DNA from: Conexivisphaerales archaeon
GTDB lineage: Archaea > Thermoproteota > Nitrososphaeria > Conexivisphaerales > UBA164
Length of the DNA: 50,833 nt
Direction of reading: 5' to 3'
NCBI GenBank assembly: GCA_030756715.1
Contig: JAVBJD010000005.1
Coordinates: 1 to 50,833 of the forward strand
How positions within the stretch are numbered: the first letter of the stretch is position 1; each line of letters opens with the position of its first letter. The notes under the pieces are model-generated. The model had not been told where the DNA came from and made no database searches. It worked only from the letters and a program-made list of their open reading frames with translations. Positions 1 to 50,833 of this stretch are shown one piece after another. The translations under genes and the position numbers were made by a program.

Positions 1-269
1 TATACTATAAAGAGTTACACTAAATTGCATACAAAGTTTGGTTGTTTATTTAACGTAAATGTACTGCGGGTTTAAAAAAGTTTATCGACCGTTAAAAATT
101 TTATTATAAACTTGATGTGCTAAGGGCTAACAATCCTGTTATCTTTAAAAAAATTGCTTTTAAAAGGGGTTTTTAAGTTCGGGTGAAACTTAGGGAATTT
201 ATTACCTGCGTGATCAAGAATTATAGGTTTTTTAATAACCGATAAACCTGAACCTTAAAGTCCGGTAGT

Positions 270-938
270 TCACATCAATTTTGATTGGTTTTTTTCGTTT
301 TCTATCTGTTCTTCAAATTTACTTTCAAGCAACTGCTTTACCTTTTGCGCTTTTGCATAACCAATAACTTCGGCAAGAGCTGTTTGCGAAGCGTTAAATG
401 CTTTTATTGGCGTTCCAAAATGTTTTAAAAGCTTTTCAGCTAGTTTTTCACCAACGCCTGGAAGGGATGCCATAAGGTTAAGCTGCTGTTCCCTTATGCT
501 CTGTCCTTTCTCCTTGACTATGTTATGAGGCCTTTGTTCTTTATTAAGGTTATAGACTAGTCGCTCTATGAAAATTGCGCTTTCGTTTAGCGACGGGACA
601 AAAATCAACTTAATCGGAAAATTGATTGTAAGTGAAGCAAGCGCTCCATAATAAACTTTCACATTGTTCACTAGGCTAGGTATAATTGTTATGTCGCCCT
701 CTACTAAAAGCACTGGTTGCCTGTAAACACTCGTTAAATCGCTAACCTGTCTGAATAACCTTCCATCAAAGAGAGACGATATAAAATCATTAATGGTCTT
801 TCTTTCTATAGCTATTTCATCTGAAAGAATGTAATCTCCAACAGCTAACTGTTCAAATCTAACGTTTAAACCAAGCTCTTTTAAAAGAGCAGGAAGATTA
901 GATGCGGCTTCTCGGTTGTCAGCTATTATTTCATACAT
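270..938 (-). CDS. xpf: XPF/ERCC4-family nuclease, short crenarchaeal form with C-terminal HhH
   Basis: ERKTINDF matches the ERKxxxD nuclease motif; HhH-like LPGVGEKLAEKLLKHFG; no helicase domain. Confidence 0.88.
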   Translation of the reverse strand: MYEIIADNREAASNLPALLKELGLNVRFEQLAVGDYILSDEIAIERKTINDFISSLFDGRLFRQVSDLTSVYRQPVLLVEGDITIIPSLVNNVKVYYGALASLTINFPIKLIFVPSLNESAIFIERLVYNLNKEQRPHNIVKEKGQSIREQQLNLMASLPGVGEKLAEKLLKHFGTPIKAFNASQTALAEVIGYAKAQKVKQLLESKFEEQIENEKNQSKLM

Positions 939-981
939 AGTTGTCGATAATGGTTTCTTAAAATAAAAGTTTGTACATATT

Positions 982-1368
982 TTAAGAATTCTGTTTTGAA
1001 ATGTAACTGATTATAGCCATCTTTAAAACCTTTACTGGAAGGGCTACGCACTTTATCCTGTTTGGTCCAAGCTCTTTAATTCCCAACTCATTCATAAGAT
1101 CTTTTTCGCTTATTTTTAACGCATTGTCCAAGCTTTCTCCATCAACCATTTCGGTCATTAAAGATGCTGAAGCCATTGAAAGCGCACAACCGTTCCCTTC
1201 AAATCCTATCTTTTTTATTCTGTTTGCTTCAATTTTAATGTAAATTTTTACATTATCCCCGCAGGTTGGATTGCTATCTCCGTATTCTGTATCATAAGAG
1301 TCTGGTTTGCCCTTGTTCCTCGGGTTCTTATAATGATCCATTACGTTTTCATAAAAGAAATAGCTCAT
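982..1368 (-). CDS. sufU: SufU/IscU-like Fe-S scaffold protein
   Basis: NPTCGDNV, GNGCALSMASAS and RIKCVALP carry the three conserved Cys; adjacent to sufS. Confidence 0.9.
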   Translation of the reverse strand: MSYFFYENVMDHYKNPRNKGKPDSYDTEYGDSNPTCGDNVKIYIKIEANRIKKIGFEGNGCALSMASASLMTEMVDGESLDNALKISEKDLMNELGIKELGPNRIKCVALPVKVLKMAIISYISKQNS

Positions 1369-2579
1369 ACAATATTCACTAATTCTTCTAATGCGGTCCT
1401 TAACTTATCTATTTCTGAAAAAGTGTTGTAAAAATAAAGGCTAGCTCTTGTTGTTCCATTCGAAAAACCAAGCTCTTCTTGCAACGGCTGTGCACAGTGC
1501 CATCCTGACCTAACCGCTATGCCTTTCATATCTAGATATGCTGCAACGTCGTGAGGATGAACCCCTTTTATTTCAAATGCCAATAAAGCGGCCCTGTTAT
1601 TTTTTGGACCTGCGTATCTAAGTCCTTTAATGTTTCCAACGTTTTCTAACAGGTATTCTGAAAGCTTTTTTTCGTAAGTTTCTATCTGATCTATCCCTAT
1701 TTTCTTAATATATCTTACAGCTTCAGCAAGGCCTATAGATCCAACATAATTAGGAGTCCCAGGTTCGAACTTCCAAGGAACGTCATTCCACGATTGCCCA
1801 TCCTTATGAACTTCCTTGACCATTTCTCCACCAGTAAAAGGAGGTTCAAGTTCTTCAAGAAGATCCTTTTTCCCATAAAGAACTCCGATGCCTGTAGGTC
1901 CTAGCATTTTATGTCCCGAAAAAACATAAAAGTCGACTGCAAGGTTAGATACGTCTACTTTCATATGGGGCGTTGCCTGAGCTCCGTCTATAAGAACAAA
2001 GGCCCCTCTTTCTTTAGCTTTTCTGGCAAGCCTTTTAACATCAACTATGGTTCCTGCAACATTAGATACATGAGTAAAAGCTACAACCTTTGCGTTTTCT
2101 ATCTTTTTTTCAAAATCTTCTTCATCTATCAAAGCTTCGGATGTAACTTTAACGAGCTCAAGGTTCAACCCTGCAATCTTTGCGATCTTCTTCCACGGCA
2201 AAAAGTTACTGTGGTGTTCAAGAAGAGTTGTAACTATTCTGTCTCCTCTTTTTAATTTCTGAAGCAACATATAAGCCGCTAAATTGATGGATTCCGTTGT
2301 ATTTCTAGTAAATACTATTTCACTTTCAGAAGCGTTTATAAAACCCGAAATCTCTTTTCTTGATCGCTCATATTCTTCTGTAATATCTTCAGCTATCTTG
2401 TATATTCCTCTATGAACGTTTGCGTTCAAATTTTTATAAACCCAATCCATCTTTTCAAGAACTACAAAAGGTTTTTGCGATGTAGCTGCACTGTCAAGGT
2501 AAATAAAACCTGGACGCGATAAAATAGGGAAATCTTCCCTTATATCTTTAATATTTTTTTCAATATAACCCATTTTCAA
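1365..2579 (-). CDS. sufS: SufS-type cysteine desulfurase
   Basis: PLP lysine motif FSGHKMLGPTGIGVLYG; RSGWHCAQP active-site Cys; overlaps neighbouring suf genes. Confidence 0.95.
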   Translation of the reverse strand: MKMGYIEKNIKDIREDFPILSRPGFIYLDSAATSQKPFVVLEKMDWVYKNLNANVHRGIYKIAEDITEEYERSRKEISGFINASESEIVFTRNTTESINLAAYMLLQKLKRGDRIVTTLLEHHSNFLPWKKIAKIAGLNLELVKVTSEALIDEEDFEKKIENAKVVAFTHVSNVAGTIVDVKRLARKAKERGAFVLIDGAQATPHMKVDVSNLAVDFYVFSGHKMLGPTGIGVLYGKKDLLEELEPPFTGGEMVKEVHKDGQSWNDVPWKFEPGTPNYVGSIGLAEAVRYIKKIGIDQIETYEKKLSEYLLENVGNIKGLRYAGPKNNRAALLAFEIKGVHPHDVAAYLDMKGIAVRSGWHCAQPLQEELGFSNGTTRASLYFYNTFSEIDKLRTALEELVNIV

Positions 2580-3552
2580 ACCCCAAAGCTTCCCTTATAT
2601 CTCTCAACAGATTTTTTGCTAAAAGAGTTACAGAATCATCTCTAGAAAGACCTCTAGACATGAGGTAAAACATCTGATCTTCATCGACGGGAAATACTGC
2701 CGCCGAGTGCTTCGCAAATATGTCGTTTATCTCAAGTTCCATACCAGGTATGTTCTGTACACTCGCGTCTTTGCTTAATAGCAAAGCTTTCTGCTCTATG
2801 TACGAGTTTCCTTCTACTCCGTTAGATGTATTTATAACTAAACCCTTGTGAATGGTTTTTGAATATTTTCTCACAACGCTCTTTTGGTAAGATGTAGCGG
2901 AAGATTTTGGTGAAATAAGTTTGGTTATTACTGTGGAATCCGTTGAAGAAGCTTCTTCTAAATCGTACCCAATTTTTGCGTTAAAAGAACTCATGTTGCC
3001 CCTGTTAAACGAATAAATTCTTTCCCTTACATACATTTTTCCCGAAGCTAGCGAATAGATGTTTACAGAAGAGTAATCTTCTAAATAATAATATACATTA
3101 TAAAGGAAATTCCCACTTCCTTCCACCTTTTTTAGGTGATTAAATTTTACGCCTTTGTTTACGTGGAAAATAACGACTTCTGATGCTAAATCTGCTGAGG
3201 AAAGTGAAAATGAGTCGTATAGCGTTAAATCTTTTTCTATATCTATTATTTTACTTAAGAATCCACGACCAGACTCGTATTTTCTTTCAAATTTTGAATC
3301 TTTATTTAAAACAAACTTTTTTGCGCCCTGTGAAAAGAATAAGTTCAGGAAAGCGTTTTTATCAAACATGTCTTCCTCGAGTCTTATTTCGTCGTTTACA
3401 TAATCAGCTGAATAAGTCTCTGAAACTTTAGATTCATTAAGCGAAAAAGGATCCACAGTTATTGGGATATAGTTTCTTAAAAAAAGCTGATGTGTCTCAT
3501 AAGGGAATTTTTCAAAAGCCTCTTTTAGCTTCTCCTTTATTGTTACGCTCAT
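2560..3552 (-). CDS. sufD: SufD-like Fe-S assembly protein
   Basis: SufBD C-terminal pattern (KHSAAVFPVDEDQMFYLMSRGLSRDDSVTLL); overlaps the sufB stop. Confidence 0.88.
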   Translation of the reverse strand: MSVTIKEKLKEAFEKFPYETHQLFLRNYIPITVDPFSLNESKVSETYSADYVNDEIRLEEDMFDKNAFLNLFFSQGAKKFVLNKDSKFERKYESGRGFLSKIIDIEKDLTLYDSFSLSSADLASEVVIFHVNKGVKFNHLKKVEGSGNFLYNVYYYLEDYSSVNIYSLASGKMYVRERIYSFNRGNMSSFNAKIGYDLEEASSTDSTVITKLISPKSSATSYQKSVVRKYSKTIHKGLVINTSNGVEGNSYIEQKALLLSKDASVQNIPGMELEINDIFAKHSAAVFPVDEDQMFYLMSRGLSRDDSVTLLAKNLLRDIREALGFENGLY

Positions 3553-4937
3553 CCAACAGCCCCTGTTAACTCTAGCTCAATTAATTTATATAGCTCTATT
3601 GCAAAATCAGGCGGTATCTCTTTTGTGAAATCTCCGAGGTATCCAGAAACTATCAGAGATTGGGCCTGTTGTTCCTTTATTCCTCTGCTTTGCAAGTAAA
3701 ACAGTTGCTGTTTTCCTATTTTTCCTGCGGTTGCTTCATGAACAATCGATGAATCTTCTTCATATACGTATTCATAGGGATAAGTAGTAGAAGTTGACTT
3801 ATCATCGATCATAAGAGAGTCGCACTTTACCGCAGATTTTGCCTTTTCGGCGCCTTTTCCAACCCAGATCATACCTCTGTAAATTGTTTTGCCTCCTTTC
3901 ATTGAAACCCCTTTTGATGATATCAAGGAGCTCGTTTCCTTGTTAAGATGGTAAACTTTACCGCCGGAATCTATTATTTGGTTGTTTGTTGCCAAGCTTA
4001 AAGAGTTTATGAATCCTTGGGATCCCTTTCCAAAAAGATATATTGAAGGATATTTCATCGTAACTTTGCTTCCTATGTTACCATCTATCCATTCCATTTT
4101 GCCATCATCATAAACATGAGCTCTTTGGGTTACGAGGTTGTAAACATTCTTAGACCAGTTCTGAATAGTAGTGTACCGGACGTGCGCGCCCTTCTTTACT
4201 ACGATTTCCACAACGCCTCCGTGAAGCGTGTTCTGAGAATAAACTGGTGCTGTGCATCCTTCTATATAATGAACGTCGGAATCCTCATCAGCTATTATCA
4301 ACGTTCTTTCAAAGTTACCAACGTCAGGAGCGTTTAACCTAAAATAAGCGTATATAGGCTTTTCAAGCTTAACTCCTTTAGGTACATATACAAAGCTACC
4401 TCCGCTCCAAGCCGCATATGTAAGCGCGGCAAATTTATTATCACCTATCGGTATCACTTTCCCAAAATACTCTTTAACAAGATCTGGGTATTCTTTAACT
4501 GCAGTATCCATGTCCGTGAATATTACTCCCTGTTTTTCCAGTTCGTTTTGAATGTTATGATAAACTACTTCCGATTCAAATTGCGCTCCAACCCCAGCAA
4601 GAAACTTTTTTTCGGCTTCTGGTACCCCTAGCCTTTCAAATGTTTCTCTTATTGAAGGAGGAAGATCCTCCCAACTTCTGGCTTTAGATGAGGTGGGCTT
4701 TGCATAATATATAACATTGCTTAGATCTAATCCAGAAAGGTCGGGTCCCCATCGAGGCATGGGAAGCTTGTAAAATTCTTTGAGGGCTTTTAACCGCATT
4801 TCTTCAACCCAGGTTGGCTCATTTTTTATAGAAGAAATTTCCTTTATGAGTTCTTCGTTCAAGCCCTTTTCCGCTATATACTTATAATCAATTTGAACAG
4901 AAAAGTTGTACTTACTGTAATCTATCTCAAGATCCAT
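3549..4937 (-). CDS. sufB: SufB Fe-S assembly protein
   Basis: SufB motifs SAVKCDSLMI, HEATAGKIGKQQLFYLQSRGI, VPKGVKLEKPI. Confidence 0.95.
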   Translation of the reverse strand: MDLEIDYSKYNFSVQIDYKYIAEKGLNEELIKEISSIKNEPTWVEEMRLKALKEFYKLPMPRWGPDLSGLDLSNVIYYAKPTSSKARSWEDLPPSIRETFERLGVPEAEKKFLAGVGAQFESEVVYHNIQNELEKQGVIFTDMDTAVKEYPDLVKEYFGKVIPIGDNKFAALTYAAWSGGSFVYVPKGVKLEKPIYAYFRLNAPDVGNFERTLIIADEDSDVHYIEGCTAPVYSQNTLHGGVVEIVVKKGAHVRYTTIQNWSKNVYNLVTQRAHVYDDGKMEWIDGNIGSKVTMKYPSIYLFGKGSQGFINSLSLATNNQIIDSGGKVYHLNKETSSLISSKGVSMKGGKTIYRGMIWVGKGAEKAKSAVKCDSLMIDDKSTSTTYPYEYVYEEDSSIVHEATAGKIGKQQLFYLQSRGIKEQQAQSLIVSGYLGDFTKEIPPDFAIELYKLIELELTGAVG

Positions 4938-5024
4938 AAATTGTGTTTATGCCTATCTTATAAAAGCTTTTATTAAAAATTATAACAGTGTTATAATTAA
5001 AAAATAAAAAGAAAGATTGTTTAT

Positions 5025-6077
5025 TTACGGCAAAATCATCGACATTATGGCTTTTTCTGTATGAAGCCTGTTCTCCGCTTCATCGAAGTAGAGTGAGTTT
5101 TCATATGAGTCAAGTACGGCGTCTTCTACTTCTTGTCCTCTGTCTGCAGGACCACAATGCATGTAATATGGATTACCAGATTTCTCAAGTAGATCTACTG
5201 TAACTTTCCAATCTTTGAACTTTGCTTGGTACTGCTTTGCGGCTTCTGGATCTGTCTTTGGACCGTACGGCTCCATGAAACCTTTAGGAGACCATGCCTT
5301 TGGATATACGAATGTAGCACCTTCAAAAGCGGTCTTCATGTCATATTCTACTCTAAAGCCCCCTCCATATCTGTCAGCGTTCTCCTTTGCTTGTTGCAGA
5401 ACTCTATCATCTAGCTCGAACCCTTTAGGATGCGCTAGCACTACGTCCATTCCCATCTGGGTTGCTGCCAAGACAACGCTCTGTGGAACAGCTAAAGGTT
5501 TTAAACCACCGGAATAAGCATATGACATAACAAACTTCTTTCCTTTAAGTTTTGGTTTTACGGTTCTAGCCGCTTGCATATCTGCGAGGGCTTGAAGCGG
5601 ATGGTACATGTCGTCTTCCATGTTTATAACTGGTATTGTTGCGTACTGCGCAAACAGATTTATTATTTTATTGGCTCTTCCGATTATCCACTTTGCTGCA
5701 TCTGCGTACATTCTTATTGCAATAGCCTGTCCAAATCTACTCAAAACTCTTGCAACATCAGAAATGTCTTCTGTTTTATATGGAACCCTATCTTCTGGCA
5801 ATGTTGGCGTGTATACATCTGAAGCCCTGATAAAGTGAGCGTGTCCTCCCAGCTGGAAAATTCCAGCTTCCATACTGTTCCTTGTTCTTAAACTTTCGTT
5901 GTAAAACATCAGGAATACTGTTCTTCCAGGGAGATAAGGTGTTGGAACTCCAGACCTAAACTTGTTCCTTAGGTCATCTGCCGCGTCGAGAATCATATTT
6001 ATTTCTTCTTGAGTGTAGTCTTGGGTGTTCAGGAAGTCTCTGCCTTTCCAAATCCCTACATAACTCGGTAAGCTCAT
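5025..6077 (-). CDS. Carbamoyltransferase, closest by eye to knotted N-acetyl/N-succinylornithine carbamoyltransferases
   Basis: SLRTR carbamoyl-phosphate motif; PVINMEDDMYHPLQALADM; KPLAVPQS loop; YMHCGPADRG; DEAENRLHTEKAIMSMIL C-terminus. Confidence 0.85.
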   Translation of the reverse strand: MSLPSYVGIWKGRDFLNTQDYTQEEINMILDAADDLRNKFRSGVPTPYLPGRTVFLMFYNESLRTRNSMEAGIFQLGGHAHFIRASDVYTPTLPEDRVPYKTEDISDVARVLSRFGQAIAIRMYADAAKWIIGRANKIINLFAQYATIPVINMEDDMYHPLQALADMQAARTVKPKLKGKKFVMSYAYSGGLKPLAVPQSVVLAATQMGMDVVLAHPKGFELDDRVLQQAKENADRYGGGFRVEYDMKTAFEGATFVYPKAWSPKGFMEPYGPKTDPEAAKQYQAKFKDWKVTVDLLEKSGNPYYMHCGPADRGQEVEDAVLDSYENSLYFDEAENRLHTEKAIMSMILP

Positions 6078-6214
6078 TTTCGCTCGTTTTATCCTTGTCC
6101 AGTTAGTTTAAAAGCATATCGGTTGAAAGGATATAATTTTTTTAGCTCTTATAAATAGTTTATAATACTGTTTTTTGACCTTTAATTACTTAGAAACAAA
6201 AATTGTTATTAATC

Positions 6215-7495
6215 TCAGAACTCCCGTTCGTGAACTTTATAGAACCATTCTAGTATAATAGCAGAAAACATGAAAAATAAACCGGCAACAAAGAATGTAA
6301 AGCTATACCCTCCATAATAAGATATATAACCAGAAAACAAAGAACCTAAGAAAAGACTAAGATTAACAAAAGAGCTATAGACCCCAAGAGTTGCCCCTTG
6401 ATTTATGGTTGGTAAGTTATAGTAAAGAAGCGAGCTCAAACCAACATAAATTGGTGTATAAGCTAATCCTAATATTGTAAAGATTAGAAAAGTGATATAA
6501 AAGCTGCCCATTCCGTATACATATGAAGCAACTACTGAAGCACTTATTGCCCCTATGACCCTTATCAGCAACATGTCAACTATAAATGCGACATCTGCTT
6601 TCTGAGCTCTTTGTCTTATTTTCGGCAACATGCCGATCGAGTTTACTATAAGAATGTAAGTGCTTACGGTTAATACCATCCAGTAAGGTATTTTATTATA
6701 AACCAGATAAGGAGAATAAGAAGTAAAGAAAAGGTTTGTTGCTAAAAAGAACATGGAGCTTGCTGCTATTATTACGGGAAGCTGAAGTGCAACCGAACTT
6801 TTCATGCTTTTGAGTATCTTAAAATCGCTAAGCCTAGGAGCTCTGAGCGTCATTGCCGGCCACTTTAATATTCTGTGAAGAAAAAGGTTAAAGTTCCTGA
6901 CTTCGCTTCTTCTTTCAAAAGCTATGGGAGGATCTTTTACATAAAGATAATTAAACAGAAACGCTAGCATTAAGTACATAATTATTATATAAAGCCCGTA
7001 AAATATAGGAAATTTTATAGAGACTATTATTGTGGGTATCATACCAGCTATGTAGCCTGTAAGCATGAACATAAAAGACCATGAGTTCCCTTGTCCCCAC
7101 ATGTTTTTTGGTAACGTTTCGGTCAAAAGTAATCCTATTACCGGTATTGCAAAAGAAAAACCAAACGAGAAAAGGGTTGTAGCTATTATGACTCCTGCTA
7201 TTGTTTTCACGAAATACATTATTAAAAAGGCGATCAGCGTTATGCCCAGACTTATCGTTATTAAGTTTCTTCGCATGCCAGTAACGTCAGACAGTCTGCC
7301 ACTTAATATAGAAGTAAAAATGGGAACTATGTTGTAAAGAGCCAATGCATAACCAACCTCAATTACGTTGCCTCCTAAGTAGAGTATATAAAGTGGTACA
7401 ATGTTTACGACGATTTCTTGCGCAGCATAATAAGGTATGAGGAAATTAAACCAAGCTGGTCGCTTTGGAGATGGTTGCATTATTTGGCACCCCAC
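6215..7495 (-). CDS. MFS transporter
   Basis: About 12 hydrophobic segments; MFS loop-like GRLSDVTGMRR. Confidence 0.8.
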   Translation of the reverse strand: MGCQIMQPSPKRPAWFNFLIPYYAAQEIVVNIVPLYILYLGGNVIEVGYALALYNIVPIFTSILSGRLSDVTGMRRNLITISLGITLIAFLIMYFVKTIAGVIIATTLFSFGFSFAIPVIGLLLTETLPKNMWGQGNSWSFMFMLTGYIAGMIPTIIVSIKFPIFYGLYIIIMYLMLAFLFNYLYVKDPPIAFERRSEVRNFNLFLHRILKWPAMTLRAPRLSDFKILKSMKSSVALQLPVIIAASSMFFLATNLFFTSYSPYLVYNKIPYWMVLTVSTYILIVNSIGMLPKIRQRAQKADVAFIVDMLLIRVIGAISASVVASYVYGMGSFYITFLIFTILGLAYTPIYVGLSSLLYYNLPTINQGATLGVYSSFVNLSLFLGSLFSGYISYYGGYSFTFFVAGLFFMFSAIILEWFYKVHEREF

Positions 7496-7516
7496 AAAAT
7501 TTCTTTATATTTCATT

Positions 7517-9187
7517 TTAAGATACCACCCTTAGTAAGTAGCGTATTATATCAACTTCTGTAATAACACCAGCTAATTCCCATTTTTCGTTTATAACGAA
7601 GATGTGGTCTTCATCTGACCTAAGCATCAGCTCTATCGCATCTTTTAGCTTTGATTTTTCGCTTATGATTAGGCCTTTTTTGATCTCAAGTTCGGCAAGA
7701 GGGAGCGATCTGTAACGTTCTGGAAGCGATGCTAGGTATTCTATAGAAATATAACCCAGAAAAGCTTTTTCTTCGTTAACAACTGGTAAAGTCTTTATTG
7801 TTTTTTGCCTTAAAAGGTTAAACGCGTCTGAAACCGTCTTGGTGTGTTCAATATAAACTGGTTCTTTATTCATTATCTCACGCACGCTTGTTTCCAACAC
7901 TTCGGGGGAAGTTTTTAACGCTTTTGTATAGAATCTTTCTAGCGCAAAAGTTCCTTTGTCTAATTTGTTAGATGGCTGGTACTCATAGATAGTAAACTTA
8001 TAGCTTATAAAATAACTTGTAATTGATGCTATAAGGAGAGGTATAGCTATACTTCCTCCAATAAGCTCCAGCATAAACGTAACCGGCACAAGCACAAGCT
8101 TGTTAACGCCAGCCGCCATTGTTGCCATCCCAAGCAGGACGAAAACCACCAAGTACTTTGGGTAAATTAAATAACCGGTTATGTATCCAAACAAAGCGCC
8201 TATTTCTATGCTTGGAAGCAGGAGGCCCCCACTTGCTCCAAAGTTTATAACAGACGAAACGCTTACTAGTCTTGCAATTAAAATTAATATTGCAGCTAAG
8301 ACGCTTAATTTCATGTAAATGGTGTTATTAAGTAGTAAAAAGCCGGGTCCGATCGATGGCTGAATAATATAACCCAAAAAGCCCACCAGTAAACCGCCTA
8401 TAAGTATAAGCATGGGAAAACTGGCCAGCTTCATTAAACGCTGAGCTAAATAAGTAAACCCTTTGTAGATGCTTATAAAAGCTATTGAAAAAATTCCAGA
8501 AAGTACTCCAAAACCTAAGGATATTGCTATCAAAGTCATAGAAACTCCTGGAATTTGTATGTTTTGTACAAATATTATTGATGGAGTTTTCAGAACAAAC
8601 GACGTAAGATATGCTGTAGCTGATGCCAAAGCCGAAGGTAAAAATGGGTCTTTTTCCAGATCTCCTTTATAAGGCAATTCTAGAGCTAATAAAAAGCCAC
8701 TTATAGGAGCCTTAAATAAAGCTGTAAAACCAGCAGCTAAACCAGTCAAAAGAATGGTGTTGCTTTCTATGTTTACCTTAAATATGTCTTTTATCTTTTT
8801 TGCTATGCCGCTTCCCAGCATCGCTGCGCCACCTTCTGGACCCACTGGAGCGCCAAACGCAAAAGACAAAAACGAAGATAGAGAGTAAATAAGTGACTCT
8901 TTAAATGAAAGCGATGCCGGAGAAGTATGGTAGTACTCGAGTATTATATCAAAAGAATCCTTTGGCCTCCTTTTTAAAAACATTCTCAAAGGGAGGCTGG
9001 ACAGAATTATACTTAGAAAGATAAATGAGAAAGAAAGCTTCGGGATTTTAACCAGAGCTTCTTCAAATATCTTCCAAATGCCATAGAATATATAAAAAGA
9101 AATTGAAACAGCAAGACCGATTAAGATTCCCATCATCAGCGGAGCTATCCAGACATTTATTTCTTCCCAGCGGAATTTTGATGTCAT
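7517..9187 (-). CDS. ClC-family chloride channel/antiporter with C-terminal CBS pair
   Basis: GPEGGAAMLGSGIA and GASGGLLLPSIEIGALFG filter-like motifs; two CBS repeats at C-terminus. Confidence 0.87.
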   Translation of the reverse strand: MTSKFRWEEINVWIAPLMMGILIGLAVSISFYIFYGIWKIFEEALVKIPKLSFSFIFLSIILSSLPLRMFLKRRPKDSFDIILEYYHTSPASLSFKESLIYSLSSFLSFAFGAPVGPEGGAAMLGSGIAKKIKDIFKVNIESNTILLTGLAAGFTALFKAPISGFLLALELPYKGDLEKDPFLPSALASATAYLTSFVLKTPSIIFVQNIQIPGVSMTLIAISLGFGVLSGIFSIAFISIYKGFTYLAQRLMKLASFPMLILIGGLLVGFLGYIIQPSIGPGFLLLNNTIYMKLSVLAAILILIARLVSVSSVINFGASGGLLLPSIEIGALFGYITGYLIYPKYLVVFVLLGMATMAAGVNKLVLVPVTFMLELIGGSIAIPLLIASITSYFISYKFTIYEYQPSNKLDKGTFALERFYTKALKTSPEVLETSVREIMNKEPVYIEHTKTVSDAFNLLRQKTIKTLPVVNEEKAFLGYISIEYLASLPERYRSLPLAELEIKKGLIISEKSKLKDAIELMLRSDEDHIFVINEKWELAGVITEVDIIRYLLRVVS

Positions 9188-9256
9188 TTTAACATATGCT
9201 AACCTATTTATCTTCCTTTTATTTAAATTTCAAAAAAATCATAAAAATATAGATTG

Positions 9257-9400
9257 CTACTTCCCCAGTATTCTGTATAGGGTTGTTCCACAAACTGGGC
9301 AAACTCCTTTTATAGCTTTCCTGCCGTTCTTCAGAGTTATTTCTTGTGGGTTTTTGATTTCCCTTTTTGCCCTGCATTTAACGCAATATGCTTCTACCAT
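9257..9400 (-). CDS. Small zinc-ribbon protein, DUF5679-like (47 aa; absent from supplied ORF track)
   Basis: Own translation of the minus strand: MVEAYCVKCRAKREIKNPQEITLKNGRKAIKGVCPVCGTTLYRILGK; two CxxC knuckles. Confidence 0.85.
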   Translation of the reverse strand: MVEAYCVKCRAKREIKNPQEITLKNGRKAIKGVCPVCGTTLYRILGK

Positions 9401-9480
9401 TTTTGATCCTTACACATAAATATCTAATCCTCTATTTAAAAACGTTAGCATAATAAAGTTAGATTTTTTGTAAATTTATT

Positions 9481-11523
9481 TTAAATAGCGCAATACTTAC
9501 GCCAAGCTTTTTCATAAATTTGCCCGTTCCTCAGCATTACCATTATTATTCTTACTGCGTCTTCGTCAGTGAACTTTCCTGTTTTAACCAGTTCTTCTAT
9601 CAATGTTTTTTCATCAACTGGTTCGTTGTTTGGGCCGCATAGCTTTTTTATTGTCTCAAGCGCTATCTGCAATTTGTTTCTTTCGCTCGCGGGTTTTCCT
9701 TGTAAAATGCCTCCTATGTCTATTTTTTTGCTTCTCACATCCAAGCCGACCGTTTCGAGCATGTTTTTAACTAAAGCTATTGCTCTATCTGCGTCTTCTT
9801 CATCCGCAACACTTTTTAACAATAGCCTTGCCCTTGCTAATGCAAGCCTTATTAGAGTTTCTAACTGTCTTGCGGTTATCGTTATGGTTCCTTCTTGGCT
9901 TAAAGATCTCATCTGAAGATAGAAATCTTTTATTTTCTTAGAAGCATCTTCACTAAGAGATGGGTTTACTCTTTTTGTGTAAGCTATATATTTTCTTAAA
10001 AGCATAAAATCTATAGGGGGCGCAATTTTATAGGAGCTTTTCCTTCTTATTTCAAGTATGTGTTCTGCAAGCTTTTCGTCGCCTTCTTTGTCTGGAACGT
10101 CTCTTACTACATATATAAGGTCGAACCTCGTTAAAAGGGGTATGGGGAGGTTTACGTTTTCATAAAGGTTTTTGTAAGGATCATACCTACCAAAAATTGG
10201 GTTTGCGGCAGCTAGTATTGAGGTTCTTGCATTTAGCATTGCAACAATTCCTCCCTTTGCAACACTGACCGTTTGTTGCTCCATAACTTCATGCAGAACG
10301 CTTCTATCTTCGGGTTTCATTTTATCAAATTCATCAATACATGCAATGCCTTGGTCTGCAAGAACTACTGCTCCAGCCTCAAGCATCATCATGCCATTGG
10401 TTTCCTTAACTACTGCGGCAGTAAGCCCTGCTGCCGTGGAACCTCTACCGCTAGTGTAAAGAGCCCTAGGCGCTAATCTAGAAACGTATTTTAAAAACTC
10501 CGATTTTGCAGTTCCAGGATCTCCTACAAGCAATATATTTATGTCCCCTCGTAAGGTTTGTCCATCTGGAAGCGTTACTTGGGGGGATCCTACAGCTAAA
10601 AGCAAAAGAGCTTCTTTGATGTCTTCGTGGCCATAAATTCCAGGCGCTATAGAGTTTTTTAAAATCTCATACGCGTTTGGGTTTCTTGCTATTTCTAATA
10701 TCTTTATTTCGTCTTCGGGTGTTATTTCTATTTTTTCGTTTCCTCTGGCGAGTTCTTCGATCCAAAGCCCTTGTAGTTTGATTTTAAATAGGCTCTGTTG
10801 TACGATCCTTCTTCCCTTTTCTTGATCAGCCCTTATTATTCCAGTTACTACTATTCTGTCTCCTGGTCTTGATATATTTACAAGATCGCCTTCTATTTCA
10901 ATATCTATGTACTGTGGCAGTTGGCCAGCCGGAAGTTCTTCTGGCAATTCTTGTATTCTTATAACTTGATAATCAGTAAACGTGCTTTTTGTTTTGTCCA
11001 GCTCTAGATTTTTCTCGCCGCACTCCGCGCATTTTGCAGGTTTTCTTAAAATGGTGTCTGATTGCGGTACATAATTTATATGTCCAAGCGGGCATACAAA
11101 TGCCGCGACCTTCATCAGCGGCATAACTTCCGATGTCCTTACTACCATTCCGCCTATTGAAATAAGTTTATCAATGTATTTTGAACTCACGTTTCTTAAA
11201 TTGAGCCTATCTGTAAGACCTCTAATTCTTACTCTGAATTCATCCTTTATTTCTTCTGCATAAGCCGGATTTTCAACTTTTAATGTGTCAAAAGCAGCTT
11301 TATTAAGCTCTTCAATTGTTGCATCCGGAGTTTCAATCAACATTATCGCCAGATCTGGGTCGAACTTGAGTATGTCTTGATAATCTATTACTATAGATTT
11401 TTTATCAAGGGATGCTAACTTCGCAATCTGTTCCCTGTACTTATATTTTCCATCAGGAGTAGTTATGCTCTTTAAAAATAGTTCAAACTGATCATAAAGT
11501 TTTGATTGTGTGTACACCATCAC
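9481..11523 (-). CDS. mcm: MCM replicative helicase
   Basis: Walker A GDPGTAKSEFLK, IDEFDKM, arginine finger LLTRFDLIYVV, N-terminal zinc ribbon. Confidence 0.97.
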   Translation of the reverse strand: MMVYTQSKLYDQFELFLKSITTPDGKYKYREQIAKLASLDKKSIVIDYQDILKFDPDLAIMLIETPDATIEELNKAAFDTLKVENPAYAEEIKDEFRVRIRGLTDRLNLRNVSSKYIDKLISIGGMVVRTSEVMPLMKVAAFVCPLGHINYVPQSDTILRKPAKCAECGEKNLELDKTKSTFTDYQVIRIQELPEELPAGQLPQYIDIEIEGDLVNISRPGDRIVVTGIIRADQEKGRRIVQQSLFKIKLQGLWIEELARGNEKIEITPEDEIKILEIARNPNAYEILKNSIAPGIYGHEDIKEALLLLAVGSPQVTLPDGQTLRGDINILLVGDPGTAKSEFLKYVSRLAPRALYTSGRGSTAAGLTAAVVKETNGMMMLEAGAVVLADQGIACIDEFDKMKPEDRSVLHEVMEQQTVSVAKGGIVAMLNARTSILAAANPIFGRYDPYKNLYENVNLPIPLLTRFDLIYVVRDVPDKEGDEKLAEHILEIRRKSSYKIAPPIDFMLLRKYIAYTKRVNPSLSEDASKKIKDFYLQMRSLSQEGTITITARQLETLIRLALARARLLLKSVADEEDADRAIALVKNMLETVGLDVRSKKIDIGGILQGKPASERNKLQIALETIKKLCGPNNEPVDEKTLIEELVKTGKFTDEDAVRIIMVMLRNGQIYEKAWRKYCAI

Positions 11524-12038
11524 CCATCACTGAAAACGCTTGAGTACCAATCTTCCAAATCGTTCTTAACTTTCTCGTAGAGAACCGTTTCTTCGGGCGT
11601 AAGTAATGTCATTAATTTATCAAGTTCTATACCTTGAAAGGCCATCTGAATTATTTTGTTTATCCTCATTTTAATCAAATCATAAACATACATTTTTATC
11701 TTTTGGTCATCTTTTTTTAACCTAACATAAAGGTTAAATTTTTGGTAAAAATCTTGGGGGAGAGGCCCCAATTGGTGCTGGCCTAATATTTTTTCTTTAT
11801 TTATTGCATTGAAAACCTCTGCTTCAAAATCTTCCAATCCTACCTTTATCAGGCCTCTTTCGGCCAGCGTCGGAGCAAGCCAAAGCCCTATATCTATTAT
11901 CTCGCCTTCTTTCGGTCCATTCATTTTAATATAATCAAACTTAAAATCGGTTTTATCTTTTGTAAACTGCGCCTTAATAGAATTAAGCGCTCCTAGCATT
12001 TTGATCATAGAAAGTCTTTCTTTTAACTCAGTTGACAT
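11520..12038 (-). CDS. gins15: GINS complex subunit (GINS51/GINS15 type)
   Basis: Size and overlap with the MCM gene; helical GINS pattern with IIDIGLWLAPTLAERGL and LTPEETVLYEKVKNDLEDWY. Confidence 0.8.
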   Translation of the reverse strand: MSTELKERLSMIKMLGALNSIKAQFTKDKTDFKFDYIKMNGPKEGEIIDIGLWLAPTLAERGLIKVGLEDFEAEVFNAINKEKILGQHQLGPLPQDFYQKFNLYVRLKKDDQKIKMYVYDLIKMRINKIIQMAFQGIELDKLMTLLTPEETVLYEKVKNDLEDWYSSVFSDG

Positions 12039-12138
12039 TTCATTAAATTAACGTAAAAAGTAGAATATATTTATTTAGTTAAAACCACAGTTAGCAACAT
12101 TATGTTTATAAGCAAATTTGTATTTGCTAAATAATGAA

Positions 12139-12507
12139 ATGTTCAGAATGAATAGGGACATGAGAAGGATGCTCGAAAAAATGGGTGTTGAGATAAAGGA
12201 ACTTGAAAACGTAAAAGAAGTTATAATAAAGACCGATAAAGAAGAATACCTAATAAAACAGCCCGCGGTTAACATTGTAAAGATGCAGGGCGCACTCAGT
12301 TTTGAAATAATGGGCGGAGAATTGACAAAAACCCAGCTCGAGTCTAAAGAAACAACAACTTATGAAATAAAAGAAGACGACGTGCTTTTAGTGGCTAGAG
12401 AAACCGGAGTGAGCAAAGAAGAAGCTGAACAGGTTTTACGGGAATCAAACGGTGATATAGCGCTTGCAATTTTAAAGATACAAGAAAGGAAAAGCCATAA
12501 CCTTTAA
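12139..12507 (+). CDS. nac: Nascent polypeptide-associated complex protein (alpha-NAC, C-terminal UBA)
   Basis: MFRMNRDMRRMLEKMGVEIKEL; UBA tail TGVSKEEAEQVLRESNGDIALAIL. ORF track starts at TTG 12118, but TATA-like TTTATAA at about 12102 favours ATG 12139. Confidence 0.92.
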   Translation: MFRMNRDMRRMLEKMGVEIKELENVKEVIIKTDKEEYLIKQPAVNIVKMQGALSFEIMGGELTKTQLESKETTTYEIKEDDVLLVARETGVSKEEAEQVLRESNGDIALAILKIQERKSHNL

Positions 12508-12517
12508 ATCATCTAAT

Positions 12518-12844
12518 TTACTTTTTAGATTTAGTTGTTTTAAAATCTATTTCTATACTTACAGATTGAGGTATACTTAGCTTTGTTATTTGCGCCATAA
12601 CTCTGTCATTATAAGGAACTTCTATCAACCTTCTGTGCAATCGTAATTCCCATTTATCGAAAGTATGTGTACCCTCACCTGAAGGTGCCTTTCTAGTTAC
12701 AATGAGCAATTTTTTTGTTGGTAATGGAATAGGCCCACTAACTTTAACCCCTATTTTTTCAGCCATATCTTTTATAGAATTGCTTACGTTTTCTAAGTCC
12801 TCTAAATTGTTTGACATCAGTTTTATTCTAGCTATTTGTTCCAT
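12518..12844 (-). CDS. rps10: 30S ribosomal protein uS10
   Basis: VSGPIPLPTKKLLIVTRKAPSGEGTHTFDKWELRLHRRLIEV. Confidence 0.95.
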   Translation of the reverse strand: MEQIARIKLMSNNLEDLENVSNSIKDMAEKIGVKVSGPIPLPTKKLLIVTRKAPSGEGTHTFDKWELRLHRRLIEVPYNDRVMAQITKLSIPQSVSIEIDFKTTKSKK

Positions 12845-12896
12845 CCTAATATACCAAAAGACATCTATTATATTTATTTTACGCGTTTCTTGAAAT

Positions 12897-13127
12897 TTAG
12901 CCTATCTTTCCAGCGTTGAAAGCATCAACAAACTCGTTATAAACGTCTATATATTCTTGGGATGTAACTGGTTTTTCGTACCTTAAACCACAGTTACCAC
13001 ACACTACAACCCACTTATCGTCTTGCTTTTTTACTATTACTGAAATTGCTCCACACCTTGGGCAGCGTAAGATCTTAGGTAAGACCTTTTTAACGGGCTT
13101 AATCACTCTTCTCTTTTTTCTTGTCAT
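12897..13127 (-). CDS. Elf1-like transcription elongation factor, zinc ribbon
   Basis: CPRCGAISV...VVCGNCGLRYE with C-terminal YIDVYNEFVDAF. Confidence 0.8.
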   Translation of the reverse strand: MTRKKRRVIKPVKKVLPKILRCPRCGAISVIVKKQDDKWVVVCGNCGLRYEKPVTSQEYIDVYNEFVDAFNAGKIG

Positions 13128-13211
13128 GATTTCCTTTTTAAAAAAGGGACTATTAAATTTTCTTTTTAAGCATTGAAAAAACCAATTTAAAATTTAGAAA
13201 AAAGAAGAATT

Positions 13212-13625
13212 TTACCTGTATGATTTTTGTTCTCTTCTTCTTGCTCCAGGTCCACCGAACTTCTTTGGCTCTTTCTGTCTTTTATCTCCTATGAGCAGAT
13301 GACGATCGTAACTCAAAATCTTTTCTTTAAGACCTTTCTCGTCTTTAAAGTAATCTACAACAGCGCGCGAAACTGCTATTGCAGCCGCATATGCTTGTCC
13401 TATTGGCCCTCCGCCCTTTGTCCTTATCTTTACGTTAACTGAAAACCTCTTATCCCCTATTAGTTTTATTGGAACACTAACTACCGCCTGAAGGTATTCA
13501 GGTAGCGTCTCTAAAAGCATACCGTTATATCTTACTACTCCAGTTCCTGGCTCAATTCTTGCAAACGCCTTTGCTTTTTTTCTTGAACCTGAACGTATCT
13601 TTGCTAATTTGGTTTTAGTTGACAT
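13212..13625 (-). CDS. rps9: 30S ribosomal protein uS9
   Basis: VKIRTKGGGPIGQAYAAAIAVSRAV; C-terminal KKFGGPGARRREQKSYR. Confidence 0.97.
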   Translation of the reverse strand: MSTKTKLAKIRSGSRKKAKAFARIEPGTGVVRYNGMLLETLPEYLQAVVSVPIKLIGDKRFSVNVKIRTKGGGPIGQAYAAAIAVSRAVVDYFKDEKGLKEKILSYDRHLLIGDKRQKEPKKFGGPGARRREQKSYR

Positions 13626-14064
13626 CTCCGCTCCACCCTAACTCTCTAGCTAGTTCTCCTAGCATTATATAATCTGTTGGGAAACCTTTAGCTATGGCAT
13701 CTTCAGGTTTATCAAACTTAACAGCATTAAGTTCTTGAGGAACACCATGAAAAACCATCAAATTTTTAAAAGCGTTTCTCCCTTTTGGTTTCCTGTAGGG
13801 TAGCATTCCTCTTACAACTCTTCTGAAAATTCTATCAGGCCTCCTATAGTGAATTGGGTTATGCTTAGGGTTTATAAGACTGTTTATCTCGAGTTTTTTC
13901 TTCCATTCTTCGATTATTGCGCGTCTATCGCCTGAAATCAGTATTTTTTCTGCGTTCACAACGTATACTTTTTTTCCTTGCAAAAGCATTTTGACTATTT
14001 CACTTGCCAGTCTTCCCATTACAAGTCCAGCGCCATCTATATAAATTACATCATTACTTGACAA
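13615..14064 (-). CDS. rpl13: 50S ribosomal protein uL13
   Basis: IDGAGLVMGRLASEIVKMLLQGKKVYVVNAEK; VRGMLPYRKPKGR. Confidence 0.96.
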   Translation of the reverse strand: MSSNDVIYIDGAGLVMGRLASEIVKMLLQGKKVYVVNAEKILISGDRRAIIEEWKKKLEINSLINPKHNPIHYRRPDRIFRRVVRGMLPYRKPKGRNAFKNLMVFHGVPQELNAVKFDKPEDAIAKGFPTDYIMLGELARELGWSGDVN

Positions 14065-14392
14065 TTATTATACCACCTTGATCTTTATATTTTTCAGCAA
14101 ACGCGTCTATTAAAAGCGCTTCTCCACCCGCTTTATTTATTTTTTCTCTTCCTGTTTTTGAATATGAAAATGCGCCTACATGAATTTTTTTGGTTAAAGA
14201 TCCTCCGCCAAGAACCCGGCCAAGCACTATGACGTATGCTCCATCTGGTACAAGCCTCTCTAACTTAGATACATTTACTACGTGGCTGGGTTTGTTTTTT
14301 TCTCTCACTTTATATACAGCCCTCCATATTGGTCTTTTTGTTTCTCTATAAGCGTTTTTGAGGACTTTTAAAGTTTTCATTTTTTCAATCAT
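14054..14392 (-). CDS. rpl18e: 50S ribosomal protein eL18
   Basis: VNVSKLERLVPDGAYVIVLGRVLGGGSLTKKIHVGAFSYS. Confidence 0.95.
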   Translation of the reverse strand: MIEKMKTLKVLKNAYRETKRPIWRAVYKVREKNKPSHVVNVSKLERLVPDGAYVIVLGRVLGGGSLTKKIHVGAFSYSKTGREKINKAGGEALLIDAFAEKYKDQGGIIIVK

Positions 14393-15156
14393 AATGAATC
14401 TAGCCTCTTTTCTATTTCATCTAAATCTTTAATTATTAAATTTGCACTTTCGATAACAATGTCTTTAGCTTCGAGCTGCCCTATGCTTTCCACCCCAAAA
14501 ATATAACTTCCTGGTTTTTCTGTTATTTCCAAGCTTTCTTTATCGACTTTAAGGCATTCTTCACAATATGTACACGAATATGGGTTTTTCGCTATGAGAT
14601 TTCCGTCCGTTATTTCGAAAACATTTCTGGGGCATGAATCTACTATTTTTTTAGCGTTTTCAGTTTTCGGATTCTTAATGTTTATTACTGGCGTAGGTTT
14701 AACAATTGCCTTTGAAGTTGGACTATACTTGCTGTGTTTTTTGCCTTTTCCAAGCCTAGCATATGCTTCAAGCTTTATGTTTTGTTTGGGGGCCAATTTT
14801 AAAATCGGTATCTCATTAGAAACTGGTTTTACTTCTTTATCTTCAACCGGAACTAAATCGCCTGAATAAACTGTTCTTACAGAATCTTCTGCACTTGCGT
14901 CAAGAACCAGCATTAACTGCGCATCTTCCATATCTAAGTATTTCTTTGGGGTTTTAAGCGGTACTAGCCCTAATCGCTGAGCTAAACTTTCGTCATAAAC
15001 AAGGGAACTATTTTCAATAAAAACTACATCTTCTATAGCTAATGTAGGTACCTCTGACATAGCGTACCTTCTTAAACCGTTCACTAAGTCTAATGGGTAT
15101 CCTTCTACTTTAATAGTTAAGTTTAATTTATCTTTTTCAAGAACTTCAACAGTCAT
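14389..15156 (-). CDS. rpoD: RNA polymerase subunit Rpo3 (RpoD) with Fe-S-type Cys domain
   Basis: VNGLRRYAMSEVPTLAIEDVVF; SCPRNVFE and SCTYCEEC cysteines. Confidence 0.96.
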   Translation of the reverse strand: MTVEVLEKDKLNLTIKVEGYPLDLVNGLRRYAMSEVPTLAIEDVVFIENSSLVYDESLAQRLGLVPLKTPKKYLDMEDAQLMLVLDASAEDSVRTVYSGDLVPVEDKEVKPVSNEIPILKLAPKQNIKLEAYARLGKGKKHSKYSPTSKAIVKPTPVINIKNPKTENAKKIVDSCPRNVFEITDGNLIAKNPYSCTYCEECLKVDKESLEITEKPGSYIFGVESIGQLEAKDIVIESANLIIKDLDEIEKRLDSL

Positions 15157-15618
15157 TTACGTTCTCCTTCCTCTCCTGCCGCCTGGCGGTCTTGTGCTAT
15201 CATGAGGAATTGGTGTCACGTCTTCAATTCTCCCGATTTTAAACCCCGCTCTTACAAGCGCTCTAATAGCAGCTTGTGCCCCAGGACCGGGTGTCTTTGA
15301 TCCTGTGCCTCCTTCTCCACGTACATAAATATGAAGTGCCGTTATGCCTTTTTCTTTAGCGACGGCCGCTGCGGCTGATGCGGCCTTCATTGCAGCGTAA
15401 GGAGACCCCTCAAGTCTATCAGCCTTAACGTGCTGTCCGCCGCTGCTGAAAGATATGGTTTCCGCGCCCGAAAGATCTGTAATATGAACTATTGTGTTAT
15501 TAAAGCTACTGTAAATATGGGCTATCCCCCATTTGTCTTCCTGTGTACTTTGCTTTACGCTTTCACTTTCTTCTTCTTTTTTAGATAATTTTTCTTCTGG
15601 AGCTTTTTCTTCACTCAT
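15157..15618 (-). CDS. rps11: 30S ribosomal protein uS11
   Basis: [43 protein letters not shown]. Confidence 0.97.
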
Positions 15619-16091
15619 TCTTCTTTCACCTTTATAAGGTTCTCTTCTTTTCTGCTGACCAAATAACTTGGTCTGTTGATTATTCTATCCCCAACTATTA
15701 CTTTTTTGTGCGCTACTATTTGTCTAGCATTATGCACGGTTTTAGCTAAGCCTTTTTTATAGACCATTGTCTGTAGCCTTCTTTCTAAAAGATCTTTGAC
15801 AGTAAGATTGAGAATGCTATCTAAATTAAGCTCGCCTTCTTCTAAAAGACCCATTTCATAAAGCCTATTTATAAGCATTTTTTCGCGAGATTTTCTAATT
15901 TCTTCTGGAGCACCAAGCAACATTCTTGCTTGCCTTCTTATGTTAGAAATAATTGTAGCGGCTTTCCAGAGCTCTTTTTTATTTTTTAATCCATACTCTC
16001 CTACAAGCATAAGTTCTTGCTGTAGTGTTGCCCTATCCCATGGGTTACGGGGTGTTGTATAAGTTTTTTTAGGTTTTTTAGGGTCTCCCAT
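15615..16091 (-). CDS. rps4: 30S ribosomal protein uS4
   Basis: S4-domain [44 protein letters not shown]. Confidence 0.96.
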
Positions 16092-16616
16092 TTACTTTCC
16101 CTCCTTTTCTTTCTCTTTTTCAGGAGCGGTCTGTTGGGCCGCTTGCTGGGCTTGTGCTGCTTGCACGGCTTTCTTTCTAACCCCAACGGTGAGTCCTTTT
16201 CTTCCAGTCGTACGCGTCCTCTGTCCTCTAACCTTTAAGCCGAGTGAGTGCCTGAACCCACGCCAACTGTTCATAAGCTTCTCTCTTTCAATATCATCTT
16301 TTACCTTTAGCATTAGGTCACTTTCAAGCAAATGCAAATCTTGCCCTGTCTCTAAATCCTTTCTTCTGTTCAAAAGCCATCCCGGTAGGTTAAGCGACCT
16401 TGGGTTCAGTATAGCCCTTTCGAGTGTTTGAAGCTGAGCGTCGTTAAGTCGACCTAATCTTATTGATGGATCGAGCCTTAACGCCCTTATTATTGCCAAA
16501 GCTAACGTGAAATTTAGACCCTTAATGTCGCGCAAGGCTACAAGTAATGGTTTGTTTCCATTAAGATCCCTTCCTGCCATCCTAATAATTGCCCTAACCT
16601 GAGTTTGTGAAGACAT
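16092..16616 (-). CDS. rps13: 30S ribosomal protein uS13
   Basis: SWRGFRHSLGLKVRGQRTRTTGRKG; Ala/Gln-rich C-terminal tail. Confidence 0.96.
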   Translation of the reverse strand: MSSQTQVRAIIRMAGRDLNGNKPLLVALRDIKGLNFTLALAIIRALRLDPSIRLGRLNDAQLQTLERAILNPRSLNLPGWLLNRRKDLETGQDLHLLESDLMLKVKDDIEREKLMNSWRGFRHSLGLKVRGQRTRTTGRKGLTVGVRKKAVQAAQAQQAAQQTAPEKEKEKEGK

Positions 16617-16671
16617 CCGCTTTCGTTAATACGCACGATATTTATAAATCTGACTATGAACTTATGAAGTG

Positions 16672-17808
16672 ATGGCAGAATCTTATGATTATGAAGTTAT
16701 TGTCATAGGTGCCGGGCCCGCTGGATCGCTTGCGGCAGCAGAAGCTGCTCGCGCAGGCAAAAAGGTCTTGATTGTAGAAAAAGATACAGAAGTCGGAATT
16801 CCAGAAACCTGCGGCGGGCTGGTAAGCGCAAGCGGGCTAAGCAACATAATTGAGGATACAAGCGTAATAAAACGTAAAATAAACAAGGGCTCTTTAATTG
16901 TTAAGGACGCATTGTTTGAGTTTTCGTTTGAAAAGAGTAACTTAGTTGAAATAGAAAGACAACTTCTGGATAAAAAGCTTGCGGGTATTGCTGTTAGAGA
17001 GGGCTCTGAACTAATTTTAGGATCGTATGCGTTTTACAAAAAAGAAAACGGCGTAAATTTGGTTTACATAAAAGGAAAAAAGCTCACGGCCAAATACATA
17101 ATAAACGCAGGAGGAAGCAGTTATTATTTAAAAAAAGAGGGAAAGGTTCTAGCAACTCAGTACATGTTTGCGTTAAAAAATGGATATTATGATGGGATTG
17201 CGGTCTACATAAACAAGGAATTATATCCAAAAATGTTTGGATGGTACATTCCTTATGATGAGGGGCTTGCTAAAGTTGGAGCTCCAGGAAGCCCAGACGT
17301 TGCAATGCTGGCCGTTAAAAAAATATTTGAAAAACTAAAGTTAAATGGTAAGGCGGTAAAAATGTTAAGCGCTTATTTGATAAACGGAGGGCCTTTTTAT
17401 CAATATAATACGCGTGATTACGTTATGGTAGGAGATGCTGGGGGACAAACTAAACCCACGACCGGTGGCGGTATAATTTTTGGAGGTGTTGGAGGTAAAA
17501 TTGCGGGAAAACTGGCAGGAAAAGACGCCCTTGGAACCTACAATAACGAGTACTATGAACACGGCCCAGGCAAGGATTTAATAAAACAGGTTAAAATTAA
17601 GGATGTCTATGAAATGTTAAGCGATTCTGCAATATTTAAAATTGCAAGTGTTTTACATGAAAGAAACATAAGTTTTGTGGAAGATGAATTCGATTACCAT
17701 TCTAAGCTAATTAAAAAAGTGCTGCAAGATCCAACGCTAGCTTTTAAGTTAGCAGAGGTTATGCCATCCGTTGCTTTTAGTTATTTAAAGTCATTACTGC
17801 TTAGTTGA
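16672..17808 (+). CDS. Geranylgeranyl reductase family FAD protein
   Basis: N-terminal VIVIGAGPAGSLAAAEAARAGKKVLIVEK; CGGLVSASGL; VGDAGGQTKPTTGGGIIFG. Confidence 0.88.
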   Translation: MAESYDYEVIVIGAGPAGSLAAAEAARAGKKVLIVEKDTEVGIPETCGGLVSASGLSNIIEDTSVIKRKINKGSLIVKDALFEFSFEKSNLVEIERQLLDKKLAGIAVREGSELILGSYAFYKKENGVNLVYIKGKKLTAKYIINAGGSSYYLKKEGKVLATQYMFALKNGYYDGIAVYINKELYPKMFGWYIPYDEGLAKVGAPGSPDVAMLAVKKIFEKLKLNGKAVKMLSAYLINGGPFYQYNTRDYVMVGDAGGQTKPTTGGGIIFGGVGGKIAGKLAGKDALGTYNNEYYEHGPGKDLIKQVKIKDVYEMLSDSAIFKIASVLHERNISFVEDEFDYHSKLIKKVLQDPTLAFKLAEVMPSVAFSYLKSLLLS

Positions 17809-18326
17809 ATTATCTTCTTTCCCTTTTCCTGCGGCATAATTTTTAATTTTGCGTTTTCGAATTCTCTATAAAATTCTGAACCGTCAAAAACACGATCCAA
17901 AAAAATCGCCAGTGCCGCAACTTCTGAATGAGGCTGGTTTCCTATAGATATATTGTAATCAGAATGCATATATACATCAATGGGCACCTTTTCAGATCCT
18001 ACAATAACCAAAAGATCCTTGTTTTCTGTTTTTAGTCTGTCTAGAACTTTAGGTAGTGGTATTCCATACATAGTTAGATTTACGATTGTTTTACCGTTTT
18101 GTTGAGCCTCTTTAATTAGGCTTTTCCAGCTATCAACGAACACAACAAAAAAATCACCTCCCCATGTTTCGTTTACTTTTTTAATCGAAGACGCTACTTT
18201 TTCATCTTTATCGCCATATATATACATACCAGAGGCACCAAAAGCTCTTCCTACAAGACCACAATGGGTGGTAACTCTTTTATCCCTCTCGGCTCTGTGA
18301 AAGAGCCTCAAAATTTCAACCTTCAT
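17781..18326 (-). CDS. trm56: tRNA (cytidine-2'-O-)-methyltransferase Trm56-like
   Basis: RVTTHCGLVGRAFGASGMYIYG; SPOUT C-terminal VIVGSEKVPIDVYMHSDYNISIGNQPHSEVAALAIFLDR. Confidence 0.9.
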   Translation of the reverse strand: MKVEILRLFHRAERDKRVTTHCGLVGRAFGASGMYIYGDKDEKVASSIKKVNETWGGDFFVVFVDSWKSLIKEAQQNGKTIVNLTMYGIPLPKVLDRLKTENKDLLVIVGSEKVPIDVYMHSDYNISIGNQPHSEVAALAIFLDRVFDGSEFYREFENAKLKIMPQEKGKKIIQLSSNDFK

Positions 18327-18651
18327 TTTTGGTTTTCATTTCCCTTAAAACCTTTAAAGCGTTAATATAATTTAATGTTATAATTGATGTTTTTTCATCA
18401 TCCGTTTGTTGTTTTAAAACGTTAAGAAGCCTTTTTAAAATTAGATCGTCTATTTCTTGTAGCCCAGCAGGTTTTGTCTCACTTGCGCCCTCTAGTTCTT
18501 CTATGCTGTTTACGTTGTCACAGTTTGGACAGAATGTTTTACCTTTATACTTTAGCATTATTCCTCCGCATTTAGGACATGGTTCAGCTAATAAGGTTCC
18601 TCCTCTTCGCATTACCTCAGCAACTAAAGCTCTTTTTTCTTTTGAAAGCAT
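18316..18651 (-). CDS. UPF0148/SSSCA1-like zinc-ribbon protein
   Basis: MRRGGTLLAEPCPKCGGIMLKYKGKTFCPNC. Confidence 0.85.
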   Translation of the reverse strand: MLSKEKRALVAEVMRRGGTLLAEPCPKCGGIMLKYKGKTFCPNCDNVNSIEELEGASETKPAGLQEIDDLILKRLLNVLKQQTDDEKTSIITLNYINALKVLREMKTKNEG

Positions 18652-18854
18652 AAAGTAATTTATTTTTAGTTCAATTTAGCTTTAACTTTAATTACTAATT
18701 ATAAAAATTATAAAGAATATTTACTAAGACACGTTTTATAAAATAATATTAGTTCCATACAACAAAATTCAACTTGATAGTTTCATTTTATCTTTACAAA
18801 ATGATTATAACGCTTAAAAATACGTTTTTGCTTTCTTTGATCAGGTGCAAAAAG

Positions 18855-19673
18855 ATGCAAATTGAGACGATCTTTAACGAGTTAATTTCTAACGTTATGC
18901 CTAATTTTGATGATGAATTCAAGAAAAAATTACTGAATTATGATAATGAAACGCTTGTTAAAATGGTAAATTATGCTCTTGGGGGTGGGAAAAGAATAAG
19001 GCCCCTTATACTTATTTTAATAAACAAAAATCTTGGCGAACGATTTGATATTTCAAACGCTAGTTATTCTGTTGAACTTATGCACAGCTTATCATTAATT
19101 CATGATGACTTTATAGATAAAGAAGAAAAGAGAAGAGACCGCGTACCGTTTTATAAAATTTTTGGTTACGATAGTGCTTTACTTATTACTGATTATGTGT
19201 TTGGTATTGTTATAGACCTTATAAATCAATACAAGATACCAGAGGCTACCGATACGCTGGCAAAAACTAGTCTTAAAATGAGTGAGGGTGAGTTCGAGGA
19301 ACTTAATCTTTTTAATAAAAAGGATAGCGTCAGTTTAGATGAATATTTAAAAGTTATAAATTATAAAACCGCGTCCCTGTTTGCTGCATCTGCAAAGCTG
19401 GGAGCACTGCTTTCTCAGAACCCTCAGTTTGCTGAAAAAGCTTATTACTTTGGAGAGAACCTCGGTATCATATATCAGGTAAAAGATGATTTAAAAGATA
19501 GAAAACACGTATTTAATGAGCTTATAAACAAACTTCCGCAAGAAGAGCAGAGATTTTTAGATAAACTATTAGAAGAAAAATATCTTTCCGCATTAAAATA
19601 TTTGAAGGAGTTCCCTCAGACCGAGTACAATAAAAAGTTATACGAACTTACTGACCTGCTTTTTAAGGCTTAA
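18855..19673 (+). CDS. Polyprenyl diphosphate (GGPP-type) synthase
   Basis: GGGKRIRPLI; DDFIDKEEKRR (FARM); VKDDLKD (SARM). Start moved from 18774 to ATG 18855 because family homology begins there. Confidence 0.85.
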   Translation: MQIETIFNELISNVMPNFDDEFKKKLLNYDNETLVKMVNYALGGGKRIRPLILILINKNLGERFDISNASYSVELMHSLSLIHDDFIDKEEKRRDRVPFYKIFGYDSALLITDYVFGIVIDLINQYKIPEATDTLAKTSLKMSEGEFEELNLFNKKDSVSLDEYLKVINYKTASLFAASAKLGALLSQNPQFAEKAYYFGENLGIIYQVKDDLKDRKHVFNELINKLPQEEQRFLDKLLEEKYLSALKYLKEFPQTEYNKKLYELTDLLFKA

Positions 19674-19675
19674 AA

Positions 19676-20086
19676 TTGAACTTTACAGTAGAATTTAAGG
19701 GGCATCCCAACGTAACAGCTAAACATAAAACTACTTTAGAAATAACAAAAGAATCGCATCTTACCTTAAGGGGTGATTGTATTATTGGAGTTAGCAGTTC
19801 TGCTAGCGTTAAAGATCTACCTGAAATTATGAAAAACAAAATAAAAAGCGGTAGTCGTATAGATTTCTATTTAATTGTAGGAAATTTGGGTTTCAAATTT
19901 TTTGGCTATGGTCATAGTGACTTAAGTTTGTCTCACCCTACTGATATAGTAATAAGAAAGAGTTCTTTTACATCTGAAAGAACACTAGCAATAAAAAGCT
20001 CTGCCGCGGCAATTGATGTTCCAAGAAATATTATAGAACTTTTACAAAAAGAATCACGTGGAGAATTAATCATTTCAATTGAATAA
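19676..20086 (+). CDS. DUF371 family protein
   Basis: EFKGHPNVTAKHKTTLEITKESHLTLRGDCIIGVSSSASVKDLP; TTG start. Confidence 0.85.
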   Translation: MNFTVEFKGHPNVTAKHKTTLEITKESHLTLRGDCIIGVSSSASVKDLPEIMKNKIKSGSRIDFYLIVGNLGFKFFGYGHSDLSLSHPTDIVIRKSSFTSERTLAIKSSAAAIDVPRNIIELLQKESRGELIISIE

Positions 20087-20148
20087 GATTATTAGCATTT
20101 CTCGTTCTCAATTTTTAAATAAAAATGATTTTAGTTTACGCTCAAAAG

Positions 20149-21156
20149 TTATTCCCATTTAATATTTTCGCCTAAAAACCGCAACGCGTCGATCAAACCT
20201 TCAGCATATGAAGCCTGCATTAAAGCAGTTATGAAGTCTCCTTTCTGTTTAGCGTCTTCTGCGTCTTCGGTATATAAAATTGCGTTTTCAAATATTTCTT
20301 TATACCTTTCAGTTAGGCCGCTAGTTTCTGCGTTTTTTATAGCAACTCTGCATTTGTCAATAACTTTCTGAACCCTTATTTCTATTGTAGATGGCTTAAC
20401 GTTTTGAATGGGTTTTATATTGAAAACCTTTTTTAAAACTTCTTCTTCGCTAAAATGTAACAAACCTGGGACTATAAGGGTAAAAGGCTCATCGAGTTTG
20501 GTCTTTGTTTTAAATAGATCTTTTATTGTTCCTCCTAAGACTTTTTCTTCATCCGTACCAGCTCTACTTATAAAAATTAGAAATCTATCATCAGGAAAAG
20601 TTTCTTCCTTAAAATTAAGCTCGGCCTGTTTTAATTCTGATAAAAGAGAACTTGTGTCCCCCTCATATCCTGTCGGAATTATTATAGAGTGTTTTTTTGA
20701 TTCAAGCGCTGTTCCAACTTGTTTGTAAATATAGTTCCTCGAATTTATATCATTTTTTATTAAAGACCCAACAAATCCTATTTTATAAATGTGTAATCCG
20801 GTTTCTCCAAATATTGCGTTTATAAAGCTAGAAGAGTAAACTGTCTTCACTTTAATTTTTTGTTCGGTTGCATAGATTCGTAACGATTGATGTGTTGTTG
20901 CAACATATGGATCACCATAAACATATAGACATACATTCTTATCTTTGGCTTCTTCAACAAAATTTTTTATATCTTCAAGCAAATCCCTGTTCGCCGGAAC
21001 CGCTTTAAGCTCTTTTTTTATCCAATTTAAGTAATCATTTGCAATAAAAGTGGTATATATATCAATGTAGCTTTTTTCGCAAAGATTGGCCGTACTTTTT
21101 ATAAATGCCGGTGCGGTATTTTTGGGGTCGACACCTAAACCTATGATGTATAGCAT
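20149..21156 (-). CDS. dphB: Diphthine synthase (DphB) fused to a C-terminal DUF357-like domain
   Basis: N-terminal LYIIGLGVDP, VYGDPYVATTHQSLRIYA, LIVPGLLHFSEEE; extra C-terminal ~80 aa ending KQKGDFITALMQASYAEGLIDALRFLG. Confidence 0.85.
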   Translation of the reverse strand: MLYIIGLGVDPKNTAPAFIKSTANLCEKSYIDIYTTFIANDYLNWIKKELKAVPANRDLLEDIKNFVEEAKDKNVCLYVYGDPYVATTHQSLRIYATEQKIKVKTVYSSSFINAIFGETGLHIYKIGFVGSLIKNDINSRNYIYKQVGTALESKKHSIIIPTGYEGDTSSLLSELKQAELNFKEETFPDDRFLIFISRAGTDEEKVLGGTIKDLFKTKTKLDEPFTLIVPGLLHFSEEEVLKKVFNIKPIQNVKPSTIEIRVQKVIDKCRVAIKNAETSGLTERYKEIFENAILYTEDAEDAKQKGDFITALMQASYAEGLIDALRFLGENIKWE

Positions 21157-21246
21157 GTAATTTATATTAAGTAACGCCCCTTTAAAATTTAATTTTATAA
21201 ACGCTTAATTAAAAACCCAGTATAATATTAAGTAAAGATATCTTTT

Positions 21247-21477
21247 TTATTCCATTACTATCATTGAGAGCGTTGATCTTACTTTTTCTAGCCTTCTTAT
21301 TTTCCATGTTATTATTTCTTTTACCTGTTCCATAGTATCGGCTTCAATTTTTGCTATTATATCATAAACGCCGTAGACTAGATAAACTTCTTTTACTCCT
21401 TGCATATCCTTAAGTTGCTTTAAAACATCTCCTTCGTAACCCATATCTGTATTTATTAATACATACGCAGTTGCCAT
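21247..21477 (-). CDS. Stand-alone Lrp/AsnC ligand-binding (RAM) domain protein
   Basis: AYVLINTDMGYEGDVLKQLKDMQGVKEVYLVYGVYDIIAKIEADTMEQV. Confidence 0.88.
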   Translation of the reverse strand: MATAYVLINTDMGYEGDVLKQLKDMQGVKEVYLVYGVYDIIAKIEADTMEQVKEIITWKIRRLEKVRSTLSMIVME

Positions 21478-21610
21478 AGAAAATAATTATAAAACAGTCG
21501 TTATAAATTTTACCATTAATAAAAACGCAATTCAAGAAGAAAAGTGAGATTTTTTCGCAAAAACAGCATTCAGATAAATTTTTATTGTTCAAAAAATCAC
21601 GCAAATATGT

Positions 21611-22141
21611 ATGTTTATTAAAAGCAAAATGATCAAAGAAGCAGATTTTTATGTTAAGCTGGTCGATGCAGAATTTTTAAAATTAAGTAAAATTAGTGGT
21701 ATTAAAATTATTTTAACGGAGGGATTTAGTAGAGAATTAAACACAGCGGAAATTAATATATACAGGTATAAATATGACCCTACAAAAGATTTTAAAGGAC
21801 CTTTAATAGTTGCAAACACAAATAATTATAAACCGGCGTTAGAATATATCAAAAAGCATCCGAACAGAGTTTTTGCTATAATCGCTGACCTTAATAGTTT
21901 TGTGAGCGATGAGATATCTCATTTGAATTTTGTAAAATCGCTTAGTAAAATTTATTCTATACCACTACTTTATGGAAGCGGAGCAAAAAACGGATTTGGG
22001 TTTGTTCCGCCGATTGTTTTAAATTACGCACTAGAGTTTTTTTATGGAGAAATAAACGTTGAACGTAAGAAGCTATATAAGGCTTTATCTGAACGTTTTT
22101 ACCGCTTATTAGGAGATGAAAGATATTTTGAGAAAATATAG
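21611..22141 (+). CDS. rnp3: Ribonuclease P protein component 3 (Rpp30)
   Basis: RNP3-like barrel segments ending in SGAKNGFGFVPPIVL; overlaps the Pop5-like gene as in many archaea. Confidence 0.72.
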   Translation: MFIKSKMIKEADFYVKLVDAEFLKLSKISGIKIILTEGFSRELNTAEINIYRYKYDPTKDFKGPLIVANTNNYKPALEYIKKHPNRVFAIIADLNSFVSDEISHLNFVKSLSKIYSIPLLYGSGAKNGFGFVPPIVLNYALEFFYGEINVERKKLYKALSERFYRLLGDERYFEKI

Positions 22142-22439
22142 AACTAGATACGTTTTAGTTAAGGTAGATCCTGAAAGGGCCAGCCCTATAAAAATAACTG
22201 AAGATATAATGGCAGCTATAAAGGAGCTTATGGGGGATTTTGCAATTTTTAGAGTGGAAATAAAAATTGTTGATTTGAATAAAAAAGGATATGTTCTTTT
22301 AAAATGCAGATATTATGATATTAATCCTCAATTTTTGTATCTTGCAATAAGTTATGCAAGAAAATTCGATCTGGCTATAGTACCAATAAAAGCTTATGGA
22401 ACGATAAAATCTGCGAAATCGGCATTTGAGTTTTTATGA
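22116..22439 (+). CDS. rnp2: Ribonuclease P protein component 2 (Pop5)
   Basis: RYVLVKVDPE..., LLKCRYYDINPQFLYLAISYA; follows rnp3. Confidence 0.78.
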   Translation: MKDILRKYRTRYVLVKVDPERASPIKITEDIMAAIKELMGDFAIFRVEIKIVDLNKKGYVLLKCRYYDINPQFLYLAISYARKFDLAIVPIKAYGTIKSAKSAFEFL

Positions 22440-22507
22440 GTATATGTTAATGCCCTTCTTTTTAGGTAAGCTTTTATAATATACCGTTTTTATCTTATAT
22501 TAGAAAA

Positions 22508-23074
22508 TTGCAAACACAACAGAAAAAATATGAGAGCGTAGCATATGTTTTAGATTTTAAACCTAACTCTGAATCATTAACGATAAAAGGTAAAAGAGGC
22601 ACTATAGTACAAGCAATAGGTAAAGATTATTTTATGTTGCTTGAACTTTTAGGTATACCGGGAGCAAATTTCGTAATACTGGAAAAAGTGAATATTAGCA
22701 AGGATAAAAGAGAAAAAGTACTAAGCGTTCTTGGAAAGCTAAAGTATGAGAATCTTTCATCTATAGCTAAAAATGCGTTGCCTCAAGCCGTTGAAACGAT
22801 AGTTTTAGAAAGCGAACAACGATTCGTTAATTTTTTTAATGCGGCCATGCCAGTAACACCGAGATTAAATTCTTTAGAACTAATACCTGGAATAGGTAAA
22901 ACTCTTATGAATATAATTATAAAAGAAAAAGAGAAAAGACCTTTTACAAGTTTTAAAGACATAGAAGACAGGGTAGGTTTAAAGGATCCGGCAAAGAAAA
23001 TCGCTGAGCGCATTTTGGAAGAATTAAAAGGTAATCAGCAAATTTACCTTTTTGTTAAACAATTCAAAGAATAG
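22508..23074 (+). CDS. DUF655 RNA-binding/HhH protein
   Basis: YESVAYVLDFKPNSES N-terminus; HhH LELIPGIGKTLMNIIIKEKEKRPFTSFKDIEDRVGL; TTG start. Confidence 0.85.
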   Translation: MQTQQKKYESVAYVLDFKPNSESLTIKGKRGTIVQAIGKDYFMLLELLGIPGANFVILEKVNISKDKREKVLSVLGKLKYENLSSIAKNALPQAVETIVLESEQRFVNFFNAAMPVTPRLNSLELIPGIGKTLMNIIIKEKEKRPFTSFKDIEDRVGLKDPAKKIAERILEELKGNQQIYLFVKQFKE

Positions 23075-23140
23075 CTGTTGATTTTAAATAAATATTTTAT
23101 ATTTGCGCGAAGTTCTTTCTATCTAGCTTAGGTGATATAA

Positions 23141-24076
23141 TTGAACGAGTTAGAGATCATCGAAATAATTCGAAAAATGTTTGAGGTGCGTGAATATCCT
23201 TTAACAGATGATGTGGCTTATTTGCCAAATGGCTGGGCATATAAAGTCGATATGCTAGTTAAAAGCACAGATGTACCAGAAGGCATGAATGGTTTTCAGG
23301 TAGGAAGGAAATCGGTTGCTGCGGTTCTTTCTGATTTATCGACCAAGGGCGTTAAACCAATATTTATGATGCTGAGTTTCGCATTCCAAACGGGGATAAC
23401 AAACGCGTATATTACAGAGATTCTTAACGGAATAAAACAATTGGCTTCTAAATATAAAATGATTTTAGTCGGCGGTGACGTAAATAAAGCCAATGATACA
23501 GTCATAGATTGCATTATAGCAGGCAAATACAAAAAAAAGGTTTTAAGAAGCGGAGCACGTATTGGTGATAGCGTTTATGTAGCAGGCGATTTTGGATTAA
23601 CAACTATAGGGCTAGATTATCTGCTTAACAAAAAACCAATAGTTAATGAAAAATTAAAAAGTTATGCTTTAAAGGCCGTTTATGAACCTGATCCACCTGT
23701 TAACTTTAATATCGAAGTAATAAACACAGGTTATGTGAGTGCTTCTATGGACTCAAGCGATGGTTTGGCTTATACACTTAATGAAATTGCACAACAAAGT
23801 AACGTGAAAATTGTGATAAATAATTTCCCAATGAGTGAAGAAATTAAAAAATTAATTGAATCTGAAGGTAGAGATCCTTTAAATGATTCGCTCTATGGGG
23901 GAGAAGAGTATCAAATGGTATTTACGTTTAATCAAGAAAAAGATTTTCTTTTGAATAAACTTGCTAAGAAACACAACGTAAAGGTTTTTAAAATAGGCAA
24001 GGTAGAAAATGGAAACGGTGTATTTTTGAGCAACGGTAAAAAAATAGAAAAGAAAGGATGGGTTTTTAATTTTTAG
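23141..24076 (+). CDS. thiL: Thiamine-monophosphate kinase
   Basis: DDVAYLPNG..., VGGDVNKAND, SMDSSDGLAYTLNEIA, LYGGEEYQMVF. Confidence 0.9.
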   Translation: MNELEIIEIIRKMFEVREYPLTDDVAYLPNGWAYKVDMLVKSTDVPEGMNGFQVGRKSVAAVLSDLSTKGVKPIFMMLSFAFQTGITNAYITEILNGIKQLASKYKMILVGGDVNKANDTVIDCIIAGKYKKKVLRSGARIGDSVYVAGDFGLTTIGLDYLLNKKPIVNEKLKSYALKAVYEPDPPVNFNIEVINTGYVSASMDSSDGLAYTLNEIAQQSNVKIVINNFPMSEEIKKLIESEGRDPLNDSLYGGEEYQMVFTFNQEKDFLLNKLAKKHNVKVFKIGKVENGNGVFLSNGKKIEKKGWVFNF

Positions 24077-24485
24077 CTCTTTTGTCTTTTAAAATAATCT
24101 TTTCTATCTTCTTATAGAAATAAACCCATTCTCTACCAACTTTTTTTCTCGAGAGCTCTCCCTTATCATACATTCTTCTTAAATAAGTTGAGATTATAGG
24201 TAACTTAACGCTTGTTTTAAAGCGATCTTCTAACGCGTTTTGAACATCTTTTGAAGTAAACCCATTTAGAGGCATGTCTTTAACTAACGATCTTATTTTG
24301 TCGTATAGATCTTTTTCAGAATTATCTTTCAGATTACCTTCGTTTGAATTATCTGACGATGATAAAAGATCGTATAGTTCCAGAAGCCGCAATACTTTAC
24401 TTTTTTCTATATCCCCCTCTACTTTAAAAGAATATCTTGCACCATTCTCATCTTCAAATTCTAGTTTTATGGCTTTCTTTGGCAA
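24066..24485 (-). CDS. Small winged-helix-like protein divergent from orc1/cdc6
   Basis: C-terminal GFTSKDVQNALEDRFKTSVKLPIISTYLRRMYDKGELSRKKVGREWVYFYKK reads as wHTH; TTG start. Confidence 0.75.
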   Translation of the reverse strand: MPKKAIKLEFEDENGARYSFKVEGDIEKSKVLRLLELYDLLSSSDNSNEGNLKDNSEKDLYDKIRSLVKDMPLNGFTSKDVQNALEDRFKTSVKLPIISTYLRRMYDKGELSRKKVGREWVYFYKKIEKIILKDKRAKN

Positions 24486-24635
24486 GCCTCTTTGATTTTG
24501 TTAACAAATTTAAATAATAAACATATTTAGTAATTTTTGTTAACAAGTTATCAAAGATTCTAAGAATGGTCTATGACCTTAATTAATTATTAACTTATAA
24601 TTGTTTATTTTTAGTTATATAAAAAATTATAGTGG

Positions 24636-24657
24636 CTCCAGTGGAAACAGAGGGGTT
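24636..24657 (+). promoter_or_regulatory. ORB-like element 1: CTCCAGTGGAAACAGAGGGGTT
   Basis: Matches archaeal ORB layout: TCCAGTGGAAAC core followed by a G-string. Confidence 0.9.
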
Positions 24658-24694
24658 AATTTACAGTTAATGATTGATAATAAGGCTGCATTTG

Positions 24695-24716
24695 CTCCAG
24701 TGGAAATAAAGGGGTT
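24695..24716 (+). promoter_or_regulatory. ORB-like element 2: CTCCAGTGGAAATAAAGGGGTT
   Basis: 19 of 22 bases identical to element 1, same orientation, 59 bp downstream. Confidence 0.9.
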
Positions 24717-24780
24717 CGATATCTATATAGTTAAAATATCATATTAACAAAAAATTAACAATTTAAATAATAAACCGCTC

Positions 24781-24799
24781 CACCCCTGTATTTCATCTG
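24781..24799 (-). promoter_or_regulatory. Inverted ORB-like element 3: CAGATGAAATACAGGGGTG on minus strand
   Basis: 15 of 19 matches to the element 2 core on the opposite strand. Confidence 0.7.
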
Positions 24800-24943
24800 T
24801 ATCTATTATTTTTATTAATCAATCATTGTTTTTATTTTTAAAATAATTAAATATCGTTTAAAAAAATTAACTAATAGTAAAATTATCTTTATTTTTACCT
24901 TTTTAATTTCTTTTTTACTTTATTATTTTTGTTAAAAAAGATG

Positions 24944-24961
24944 CAATGGAAATTAAGGGGT
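24944..24961 (+). promoter_or_regulatory. ORB-like element 4: CAATGGAAATTAAGGGGT, 10 bp before the cdc6 TTG start
   Basis: 16 of 18 matches to the element 2 core. Confidence 0.7.
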
Positions 24962-24971
24962 GTAGGGGACT

Positions 24972-26189
24972 TTGTCTGAATTTTTAGATGATATATTTAA
25001 TAAAATATCTTCCGGGAAATCAATATTTAAAAATCGCGAAGTTTTAAACATAGATTACATACCAAAAAGAATACTTTTTAGAGAAGACCAAATAAAAAAG
25101 ATAGGAGAAACGCTTTCACCAATTATTAAAGGTGCTAAACCATCAAATCTTTTACTTTACGGCAAAACTGGAACAGGTAAAACCATGGTAGCTAGATATG
25201 TTATAAATAAGCTTAACGATTATATAAAAGATCAAAACACGATTTTTGTTTATCTTAATTGTAGAATAGATGGAACATTATACAGAGTTCTAAGCGAAAT
25301 TGGAGAGTATATAGGATTAAAAATTCCTTTTACTGGTTTATCCTTAAGCGAAGTAGAAAAAAGAATATTTAACCACCTTGTAGATAAAGGCATAAAACTC
25401 GTTTTGGTTTTAGACGAAATAGATTTTTTGGTTAACAATCCAGCTAAAAGGGATATAGGAAACGATGTACTTTACGATTTTACAAGATATGACAGCATAT
25501 ATAATAAAAGCGGTTCTAACAGCTTCATTACAATAGTAGGTATTTCAAACGATTTAAAATTCATGGAATATCTTGAAGGTAGGGTTCAAAGCAGCCTTAG
25601 ATCAGAAGAGATATTATTTCCGCCTTATACAGTAGAAGAAATAAAAGAAATTTTAAAGGACAGGGTAAAAGAGGCATTTGTAGAAAATTCAGTAAATGAT
25701 GAAATAATAAACCTTATTGCAGCTTATTCAGGCAGTGAACACGGTGATGCAAGGCGAGCCGTAGATCTCCTTAGAGTATCAGGCGAGTTGGCTGAAAGAG
25801 AAGGACGGGATAAAATTTACGAAAAAGACGTGCAGGAAGCATTAAAAAATATAGAGAAGGACAAAGTACAAGAAGCCATTTCATCTTTACCTATACATGA
25901 AAAAGCAGTTATATTTTCTATCGCTACTTTTCCAAACGGCGAGACTACAGGCCATGTTTATTTAAAATACCAAGAAATTTGCAATCAATTAGGTTTGCAG
26001 CCTTTAACGCAAAGAAGAATAAGCGCAATAATAAACGAACTTGACATGTTAGGTTTAGTAACGGCACCTATTATAAATAGAGGTAGGCACGGTAGATCAA
26101 AAAAAGTTCAGCTAACTGTGGATAAGAACCAAATAGTTGGAACGTTAAAAAATGATGAAATATTTAAATTACTTTTTAACTCCATTTAA
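24972..26189 (+). CDS. cdc6: Orc1/Cdc6 origin initiator
   Basis: LLLYGKTGTGKTMVARYV, LVLVLDEIDFL, C-terminal winged helix; TTG start. Confidence 0.95.
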   Translation: MSEFLDDIFNKISSGKSIFKNREVLNIDYIPKRILFREDQIKKIGETLSPIIKGAKPSNLLLYGKTGTGKTMVARYVINKLNDYIKDQNTIFVYLNCRIDGTLYRVLSEIGEYIGLKIPFTGLSLSEVEKRIFNHLVDKGIKLVLVLDEIDFLVNNPAKRDIGNDVLYDFTRYDSIYNKSGSNSFITIVGISNDLKFMEYLEGRVQSSLRSEEILFPPYTVEEIKEILKDRVKEAFVENSVNDEIINLIAAYSGSEHGDARRAVDLLRVSGELAEREGRDKIYEKDVQEALKNIEKDKVQEAISSLPIHEKAVIFSIATFPNGETTGHVYLKYQEICNQLGLQPLTQRRISAIINELDMLGLVTAPIINRGRHGRSKKVQLTVDKNQIVGTLKNDEIFKLLFNSI

Positions 26190-26492
26190 AATTTCGTTTA
26201 TTTTAAAAAGTGTCTCAGTAGGAACTATTTTTTTCCAGCCAAGCAAGTAAGTTCTTATTTCTTCAGGTGTTTTAGGCATAATATTAACAAGTTGTATTGC
26301 GTATTCTTCTTCTAGACCAATTTCTCTTTCCAGCGCCTCTACAATCTTTTTTGCGTTTTCGCCGCTTATTTTTGAAAAAACGTTAACATAGTCAAAAGTT
26401 CTTCTTTGTAATTCGTCCATTTCACCAGATGACTGAGACAGTATATCTTTAGCTTCATGGATTGTTATTTTTTTGCTCTTTACCATCTTCAT
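26169..26492 (-). CDS. rpoF: RNA polymerase subunit Rpo4 (RpoF)
   Basis: ITIHEAKDILSQ...ELQRRTFDYVNVFSKI...QLVNIMPKTPEEIRTYL. Confidence 0.88.
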   Translation of the reverse strand: MKMVKSKKITIHEAKDILSQSSGEMDELQRRTFDYVNVFSKISGENAKKIVEALEREIGLEEEYAIQLVNIMPKTPEEIRTYLLGWKKIVPTETLFKINEILNGVKK

Positions 26493-26781
26493 CTATAGAT
26501 TCACCCTGAAACGGTAATACATGATCTGGTCTTGTATAAAGCAGTTTTTTCTTATTACCTACTTGAACTTCTACAACTAAAGATCTTTTTCTTACTTCAA
26601 CAACTGTACCAACACGTCCGTGAAACCTTCTGTGAGGCATACCCTTGGGTTGCGACGGATCGATCTTTATAACTACCTTATCTCCAGGTTTAAATTCATT
26701 TAAAAGATAAGAAAGCCCTCTCTTGCTTTCCAATGTTAATAACTTTCGCGTCTTTCTTCTATAACCTTTATAATGTGGCAT
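26455..26781 (-). CDS. rpl21e: 50S ribosomal protein eL21
   Basis: GYRRKTRKLLTLE; GDKVVIKIDPSQPKGMPHRRFHGRVGTV. Confidence 0.95.
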   Translation of the reverse strand: MPHYKGYRRKTRKLLTLESKRGLSYLLNEFKPGDKVVIKIDPSQPKGMPHRRFHGRVGTVVEVRKRSLVVEVQVGNKKKLLYTRPDHVLPFQGESIDEDGKEQKNNNP

Positions 26782-26898
26782 ATGTCGAAAGATAATAAGT
26801 TTATCTATTTAAAAATTTACCTGAATATATTGAATTTTATCTATTCTCCATAAACATCTCAAAACAGCAGATGGTAGAGAATCAAATAATAAAATATA

Positions 26899-28944
26899 TC
26901 ATAAAACCATTATCAATATACCTATTAACTTAATAGCTAGAAACGGAAGTATTACACCACCTAATCCGTAGATAAGAACATTTTCTAAAAAAACTCTTTT
27001 TGGTGATCTGGGTTTGAAAGAAATGCCTTTAATGGCTATAGGCATTAATATTGGAATTATTAACGCATTATAAATAAGCGCCGCAATAACAGCAACGTGT
27101 AGTGGTAAATGCAAAACATTAAGTGTTTTTGCAACGCTTAAAAAACTAAGTAGCGCGGGCAACACTACAAAATACTTTGATACATCATTAGCAATGGAAA
27201 ATGTAGCCAAGGACCCTCGCGTAATTAGTAATTGCTTACCTAATTTTATTACATCGATAATTTTGGATGGATCCGATTCTAGATCTATCATGTTAGCGGC
27301 CTCTTTGGCTACTTCAGTGCCTGAATACATAGCTAGTCCAACGTTTGCTCTTGCAAGAGCTGGAGCGTCATTAGTACCATCACCAACCATAGCTATAGTT
27401 TTTCCTTTACTTTGTTCCTCAATAACTTTTTTGTATTTATCTTCAGGTTTTGCCTGCGATATAACGTTGTTAATACCAACTTCAGAAGCTATAATTTGTG
27501 CAGTTATAGGGTGGTCGCCAGTGACCATGTACGGCTCTATTCCCATGGATTTTAATGCTTCAATCTGTTCTTTCACACCCTCTTTTAAAACGTCTTTAAG
27601 CTCAACTAGTCCAATTATTTCGTCGCCTACAGCAACAGCTAATGGGGTGCCTCCTTCTTTCGCAATCTCCTCTAACTTTTCGTCGAAATCAGGAGGGGCT
27701 CTAAAAATAGACTTCATTACATCTGGAGCCCCTTTAAAGATAGGCATCTTTTCATTTAAGTACACGCCATAAAAATCCGATTTTCTTATTAACCTCATCT
27801 CTTTATAAATTTCTTTTCCAGGTAATCGTATAGATTTATAATAAATACCGCTTTTTCTGGTTTTCGCAGAAAATTCCTCGTATGATGATATAATCGCTTG
27901 ATCTATCTCGCTTGGCAGATAGTTTTTGCTTTGAAGATATCTCAAAATGGCTTTTCCCTCTTGGGTGTCGTCTTGAACAGAAGACAAAAAAAGGGCCTTA
28001 GCTACTTCTTCTTCTGTATGTGAACCAAGTGGAATTATTTTTACTGGTTCTCGTTTACCCACAGTTATAGTGCCCGTTTTGTCTAACAAAACAACATCTA
28101 TATCGCCTGCTGCCTCTATTGCCTTCCCAGATTTTGATACTACATTTATGTTCCAAAGACGAGTCAATCCTGAAATACCTATAGCTTCTTCTAGCGCGCC
28201 AATCGTAGTAGGCAACAAACAAACGTAAAAGCCCAACAGAATTGGCAGATTTAAAGAATAACCTAAAAGATTGATGGTTATGCCTAAAGAAAAAACAACA
28301 AAGCTTAACAACAACGTTAGACCATAAATTAAAATATCCAACTGCTTTTCGCTTTCGCCTTTGGGTCTTTTAGTTTTTTCAATCATTCCAGCAATTCTAT
28401 AAACATAAGATTCTTTTAGTGTCTTAGTTACCCTTACTTTGATCCAGTCGCTTACTACTTTACTGCCTGAAATAACTTCATCATTAACAGATTTAATAAC
28501 GGGCAACGATTCACCGGTAACTAGTGATTCATCTATTGCGGCAACACCTTCTACGATAACGCCGTCTAGAGGTATAATCTCGTTTTCCTTGACTAAAATA
28601 ACATCTTCTGCTGATACCGCATCTGGAGGCACATAAACTTCAGAACCATTCGGTAATATTTTTCTTACAGAAAGGTTTGAAGTTACTTTCAAAAGCGATG
28701 AGGCCGTTATTTTAGCCTGATGTTCAGAATAAGAATCTGCAAAAGTGCCGAACCAAACAGTTGCAAATATAAGAACTGTTATAGAAACGTAGAAAAAGCT
28801 AAACTCTTTTATAAAAAACATATACATTAAAGACAGCAAGAAAGAAATTTCTGTAAGGAACATAACAGGGTTCTTTTTAAGATAAATTGGAGATAGACGT
28901 ATTATGGAATTTTTTATTATTTGAAAATAATCTTTTAATTCCAC
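26899..28944 (-). CDS. kdpB: K+-transporting P-type ATPase subunit KdpB
   Basis: NPVMFLTE; LLDKTGTITVG; GDGTNDAPALA; FSIANDVSKYFVVLPA. Confidence 0.93.
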   Translation of the reverse strand: MELKDYFQIIKNSIIRLSPIYLKKNPVMFLTEISFLLSLMYMFFIKEFSFFYVSITVLIFATVWFGTFADSYSEHQAKITASSLLKVTSNLSVRKILPNGSEVYVPPDAVSAEDVILVKENEIIPLDGVIVEGVAAIDESLVTGESLPVIKSVNDEVISGSKVVSDWIKVRVTKTLKESYVYRIAGMIEKTKRPKGESEKQLDILIYGLTLLLSFVVFSLGITINLLGYSLNLPILLGFYVCLLPTTIGALEEAIGISGLTRLWNINVVSKSGKAIEAAGDIDVVLLDKTGTITVGKREPVKIIPLGSHTEEEVAKALFLSSVQDDTQEGKAILRYLQSKNYLPSEIDQAIISSYEEFSAKTRKSGIYYKSIRLPGKEIYKEMRLIRKSDFYGVYLNEKMPIFKGAPDVMKSIFRAPPDFDEKLEEIAKEGGTPLAVAVGDEIIGLVELKDVLKEGVKEQIEALKSMGIEPYMVTGDHPITAQIIASEVGINNVISQAKPEDKYKKVIEEQSKGKTIAMVGDGTNDAPALARANVGLAMYSGTEVAKEAANMIDLESDPSKIIDVIKLGKQLLITRGSLATFSIANDVSKYFVVLPALLSFLSVAKTLNVLHLPLHVAVIAALIYNALIIPILMPIAIKGISFKPRSPKRVFLENVLIYGLGGVILPFLAIKLIGILIMVL

Positions 28945-28950
28945 CTTTTA

Positions 28951-30474
28951 TCACCCCATTGAAAGAGGCCCTAAAGCCAATAAAGGCAATAATGAAATTA
29001 TAACTAGCAAAAATATAAAGAAAACTAATGAAAAGGAAAAGTATAAAGAATCTAGCTTTAAATCTGATTTTGTAAAACTTTTATCTTTATTTATAAATGA
29101 CTCAGTCATTTTTATCCCAAAATAGAATGGTACATAACGCCCTAACAGCATTAACATGCCTGTAATAATATTAAGAGCGCTTATATTGCCGTTTACGCCA
29201 TAAAAATCTGAACCGTTATTTACGCTAGCTGAAACAACCTCCCAAAGAAGTTTAGTAAAATCATACCCAGGCGAAAAGTTGAACTGGTGCAAAGTAAAAA
29301 TAATTAATGGTATAGCAGTAAGAACCAAAGCAAAATGAAATATATAGCCGAGAACTGCATATTTAATTTCTCTGTATTCTAACTTGTAACCAAAAAGCTT
29401 AGGCATCCTCCCGCTCATTAAAGCCGAAAAAAAGATTGTTATAACGATAATAAATATTAGTGAAATAAAACCGCTGCCTACGCTTCCTGGCAGAGAATCG
29501 CTTAGCATCAATGTGATAAAAGCGGCTAATTGAACCGGAGATAAAGCATTTAATGGAAAAACAGCCGCACCGGTATTTGTAGATATGGAAGAATAAAACA
29601 GGCTTAATGAAGAATATTCATTTAGATCAGCTGGTATCAATGAGTTGAGTATTACATAAGTTTTATCTAAAATGATTAAATTAAAAACAAAAAAGAACGT
29701 CAAAATTGCTATTAACAATGAAACGCTCAATTTAATATTTTTTGTTACTATGCCGATTAGAAAAATTAATGAAAAAGGCAGCACATTTAAAACTATTATA
29801 TCTAAAAACGCGGTTAGAGAATTTGGCATTAGCGGTCCAGCAGCTATACCTTCTGTAATATATGAACCGCCGTTATTGCCAAGCAACGTTATTGCATTAT
29901 AAAGACTTAATGGGGCATTTTTGATGCCTGCCATAAAAGAAAAAGAATAACCGAAGGACAAGCCAAGTAAATTAAATAAAATTGTTACAACAAATGTTAA
30001 GGCTGAGAGCAATAATATACTCATAATAAAGTCTCGATAAAAATTACCATATTTTTTTAAAAAAATTGATCTAAACATAGATAAAGAGACCGATAATCCA
30101 GTGGCTGGAGCCACAAATTGCAGATAATAGAGGCTAGTGGTTTGAGTGAAATAAGTAAGCTGTTGGTTAATAAAATGCTGCAAGTTGGTATTTGTTATGT
30201 ATGATGTGATGATATTAAACCATAAAAATTGATCATGTGATATTAAATATGTGATCCATAAAATCACAAAAGCTATTATAACTGAAAAGACATTAACAAT
30301 AATAACGCTTGTTAAATATTCGTTTGCGCTCATATCCCAGTTAAAAGGCTTTTGTAAATAATTTTTGTCGAAGAAAATTTTATGCATTATTATGGCAATA
30401 ACAAAAGAGAACAAAATAGCAACAAAATAAACAAATATGAACCAAACGATATATTGAACTATAGCTATACTCAA
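28951..30474 (-). CDS. kdpA: KdpA-like potassium-translocating subunit
   Basis: Four P-loop-like segments: NTNLQ, GNNGGS, STNTGA, VNNGSDF; adjacent to kdpB. Confidence 0.9.
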   Translation of the reverse strand: MSIAIVQYIVWFIFVYFVAILFSFVIAIIMHKIFFDKNYLQKPFNWDMSANEYLTSVIIVNVFSVIIAFVILWITYLISHDQFLWFNIITSYITNTNLQHFINQQLTYFTQTTSLYYLQFVAPATGLSVSLSMFRSIFLKKYGNFYRDFIMSILLLSALTFVVTILFNLLGLSFGYSFSFMAGIKNAPLSLYNAITLLGNNGGSYITEGIAAGPLMPNSLTAFLDIIVLNVLPFSLIFLIGIVTKNIKLSVSLLIAILTFFFVFNLIILDKTYVILNSLIPADLNEYSSLSLFYSSISTNTGAAVFPLNALSPVQLAAFITLMLSDSLPGSVGSGFISLIFIIVITIFFSALMSGRMPKLFGYKLEYREIKYAVLGYIFHFALVLTAIPLIIFTLHQFNFSPGYDFTKLLWEVVSASVNNGSDFYGVNGNISALNIITGMLMLLGRYVPFYFGIKMTESFINKDKSFTKSDLKLDSLYFSFSLVFFIFLLVIISLLPLLALGPLSMG

Positions 30475-30476
30475 TT

Positions 30477-30914
30477 CTACTCACTCAAGTACATTTTTCC
30501 TTTTTCATCGATTATGTATTTATAAGGTTTACTATTATTAACTCGTTTTAAATAACCTTGATTGGCTAAAGCAGATAAAAGCCTAGATGCATGTTCTCTT
30601 GTGATATTAAATTGTTGTATCACATCACGCGTTGTGATTTCTGATTTATAAGCCAATTTTATGATCTCTATCTGTGTGCTATTAAGATCCCCTTTTTCAA
30701 CATTCCTTTTTTTAGTTTTTATAACATTCTCAGCCGTCATTTCATTTAGATCAGTCTCGATTTTTTTGTTTATTATTAGTTCTTTTGATATATCTTGGAA
30801 TAATTTATAATTTTCATCAATTTTTTTAATTTTTAAAAACAAATAAAATAAAGTAGATAGTGACAATGATATAGATGCTAGTGAGATTATCACAATCAGC
30901 GTTGTGATGTTCAT
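30477..30914 (-). CDS. Membrane-anchored winged-helix regulator, first gene of the kdp-like cluster
   Basis: N-terminal TM (TTLIVIISLASISLSLSTLFYLFL) then wHTH TRDVIQQFNITREHASRLLSALANQGYLKRV. Confidence 0.78.
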   Translation of the reverse strand: MNITTLIVIISLASISLSLSTLFYLFLKIKKIDENYKLFQDISKELIINKKIETDLNEMTAENVIKTKKRNVEKGDLNSTQIEIIKLAYKSEITTRDVIQQFNITREHASRLLSALANQGYLKRVNNSKPYKYIIDEKGKMYLSE

Positions 30915-31026
30915 ATATTGATTAAAATATTATCATGTGATTATATAAACATTGTACTATCCCTTTTAATTTGTTATGACCGAGTATTTTATTTAGCTTT
31001 AATCATAATATCATAAAAACATTTAA

Positions 31027-31046
31027 ACTATACAAACATGTATAGT
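31027..31046. promoter_or_regulatory. Perfect inverted repeat ACTATAC-N6-GTATAGT upstream of the 31052 ORF
   Basis: 7 bp arms, 6 nt spacer, ending 5 nt before the GTG start and just after a TATA-like CATTTAAAC. Confidence 0.65.
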
Positions 31047-31051
31047 ATAGC

Positions 31052-31441
31052 GTGTCCGTTCCTAACAAAAATGAAGTAAAATCGCTTATAAAACAAATCA
31101 TAGAAAATTCATGTATAACAGAATTAGAATTTTTATCGTTAATTAATCAAAAAAGTGGAAGATTTCAAAATGAATCGAGTAATATTTCTAATATATACAT
31201 AAAATTTTTAAAAAAATCTTCAGGAGAAAGGTCAACAATCAAAAGGCGAGCAAGACAAAACGTTAAATCCTGCTTTATGACGTTAATTTTGTTTATGTCA
31301 CTAAATTTAATAACAGATAAAAACCTAATTCAGTTAAAAGAAATAAGTGATATGATAACAAGAATAATAAACGTTGAAAATGAAGAGCTTTATAAAAAAT
31401 TAGATGAGTTGTTGGAGACGATGATTAAAGAACTTTTTTAA
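31052..31441 (+). CDS. Hypothetical 129 aa alpha-helical protein
   Basis: Open frame with GTG start and own promoter-like region; no family recognised. Confidence 0.6.
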   Translation: MSVPNKNEVKSLIKQIIENSCITELEFLSLINQKSGRFQNESSNISNIYIKFLKKSSGERSTIKRRARQNVKSCFMTLILFMSLNLITDKNLIQLKEISDMITRIINVENEELYKKLDELLETMIKELF

Positions 31442-32174
31442 TCTCTTTACAAATCTGATTAAATTTTTCTCCCCCGCCTTCTTTTTCTAATAAATTTCCT
31501 ATCACTAAACCATCTGCTCCCGCTTTAGCGATTTCATTTGCTTTGTTTATATCTGTAATGCCTCCTCCTACCAAAAGCAGGCCTTGATACAGCCTTTTAC
31601 TCAAAGCGACGGCCTCTGAAGTTATTGGCGTAGAAGTTCCCGAACCGCCTTCTAAATAAACAATTTTAAACCCAAAATGTTTTGCTGCCAAGACATAAAG
31701 CGATATGAGCTCAGGAATAGAAGGTATAGGTCTAACATGACCTATATGAGATACTGCGCTATCTGAATTTACTACTATATATCCAGTTGGTATTGTTTCT
31801 AATTTATATCTTTCTATTAAAGGTGAAGCAAGCACCTGTGCGTCAATTATATAATAAGTTAAAGCCGAATTCATTAACATCATATAAAAAATCGCATCTG
31901 CCTTTTTAGAAATAGCATTAATGTTATTTGGAAATATAATTACCGGCAGGTCAACGCTCTTTTTAATGCATTCAATAGTTCTATCAAGGTCTTCCTGAGC
32001 TATTAGAGTTGAACCCCCAACTAGAAAGGCATCTATCATGCTCGTATCTACCTCTTTCAGTTTTTTTGCTATTTTTGAAGTATCGGGGAAATTCACAGGA
32101 TCTAAAAGAGGAAGGCACAGCCTGCTACTTTCTCTACTATTAAGTAATTTCTGATACACAGATATTTTACTCAT
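31425..32174 (-). CDS. Geranylgeranylglyceryl phosphate synthase
   Basis: LLDPVNFPD, DAFLVGGST, YLEGGSGTSTPI, LLVGGGITD, ADGLVIGN. Confidence 0.93.
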   Translation of the reverse strand: MSKISVYQKLLNSRESSRLCLPLLDPVNFPDTSKIAKKLKEVDTSMIDAFLVGGSTLIAQEDLDRTIECIKKSVDLPVIIFPNNINAISKKADAIFYMMLMNSALTYYIIDAQVLASPLIERYKLETIPTGYIVVNSDSAVSHIGHVRPIPSIPELISLYVLAAKHFGFKIVYLEGGSGTSTPITSEAVALSKRLYQGLLLVGGGITDINKANEIAKAGADGLVIGNLLEKEGGGEKFNQICKEIKKVL

Positions 32175-32217
32175 CTGTACTTAAATAACATAATAATAGG
32201 TATAAAAACACTTATGA

Positions 32218-34062
32218 TTATAGTTCTTTTAATTCAGGTAAACCAAGAACATTCATGGCATCTAAAATTATTTGCTTATAAGCATAAACTAAAGCTATTC
32301 TCATTTTCTTTAATTCTGAATCCTTTTCATCTAGAACCCTTTTCTTTTCATAAAACACATTAAAAGCGAACGCAAGTTCATGCACATAATTGGCAAGTGC
32401 AGTGACGGATGTTGAAGAATAAGCTTTAAACAAATAGTAATCATATTTGCTCATTTGAAGTAAAAGACGTTTTTCTTCTTCACTGAGTTTTATTTGATTT
32501 AATAAACTAACTTCATTGTTACTTTTTTCAAGTATCTTGGATGCCCTTGCGTAGGTATATTGTATATATGGCCCCGTGTCTCCTTCAAGCTTTAGGGCAT
32601 CGTTTATATCAAAAACGATCTGTTTGTCAAGATCGGGCCTCATAAGCGAATATCTAATTGCAGCTACCGCAATTTTAGAAGCAACTTCTTCTTTTTCTGG
32701 CAACGTTGGATTTCTCTCGTTTATTAACTTAAGCGCAACCTGTTTTATAGCTTCCATAAGATCATCTAAATTGTAATATATACCACTTCTTCCAGACATA
32801 TGGACTATCTCTTTTTCAACTTTACCCTTTACTATTTTTTCAGCTGTATTTTTTGAAAGCGCCACTAAACCATAAGCTATGACTTTATAATCTTTAGAAG
32901 CAGACAAAGCCTTCAATGCATCTTTTATCAAATTTTGCAAAGGCAACTGTCTTTGATCTATCAATATATAAGCCTCGTCTGCAGGTTTATAAAGACCCTT
33001 TAGCCCACCATCAAGGGAGGTCGAATATAATTCCGAGCCATCAGGTTGCTTAGTGAATACGGAATAATAAAACTCATCTGGTATTAAACCCAATTTCCAA
33101 GCCGCATATGTAAGATCCTTGGCAGTATAAACAGCTGTGCCATCGCTTCGTACAAGTACCTTCTTATCTAAAAGAACCCAACAATTTTTATGTTTGCCTT
33201 CGGTTACAAACTTTATAAGTCCTTTTTCTTTTAAAACTTCAAACATTTTTTTCCAATAACCACCATGCACAAAATGACTTTCCCAATTAAGCAAATCGTA
33301 TCTTGCTCCAATATTCCACGCACTTTTCAGCTGCTCTTTTACAATTTTCTCTATAATGGGCCTTGCGTATCTATATATTTCGCCACCTTGCTCTAGATCT
33401 TTTAAAACTTCCCCCCTTTTTTTCTTTAACGCTTCGCTTTCTTCAATAGCTTTATTAGCATTGACATATACAACGTCACCGCAATAATGATCATATTTTT
33501 CATCACTTTCAAGTGGGTATCCTAGATATTTAAATCCAACAATAAGATCTGCAACTTGTACCCCAGTATCGTCTATATAGTTTAATACTGTAACTTGATG
33601 CCCTAATCTCTTAAAAAGTCTATAAAACGTGTCACCCAAAACAACGTTCCTAGCATGGCCAACATGTAATGCTTTATTAGGGTTTACGCTCGTATGTTCA
33701 ATAATTATTTTTTTCTTTTCTGGAACGGTTATTTTCCCATAACCTTGATTTTTTATTATTTGATTAAGAAACTTTAGATAAAAAAGATCGGTCAGTCTAA
33801 AGTTAATAAATCCGCTAGAGTGTAACTCCACAGCAATATCTTCTTCAGAAAACTCAATTTTTTCTATAAGATCTTTTGCCACCTCATAAGGAGATTTTCT
33901 AAGAGTTTTAGACAATACAAAAGCAGCATTTGTAGTAATGTCCCCAAAACTCGTTTCAGTCGGTTCTCCTACATAAATAGCCGAAGTGGCTATTCCGTAT
34001 TCTTTTATGGCTTTGTTTATTGATTCAGAAAGCTTATTTAGTTCTGTAAGGTATGAGATCAT
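32218..34062 (-). CDS. argS: Arginyl-tRNA synthetase
   Basis: EHTSVNPNKALHVGHARNVVLGD; KMSKS-like region replaced by VHMSGRSG; DALRB C-terminus. Confidence 0.95.
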   Translation of the reverse strand: MISYLTELNKLSESINKAIKEYGIATSAIYVGEPTETSFGDITTNAAFVLSKTLRKSPYEVAKDLIEKIEFSEEDIAVELHSSGFINFRLTDLFYLKFLNQIIKNQGYGKITVPEKKKIIIEHTSVNPNKALHVGHARNVVLGDTFYRLFKRLGHQVTVLNYIDDTGVQVADLIVGFKYLGYPLESDEKYDHYCGDVVYVNANKAIEESEALKKKRGEVLKDLEQGGEIYRYARPIIEKIVKEQLKSAWNIGARYDLLNWESHFVHGGYWKKMFEVLKEKGLIKFVTEGKHKNCWVLLDKKVLVRSDGTAVYTAKDLTYAAWKLGLIPDEFYYSVFTKQPDGSELYSTSLDGGLKGLYKPADEAYILIDQRQLPLQNLIKDALKALSASKDYKVIAYGLVALSKNTAEKIVKGKVEKEIVHMSGRSGIYYNLDDLMEAIKQVALKLINERNPTLPEKEEVASKIAVAAIRYSLMRPDLDKQIVFDINDALKLEGDTGPYIQYTYARASKILEKSNNEVSLLNQIKLSEEEKRLLLQMSKYDYYLFKAYSSTSVTALANYVHELAFAFNVFYEKKRVLDEKDSELKKMRIALVYAYKQIILDAMNVLGLPELKEL

Positions 34063-34759
34063 TGTTTATCAACCACTCTATGGCTTCTATTATACCCATA
34101 GGTCCCTGTCTTTCAGTTATAATAAGTTTTGTGGTTTCTTCAACCTCATTGGTTTTTATTCTATAGTTTTTGTTAACTAAAAAAGAAAACCCAGATTCTG
34201 CAAACATAGGTTCGTCAACTTCGCTGTCTCCGATGCTAGCAATCTCCTCTTTTTTTAAATTCATTTTTTCTGCAACATATTTTAAAGCAACCCCTTTATT
34301 TACATTAACGCTTGATAGGTGATATGCCACACCGCTGTCAAGTATTTTTGCTTTATACCCGTTTTCTTTAAGTATCCTGTTTGCAGCATTTATATCAAAA
34401 TTTCTTTCAAGCAAAATTTCTGTAAGCCTTGGCATCCTTTGATTTATATTTATTTTTTCAATGTTTTTTGACAGAAACTCATAAGCCAGTAAAGAATCAG
34501 CATAGTCACCAAAAATCTTTATTTTTGTTGGTTCATTAAAAAATATCACTCCGCCATTTTCACTTATACCGAACTTAGCAAAACCTAAAAACTTTGAAAG
34601 AGTATACGTTTCAAAAACGCTGCGTCCTGTAGCTAGAACAACTTGCAAACCATCCTCTTGCAGTTTTCTTAGCAAAAAAGTCGCATCGAGGTTGATACGA
34701 CCATCTTTTTCAGTCAAAGTTCCATCTATATCGATCGCTAATAATTTGATCACGCGCAA
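34034..34759 (-). CDS. HAD phosphatase, archaeal phosphoglycolate phosphatase-like
   Basis: LLAIDIDGTLTEKDGRI; VVLATGRSVFET; SIGDSEVDEPMF. Confidence 0.85.
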   Translation of the reverse strand: MRVIKLLAIDIDGTLTEKDGRINLDATFLLRKLQEDGLQVVLATGRSVFETYTLSKFLGFAKFGISENGGVIFFNEPTKIKIFGDYADSLLAYEFLSKNIEKININQRMPRLTEILLERNFDINAANRILKENGYKAKILDSGVAYHLSSVNVNKGVALKYVAEKMNLKKEEIASIGDSEVDEPMFAESGFSFLVNKNYRIKTNEVEETTKLIITERQGPMGIIEAIEWLINNDLIPYRTK

Positions 34760-34861
34760 TACTATTTTATATTAATATTTATTGATAACTAATAAAAGCT
34801 CACGTTTTTAACTCGCAATTGGTCAGAAAAATTTATAAAAACAAGATGCTTATCAAAATAA

Positions 34862-34973
34862 GCCGGCCATAGGGGTAGGGTCCTACCCGGTCTCACCCGA
34901 ACCCGGAAGTAAAACCTACCACCGCCGCTGTGTTAGTGAGGTGCGCAAGCCCTCGCGAAGCAGTGGTGCCGGC
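34862..34973 (+). rRNA. 5S ribosomal RNA
   Basis: GCCGGC...GCCGGC terminal helix; TCACCCGAACCCGGAAGTAAAAC conserved 5S region; ends approximate. Confidence 0.9.
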
Positions 34974-34985
34974 GCCCTATAATTT

Positions 34986-35744
34986 TCAAGGTTTTAAATG
35001 GCTTTCCATTTTTGAATAAATTGAGTCCACGATGTTACCCTTAATTGTTCTCCTGTCAAATTCTTGTAGAATCTTAATCGTTATCCCTGAGGGCGTGGTA
35101 ACTTTTTTTATTAAAGCGTGTAAATCTATGTTGTTTTTAAGTATATAATCTGATGTTGAATAAGCTACAAAACTGACAATTTTATCCGCAAGATCTTTTT
35201 CTATGCCAGCAAGGACCATGTATTGAGATAAAGAATCTAGAAAATACGCAAACAAAGCAGGACCACTTCCGGCTATTGGCACAAGAGCATCAACGACTCT
35301 TTCATCAAATAGGTAAGGCTCTCCTATTCTCTTCAATATATCCTTAAGGTTCTCAAAAACTTCCTTGGGACAATATGCGAGTACAGGTGCCTTTCTCGTT
35401 TCGGCCGCTACGCTGGTCATAATTTTACATATCTTAGCGTTTGGAATTTTTTGTGAAATCTCTTTGTAAGGATAAAGCGCAACTAGAGAAACTAGGATTT
35501 TACCCTTTACATTTAACGATATTTCATCGAAGAGTTTTTCTGCATCAGCTGGTTTCACGGCTACAAAAATTATGTCTGAACTTTTAACGAGATCTAGTAC
35601 GTTATTTACGCGACTTATATTTTTGGATTTTGGTATTTTGTATTTACCTCTGTCATAAACAATTATACTGTCATCTCCCTTTTTTGAAAGCGCTGCGCTT
35701 AATGCATACCCCATATTACCTATTCCTATTATGCCTATATTCAT
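34986..35744 (-). CDS. proC: Pyrroline-5-carboxylate reductase
   Basis: IGIIGIGNMGYALSAAL; VPIAGSGPALFAYFLDSL; VTTPSGIT. Confidence 0.92.
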   Translation of the reverse strand: MNIGIIGIGNMGYALSAALSKKGDDSIIVYDRGKYKIPKSKNISRVNNVLDLVKSSDIIFVAVKPADAEKLFDEISLNVKGKILVSLVALYPYKEISQKIPNAKICKIMTSVAAETRKAPVLAYCPKEVFENLKDILKRIGEPYLFDERVVDALVPIAGSGPALFAYFLDSLSQYMVLAGIEKDLADKIVSFVAYSTSDYILKNNIDLHALIKKVTTPSGITIKILQEFDRRTIKGNIVDSIYSKMESHLKP

Positions 35745-35803
35745 CCGATTGATCTAGCCTAAATATAGGCAACTTTTAAATCGTGCTGTTATATGTATAG
35801 ATT

Positions 35804-36424
35804 ATGACTTCTGGTATTGCGGAATCCGAATTTGCATTTATAGTTCTAGCTGCAGGCGAGTCTACAAGATTTGGTGAAAACAAGCTTTTGTATAAAATAG
35901 AAGGCAGATCAATTATAAGAAGGGTTGTACAAGAATGTTCGTTAGAAAATTTTAAAACTGTAGTGGTTATAGGTCATGAAAAGGATCGAATTATAAGAGA
36001 ACTAGAAGGACTTAACGTATTTTTTGTTATAAACCCAGAATATAAAAACGGAGGTATGAGCTCTTCAATAAGAATCGGAGTATCGAGCGTAAAACCCTCA
36101 AAAGCATATTTAATCACGCCAGGGGATATGCCTTATTTACAGAGATGGATATGTGAAAAAATAATTGATTTTTATATGAAATCTGGAGCAAAGATTGTTG
36201 TTCCTAGTTACGAGGGTAAAGGGGGACATCCAATACTTTTTGACGCTTCATTAAGAGAAGAACTTTTAGCTATTAATGAGGCAACAAAAGGATTAAAGGG
36301 CATTTTAAGCAAACATACCAACGACGTTTCAAAGTTTGAAATAGGTACTTCAAGGGTACTTATAGACATAGATTACAAAAAAGACATTGATACAAGAAAA
36401 CCCGTGGATCGATTTTTAACATGA
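35804..36424 (+). CDS. MobA/MocA-like nucleotidyltransferase
   Basis: VLAAGESTRFGENKLLYKIEG; GMSSSIRIGV; ITPGDMPYL; GGHPILF. Confidence 0.85.
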   Translation: MTSGIAESEFAFIVLAAGESTRFGENKLLYKIEGRSIIRRVVQECSLENFKTVVVIGHEKDRIIRELEGLNVFFVINPEYKNGGMSSSIRIGVSSVKPSKAYLITPGDMPYLQRWICEKIIDFYMKSGAKIVVPSYEGKGGHPILFDASLREELLAINEATKGLKGILSKHTNDVSKFEIGTSRVLIDIDYKKDIDTRKPVDRFLT

Positions 36425-36512
36425 TGATAATATATCTCTAAATTATATTTTAAACTCAAAAGAAATAATAAGGTAGAAAAATTTTATATTCTAACTTTTC
36501 AAAGTTAAGGCA

Positions 36513-36983
36513 ATGGAGGCAAATGTGTCGTTCTTCTTAAATGGTAAAAAAGTAAGCGTAAAAGCGCCTCCCGCCAAGAGTCTTCTCCGTGTTTTAAGGG
36601 AGGATCTAGGTGTAACGAGCGTTAAGCCAGGGTGCGAAGCGGGTGAATGTGGTGCCTGTAGCGTATTGCTTGATGGTCAAGTTGTAACATCTTGTTTGGT
36701 GATGATATCACAAGTTGAAGGGAAAAGCGTTATTACCGTTGAAGGTTTGGAAAAGGACGGGGAACTCGATCCTCTGCAAAAAGCTTTTGTTGAAGAAGGG
36801 GCCACACAGTGCGGTTACTGCACCCCAGGTTTCATAATTTCTGCGAAAGCGCTTCTAAATGAAAACCCAAATCCAACCGATGAAGAAATACTAGAAGGGG
36901 TAAGCGGCAACATCTGCAGATGTGGCGCTTATCCAAGAATATACAACGCTATCAAAAAAGTGGTGAAAAAAGATGGCGTATGA
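36513..36983 (+). CDS. Molybdenum hydroxylase small 2Fe-2S subunit
   Basis: GCEAGECGACSVLLDG; TQCGYCTPGF; GNICRCGAYPRI. Confidence 0.95.
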   Translation: MEANVSFFLNGKKVSVKAPPAKSLLRVLREDLGVTSVKPGCEAGECGACSVLLDGQVVTSCLVMISQVEGKSVITVEGLEKDGELDPLQKAFVEEGATQCGYCTPGFIISAKALLNENPNPTDEEILEGVSGNICRCGAYPRIYNAIKKVVKKDGV

Positions 36984-37872
36984 AAAAGTAGAAGTTTATT
37001 CACCCCGTAGCCTAGCTGAAGCGTTAGAGCTATTATCACAAAAAAGAGAACTGATAAAACCAGTCGCTGGCGGCACTGATATAATGGTTATGCTAAAAGA
37101 CGGCGTTCTGAAAGAAAAAGAGCTTCTAAATTTGTCTTTTATACCTGAGTTAAGTTATATAAAAGAAAGCGAAAATAGGGTCTTAATTGGCGCAGCTACA
37201 AAATACAGGGAAATAAGGAGATCACCTCTTATTAACGCTTATTCGCCTATTCTTATAGAGGCAATACGACAGATAGGATCCCCTCAAATTCAGAATTTGG
37301 GAACAATTGGAGGTAACCTTGGCACTGCGAGCCCAGCAGGAGACAGCATACCACCTCTTTATATTCTTAATTCTAGAGTCAAGCTACAGAAGCTGGGTAG
37401 TTCAAGAGAAGTCCAGATAGATAAATTTTTCTTGGGGCCGAGAAAAACGGTGAGGGAGTCAGACGAGCTGATAACCGAAATATCGATTGAAAAGATGGAC
37501 CCTGGATCTTATTATTTTTTTGAAAAACTGGGTTTACGCAGCGCTAATGCTATATCGATAGTTAGCGCAGCAGCAATACTCAGCTTAGAAAACAACACTG
37601 TAAAGTATTTGAGGCTATCTTTGGGAGCCGTTGCACCAACCGTTATTAGGGCTGTTGAGGCTGAAGAATTAGCCAAAGACAAAGAGCTAAATGAAGAATT
37701 AATAGACAGGATAGCTAAGCTTGCCGCCGAATCTACGAAACCTATAACCGACATAAGGGGGACTGCAGAGTACAGGAAAAAAGCAACATATGGAATAATT
37801 TACGAGGCCTTATATAAAATAATGAAAGGTTATGGGAAAAAAGTAGAATATGGTTTTGAAAACACAAGCTGA
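36973..37872 (+). CDS. Molybdenum hydroxylase medium FAD-binding subunit
   Basis: VAGGTDIMVMLKDG; QIQNLGTIGGNLGTASPAGDSIP. Confidence 0.93.
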   Translation: MAYEKVEVYSPRSLAEALELLSQKRELIKPVAGGTDIMVMLKDGVLKEKELLNLSFIPELSYIKESENRVLIGAATKYREIRRSPLINAYSPILIEAIRQIGSPQIQNLGTIGGNLGTASPAGDSIPPLYILNSRVKLQKLGSSREVQIDKFFLGPRKTVRESDELITEISIEKMDPGSYYFFEKLGLRSANAISIVSAAAILSLENNTVKYLRLSLGAVAPTVIRAVEAEELAKDKELNEELIDRIAKLAAESTKPITDIRGTAEYRKKATYGIIYEALYKIMKGYGKKVEYGFENTS

Positions 37873-37878
37873 TGTATT

Positions 37879-38031
37879 ATGAAGAACCATTTTGTTGGAT
37901 CAATTAGCATTACACCAAGCGTTAAAGACGTCTTAAAAAATTATAGTAGAAAATTAGCATGTTTAAAAACGAGCGTTTTAATCAAATTGTTTTTAATTTA
38001 TATAAAACAGGTGAAAAACGATGATTACTGA
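37879..38031 (+). pseudogene. 50 aa ORF resembling the N-terminus of CoxG/SRPBCC proteins; possible decayed gene
   Basis: MKNHFVGSISITPSVKDVLKNYSRKLACLKTSV resembles remembered CoxG starts; truncated, overlaps large-subunit start by 11 nt. Confidence 0.3.
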
Positions 38032-40258
38032 AGCTGTTTCAAAATATAGTTACATAAATAAGTCAATTCCAAGGATAGATTCTAATGACAAAGTAAGGGG
38101 CACTCTGCAATTTTTAACAGATATAAAGTTAGAAAACGCGCTTTATGCCTATACTTTCAGGAGTAAAGTTGCGCATGGTAAAATAAACGGGATATATACT
38201 GAAGACGCTGAAAAGGTAAACGGCGTTAAAGCCGTGCTTACATATAAAGACATACCTGCGTTAAACGGTTATGGCGCGATTGTACCTGAAATTCCGGTAT
38301 TGGCTTACGATAAAGTCAGATACTATGGAGAGCCACTGGCTCTTGTAGCGGCTGAAACACAAGAAGCAGCAATAGAAGCCCTTGGCAGAATAAAAGCGGA
38401 TATAACGCCTTTACCAGTAGTACATTCTATTGATGAAGCGCTTGAAGAGAATGCTCCAAAAATACACGATAAGGGGAATATAGCTCGGCACACCATTGTT
38501 AGGAAAGGAGACGTTGAGAAAGCAAGGTCATCGGCTTACATTGTGCTCGAAAGAGTATACGAAACGCCCATGCAAAAACACATGTTCTTGGAACCAGAAG
38601 GAGGAGTTGCCTATATAGATGAAGAAGGGGTTTTAAACGTTTTAGCTGGAGGCCAAACGCCATATAGGGACAAGATTCAAATATCGAGGGTTCTTGGCAT
38701 ACCCCCTGAAAAAATTAGAGTAAAGAACACTCCTACTGGAGGCGCCTTCGGTGGTAAAGACGACATAACGGTACAGATACACTTGGCTTTACTTGCATAT
38801 AAAACTAAAAGGCCAGTAAAGCTCGTTTGGTCCAGAGAAGAAAGCGGAGTAGCCGGTTTTCACAGAACCGGTTCTAAGATTAAGCTGAGAACTTCAGCAA
38901 ACAAGGATGGAGCCTTGTTGTCAAATGAGGCAATAATATACCTTGATTCTGGTGCTTATCAGAGCTTTGGCCCCACAATTCTTGATGTAAGCATAGAAAC
39001 AATAAATGGGCCTTACAGAATTCCAAATTATATAATAGACGCTAACCTAGTTTATACAAATAATGGCATAGCTTCAGCTTTTAGAGGATTTGGCGCTCCG
39101 GAGAGCAATTTTGCCATCGAGAGTATGATGAACGAACTTGCTGATGAACTTAAAATAGATCCTATTGAAATCAGGTTAAAGAACATACTTAAGAGCGGCG
39201 AAATAGGACCATTTAATAACGAAATAAGGCACTCTAAAGGTTTAGAAGAAGCTCTCAACAGAGCAAAAGAACTTTTCTACAGGCTCGATCCTTCGGGCCC
39301 CTTTCAGAGAACCGGTGTTGGGATAGCTGTGTCTGTTAAAGGTGTTGGGTTTGGTACTCTTCCGGAGTTTCCCGCAGCTGCAATCGAGATTATTCCAGAG
39401 GGGAAGGTAAGAATTATGTTCAGTAATGTGGATTACGGTCAAGGAATAAACACCGGCAACGCGCAGCTTGTTGCAGAAAAACTACAGGTACCTTTATCCC
39501 AGATAGAAGTTTTGCATTCAGACACGAAGTTTGCACCTGATACAGGAGGTTCAAGCGCTTCAAGGTCAACATTTAATGGAGGAGGAGCCCTTCTTCTGGC
39601 TTGTGATAAGGCGTTATCTGAGCTCAAAACAGAAGCGGCGTCTTTCTTTATGACAAAAAGCGATTCCTTGAGCTACAAAGACGGACATTTCTATTATAAA
39701 GACAAGTCGGTCTCAATATATGAAGTTGCCAAAAGGCTAAGAGTTAGAGGCAAATCAACCCGCTTTGAAGCAACGTTTGAGGTACCTAGATATTCAGAGG
39801 CGGTAGAAGGAACGCTTGAAGTTCCCCACATGGTATACATGTACGGGGTTATAATAACAAAGGTAGAAGTAGATGAGCTCTTGGGTAAGGTAAAGCCGCG
39901 TGAAGTTGACTTTATAGCAGATATAGGAAACGTTATTAACCCGGCAATAGCGGCAGGTCAGATAGAAGGCGGTATAATTCAAGGGCTAGGATACTCTTTG
40001 ATTGAAGAACTTAATTATGATAAAGACGGCAGACCTTTAAACATAAATTATACAACGTACCCAGTTCCTATAATAGCTGATTCACCCTTAATTAATGTAG
40101 AGTTCATAAGAAGCTATGAAGAGCTCGGTCCTTTTGGCGCAAAAGGTGTTGGAGAAGTAAGCATAATACCTGTAGGAGCGTCTGTAGCGGATGCAGTAGC
40201 AGACGCTATAGGTAAGAGAAATTACAAGCTTCCACTTTTGCCTTGGAAAATAGTTTGA
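38021..40258 (+). CDS. Molybdenum hydroxylase large molybdopterin subunit, xanthine/aldehyde oxidoreductase type
   Basis: TPTGGAFGGKDD; ASAFRGFGAPESNFAIES; GPFGAKGVGEVSIIPVGA. Confidence 0.93.
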   Translation: MITEAVSKYSYINKSIPRIDSNDKVRGTLQFLTDIKLENALYAYTFRSKVAHGKINGIYTEDAEKVNGVKAVLTYKDIPALNGYGAIVPEIPVLAYDKVRYYGEPLALVAAETQEAAIEALGRIKADITPLPVVHSIDEALEENAPKIHDKGNIARHTIVRKGDVEKARSSAYIVLERVYETPMQKHMFLEPEGGVAYIDEEGVLNVLAGGQTPYRDKIQISRVLGIPPEKIRVKNTPTGGAFGGKDDITVQIHLALLAYKTKRPVKLVWSREESGVAGFHRTGSKIKLRTSANKDGALLSNEAIIYLDSGAYQSFGPTILDVSIETINGPYRIPNYIIDANLVYTNNGIASAFRGFGAPESNFAIESMMNELADELKIDPIEIRLKNILKSGEIGPFNNEIRHSKGLEEALNRAKELFYRLDPSGPFQRTGVGIAVSVKGVGFGTLPEFPAAAIEIIPEGKVRIMFSNVDYGQGINTGNAQLVAEKLQVPLSQIEVLHSDTKFAPDTGGSSASRSTFNGGGALLLACDKALSELKTEAASFFMTKSDSLSYKDGHFYYKDKSVSIYEVAKRLRVRGKSTRFEATFEVPRYSEAVEGTLEVPHMVYMYGVIITKVEVDELLGKVKPREVDFIADIGNVINPAIAAGQIEGGIIQGLGYSLIEELNYDKDGRPLNINYTTYPVPIIADSPLINVEFIRSYEELGPFGAKGVGEVSIIPVGASVADAVADAIGKRNYKLPLLPWKIV

Positions 40259-40409
40259 ACAATCAATTTATTTTTTAACTAAAAATTATTTATTTTTAAA
40301 CAAGAACTAACTTAATTGATAGATTTTTTATAAGTAAATTCATATTTTTATCAAATTTTATAATAATAACACTTATAAGTATACTATTTTTATATATTTT
40401 GATGCGAAA

Positions 40410-41678
40410 TTGACAAATTCAAATTCTTCTCAAAAAGCATCTCCATGGGAAATGGCTCTCCAACAGTTAAAGAAAGCTGCAGATTTGATAAACCTTGAGG
40501 ACGATCTGAGAGAGGTCCTTTCACATCCACAAAGGGAAGTACAGGTTTCGCTCCCAGTAAGAATGGATAACGGAAAAGTCAAAGTTTTCACTGGTTACAG
40601 GGTTCAGCATAATAACGCAAGAGGTCCTTATAAAGGAGGAATAAGATATCATCCTAACGTCTCTCTGGATGAAGTTAGAGCTCTTGCAATGTGGATGACC
40701 TGGAAAACCGCAGTTCTTGACCTTCCATTAGGTGGTGCGAAAGGAGGTATTATCTGTGATCCAAAAACTCTTTCTCCAAGTGAAATGGAAAGACTTACAA
40801 GAAGGTACGCTTATGCAATATCTGGAATAATAGGTCCCTATGAGGACGTGCCGGCCCCAGATGTTTATACTGGACCGCAGCACATGGCTTGGATAATGGA
40901 TACATATAGCGCTTTAAAGGGCCACTTAGAACCAGGAGTTATAACAGGTAAACCAGTAGAGATAGGAGGAAGCTTAGGAAGGAACGAATCTACTTCAAGA
41001 GGCTTGGCGATAGCCGTAGCTGAAGCTGCAAAGAAATTAAACATAAACGTAAAAGGAGCTACGGTCGCCATACAGGGCTTTGGAAACGTAGGCTCAAACG
41101 CAGCAGTTATAATGGCCAAAGAATATGGCATGAAGATAGTTGCTGTGAGCGACTCAAAAGGAGGCATTTACAACAAGAACGGGCTGAATGTTGACAAGGT
41201 TCTTACTGAAAAAGAAAAGTCTGGGACAGTAACCACATATAAGGACGCAGAAAAAATATCTAACGAAGAGCTCCTTACGCTAAACGTTGATATTCTTGTG
41301 CCTGCCGCTCTAGAACAGGTTATTACAAAGGACAATGCGGGTAAGATAAAGGCAAAGATAGTGGGAGAAGGAGCAAATGGGCCAACGACTCCTGAGGCTG
41401 ACGAAATACTTTATCAAAAAGGAACAGTAGTAATACCTGACATACTAGCTAACAGTGGAGGCGTAACAGTAAGCTATTTTGAATGGGTACAAGACCTTGA
41501 GAGGCTGCAGTGGTCTTTAGAGCAAGTAAACAAGATGCTTGAGGAAAAGATGGTTAAGGCATTTAATGACGTATACGAGACAAGCAAGAAATACAAGACT
41601 GACATGAGAACAGCGGCTTTAACTTTAGCTGTATCAAGAGTTTCTCAGGCCATTAAGCTTCGTGGTATATGGCCATAA
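40410..41678 (+). CDS. gdhA: Glutamate dehydrogenase
   Basis: GYRVQHNNARGPYKGGIRYHPNV; DLPLGGAKGGI; VAIQGFGNVGS; TTG start. Confidence 0.96.
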   Translation: MTNSNSSQKASPWEMALQQLKKAADLINLEDDLREVLSHPQREVQVSLPVRMDNGKVKVFTGYRVQHNNARGPYKGGIRYHPNVSLDEVRALAMWMTWKTAVLDLPLGGAKGGIICDPKTLSPSEMERLTRRYAYAISGIIGPYEDVPAPDVYTGPQHMAWIMDTYSALKGHLEPGVITGKPVEIGGSLGRNESTSRGLAIAVAEAAKKLNINVKGATVAIQGFGNVGSNAAVIMAKEYGMKIVAVSDSKGGIYNKNGLNVDKVLTEKEKSGTVTTYKDAEKISNEELLTLNVDILVPAALEQVITKDNAGKIKAKIVGEGANGPTTPEADEILYQKGTVVIPDILANSGGVTVSYFEWVQDLERLQWSLEQVNKMLEEKMVKAFNDVYETSKKYKTDMRTAALTLAVSRVSQAIKLRGIWP

Positions 41679-41752
41679 ACATTAATTAATTTTTACATTT
41701 TTTTGTTCAATTGTAAAAAATGTTTTTAAATAAGTCCTTTTAATGCAAAATT

Positions 41753-43411
41753 ATGGTATTAGTAGAACAAAAGCAGCAAGAGTTTCAAAAGCCAAAAGTG
41801 AGATTCATAAGAAAGACAAGAAGCATATGTCCAGAATGTAACAGAGTTATTGATGCAGAAATATTTGAAAGAGATGGGGTTGTTTACATCGGCAAAACAT
41901 GTCCCAAACACGGGTATTTTGAAGATGTTTATTTTGGATCGTATGAAATGTATGAACGGTTTTCAAAGTATGCTAGAGACGGCATAGGAATATCGAACCC
42001 AAAAACACTCGTTAACAACATAACATGTCCTGCAAGCTGCGGGCTATGTAGCAACCACCTTAGTCATACAGCCTTAGCCAATTTGGTGGTAACAAACAGA
42101 TGCGACCTGAATTGTTGGTACTGCTTCTTTTATGCTGAAAAAGCAGGATACATTTACGAGCCTAGCATAGACCAGATAAGAAGGATGATAAGAAATTTGC
42201 TTAACGAAAAACCGATACATGGTGTCGCTGTTCAGATAACAGGTGGAGAACCTACAGTAAGAGATGATATAATAGATGTGATTAAAGCAATAAAAGAAGA
42301 AGGAATAACGCACATTCAGCTAAACTCAGACGGCATAAACCTCTCAAGAAAACCAGATCTTTGTAAGCAAGTAAGAGAAGCAGGAGTTAACACGCTTTAT
42401 GTAAGCTTTGACGGTGTAACTCCAGAAACTAATCCAAAGAACTACTGGGAAGTCCCGGATCTATTAAACAACTGCAGAAAAGCTGGACTGGGAATGGTTC
42501 TGGTTCCTACAGTAATTAAAACTGTTAACGATCATGAAGTAGGTGACATGCTAAAGTTTGCTTTTTATAACATGGATATAGTTCGAGGGATTAATTATCA
42601 GCCAGTTTCGCTTGTCGGAAGGGTTCCAAAGCATGAAAGGGACAGGTTCAGAATAACTATACCGGAAGTTATTGAAAGGATAGAAGAACAGACTGACGGT
42701 GAAGTAAAGCAGGAAGATTGGTTCCCTGTTCCCGCGGCTATGCCATTATCCCGCTTTATAGAAGCGTGGACTGGAGAGCTTAAGTACGAACTAACGACGC
42801 ATTTTGCATGCGGGGCTGCGACATATATTTTTAACGATGATGGAAAGATGGTACCCATAACAAGGTTTGTAGATGTTGACGGACTTTTAAAATTCTTTGA
42901 AGATAAAGCAGAAAAAATAGAAAGAGGCGAAAATAAGTTACTCGTAGGCTTATCAGTAATATCCAACCTGCCCCGCTTTATTAATAGAAGCAAAATGCCC
43001 TCAGGTCTAAACCTAACTAGGTTGTTAATTAACATCATAATAAACCACGATTACAGTTCTTTAGGACAGCTTCAGATGAAGTCCCTATTCGTTGGCATGA
43101 TGCATTTCCAGGACAAGTACAATCATGACGAAGAAAGGGTAAGAAGGTGTGACATCCATTACCTTACACCAGATGACAGAATAATACCTTTCTGCACCTT
43201 TAACGTTATACCTGAATGGTATAGAGATAGAATACAGAAGAAATACTCTATAAGTATTGAGGAATGGGAAAAAAGGACAGGAAGAAAGCTTAAGAGCGAT
43301 TATTATGTAAGGCCAAGCTCGTACTATCATTACCCTAAAGACGAGAATCTTTTTAAGAGAATGGGAATAAATTATACGCCAAAAAGTTTGTTAACAAAAG
43401 AAATCTCATAA
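41753..43411 (+). CDS. tes: Radical SAM protein, tetraether synthase (Tes)-like
   Basis: N-terminal SICPECNRVIDAEIFERDGVVYIGKTCPKHG; CPASCGLC; radical SAM motif CDLNCWYCFF; resembles the MJ0619/MA_1486 group. Confidence 0.8.
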   Translation: MVLVEQKQQEFQKPKVRFIRKTRSICPECNRVIDAEIFERDGVVYIGKTCPKHGYFEDVYFGSYEMYERFSKYARDGIGISNPKTLVNNITCPASCGLCSNHLSHTALANLVVTNRCDLNCWYCFFYAEKAGYIYEPSIDQIRRMIRNLLNEKPIHGVAVQITGGEPTVRDDIIDVIKAIKEEGITHIQLNSDGINLSRKPDLCKQVREAGVNTLYVSFDGVTPETNPKNYWEVPDLLNNCRKAGLGMVLVPTVIKTVNDHEVGDMLKFAFYNMDIVRGINYQPVSLVGRVPKHERDRFRITIPEVIERIEEQTDGEVKQEDWFPVPAAMPLSRFIEAWTGELKYELTTHFACGAATYIFNDDGKMVPITRFVDVDGLLKFFEDKAEKIERGENKLLVGLSVISNLPRFINRSKMPSGLNLTRLLINIIINHDYSSLGQLQMKSLFVGMMHFQDKYNHDEERVRRCDIHYLTPDDRIIPFCTFNVIPEWYRDRIQKKYSISIEEWEKRTGRKLKSDYYVRPSSYYHYPKDENLFKRMGINYTPKSLLTKEIS

Positions 43412-43482
43412 AAGGATTTTAATAAAAATAATTTAATTTGTAGATAACCTTTTTAATATCCTATCAATAGGATTAAAACGTC

Positions 43483-43851
43483 ATGGGCGATTTACAGTTA
43501 GTATTATCAGATCCGAAGACTAGAACAGCTAAGAAGATAGAGATCAAGGGTAACCTGAGTTCCGTCCTGATAGGAAGAAAAATAGGGGAAGTAATTGACG
43601 GTAGTGCTCTAGGCTTGGGCAACGTAAAATTTAAGATAACTGGAGGTACGGACAAGTCCGGAATTCCGCACGTTCCAGATATAGAGGGACCTGTTAAGAA
43701 ATACGTTCTACTTTCTGGGCCTCCCGGATTTAGGCCAAAGAGAGAAGGTGAAAAGAAAAGAAAGCTCGTTAGGGGCAACACTATAGCTGATGATACATAT
43801 CAGGTAAATGCAGTTATAGTTGAGGGTGAAATAAAGGATGCCAAGGTTTAA
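43483..43851 (+). CDS. rps6e: 30S ribosomal protein eS6
   Basis: KFKITGGTDKSGIPHVPDIEGPVKKYVLLSGPPGFRPKREGEKKRKLVRGNTI. Confidence 0.95.
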   Translation: MGDLQLVLSDPKTRTAKKIEIKGNLSSVLIGRKIGEVIDGSALGLGNVKFKITGGTDKSGIPHVPDIEGPVKKYVLLSGPPGFRPKREGEKKRKLVRGNTIADDTYQVNAVIVEGEIKDAKV

Positions 43852-46030
43852 GACTACAGCGGAAGCTCTAAAAGTTATTTCAAATAAAGAACAGATAAGG
43901 AACTTTGGTATTATAGCTCACGTTGACCACGGAAAAACAACGACATCAGATTCTCTGCTTGCTGCTGCCGGGATGCTGAGCCCTACGGTTGCAGGTCAGG
44001 CACTTGCTCTTGATTATATGGAACTTGAACAAAAAAGGCAAATGACAATCAAGGCAGCTAACGTCACGCTATATTATGAATATGAAGGAAGGCCTTACGT
44101 ATTTAACATGATAGATACACCTGGCCATATAGACTTTACAGGAAAAGTTACAAGGTCTTTAAGGGCTCTTGATGGGGCTGTTGTAGTAGTTGATGCTGTA
44201 GAAGGAGTGATGACTCAGACAGAAACAGTTTTAAGACAGGCACTGGATGAAAGGGTAAGACCCGTCCTTTATATAAACAAAATTGACAGATTAATAAAAG
44301 AACTTAGGTTGACTCCTGAAAAGATGCAGGCATGGCTTTCTAATATAATAAGCGACGTAAATAGGCTTATAGATATTTATGCTGAGCCTGAGTTTAAGGA
44401 AAAATTCAAGATAAGCATAACAAATGATAGCGTGGCGTTTGGCAGCTCAAAGGATAGGTGGGGATTTACTCTCAGCATGGCCAAGTCAAAGAACATGGGT
44501 TTTAAGGATGTTTATGAGGGTTACAGCAGCGGTAATATTTCGCCATTAGTTGAGAATTTCCAGCTTCATGAAGCTATACTCTCTATGGTAATAAGGCACA
44601 TACCGCCTCCTAATGTAGCTCAAAGGTACAGAATACCAAAAATATGGAAGGGTGACCCGGCGAGCGAGATATATAAGGCGATGATTGAATGTGACGATAA
44701 CGGTCCTACAGTAATGATGGTAACAAACGTAGTAGTTGACCCTCAAGCTGGACCTGTTGCCGTTGGGAGGCTTTTTAGCGGTACAGTAAGAGATGGAGAC
44801 TTGCTATATCTTATAAACGCAAAAAGGCAGGAAAGGGTTCAAAGCGTAAGCATGTTCATGGGACCCTTTAGAGAGATAGTTGGATATCTGCCTGCAGGCA
44901 ACGTGCCAGCTTTGCTTGGTCTTCAGCATGCGTCTGCAGGAGAAACTCTTTCAAGCGTTAAAGACATAGTACCTTTTGAAAGCATAAAGTACGTTAGTGA
45001 ACCAGTTGTTACTATAGCGGTAGAGCCCAAAAACCCGAGAGATCTTCCAAAACTTATAGAAGCCCTCCAGAACATGCACCTAGAAGATCCTAACCTTGTT
45101 GTGACGATAAACCAAGAAACCGGAGAAACGCTTCTATCTGGAATGGGCGTTCTTCATCTAGAGATAGCTACAACCCTGATTCAGGAACAGGGTATAGAAA
45201 TAATAACAAGTAAACCGCTCATAAACTATAGGGAAGCTATAACTACCAAGGCAGGTCCTGTAATGGCTAAAAGTCCCAACAAGCACAACAAAGTTTACAT
45301 AAGAGTGGAGCCACTTGACGAAGAAACTATTAACCTGATAATAACAGGGCAGATAAACGAAAACATGGACAGAAAGCAGATAGCAAAAGTACTTAGGGAT
45401 CACGGATGGGACGCTGATGAAGCGAAAGGCGTTGTAGCCATAGACGAACGCGGAAACGTGTTTGTTGATGAAACAAAAGGCGTTCAGTTCCTTCAGGAAA
45501 GTATGGACAGCTTAAGGGCTGGATTTGTAGACGCGATGACGAATGGACCGCTAGCTTATGAGTATGTCAGGGGAGCAAAAGTAATATTGCACCACTTCGT
45601 TCCGCATGAAGACCCAGCGCACAGAACGTACGCGCAGCTTATGCCGGCATCAAGAAGGGCTATCTTGGGCGCCATGCTTTTAGCAAAACCCACACTTCTT
45701 GAGCCTATACTTTCTATAGAGGTAAAAGGCGTTGCCGATATACTCGGTCCTGCGATAGGCGTCATTACTAGTAAACGTGGAAAAATAATCAACATGACGC
45801 AAAAAGACGTTTTTGCTGTTGTGCAGGGAGAAATCCCCGCAGCCGAAACTTTTGACCTTGCAGAAGTAATGAGAGGTGCAACAGCAGGTAAAGCCGTATG
45901 GAACACAAGCTTCAAGGGATGGGCACCAGTACCTGCTAACATGCTCGGACAACTCATCGCGTCAATAAGAAAGAGAAAAGGTTTGCCACCTGAAGTGCCA
46001 AAGCCAGAAGAATTCATAGATGAGGAATAA
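43838..46030 (+). CDS. fusA: Translation elongation factor 2
   Basis: IAHVDHGKTTTSDSLL; NMIDTPGHIDFTGKV; INKIDR; diphthamide-loop HRTYAQLMPA region. Confidence 0.97.
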   Translation: MPRFKTTAEALKVISNKEQIRNFGIIAHVDHGKTTTSDSLLAAAGMLSPTVAGQALALDYMELEQKRQMTIKAANVTLYYEYEGRPYVFNMIDTPGHIDFTGKVTRSLRALDGAVVVVDAVEGVMTQTETVLRQALDERVRPVLYINKIDRLIKELRLTPEKMQAWLSNIISDVNRLIDIYAEPEFKEKFKISITNDSVAFGSSKDRWGFTLSMAKSKNMGFKDVYEGYSSGNISPLVENFQLHEAILSMVIRHIPPPNVAQRYRIPKIWKGDPASEIYKAMIECDDNGPTVMMVTNVVVDPQAGPVAVGRLFSGTVRDGDLLYLINAKRQERVQSVSMFMGPFREIVGYLPAGNVPALLGLQHASAGETLSSVKDIVPFESIKYVSEPVVTIAVEPKNPRDLPKLIEALQNMHLEDPNLVVTINQETGETLLSGMGVLHLEIATTLIQEQGIEIITSKPLINYREAITTKAGPVMAKSPNKHNKVYIRVEPLDEETINLIITGQINENMDRKQIAKVLRDHGWDADEAKGVVAIDERGNVFVDETKGVQFLQESMDSLRAGFVDAMTNGPLAYEYVRGAKVILHHFVPHEDPAHRTYAQLMPASRRAILGAMLLAKPTLLEPILSIEVKGVADILGPAIGVITSKRGKIINMTQKDVFAVVQGEIPAAETFDLAEVMRGATAGKAVWNTSFKGWAPVPANMLGQLIASIRKRKGLPPEVPKPEEFIDEE

Positions 46031-46032
46031 AG

Positions 46033-46605
46033 TTGAGTTATTATTATGGTACGGGGCCTAGCAGAAGAGAGGCTTTAAACCTTATAATAGGATCTTTTAT
46101 AGTCTGGGTGGTAGGAATAACTTGGATAAGCGCGATATCAACTTCAGGGCTTATAATAAACAGCATCCTTTTCATTCTTGCTTTTATACTTCATGAATAT
46201 GCGCACAAGCTATCTGCAATAAGGAATGGCTTGTACGCGGAATTCAGGATACAGTGGATGTGGGCAATATTAACTTTAATAACCGCAATCCTTCCATTCA
46301 AAATAATAGCCCCTGGGGCAACCGTAATTTATGGAATGGCAGACGAGAAAACTATGGGGAAAATATCAGCGTGGGGACCACTGGTAAACGTAATAATGGC
46401 TCTTATAATTTTACCCTTAGCATTATCTGGATTTTATTTCCTGATAACAGCAGTTTATTTTAACTCATTCATAGCGCTCTTTAATTTGCTTCCAATAGCT
46501 ATACTTGATGGCAGGAAAATTTTTGCTTGGAACAAAAAGATCTGGGGGATACTCTTTTTGGTTTCAGTACTGCTATTTATAATTTCTCTACTTGGCTTTT
46601 ATTGA
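46033..46605 (+). CDS. M50/site-2-protease-like membrane metallopeptidase
   Basis: HEYAHK (HExxH) in a TM segment; NLLPIAILDGRKIF second motif; TTG start. Confidence 0.85.
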   Translation: MSYYYGTGPSRREALNLIIGSFIVWVVGITWISAISTSGLIINSILFILAFILHEYAHKLSAIRNGLYAEFRIQWMWAILTLITAILPFKIIAPGATVIYGMADEKTMGKISAWGPLVNVIMALIILPLALSGFYFLITAVYFNSFIALFNLLPIAILDGRKIFAWNKKIWGILFLVSVLLFIISLLGFY

Positions 46606-46654
46606 TAATTGAGCAGCAAGCAGTTTAATAAAACCATTTTTTAATATTGTCTGG

Positions 46655-48769
46655 ATGCAGGTAAAGGATCTCAACATACCGACCATAATAAAGGATAGAC
46701 TTATATCAAAAGGTTATGAAGAACTATGGCCCCCTCAGGAAAAAGCCGTAAAGAAAGGGTTGCTTGAAGGCAAAAGTTTGCTTGTAGTGACTCCAACAGC
46801 GAGCGGTAAAACGCTGATAGCTTTGCTTGCTACAGCTAAAACTGTTATAGAAAGTAGGGAAAAGGCAATATACATAACCCCACTTAAGGCATTAGCAAAC
46901 GAAAAGTATGAAGAATTTAAAGATTTTTTTGAAGGGGTGTATCTCGGCAAAGGCAAGCAGCTTAGCGTGGGCATAAGCACTGGCGATGACCTAAATGTAG
47001 ACCCATCTTATTTAAGCAGATACGATGTTATTATTACTACAAACGAAAGATTAGATTCTATTATAAGGCATAAGGTTAAGTGGCTCAAAGAAGTCGGGCT
47101 TTTTGTATTTGACGAAGTCCATCTTTTGGACGATGAGACTAGAGGAGGAACGCTTGAATTTGTACTGACTGAAATAATGTCATGGTTCAGCAACACCCAA
47201 GTTCTGGCTCTTTCTGCAACGGTAAAAAATTATAAGGAAATTGCCTCTTGGCTAAACATGCAGGTCGTTTATGATGACTGGAGACCTGTAAAACTTTTAG
47301 AAGGCGTTGCTTATGATGATAAGCTTGTTTATAAAAGCGGAGAAGTAGACATCATTGAAAGAAAAGGAACCTTATTGCAGGACGTTGTATACAAAGAATT
47401 AAAAGAGGGAGGCCAATGTCTTGTCTTTGCAGAGACTAGGAAAAAGGCGCTTGAACTGGCTAAGACTCTAGCTTACGTAGCAAGAAGATATTCTCAGGTT
47501 CCTATTGAGCAGGTTTACCCAGAAGAGGAAGAAGATACAACTTTAACAAAGACATTAAGGGGGTTGATACCGCTAGGAGTAGCATTTCACCATGCAGGGT
47601 TAACTGCAAGTTACAGACGGTTTGTTGAAAACCTTTTCAGAGAAAACAAAATAAAGGTTATATGTAGTACTCCAACTCTAGCTGCAGGGGTAAACCTGCC
47701 TGCAAGAACAGTTATAATAAACTCCGTTTACAGATTTAATGACGAGGGCAGAGAACCTATTAAAGTTATTGAATACAAACAAATGGCAGGCAGAGCTGGG
47801 AGGCCCAAATATGATAAAATAGGTAAGTGTATAATACTTGCTCAAGATGAATACCAAGTTGACGTTTACCTTGAAAGGTACGCTTCAGGAGAACCAGAAC
47901 CAATAACTTCAAAGCTCTTGCTTAAAGGTCCTTCGTCAATGGTACTTGCTTTGATATCTGTCTTTGGATATGCAGCAGCGGATGAAATAAAGGATTTTTT
48001 CAAAAAAACTCTTTATTTTAAACAGAAAGGCAACCTCGAGTTACAGGTTTCTGAAGCTTTAGAATTTTTACATAATAACGGGTTCGTAATGCATGCTAAG
48101 AACGGGAAGTACAAGACTACGCCTTTAGGTGATATGACAGCGAAGGTTTACATCTCTCCTCATACAGCCCTTTCTTTTATAAAGGTGGCAGAAGAGCTCA
48201 AAAAGTGGAAAGATCCCACTCTGCCTATACTGTGTTTACTTTCTGCTTCAGAAGATATGGAACCAAAGCTTTCTTCGCGTAAGAAAGATGATATCGAGTT
48301 AACTCAGTTTCTTAACGCAAACTTTGAGCTTGAACCTTTTTTTGATGAAGATTGTTCTTCAAGGACTTTTCTTGCCCTTTATGGATGGGTAAATGAGTTT
48401 TCTGAACAAGAGCTCTTGGACAGGTTTGGGGTTGAGCCTGGGGATCTTTACAGAATAATAGAATCAGCTAGATGGATCGTATATTCTTACTCGAAGCTAG
48501 CAAGGATAATTGGAATAAGCAGCGAAGCGTTCAATCTTCCATTTATAAGGATATATAAGGGGGTAAGGGAAGACGTTGCCAGCATAGCAAGCTTGAGTGG
48601 GATAGGCAGAAAGAGGGCCAGAGCCTTGTTCGATGCCGGTTATCATAATCTGTTAGAGCTTTCCCAAGCAAGAGAAGAAGAATTGGCTTCAAAAGTAAAA
48701 AGCATAAGCTCGATTACAGCTAAAAAGATAATAAGGGAAGCGAGGGAAAAACTTGGGCTCCAATCTTAA
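46655..48769 (+). CDS. hel308: Hel308/Ski2-like DNA helicase
   Basis: VVTPTASGKTLIALL; FDEVHLLDD; LSATVKN; QMAGRAGRPKYD; C-terminal HhH. Confidence 0.93.
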   Translation: MQVKDLNIPTIIKDRLISKGYEELWPPQEKAVKKGLLEGKSLLVVTPTASGKTLIALLATAKTVIESREKAIYITPLKALANEKYEEFKDFFEGVYLGKGKQLSVGISTGDDLNVDPSYLSRYDVIITTNERLDSIIRHKVKWLKEVGLFVFDEVHLLDDETRGGTLEFVLTEIMSWFSNTQVLALSATVKNYKEIASWLNMQVVYDDWRPVKLLEGVAYDDKLVYKSGEVDIIERKGTLLQDVVYKELKEGGQCLVFAETRKKALELAKTLAYVARRYSQVPIEQVYPEEEEDTTLTKTLRGLIPLGVAFHHAGLTASYRRFVENLFRENKIKVICSTPTLAAGVNLPARTVIINSVYRFNDEGREPIKVIEYKQMAGRAGRPKYDKIGKCIILAQDEYQVDVYLERYASGEPEPITSKLLLKGPSSMVLALISVFGYAAADEIKDFFKKTLYFKQKGNLELQVSEALEFLHNNGFVMHAKNGKYKTTPLGDMTAKVYISPHTALSFIKVAEELKKWKDPTLPILCLLSASEDMEPKLSSRKKDDIELTQFLNANFELEPFFDEDCSSRTFLALYGWVNEFSEQELLDRFGVEPGDLYRIIESARWIVYSYSKLARIIGISSEAFNLPFIRIYKGVREDVASIASLSGIGRKRARALFDAGYHNLLELSQAREEELASKVKSISSITAKKIIREAREKLGLQS

Positions 48770-49748
48770 AGTTGAAAAGGTCAGGGGGGGCTATTTTAAA
48801 TTAAAAAGCCTTGAAGAACATGAGATTAATGAAGAAGATATTCTAAAGAAGATAGAGGAAGAAGAATCCCAATTTTTTGTAAAAGCCAGAGGAGATTGCG
48901 AAGAGCTTGTTAGCTTTGACTACACTGGTATATTTAAAGAAAGGAGGTACCTTTACCCTGAAAGCGTTTTTGAAGAAACAGAAATAAAAAATAATTATAG
49001 AATAAAATTATACAGCAGCAAAATTGCTCCATCAAAGCAGGCTTCTTTGGAAGAACTGGCGAAAACGCTCAAAGCATATTCAAATTTAGGTCATAACAAG
49101 AAGATAGCTATAGCATACTCAGGAGGGTTAGACAGTTCTCTGTTAGCATGGATCTTTAGAGAAAGAGAACCTTTATTGATTACGGTTGGTTTTGAAGAAA
49201 GCGAAGACATTAAAGTCTCAAAAGAAAGGGCAAAGTTATTAGGGTTAGAACAAACAGTGCACAAAATCGAAGTTAAAGAACTCAAGGATTCGCTGAGACA
49301 AGTTTACGATCTTGGTTATACCATAATGGATCTAGCCTTAGCGGCTGGCTTTTATCTAGTTGGCAAAATAGCTCGAGAAAATGGCGCAGATATCATTGTT
49401 GTGGGGCAGCTTGCAGACGAGCTGTTTGGGGGTTATAGAAAATATCATAGTATACCAATTGATATGCTCGAAAATGTTCTTTATCAAGATATAAATAAAG
49501 CAATAGCTGGCATGAGAAGAGATAGTAAGGCGATAACAGCCGCAGGCGTTGAGCCAGTTTATCCCTACGCATTTAAGTCATTCTTTAGAATGGCTAGAGC
49601 GCTACCATCTATGTATAAGGTTAATAAGCTTGGTTTGAGAAAGATCGGAGAAATTCTTGGCCTACCTAATGAAATTATAAATGCCAGAAAAAAGGCTTTC
49701 CAATATGGTAGCAGAATTGAAAAAGAAATAAAAAACCTTTTGCATTAA
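48753..49748 (+). CDS. Asparagine synthase-like ATP-pyrophosphatase domain protein without glutaminase domain
   Basis: IAIAYSGGLDSSLLAW; VVGQLADELFGGYRKYH; KKAFQYGS; no N-terminal catalytic Cys domain. Confidence 0.85.
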   Translation: MGSNLKVEKVRGGYFKLKSLEEHEINEEDILKKIEEEESQFFVKARGDCEELVSFDYTGIFKERRYLYPESVFEETEIKNNYRIKLYSSKIAPSKQASLEELAKTLKAYSNLGHNKKIAIAYSGGLDSSLLAWIFREREPLLITVGFEESEDIKVSKERAKLLGLEQTVHKIEVKELKDSLRQVYDLGYTIMDLALAAGFYLVGKIARENGADIIVVGQLADELFGGYRKYHSIPIDMLENVLYQDINKAIAGMRRDSKAITAAGVEPVYPYAFKSFFRMARALPSMYKVNKLGLRKIGEILGLPNEIINARKKAFQYGSRIEKEIKNLLH

Positions 49749-49803
49749 AATAAGTTAAAAGATAAAAAAAGATTATAAACTTCTAGCTGTATCTAACTTA
49801 AGA

Positions 49804-49879
49804 AGCGGGGTGGGGGAGCCAGGTCTACCCCGCCGGGCTCATAACCCGGAGATCGGTGGTTCAAATCCACCCCCCGCTA
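49804..49879 (+). tRNA. tRNA-Met(CAU), initiator type, no intron, CCA not encoded
   Basis: Full cloverleaf by hand: AGCGGGG/CCCCGCT acceptor, CCGGG-CTCATAA-CCCGG anticodon arm, GGTGG-TTCAAAT-CCACC T arm; A1-U72 and GGG/CCC pairs are initiator features. Confidence 0.95.
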
Positions 49880-49891
49880 AAGCTTTCTATA

Positions 49892-50509
49892 CTATTCCGG
49901 CGGAGGCAGCGATATCTGTAACAGTTTAACGTGCTCATCTGTGAGTTTTTCTTCCTTAAACTTTGATAGCTTTGGCGTTTCTTCAATCTTAATTTTGTGA
50001 AAGAGAAAGAGTTTGTTTTGTAGATCAGCTGTAAAAACGCGAATTTCCTTTAAAGATAGCAAATAGTCTTTAAGTTCTTTTTCTGCAAGAATATTGGAAA
50101 GCTGTTTTGTTGCAAGCCATGCTCTGACGTGTATTGCTAAAGCACCATTAAAGCCAGATCTTCTTAGCGCTTCTATAATTTTCTTGGTTGTTTCAGAAAC
50201 ATAAGACATCTTCTGTTCCCCTCCAAGCGAAATATAAACAGCGTCGAAACCGCCTCTAGATATCTTTTCTGACATTTCATTTAACTTATTCTCTTCATAA
50301 GCAAAGACCATACCTGCCTCGTTTTTATAACCGTAAACGCTCATATAACTTGAAAGAAGAGCTGCGCTCATAGCTGAACATATCCTGTCTGGATATGTTA
50401 TTACGGCTATTTTTTTGAAACCGTCAAGAAGGTTTTTACCTACAAGATACCCTGTTAGGGATCTTAGATAAATTTCTTCTTCTAAGGAAGCTCTACTAAT
50501 TGTGCTCAT
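49892..50509 (-). CDS. Hypothetical protein, possible inactive DHH/RecJ-like or Cdc45-like protein
   Basis: IAVITYPDRICSAMSAALLSSYMSVYGY resembles a degenerate DHH motif I. Start at 50509 favoured over 50527 by TATA-like AAATTATAATATG at about 50533-50545. Confidence 0.6.
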   Translation of the reverse strand: MSTISRASLEEEIYLRSLTGYLVGKNLLDGFKKIAVITYPDRICSAMSAALLSSYMSVYGYKNEAGMVFAYEENKLNEMSEKISRGGFDAVYISLGGEQKMSYVSETTKKIIEALRRSGFNGALAIHVRAWLATKQLSNILAEKELKDYLLSLKEIRVFTADLQNKLFLFHKIKIEETPKLSKFKEEKLTDEHVKLLQISLPPPE

Positions 50510-50833
50510 AAAAAACAATACAGTCAACGCATATTATAATTTTTCTATGATTATTTAACTAAATAATAAGTTTTATTTTATAAAACGAAAAAATTCTAGG
50601 AATATTGTTAAAAATAGAAAAGGATCTTTAAATGTGAAATAAAGTTTGTTTAATATTCAATGTATTTATCTGAAGCATATTATGCTCAAAAGTAGCAACC
50701 TCTGCTAACTAATTAATTTTTGCATATGAGAGCTTTAGCTAAGAACAAAATTCAACGCAAAAAGTTTATGCTCTATTAGAAAAGCAACATATAAAATTTG
50801 TTTAATATAACTCTAAAATCAATTAGATACATC

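Follow-up and report, generated by a model that had tools for sequence, protein, structure and literature searches.

Introduction

Archaeal replication origins have usually been described in terms of ORBs, an unwinding element and Orc1/Cdc6. Orc1 binds ORBs with a defined polarity, and facing ORBs direct MCM to the element that lies between them (PMC12141716). For Sulfolobus, a further essential origin motif, ucm, and the protein that binds it, UBP, a saddle-shaped beta-hairpin DNA binder, were reported in 2025 (PMC12141716). Nitrosopumilus maritimus (1645 kb) has a single mapped origin (PMC5333045, PMC4010727), the mapping being that of Pelve et al. 2013 as cited in PMC4010727, and the Nitrosocaldus origin has been placed by analogy with it (PMC5797428).

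The locus described here lies in a window of 50,833 nucleotides (the whole stretch of DNA that was analysed) from a Conexivisphaerales archaeon. It shares with Sulfolobus oriC1 an adjacent Orc1-1-type gene, polar ORBs, two inverted ORBs flanking an AT-rich element and a short motif inside that element (PMC12141716), but it has an extra tandem ORB 59 bp away and its motif is a TTAACA repeat, which is likened to ucm by position and not by letters. With haloarchaeal oriC1 it has in common the site next to orc1 and the inverted ORBs with a G-string round an AT-rich element, whereas the neighbour genes are others there and the extended G-string is specific to halophiles (PMC4010727). ORB origins beside cdc6 are already known and the ORB part of this locus is ordinary; what we add to the sequence-only reading, which had placed an origin here, is a divergent winged-helix gene and the TTAACA repeats, apparently a second and undescribed repeat of these origins.

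Results and Discussion

Four ORB-like boxes beside orc1/cdc6

The interval between the winged-helix gene and orc1/cdc6 measures 486 bp and holds several copies of the ORB, with its CCAGTGGAAA-type core and G-string, next to an orc1/cdc6 gene, as is characteristic of archaeal ORB-type origins. Boxes were scored against the consensus CTCCAGTGGAAANNNAGGGGTT at 19 positions, and all four boxes of the earlier reading were recovered at its coordinates and strands, two of them perfect and two degenerate:

24636–24657, plus strand: ORB1, CTCCAGTGGAAACAGAGGGGTT, 19 of 19 scored positions, conserved in relatives
24695–24716, plus strand: ORB2, CTCCAGTGGAAATAAAGGGGTT, 19 of 19 positions, 59 bp downstream of ORB1, a conserved spacing
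24717–24780, no strand: candidate unwinding element (putative function) between the facing ORB2 and ORB3, 18.8% GC
24781–24802, minus strand: ORB3, degenerate, facing ORB2, 14 of 19 positions, with an inverted box at the same place in relatives
24803–24940, no strand: stretch richest in A and T (10.9% GC), probable site of the orc1 promoter
24941–24962, plus strand: ORB4, degenerate, 15 of 19 positions, separated from the orc1 start by 9 bp; other families have it as a third ORB(+)
24972–26189, plus strand: orc1/cdc6, 405 aa, TTG start (aligned), PF09079 and PF22703, related to 2qby_A and 2v1u_A

In a Markov copy of the window no match of 15 or more is expected, and about 1.0 match of 14, a score also reached at 34289 and 3594 in the window. 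ORB3 alone could therefore be a chance match, and it is credible through its conservation only and not through its own score. The pattern CCAGTGGAAANNNAGGGGTT with up to 3 mismatches gave 3 matches in the window against 0.10 expected. Throughout the assembly (1,263,322 bp in 138 contigs, 91.4% complete), CCAGTGGAAANNNAGGGGT with 0–2 mismatches matched boxes 1, 2 and 4 only; at 3 mismatches there were 8 matches in all, the same number as for the reversed-pattern control (8). A scatter of the same boxes through the genome, which the sequence-only reading had set against its own interpretation, was thus not seen, the boxes being confined to the origin in this 91.4% complete assembly, and no second ORB cluster was found in its 138 contigs.

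By sequence, the orc1/cdc6 gene beside the boxes is of the Orc1-1 type. The closest solved relatives of its product are Cdc6 homolog 1 (2qby_A, E 8.6e-100) and 2v1u_A (E 5.6e-94), and the closest named ones come from MAGs labelled Thaumarchaeota UBA160 (90% identity), Nitrososphaerales KMA_Bin22 (87%) and Thaumarchaeota EvPrim.Bin21 (85%). At the position of the TTG start, genome G002 carries an ATG. The same genome as the window also has a second, distant orc1-like gene on contig C10, with no ORB nearby and no TTAACA cluster but only scattered TTAACA, and a second origin at that gene was rejected on these grounds.

ORB2 (+) and ORB3 (-) face each other across 24717–24780, ORB3 being weak alone but conserved. 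This spacer had been proposed as the AT-rich unwinding element; its AT-rich composition holds, but the stretch between boxes 3 and 4 is richer still. A scan for sigma-70 promoters was set aside as not applicable to archaea. As for ORB4, the ribosomes that translate orc1 may also use its G-string as their binding site. That this box is such a site and not an ORB we consider unlikely: GGGGTG does end 9 bp before the start codon and the core is degenerate in several relatives, but the third ORB(+) lies farther from orc1 in other families and the core is intact (CCAGTGGAAA) in G006 and G009. For these two reasons, a ribosome binding site was rejected as the sole reading of box 4.

The predicted origin in relatives

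Box sequence, orientation and position are kept beside the Orc1-1-type gene in relatives. Members of the genus, and likewise G007 (Orc1 identity 60%), have the order ORB(+), ORB(+), ORB(-), ORB(+), orc1, with single boxes degenerate in some of them. The direct boxes are spaced 59–62 bp apart in families f1, f5 and f7 and 61–68 bp in f3; no direct box pair was seen in f2. Several rearrangements were also observed. In f3 (L019-L022; G012:C1:1593211-1593902 and 1-176), a single inverted block carries both the winged-helix gene and the tandem ORBs, reversed with respect to orc1. The two tandem boxes have thereby lost their facing position towards the inverted box, and f3 offers a natural case of a rearranged origin. 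Extra DNA separates the ORB pair from the inverted ORB in UBA160 (some 260 bp compared with close relatives; L041, -543 to -178 of orc1) and in G009 (about 1.5 kb; L147, 754 to 2296). Three incomplete genomes of genus g2 in the same family (G005, G008, G010) showed neither an orc1 match nor the winged-helix gene; the origin contig may be absent from these bins, or both genes may have been lost.

An orthologous locus was found at the record start of G050, a single contig of 1,645,259 bp that is putatively N. maritimus, where the second box ends 89 bp before the record end and orc1 starts at 146. This locus agrees with the window in gene order, in the tandem boxes, in TTAACA-N5-TTAACA and in having the winged-helix gene. 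The G050 locus differs, like the rest of its family f7, in having the core GGAGTGGAAA in place of the window's CCAGTGGAAA, and in inverted and promoter boxes that are visible but weak, being more degenerate than those of the window. In G050, from which 20 segments of 20 kb were sampled (one of them largely masked), keto and AT asymmetry both had their best breakpoint at 0–41 kb (p 0.010 and 0.019 by permutation), while GC skew gave no significant signal (p 0.27), so that two of the three measures are supportive of an origin. GC skew showed no clear pattern in G012, and in the window its cumulative minimum fell near 35 kb, where gene orientation changes, and not at the origin. Rfam places a 5S rRNA at 34859–34977 (+) and a tRNA at 49804–49879 (+) of the window.

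It could be argued that the boxes only regulate orc1 and that replication starts elsewhere, as ORB4 abuts the orc1 start codon and dormant orc1-linked origins exist in haloarchaea (PMC4595724). We regard this as very improbable because four boxes round an AT-rich element exceed what regulation needs, the assembly has no other ORB cluster, not even near the orc1-like gene of C10, and the layout matches that of the locus taken as the N. maritimus origin (PMC5797428). The claim of an origin beside orc1/cdc6 is supported by boxes that are conserved beside an Orc1-1-type gene and confined to this place, and by the orthologous locus in G050. As judged from these comparisons, the locus is very probably an oriC1-type chromosomal replication origin of a thaumarchaeon.

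A divergent winged-helix gene

On the far side of the boxes from orc1/cdc6 lie a second gene and two palindromes, and a further repeat falls inside the candidate unwinding element:

24066–24485, minus strand: single-copy gene for a winged-helix protein of 139 aa, divergent from orc1/cdc6 across the origin
24499–24506, no strand: TGTTAACA palindrome just upstream of the winged-helix gene, aligned in relatives
24538–24545, no strand: TGTTAACA palindrome in the conserved stretch TTTTTGTTAACAAGTTATCAA, kept in the genus and almost intact in G007
24744–24760, plus strand: TTAACA-N5-TTAACA, 11 bp period, recurring at the same place in relatives

A structure model built from 4 sequences (mean pLDDT 66, but 83–86 over most of the winged helix) predicts an N-terminal beta-beta-alpha part and a C-terminal winged helix. 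No match of the protein exceeded curated cut-offs (PF03965, 22.0 against 22.6 bits; TIGR02698, 20.5 against 121.95), and among solved structures the closest, whether by sequence or by fold, are winged helices of a generic kind, with no fold match reaching E 0.001. To the BlaI/MecI/CopY repressors it bears a weak likeness in recognition helix and wing, but it falls below the curated cut-offs, has a different N-terminal part and is sited at an origin. A Pfam tail-chaperone match was set aside, being below cut-off and seen in few members only. The modelled winged helix is not the saddle-shaped beta-hairpin fold of UBP, and the protein would therefore be at most an analogue of UBP and not a homologue; the linked gene finds no match in f26, a Sulfolobus-like family. 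Among open papers, we found none that names this gene.

Of the 60 relatives plus the window's own genome, 35 are at least 90% complete, and the gene was present in every one of these. Both genes share a contig in 46 class genomes, and by a hand comparison of the orc1 and winged-helix match lists they lie no more than 2 kb apart in all 46, divergently in 42 and co-directionally in the 4 of f3. In the phylum as a whole, where genomes were grouped as having or lacking the gene by one profile search, it occurred in 136 of 200 genomes. Outside the class it was divergent from orc1 in 33 of the 58 same-contig cases, with a gap of 586–975 bp, and this linkage spans ten families (f10, f14, f15, f18, f24, f25, f30, f36, f39, f43). 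Nine of these ten show ORB(+), ORB(-), ORB(+) in the same interval, the exception being f36 with (-)(-)(+). Since the first ORB(+) is single outside the class, the tandem pair has the appearance of a first box that was duplicated within the class.

TTAACA and TTCACA repeats

The origin interval of 486 bp is the densest stretch of the window for the TTAACA hexamer, with 7 matches where 0.93 are expected and where none of 2000 Markov copies had more than 6. Each TGTTAACA palindrome scores twice in such a count, so that sites are fewer than matches. TTAACA-N5-TTAACA, which places a motif inside the unwinding element as in the ucm/UBP system, has one exact match in the genome and none for the reversed control. 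In the class, TGTTAA/TTAACA was the most enriched hexamer within 900 bp upstream of orc1 (163 against 25.3 expected, in 20 of 20 loci), ahead of every ORB hexamer. Between the facing ORBs, 65 repeats were counted against 7.3 expected, with at least one in 24 of the 29 gene-linked loci. The commonest repeat spacing in orc1 intervals was 11 bp, and of 51 TTAACA-N5-TTAACA matches in 61 genomes about 19, by hand count, lay in the orc1 interval, which takes up very little of any one genome.

TTCACA led among the hexamers outside the class, with 45 occurrences against 5.7 expected where the gene is linked and 51 against 9.4 where it is present but unlinked, the unlinked signal coming from f16, f21 and f35. 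In 17 loci from genomes without the gene (the Sulfolobus-like f26, plus f23, f29, f45, f37, f11 and f34) neither hexamer was enriched (7 against 10.6 and 4 against 5.7). These expectations come from a first-order Markov null, loci of one family are not independent of each other, and the comparison of groups was made once the repeats were already known from the class. Gene presence and repeats both follow lineage, which makes lineage a possible confounder. Five families (f12, f31, f33, f38, f40; L148-L151, L161, L162, L165-L167) keep the gene with no repeats and no facing ORB pair upstream of orc1, and their origin may lie elsewhere or be differently built. Recognition-helix residues were inspected against the choice of TTAACA or TTCACA, and no consistent link was seen.

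Repeats were weakly enriched upstream of unlinked winged-helix genes (25 against 11), so that autoregulation there was set aside as weakly supported. Just upstream of such genes we observed TTAACA..TTCACA..TTCACA (f40, L206) and TGTGAATTGTGAA (f38, L193 and L204), as autoregulation would predict. The palindrome TGTTAACA also occurs away from the origin, at 32 sites genome-wide against 11 for the control, and its binder may therefore have other sites. One such place, G000:C50:41343-41358, carries the tandem palindromes TGTTAACATGTTAACA.

Two other explanations of the repeats bear on these data. That they are binding sites of a second Cdc6 paralogue would fit the second orc1-like gene of this genome, but G050 has one Cdc6 match and yet the same repeats, and the C10 locus has no repeat cluster, which leaves this idea with hardly any probability. 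The other deserves about even confidence, and takes the locus as a plain ORB origin in which TTAACA is bound by another protein (a general nucleoid protein, or a DNA methyltransferase acting on GTTAAC) or marks easily opened DNA, the winged-helix gene being kept for other reasons. It agrees with the excess of TGTTAACA away from the origin, with the persistence of the gene in five families without repeats at orc1, and with the binding of Sulfolobus ucm by a general nucleoid protein (PMC12141716). It is harder to reconcile with repeat enrichment at 0 of 17 orc1 loci in gene-lacking genomes, with the control of composition by the Markov null and reversed patterns, and with a gene linkage that spans ten families outside the class.

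Proposed mechanism and significance

In the mechanism that we propose, Orc1/Cdc6 would bind the ORBs with fixed polarity, and ORB2 and ORB3, facing each other over the AT-rich element, would promote MCM recruitment and duplex opening there. Roughly six helical turns upstream of ORB2, ORB1 probably brings in a further Orc1. ORB4 abuts the orc1 start and probably serves in the control of orc1 by its own product. The TT(A/C)ACA copies of the unwinding element and of the winged-helix gene's promoter would be bound by a second factor, for which the product of that divergent gene is the likeliest candidate and which would assist or time initiation; gene linkage and the co-occurrence of gene and repeats suggest this role. 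Our tentative proposal, made with slightly less than even confidence, is that the winged-helix protein binds the repeats and helps or times initiation, in the way that UBP works at ucm in Sulfolobus.

Since a candidate protein, candidate sites and natural controls can all be specified, the binding is directly testable. On the same evidence it is quite possible, if a little short of an even balance, that the protein is an undescribed origin factor in much of Thermoproteota, including ammonia oxidisers, which would bind TT(A/C)ACA, act in helicase loading, release or timing, and take the place of UBP. If this is true, much of the phylum would use a different motif and a different protein where Sulfolobus has ucm and UBP. 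Among these lineages would be the ammonia-oxidising archaea, which are abundant and about whose control of initiation little is known.
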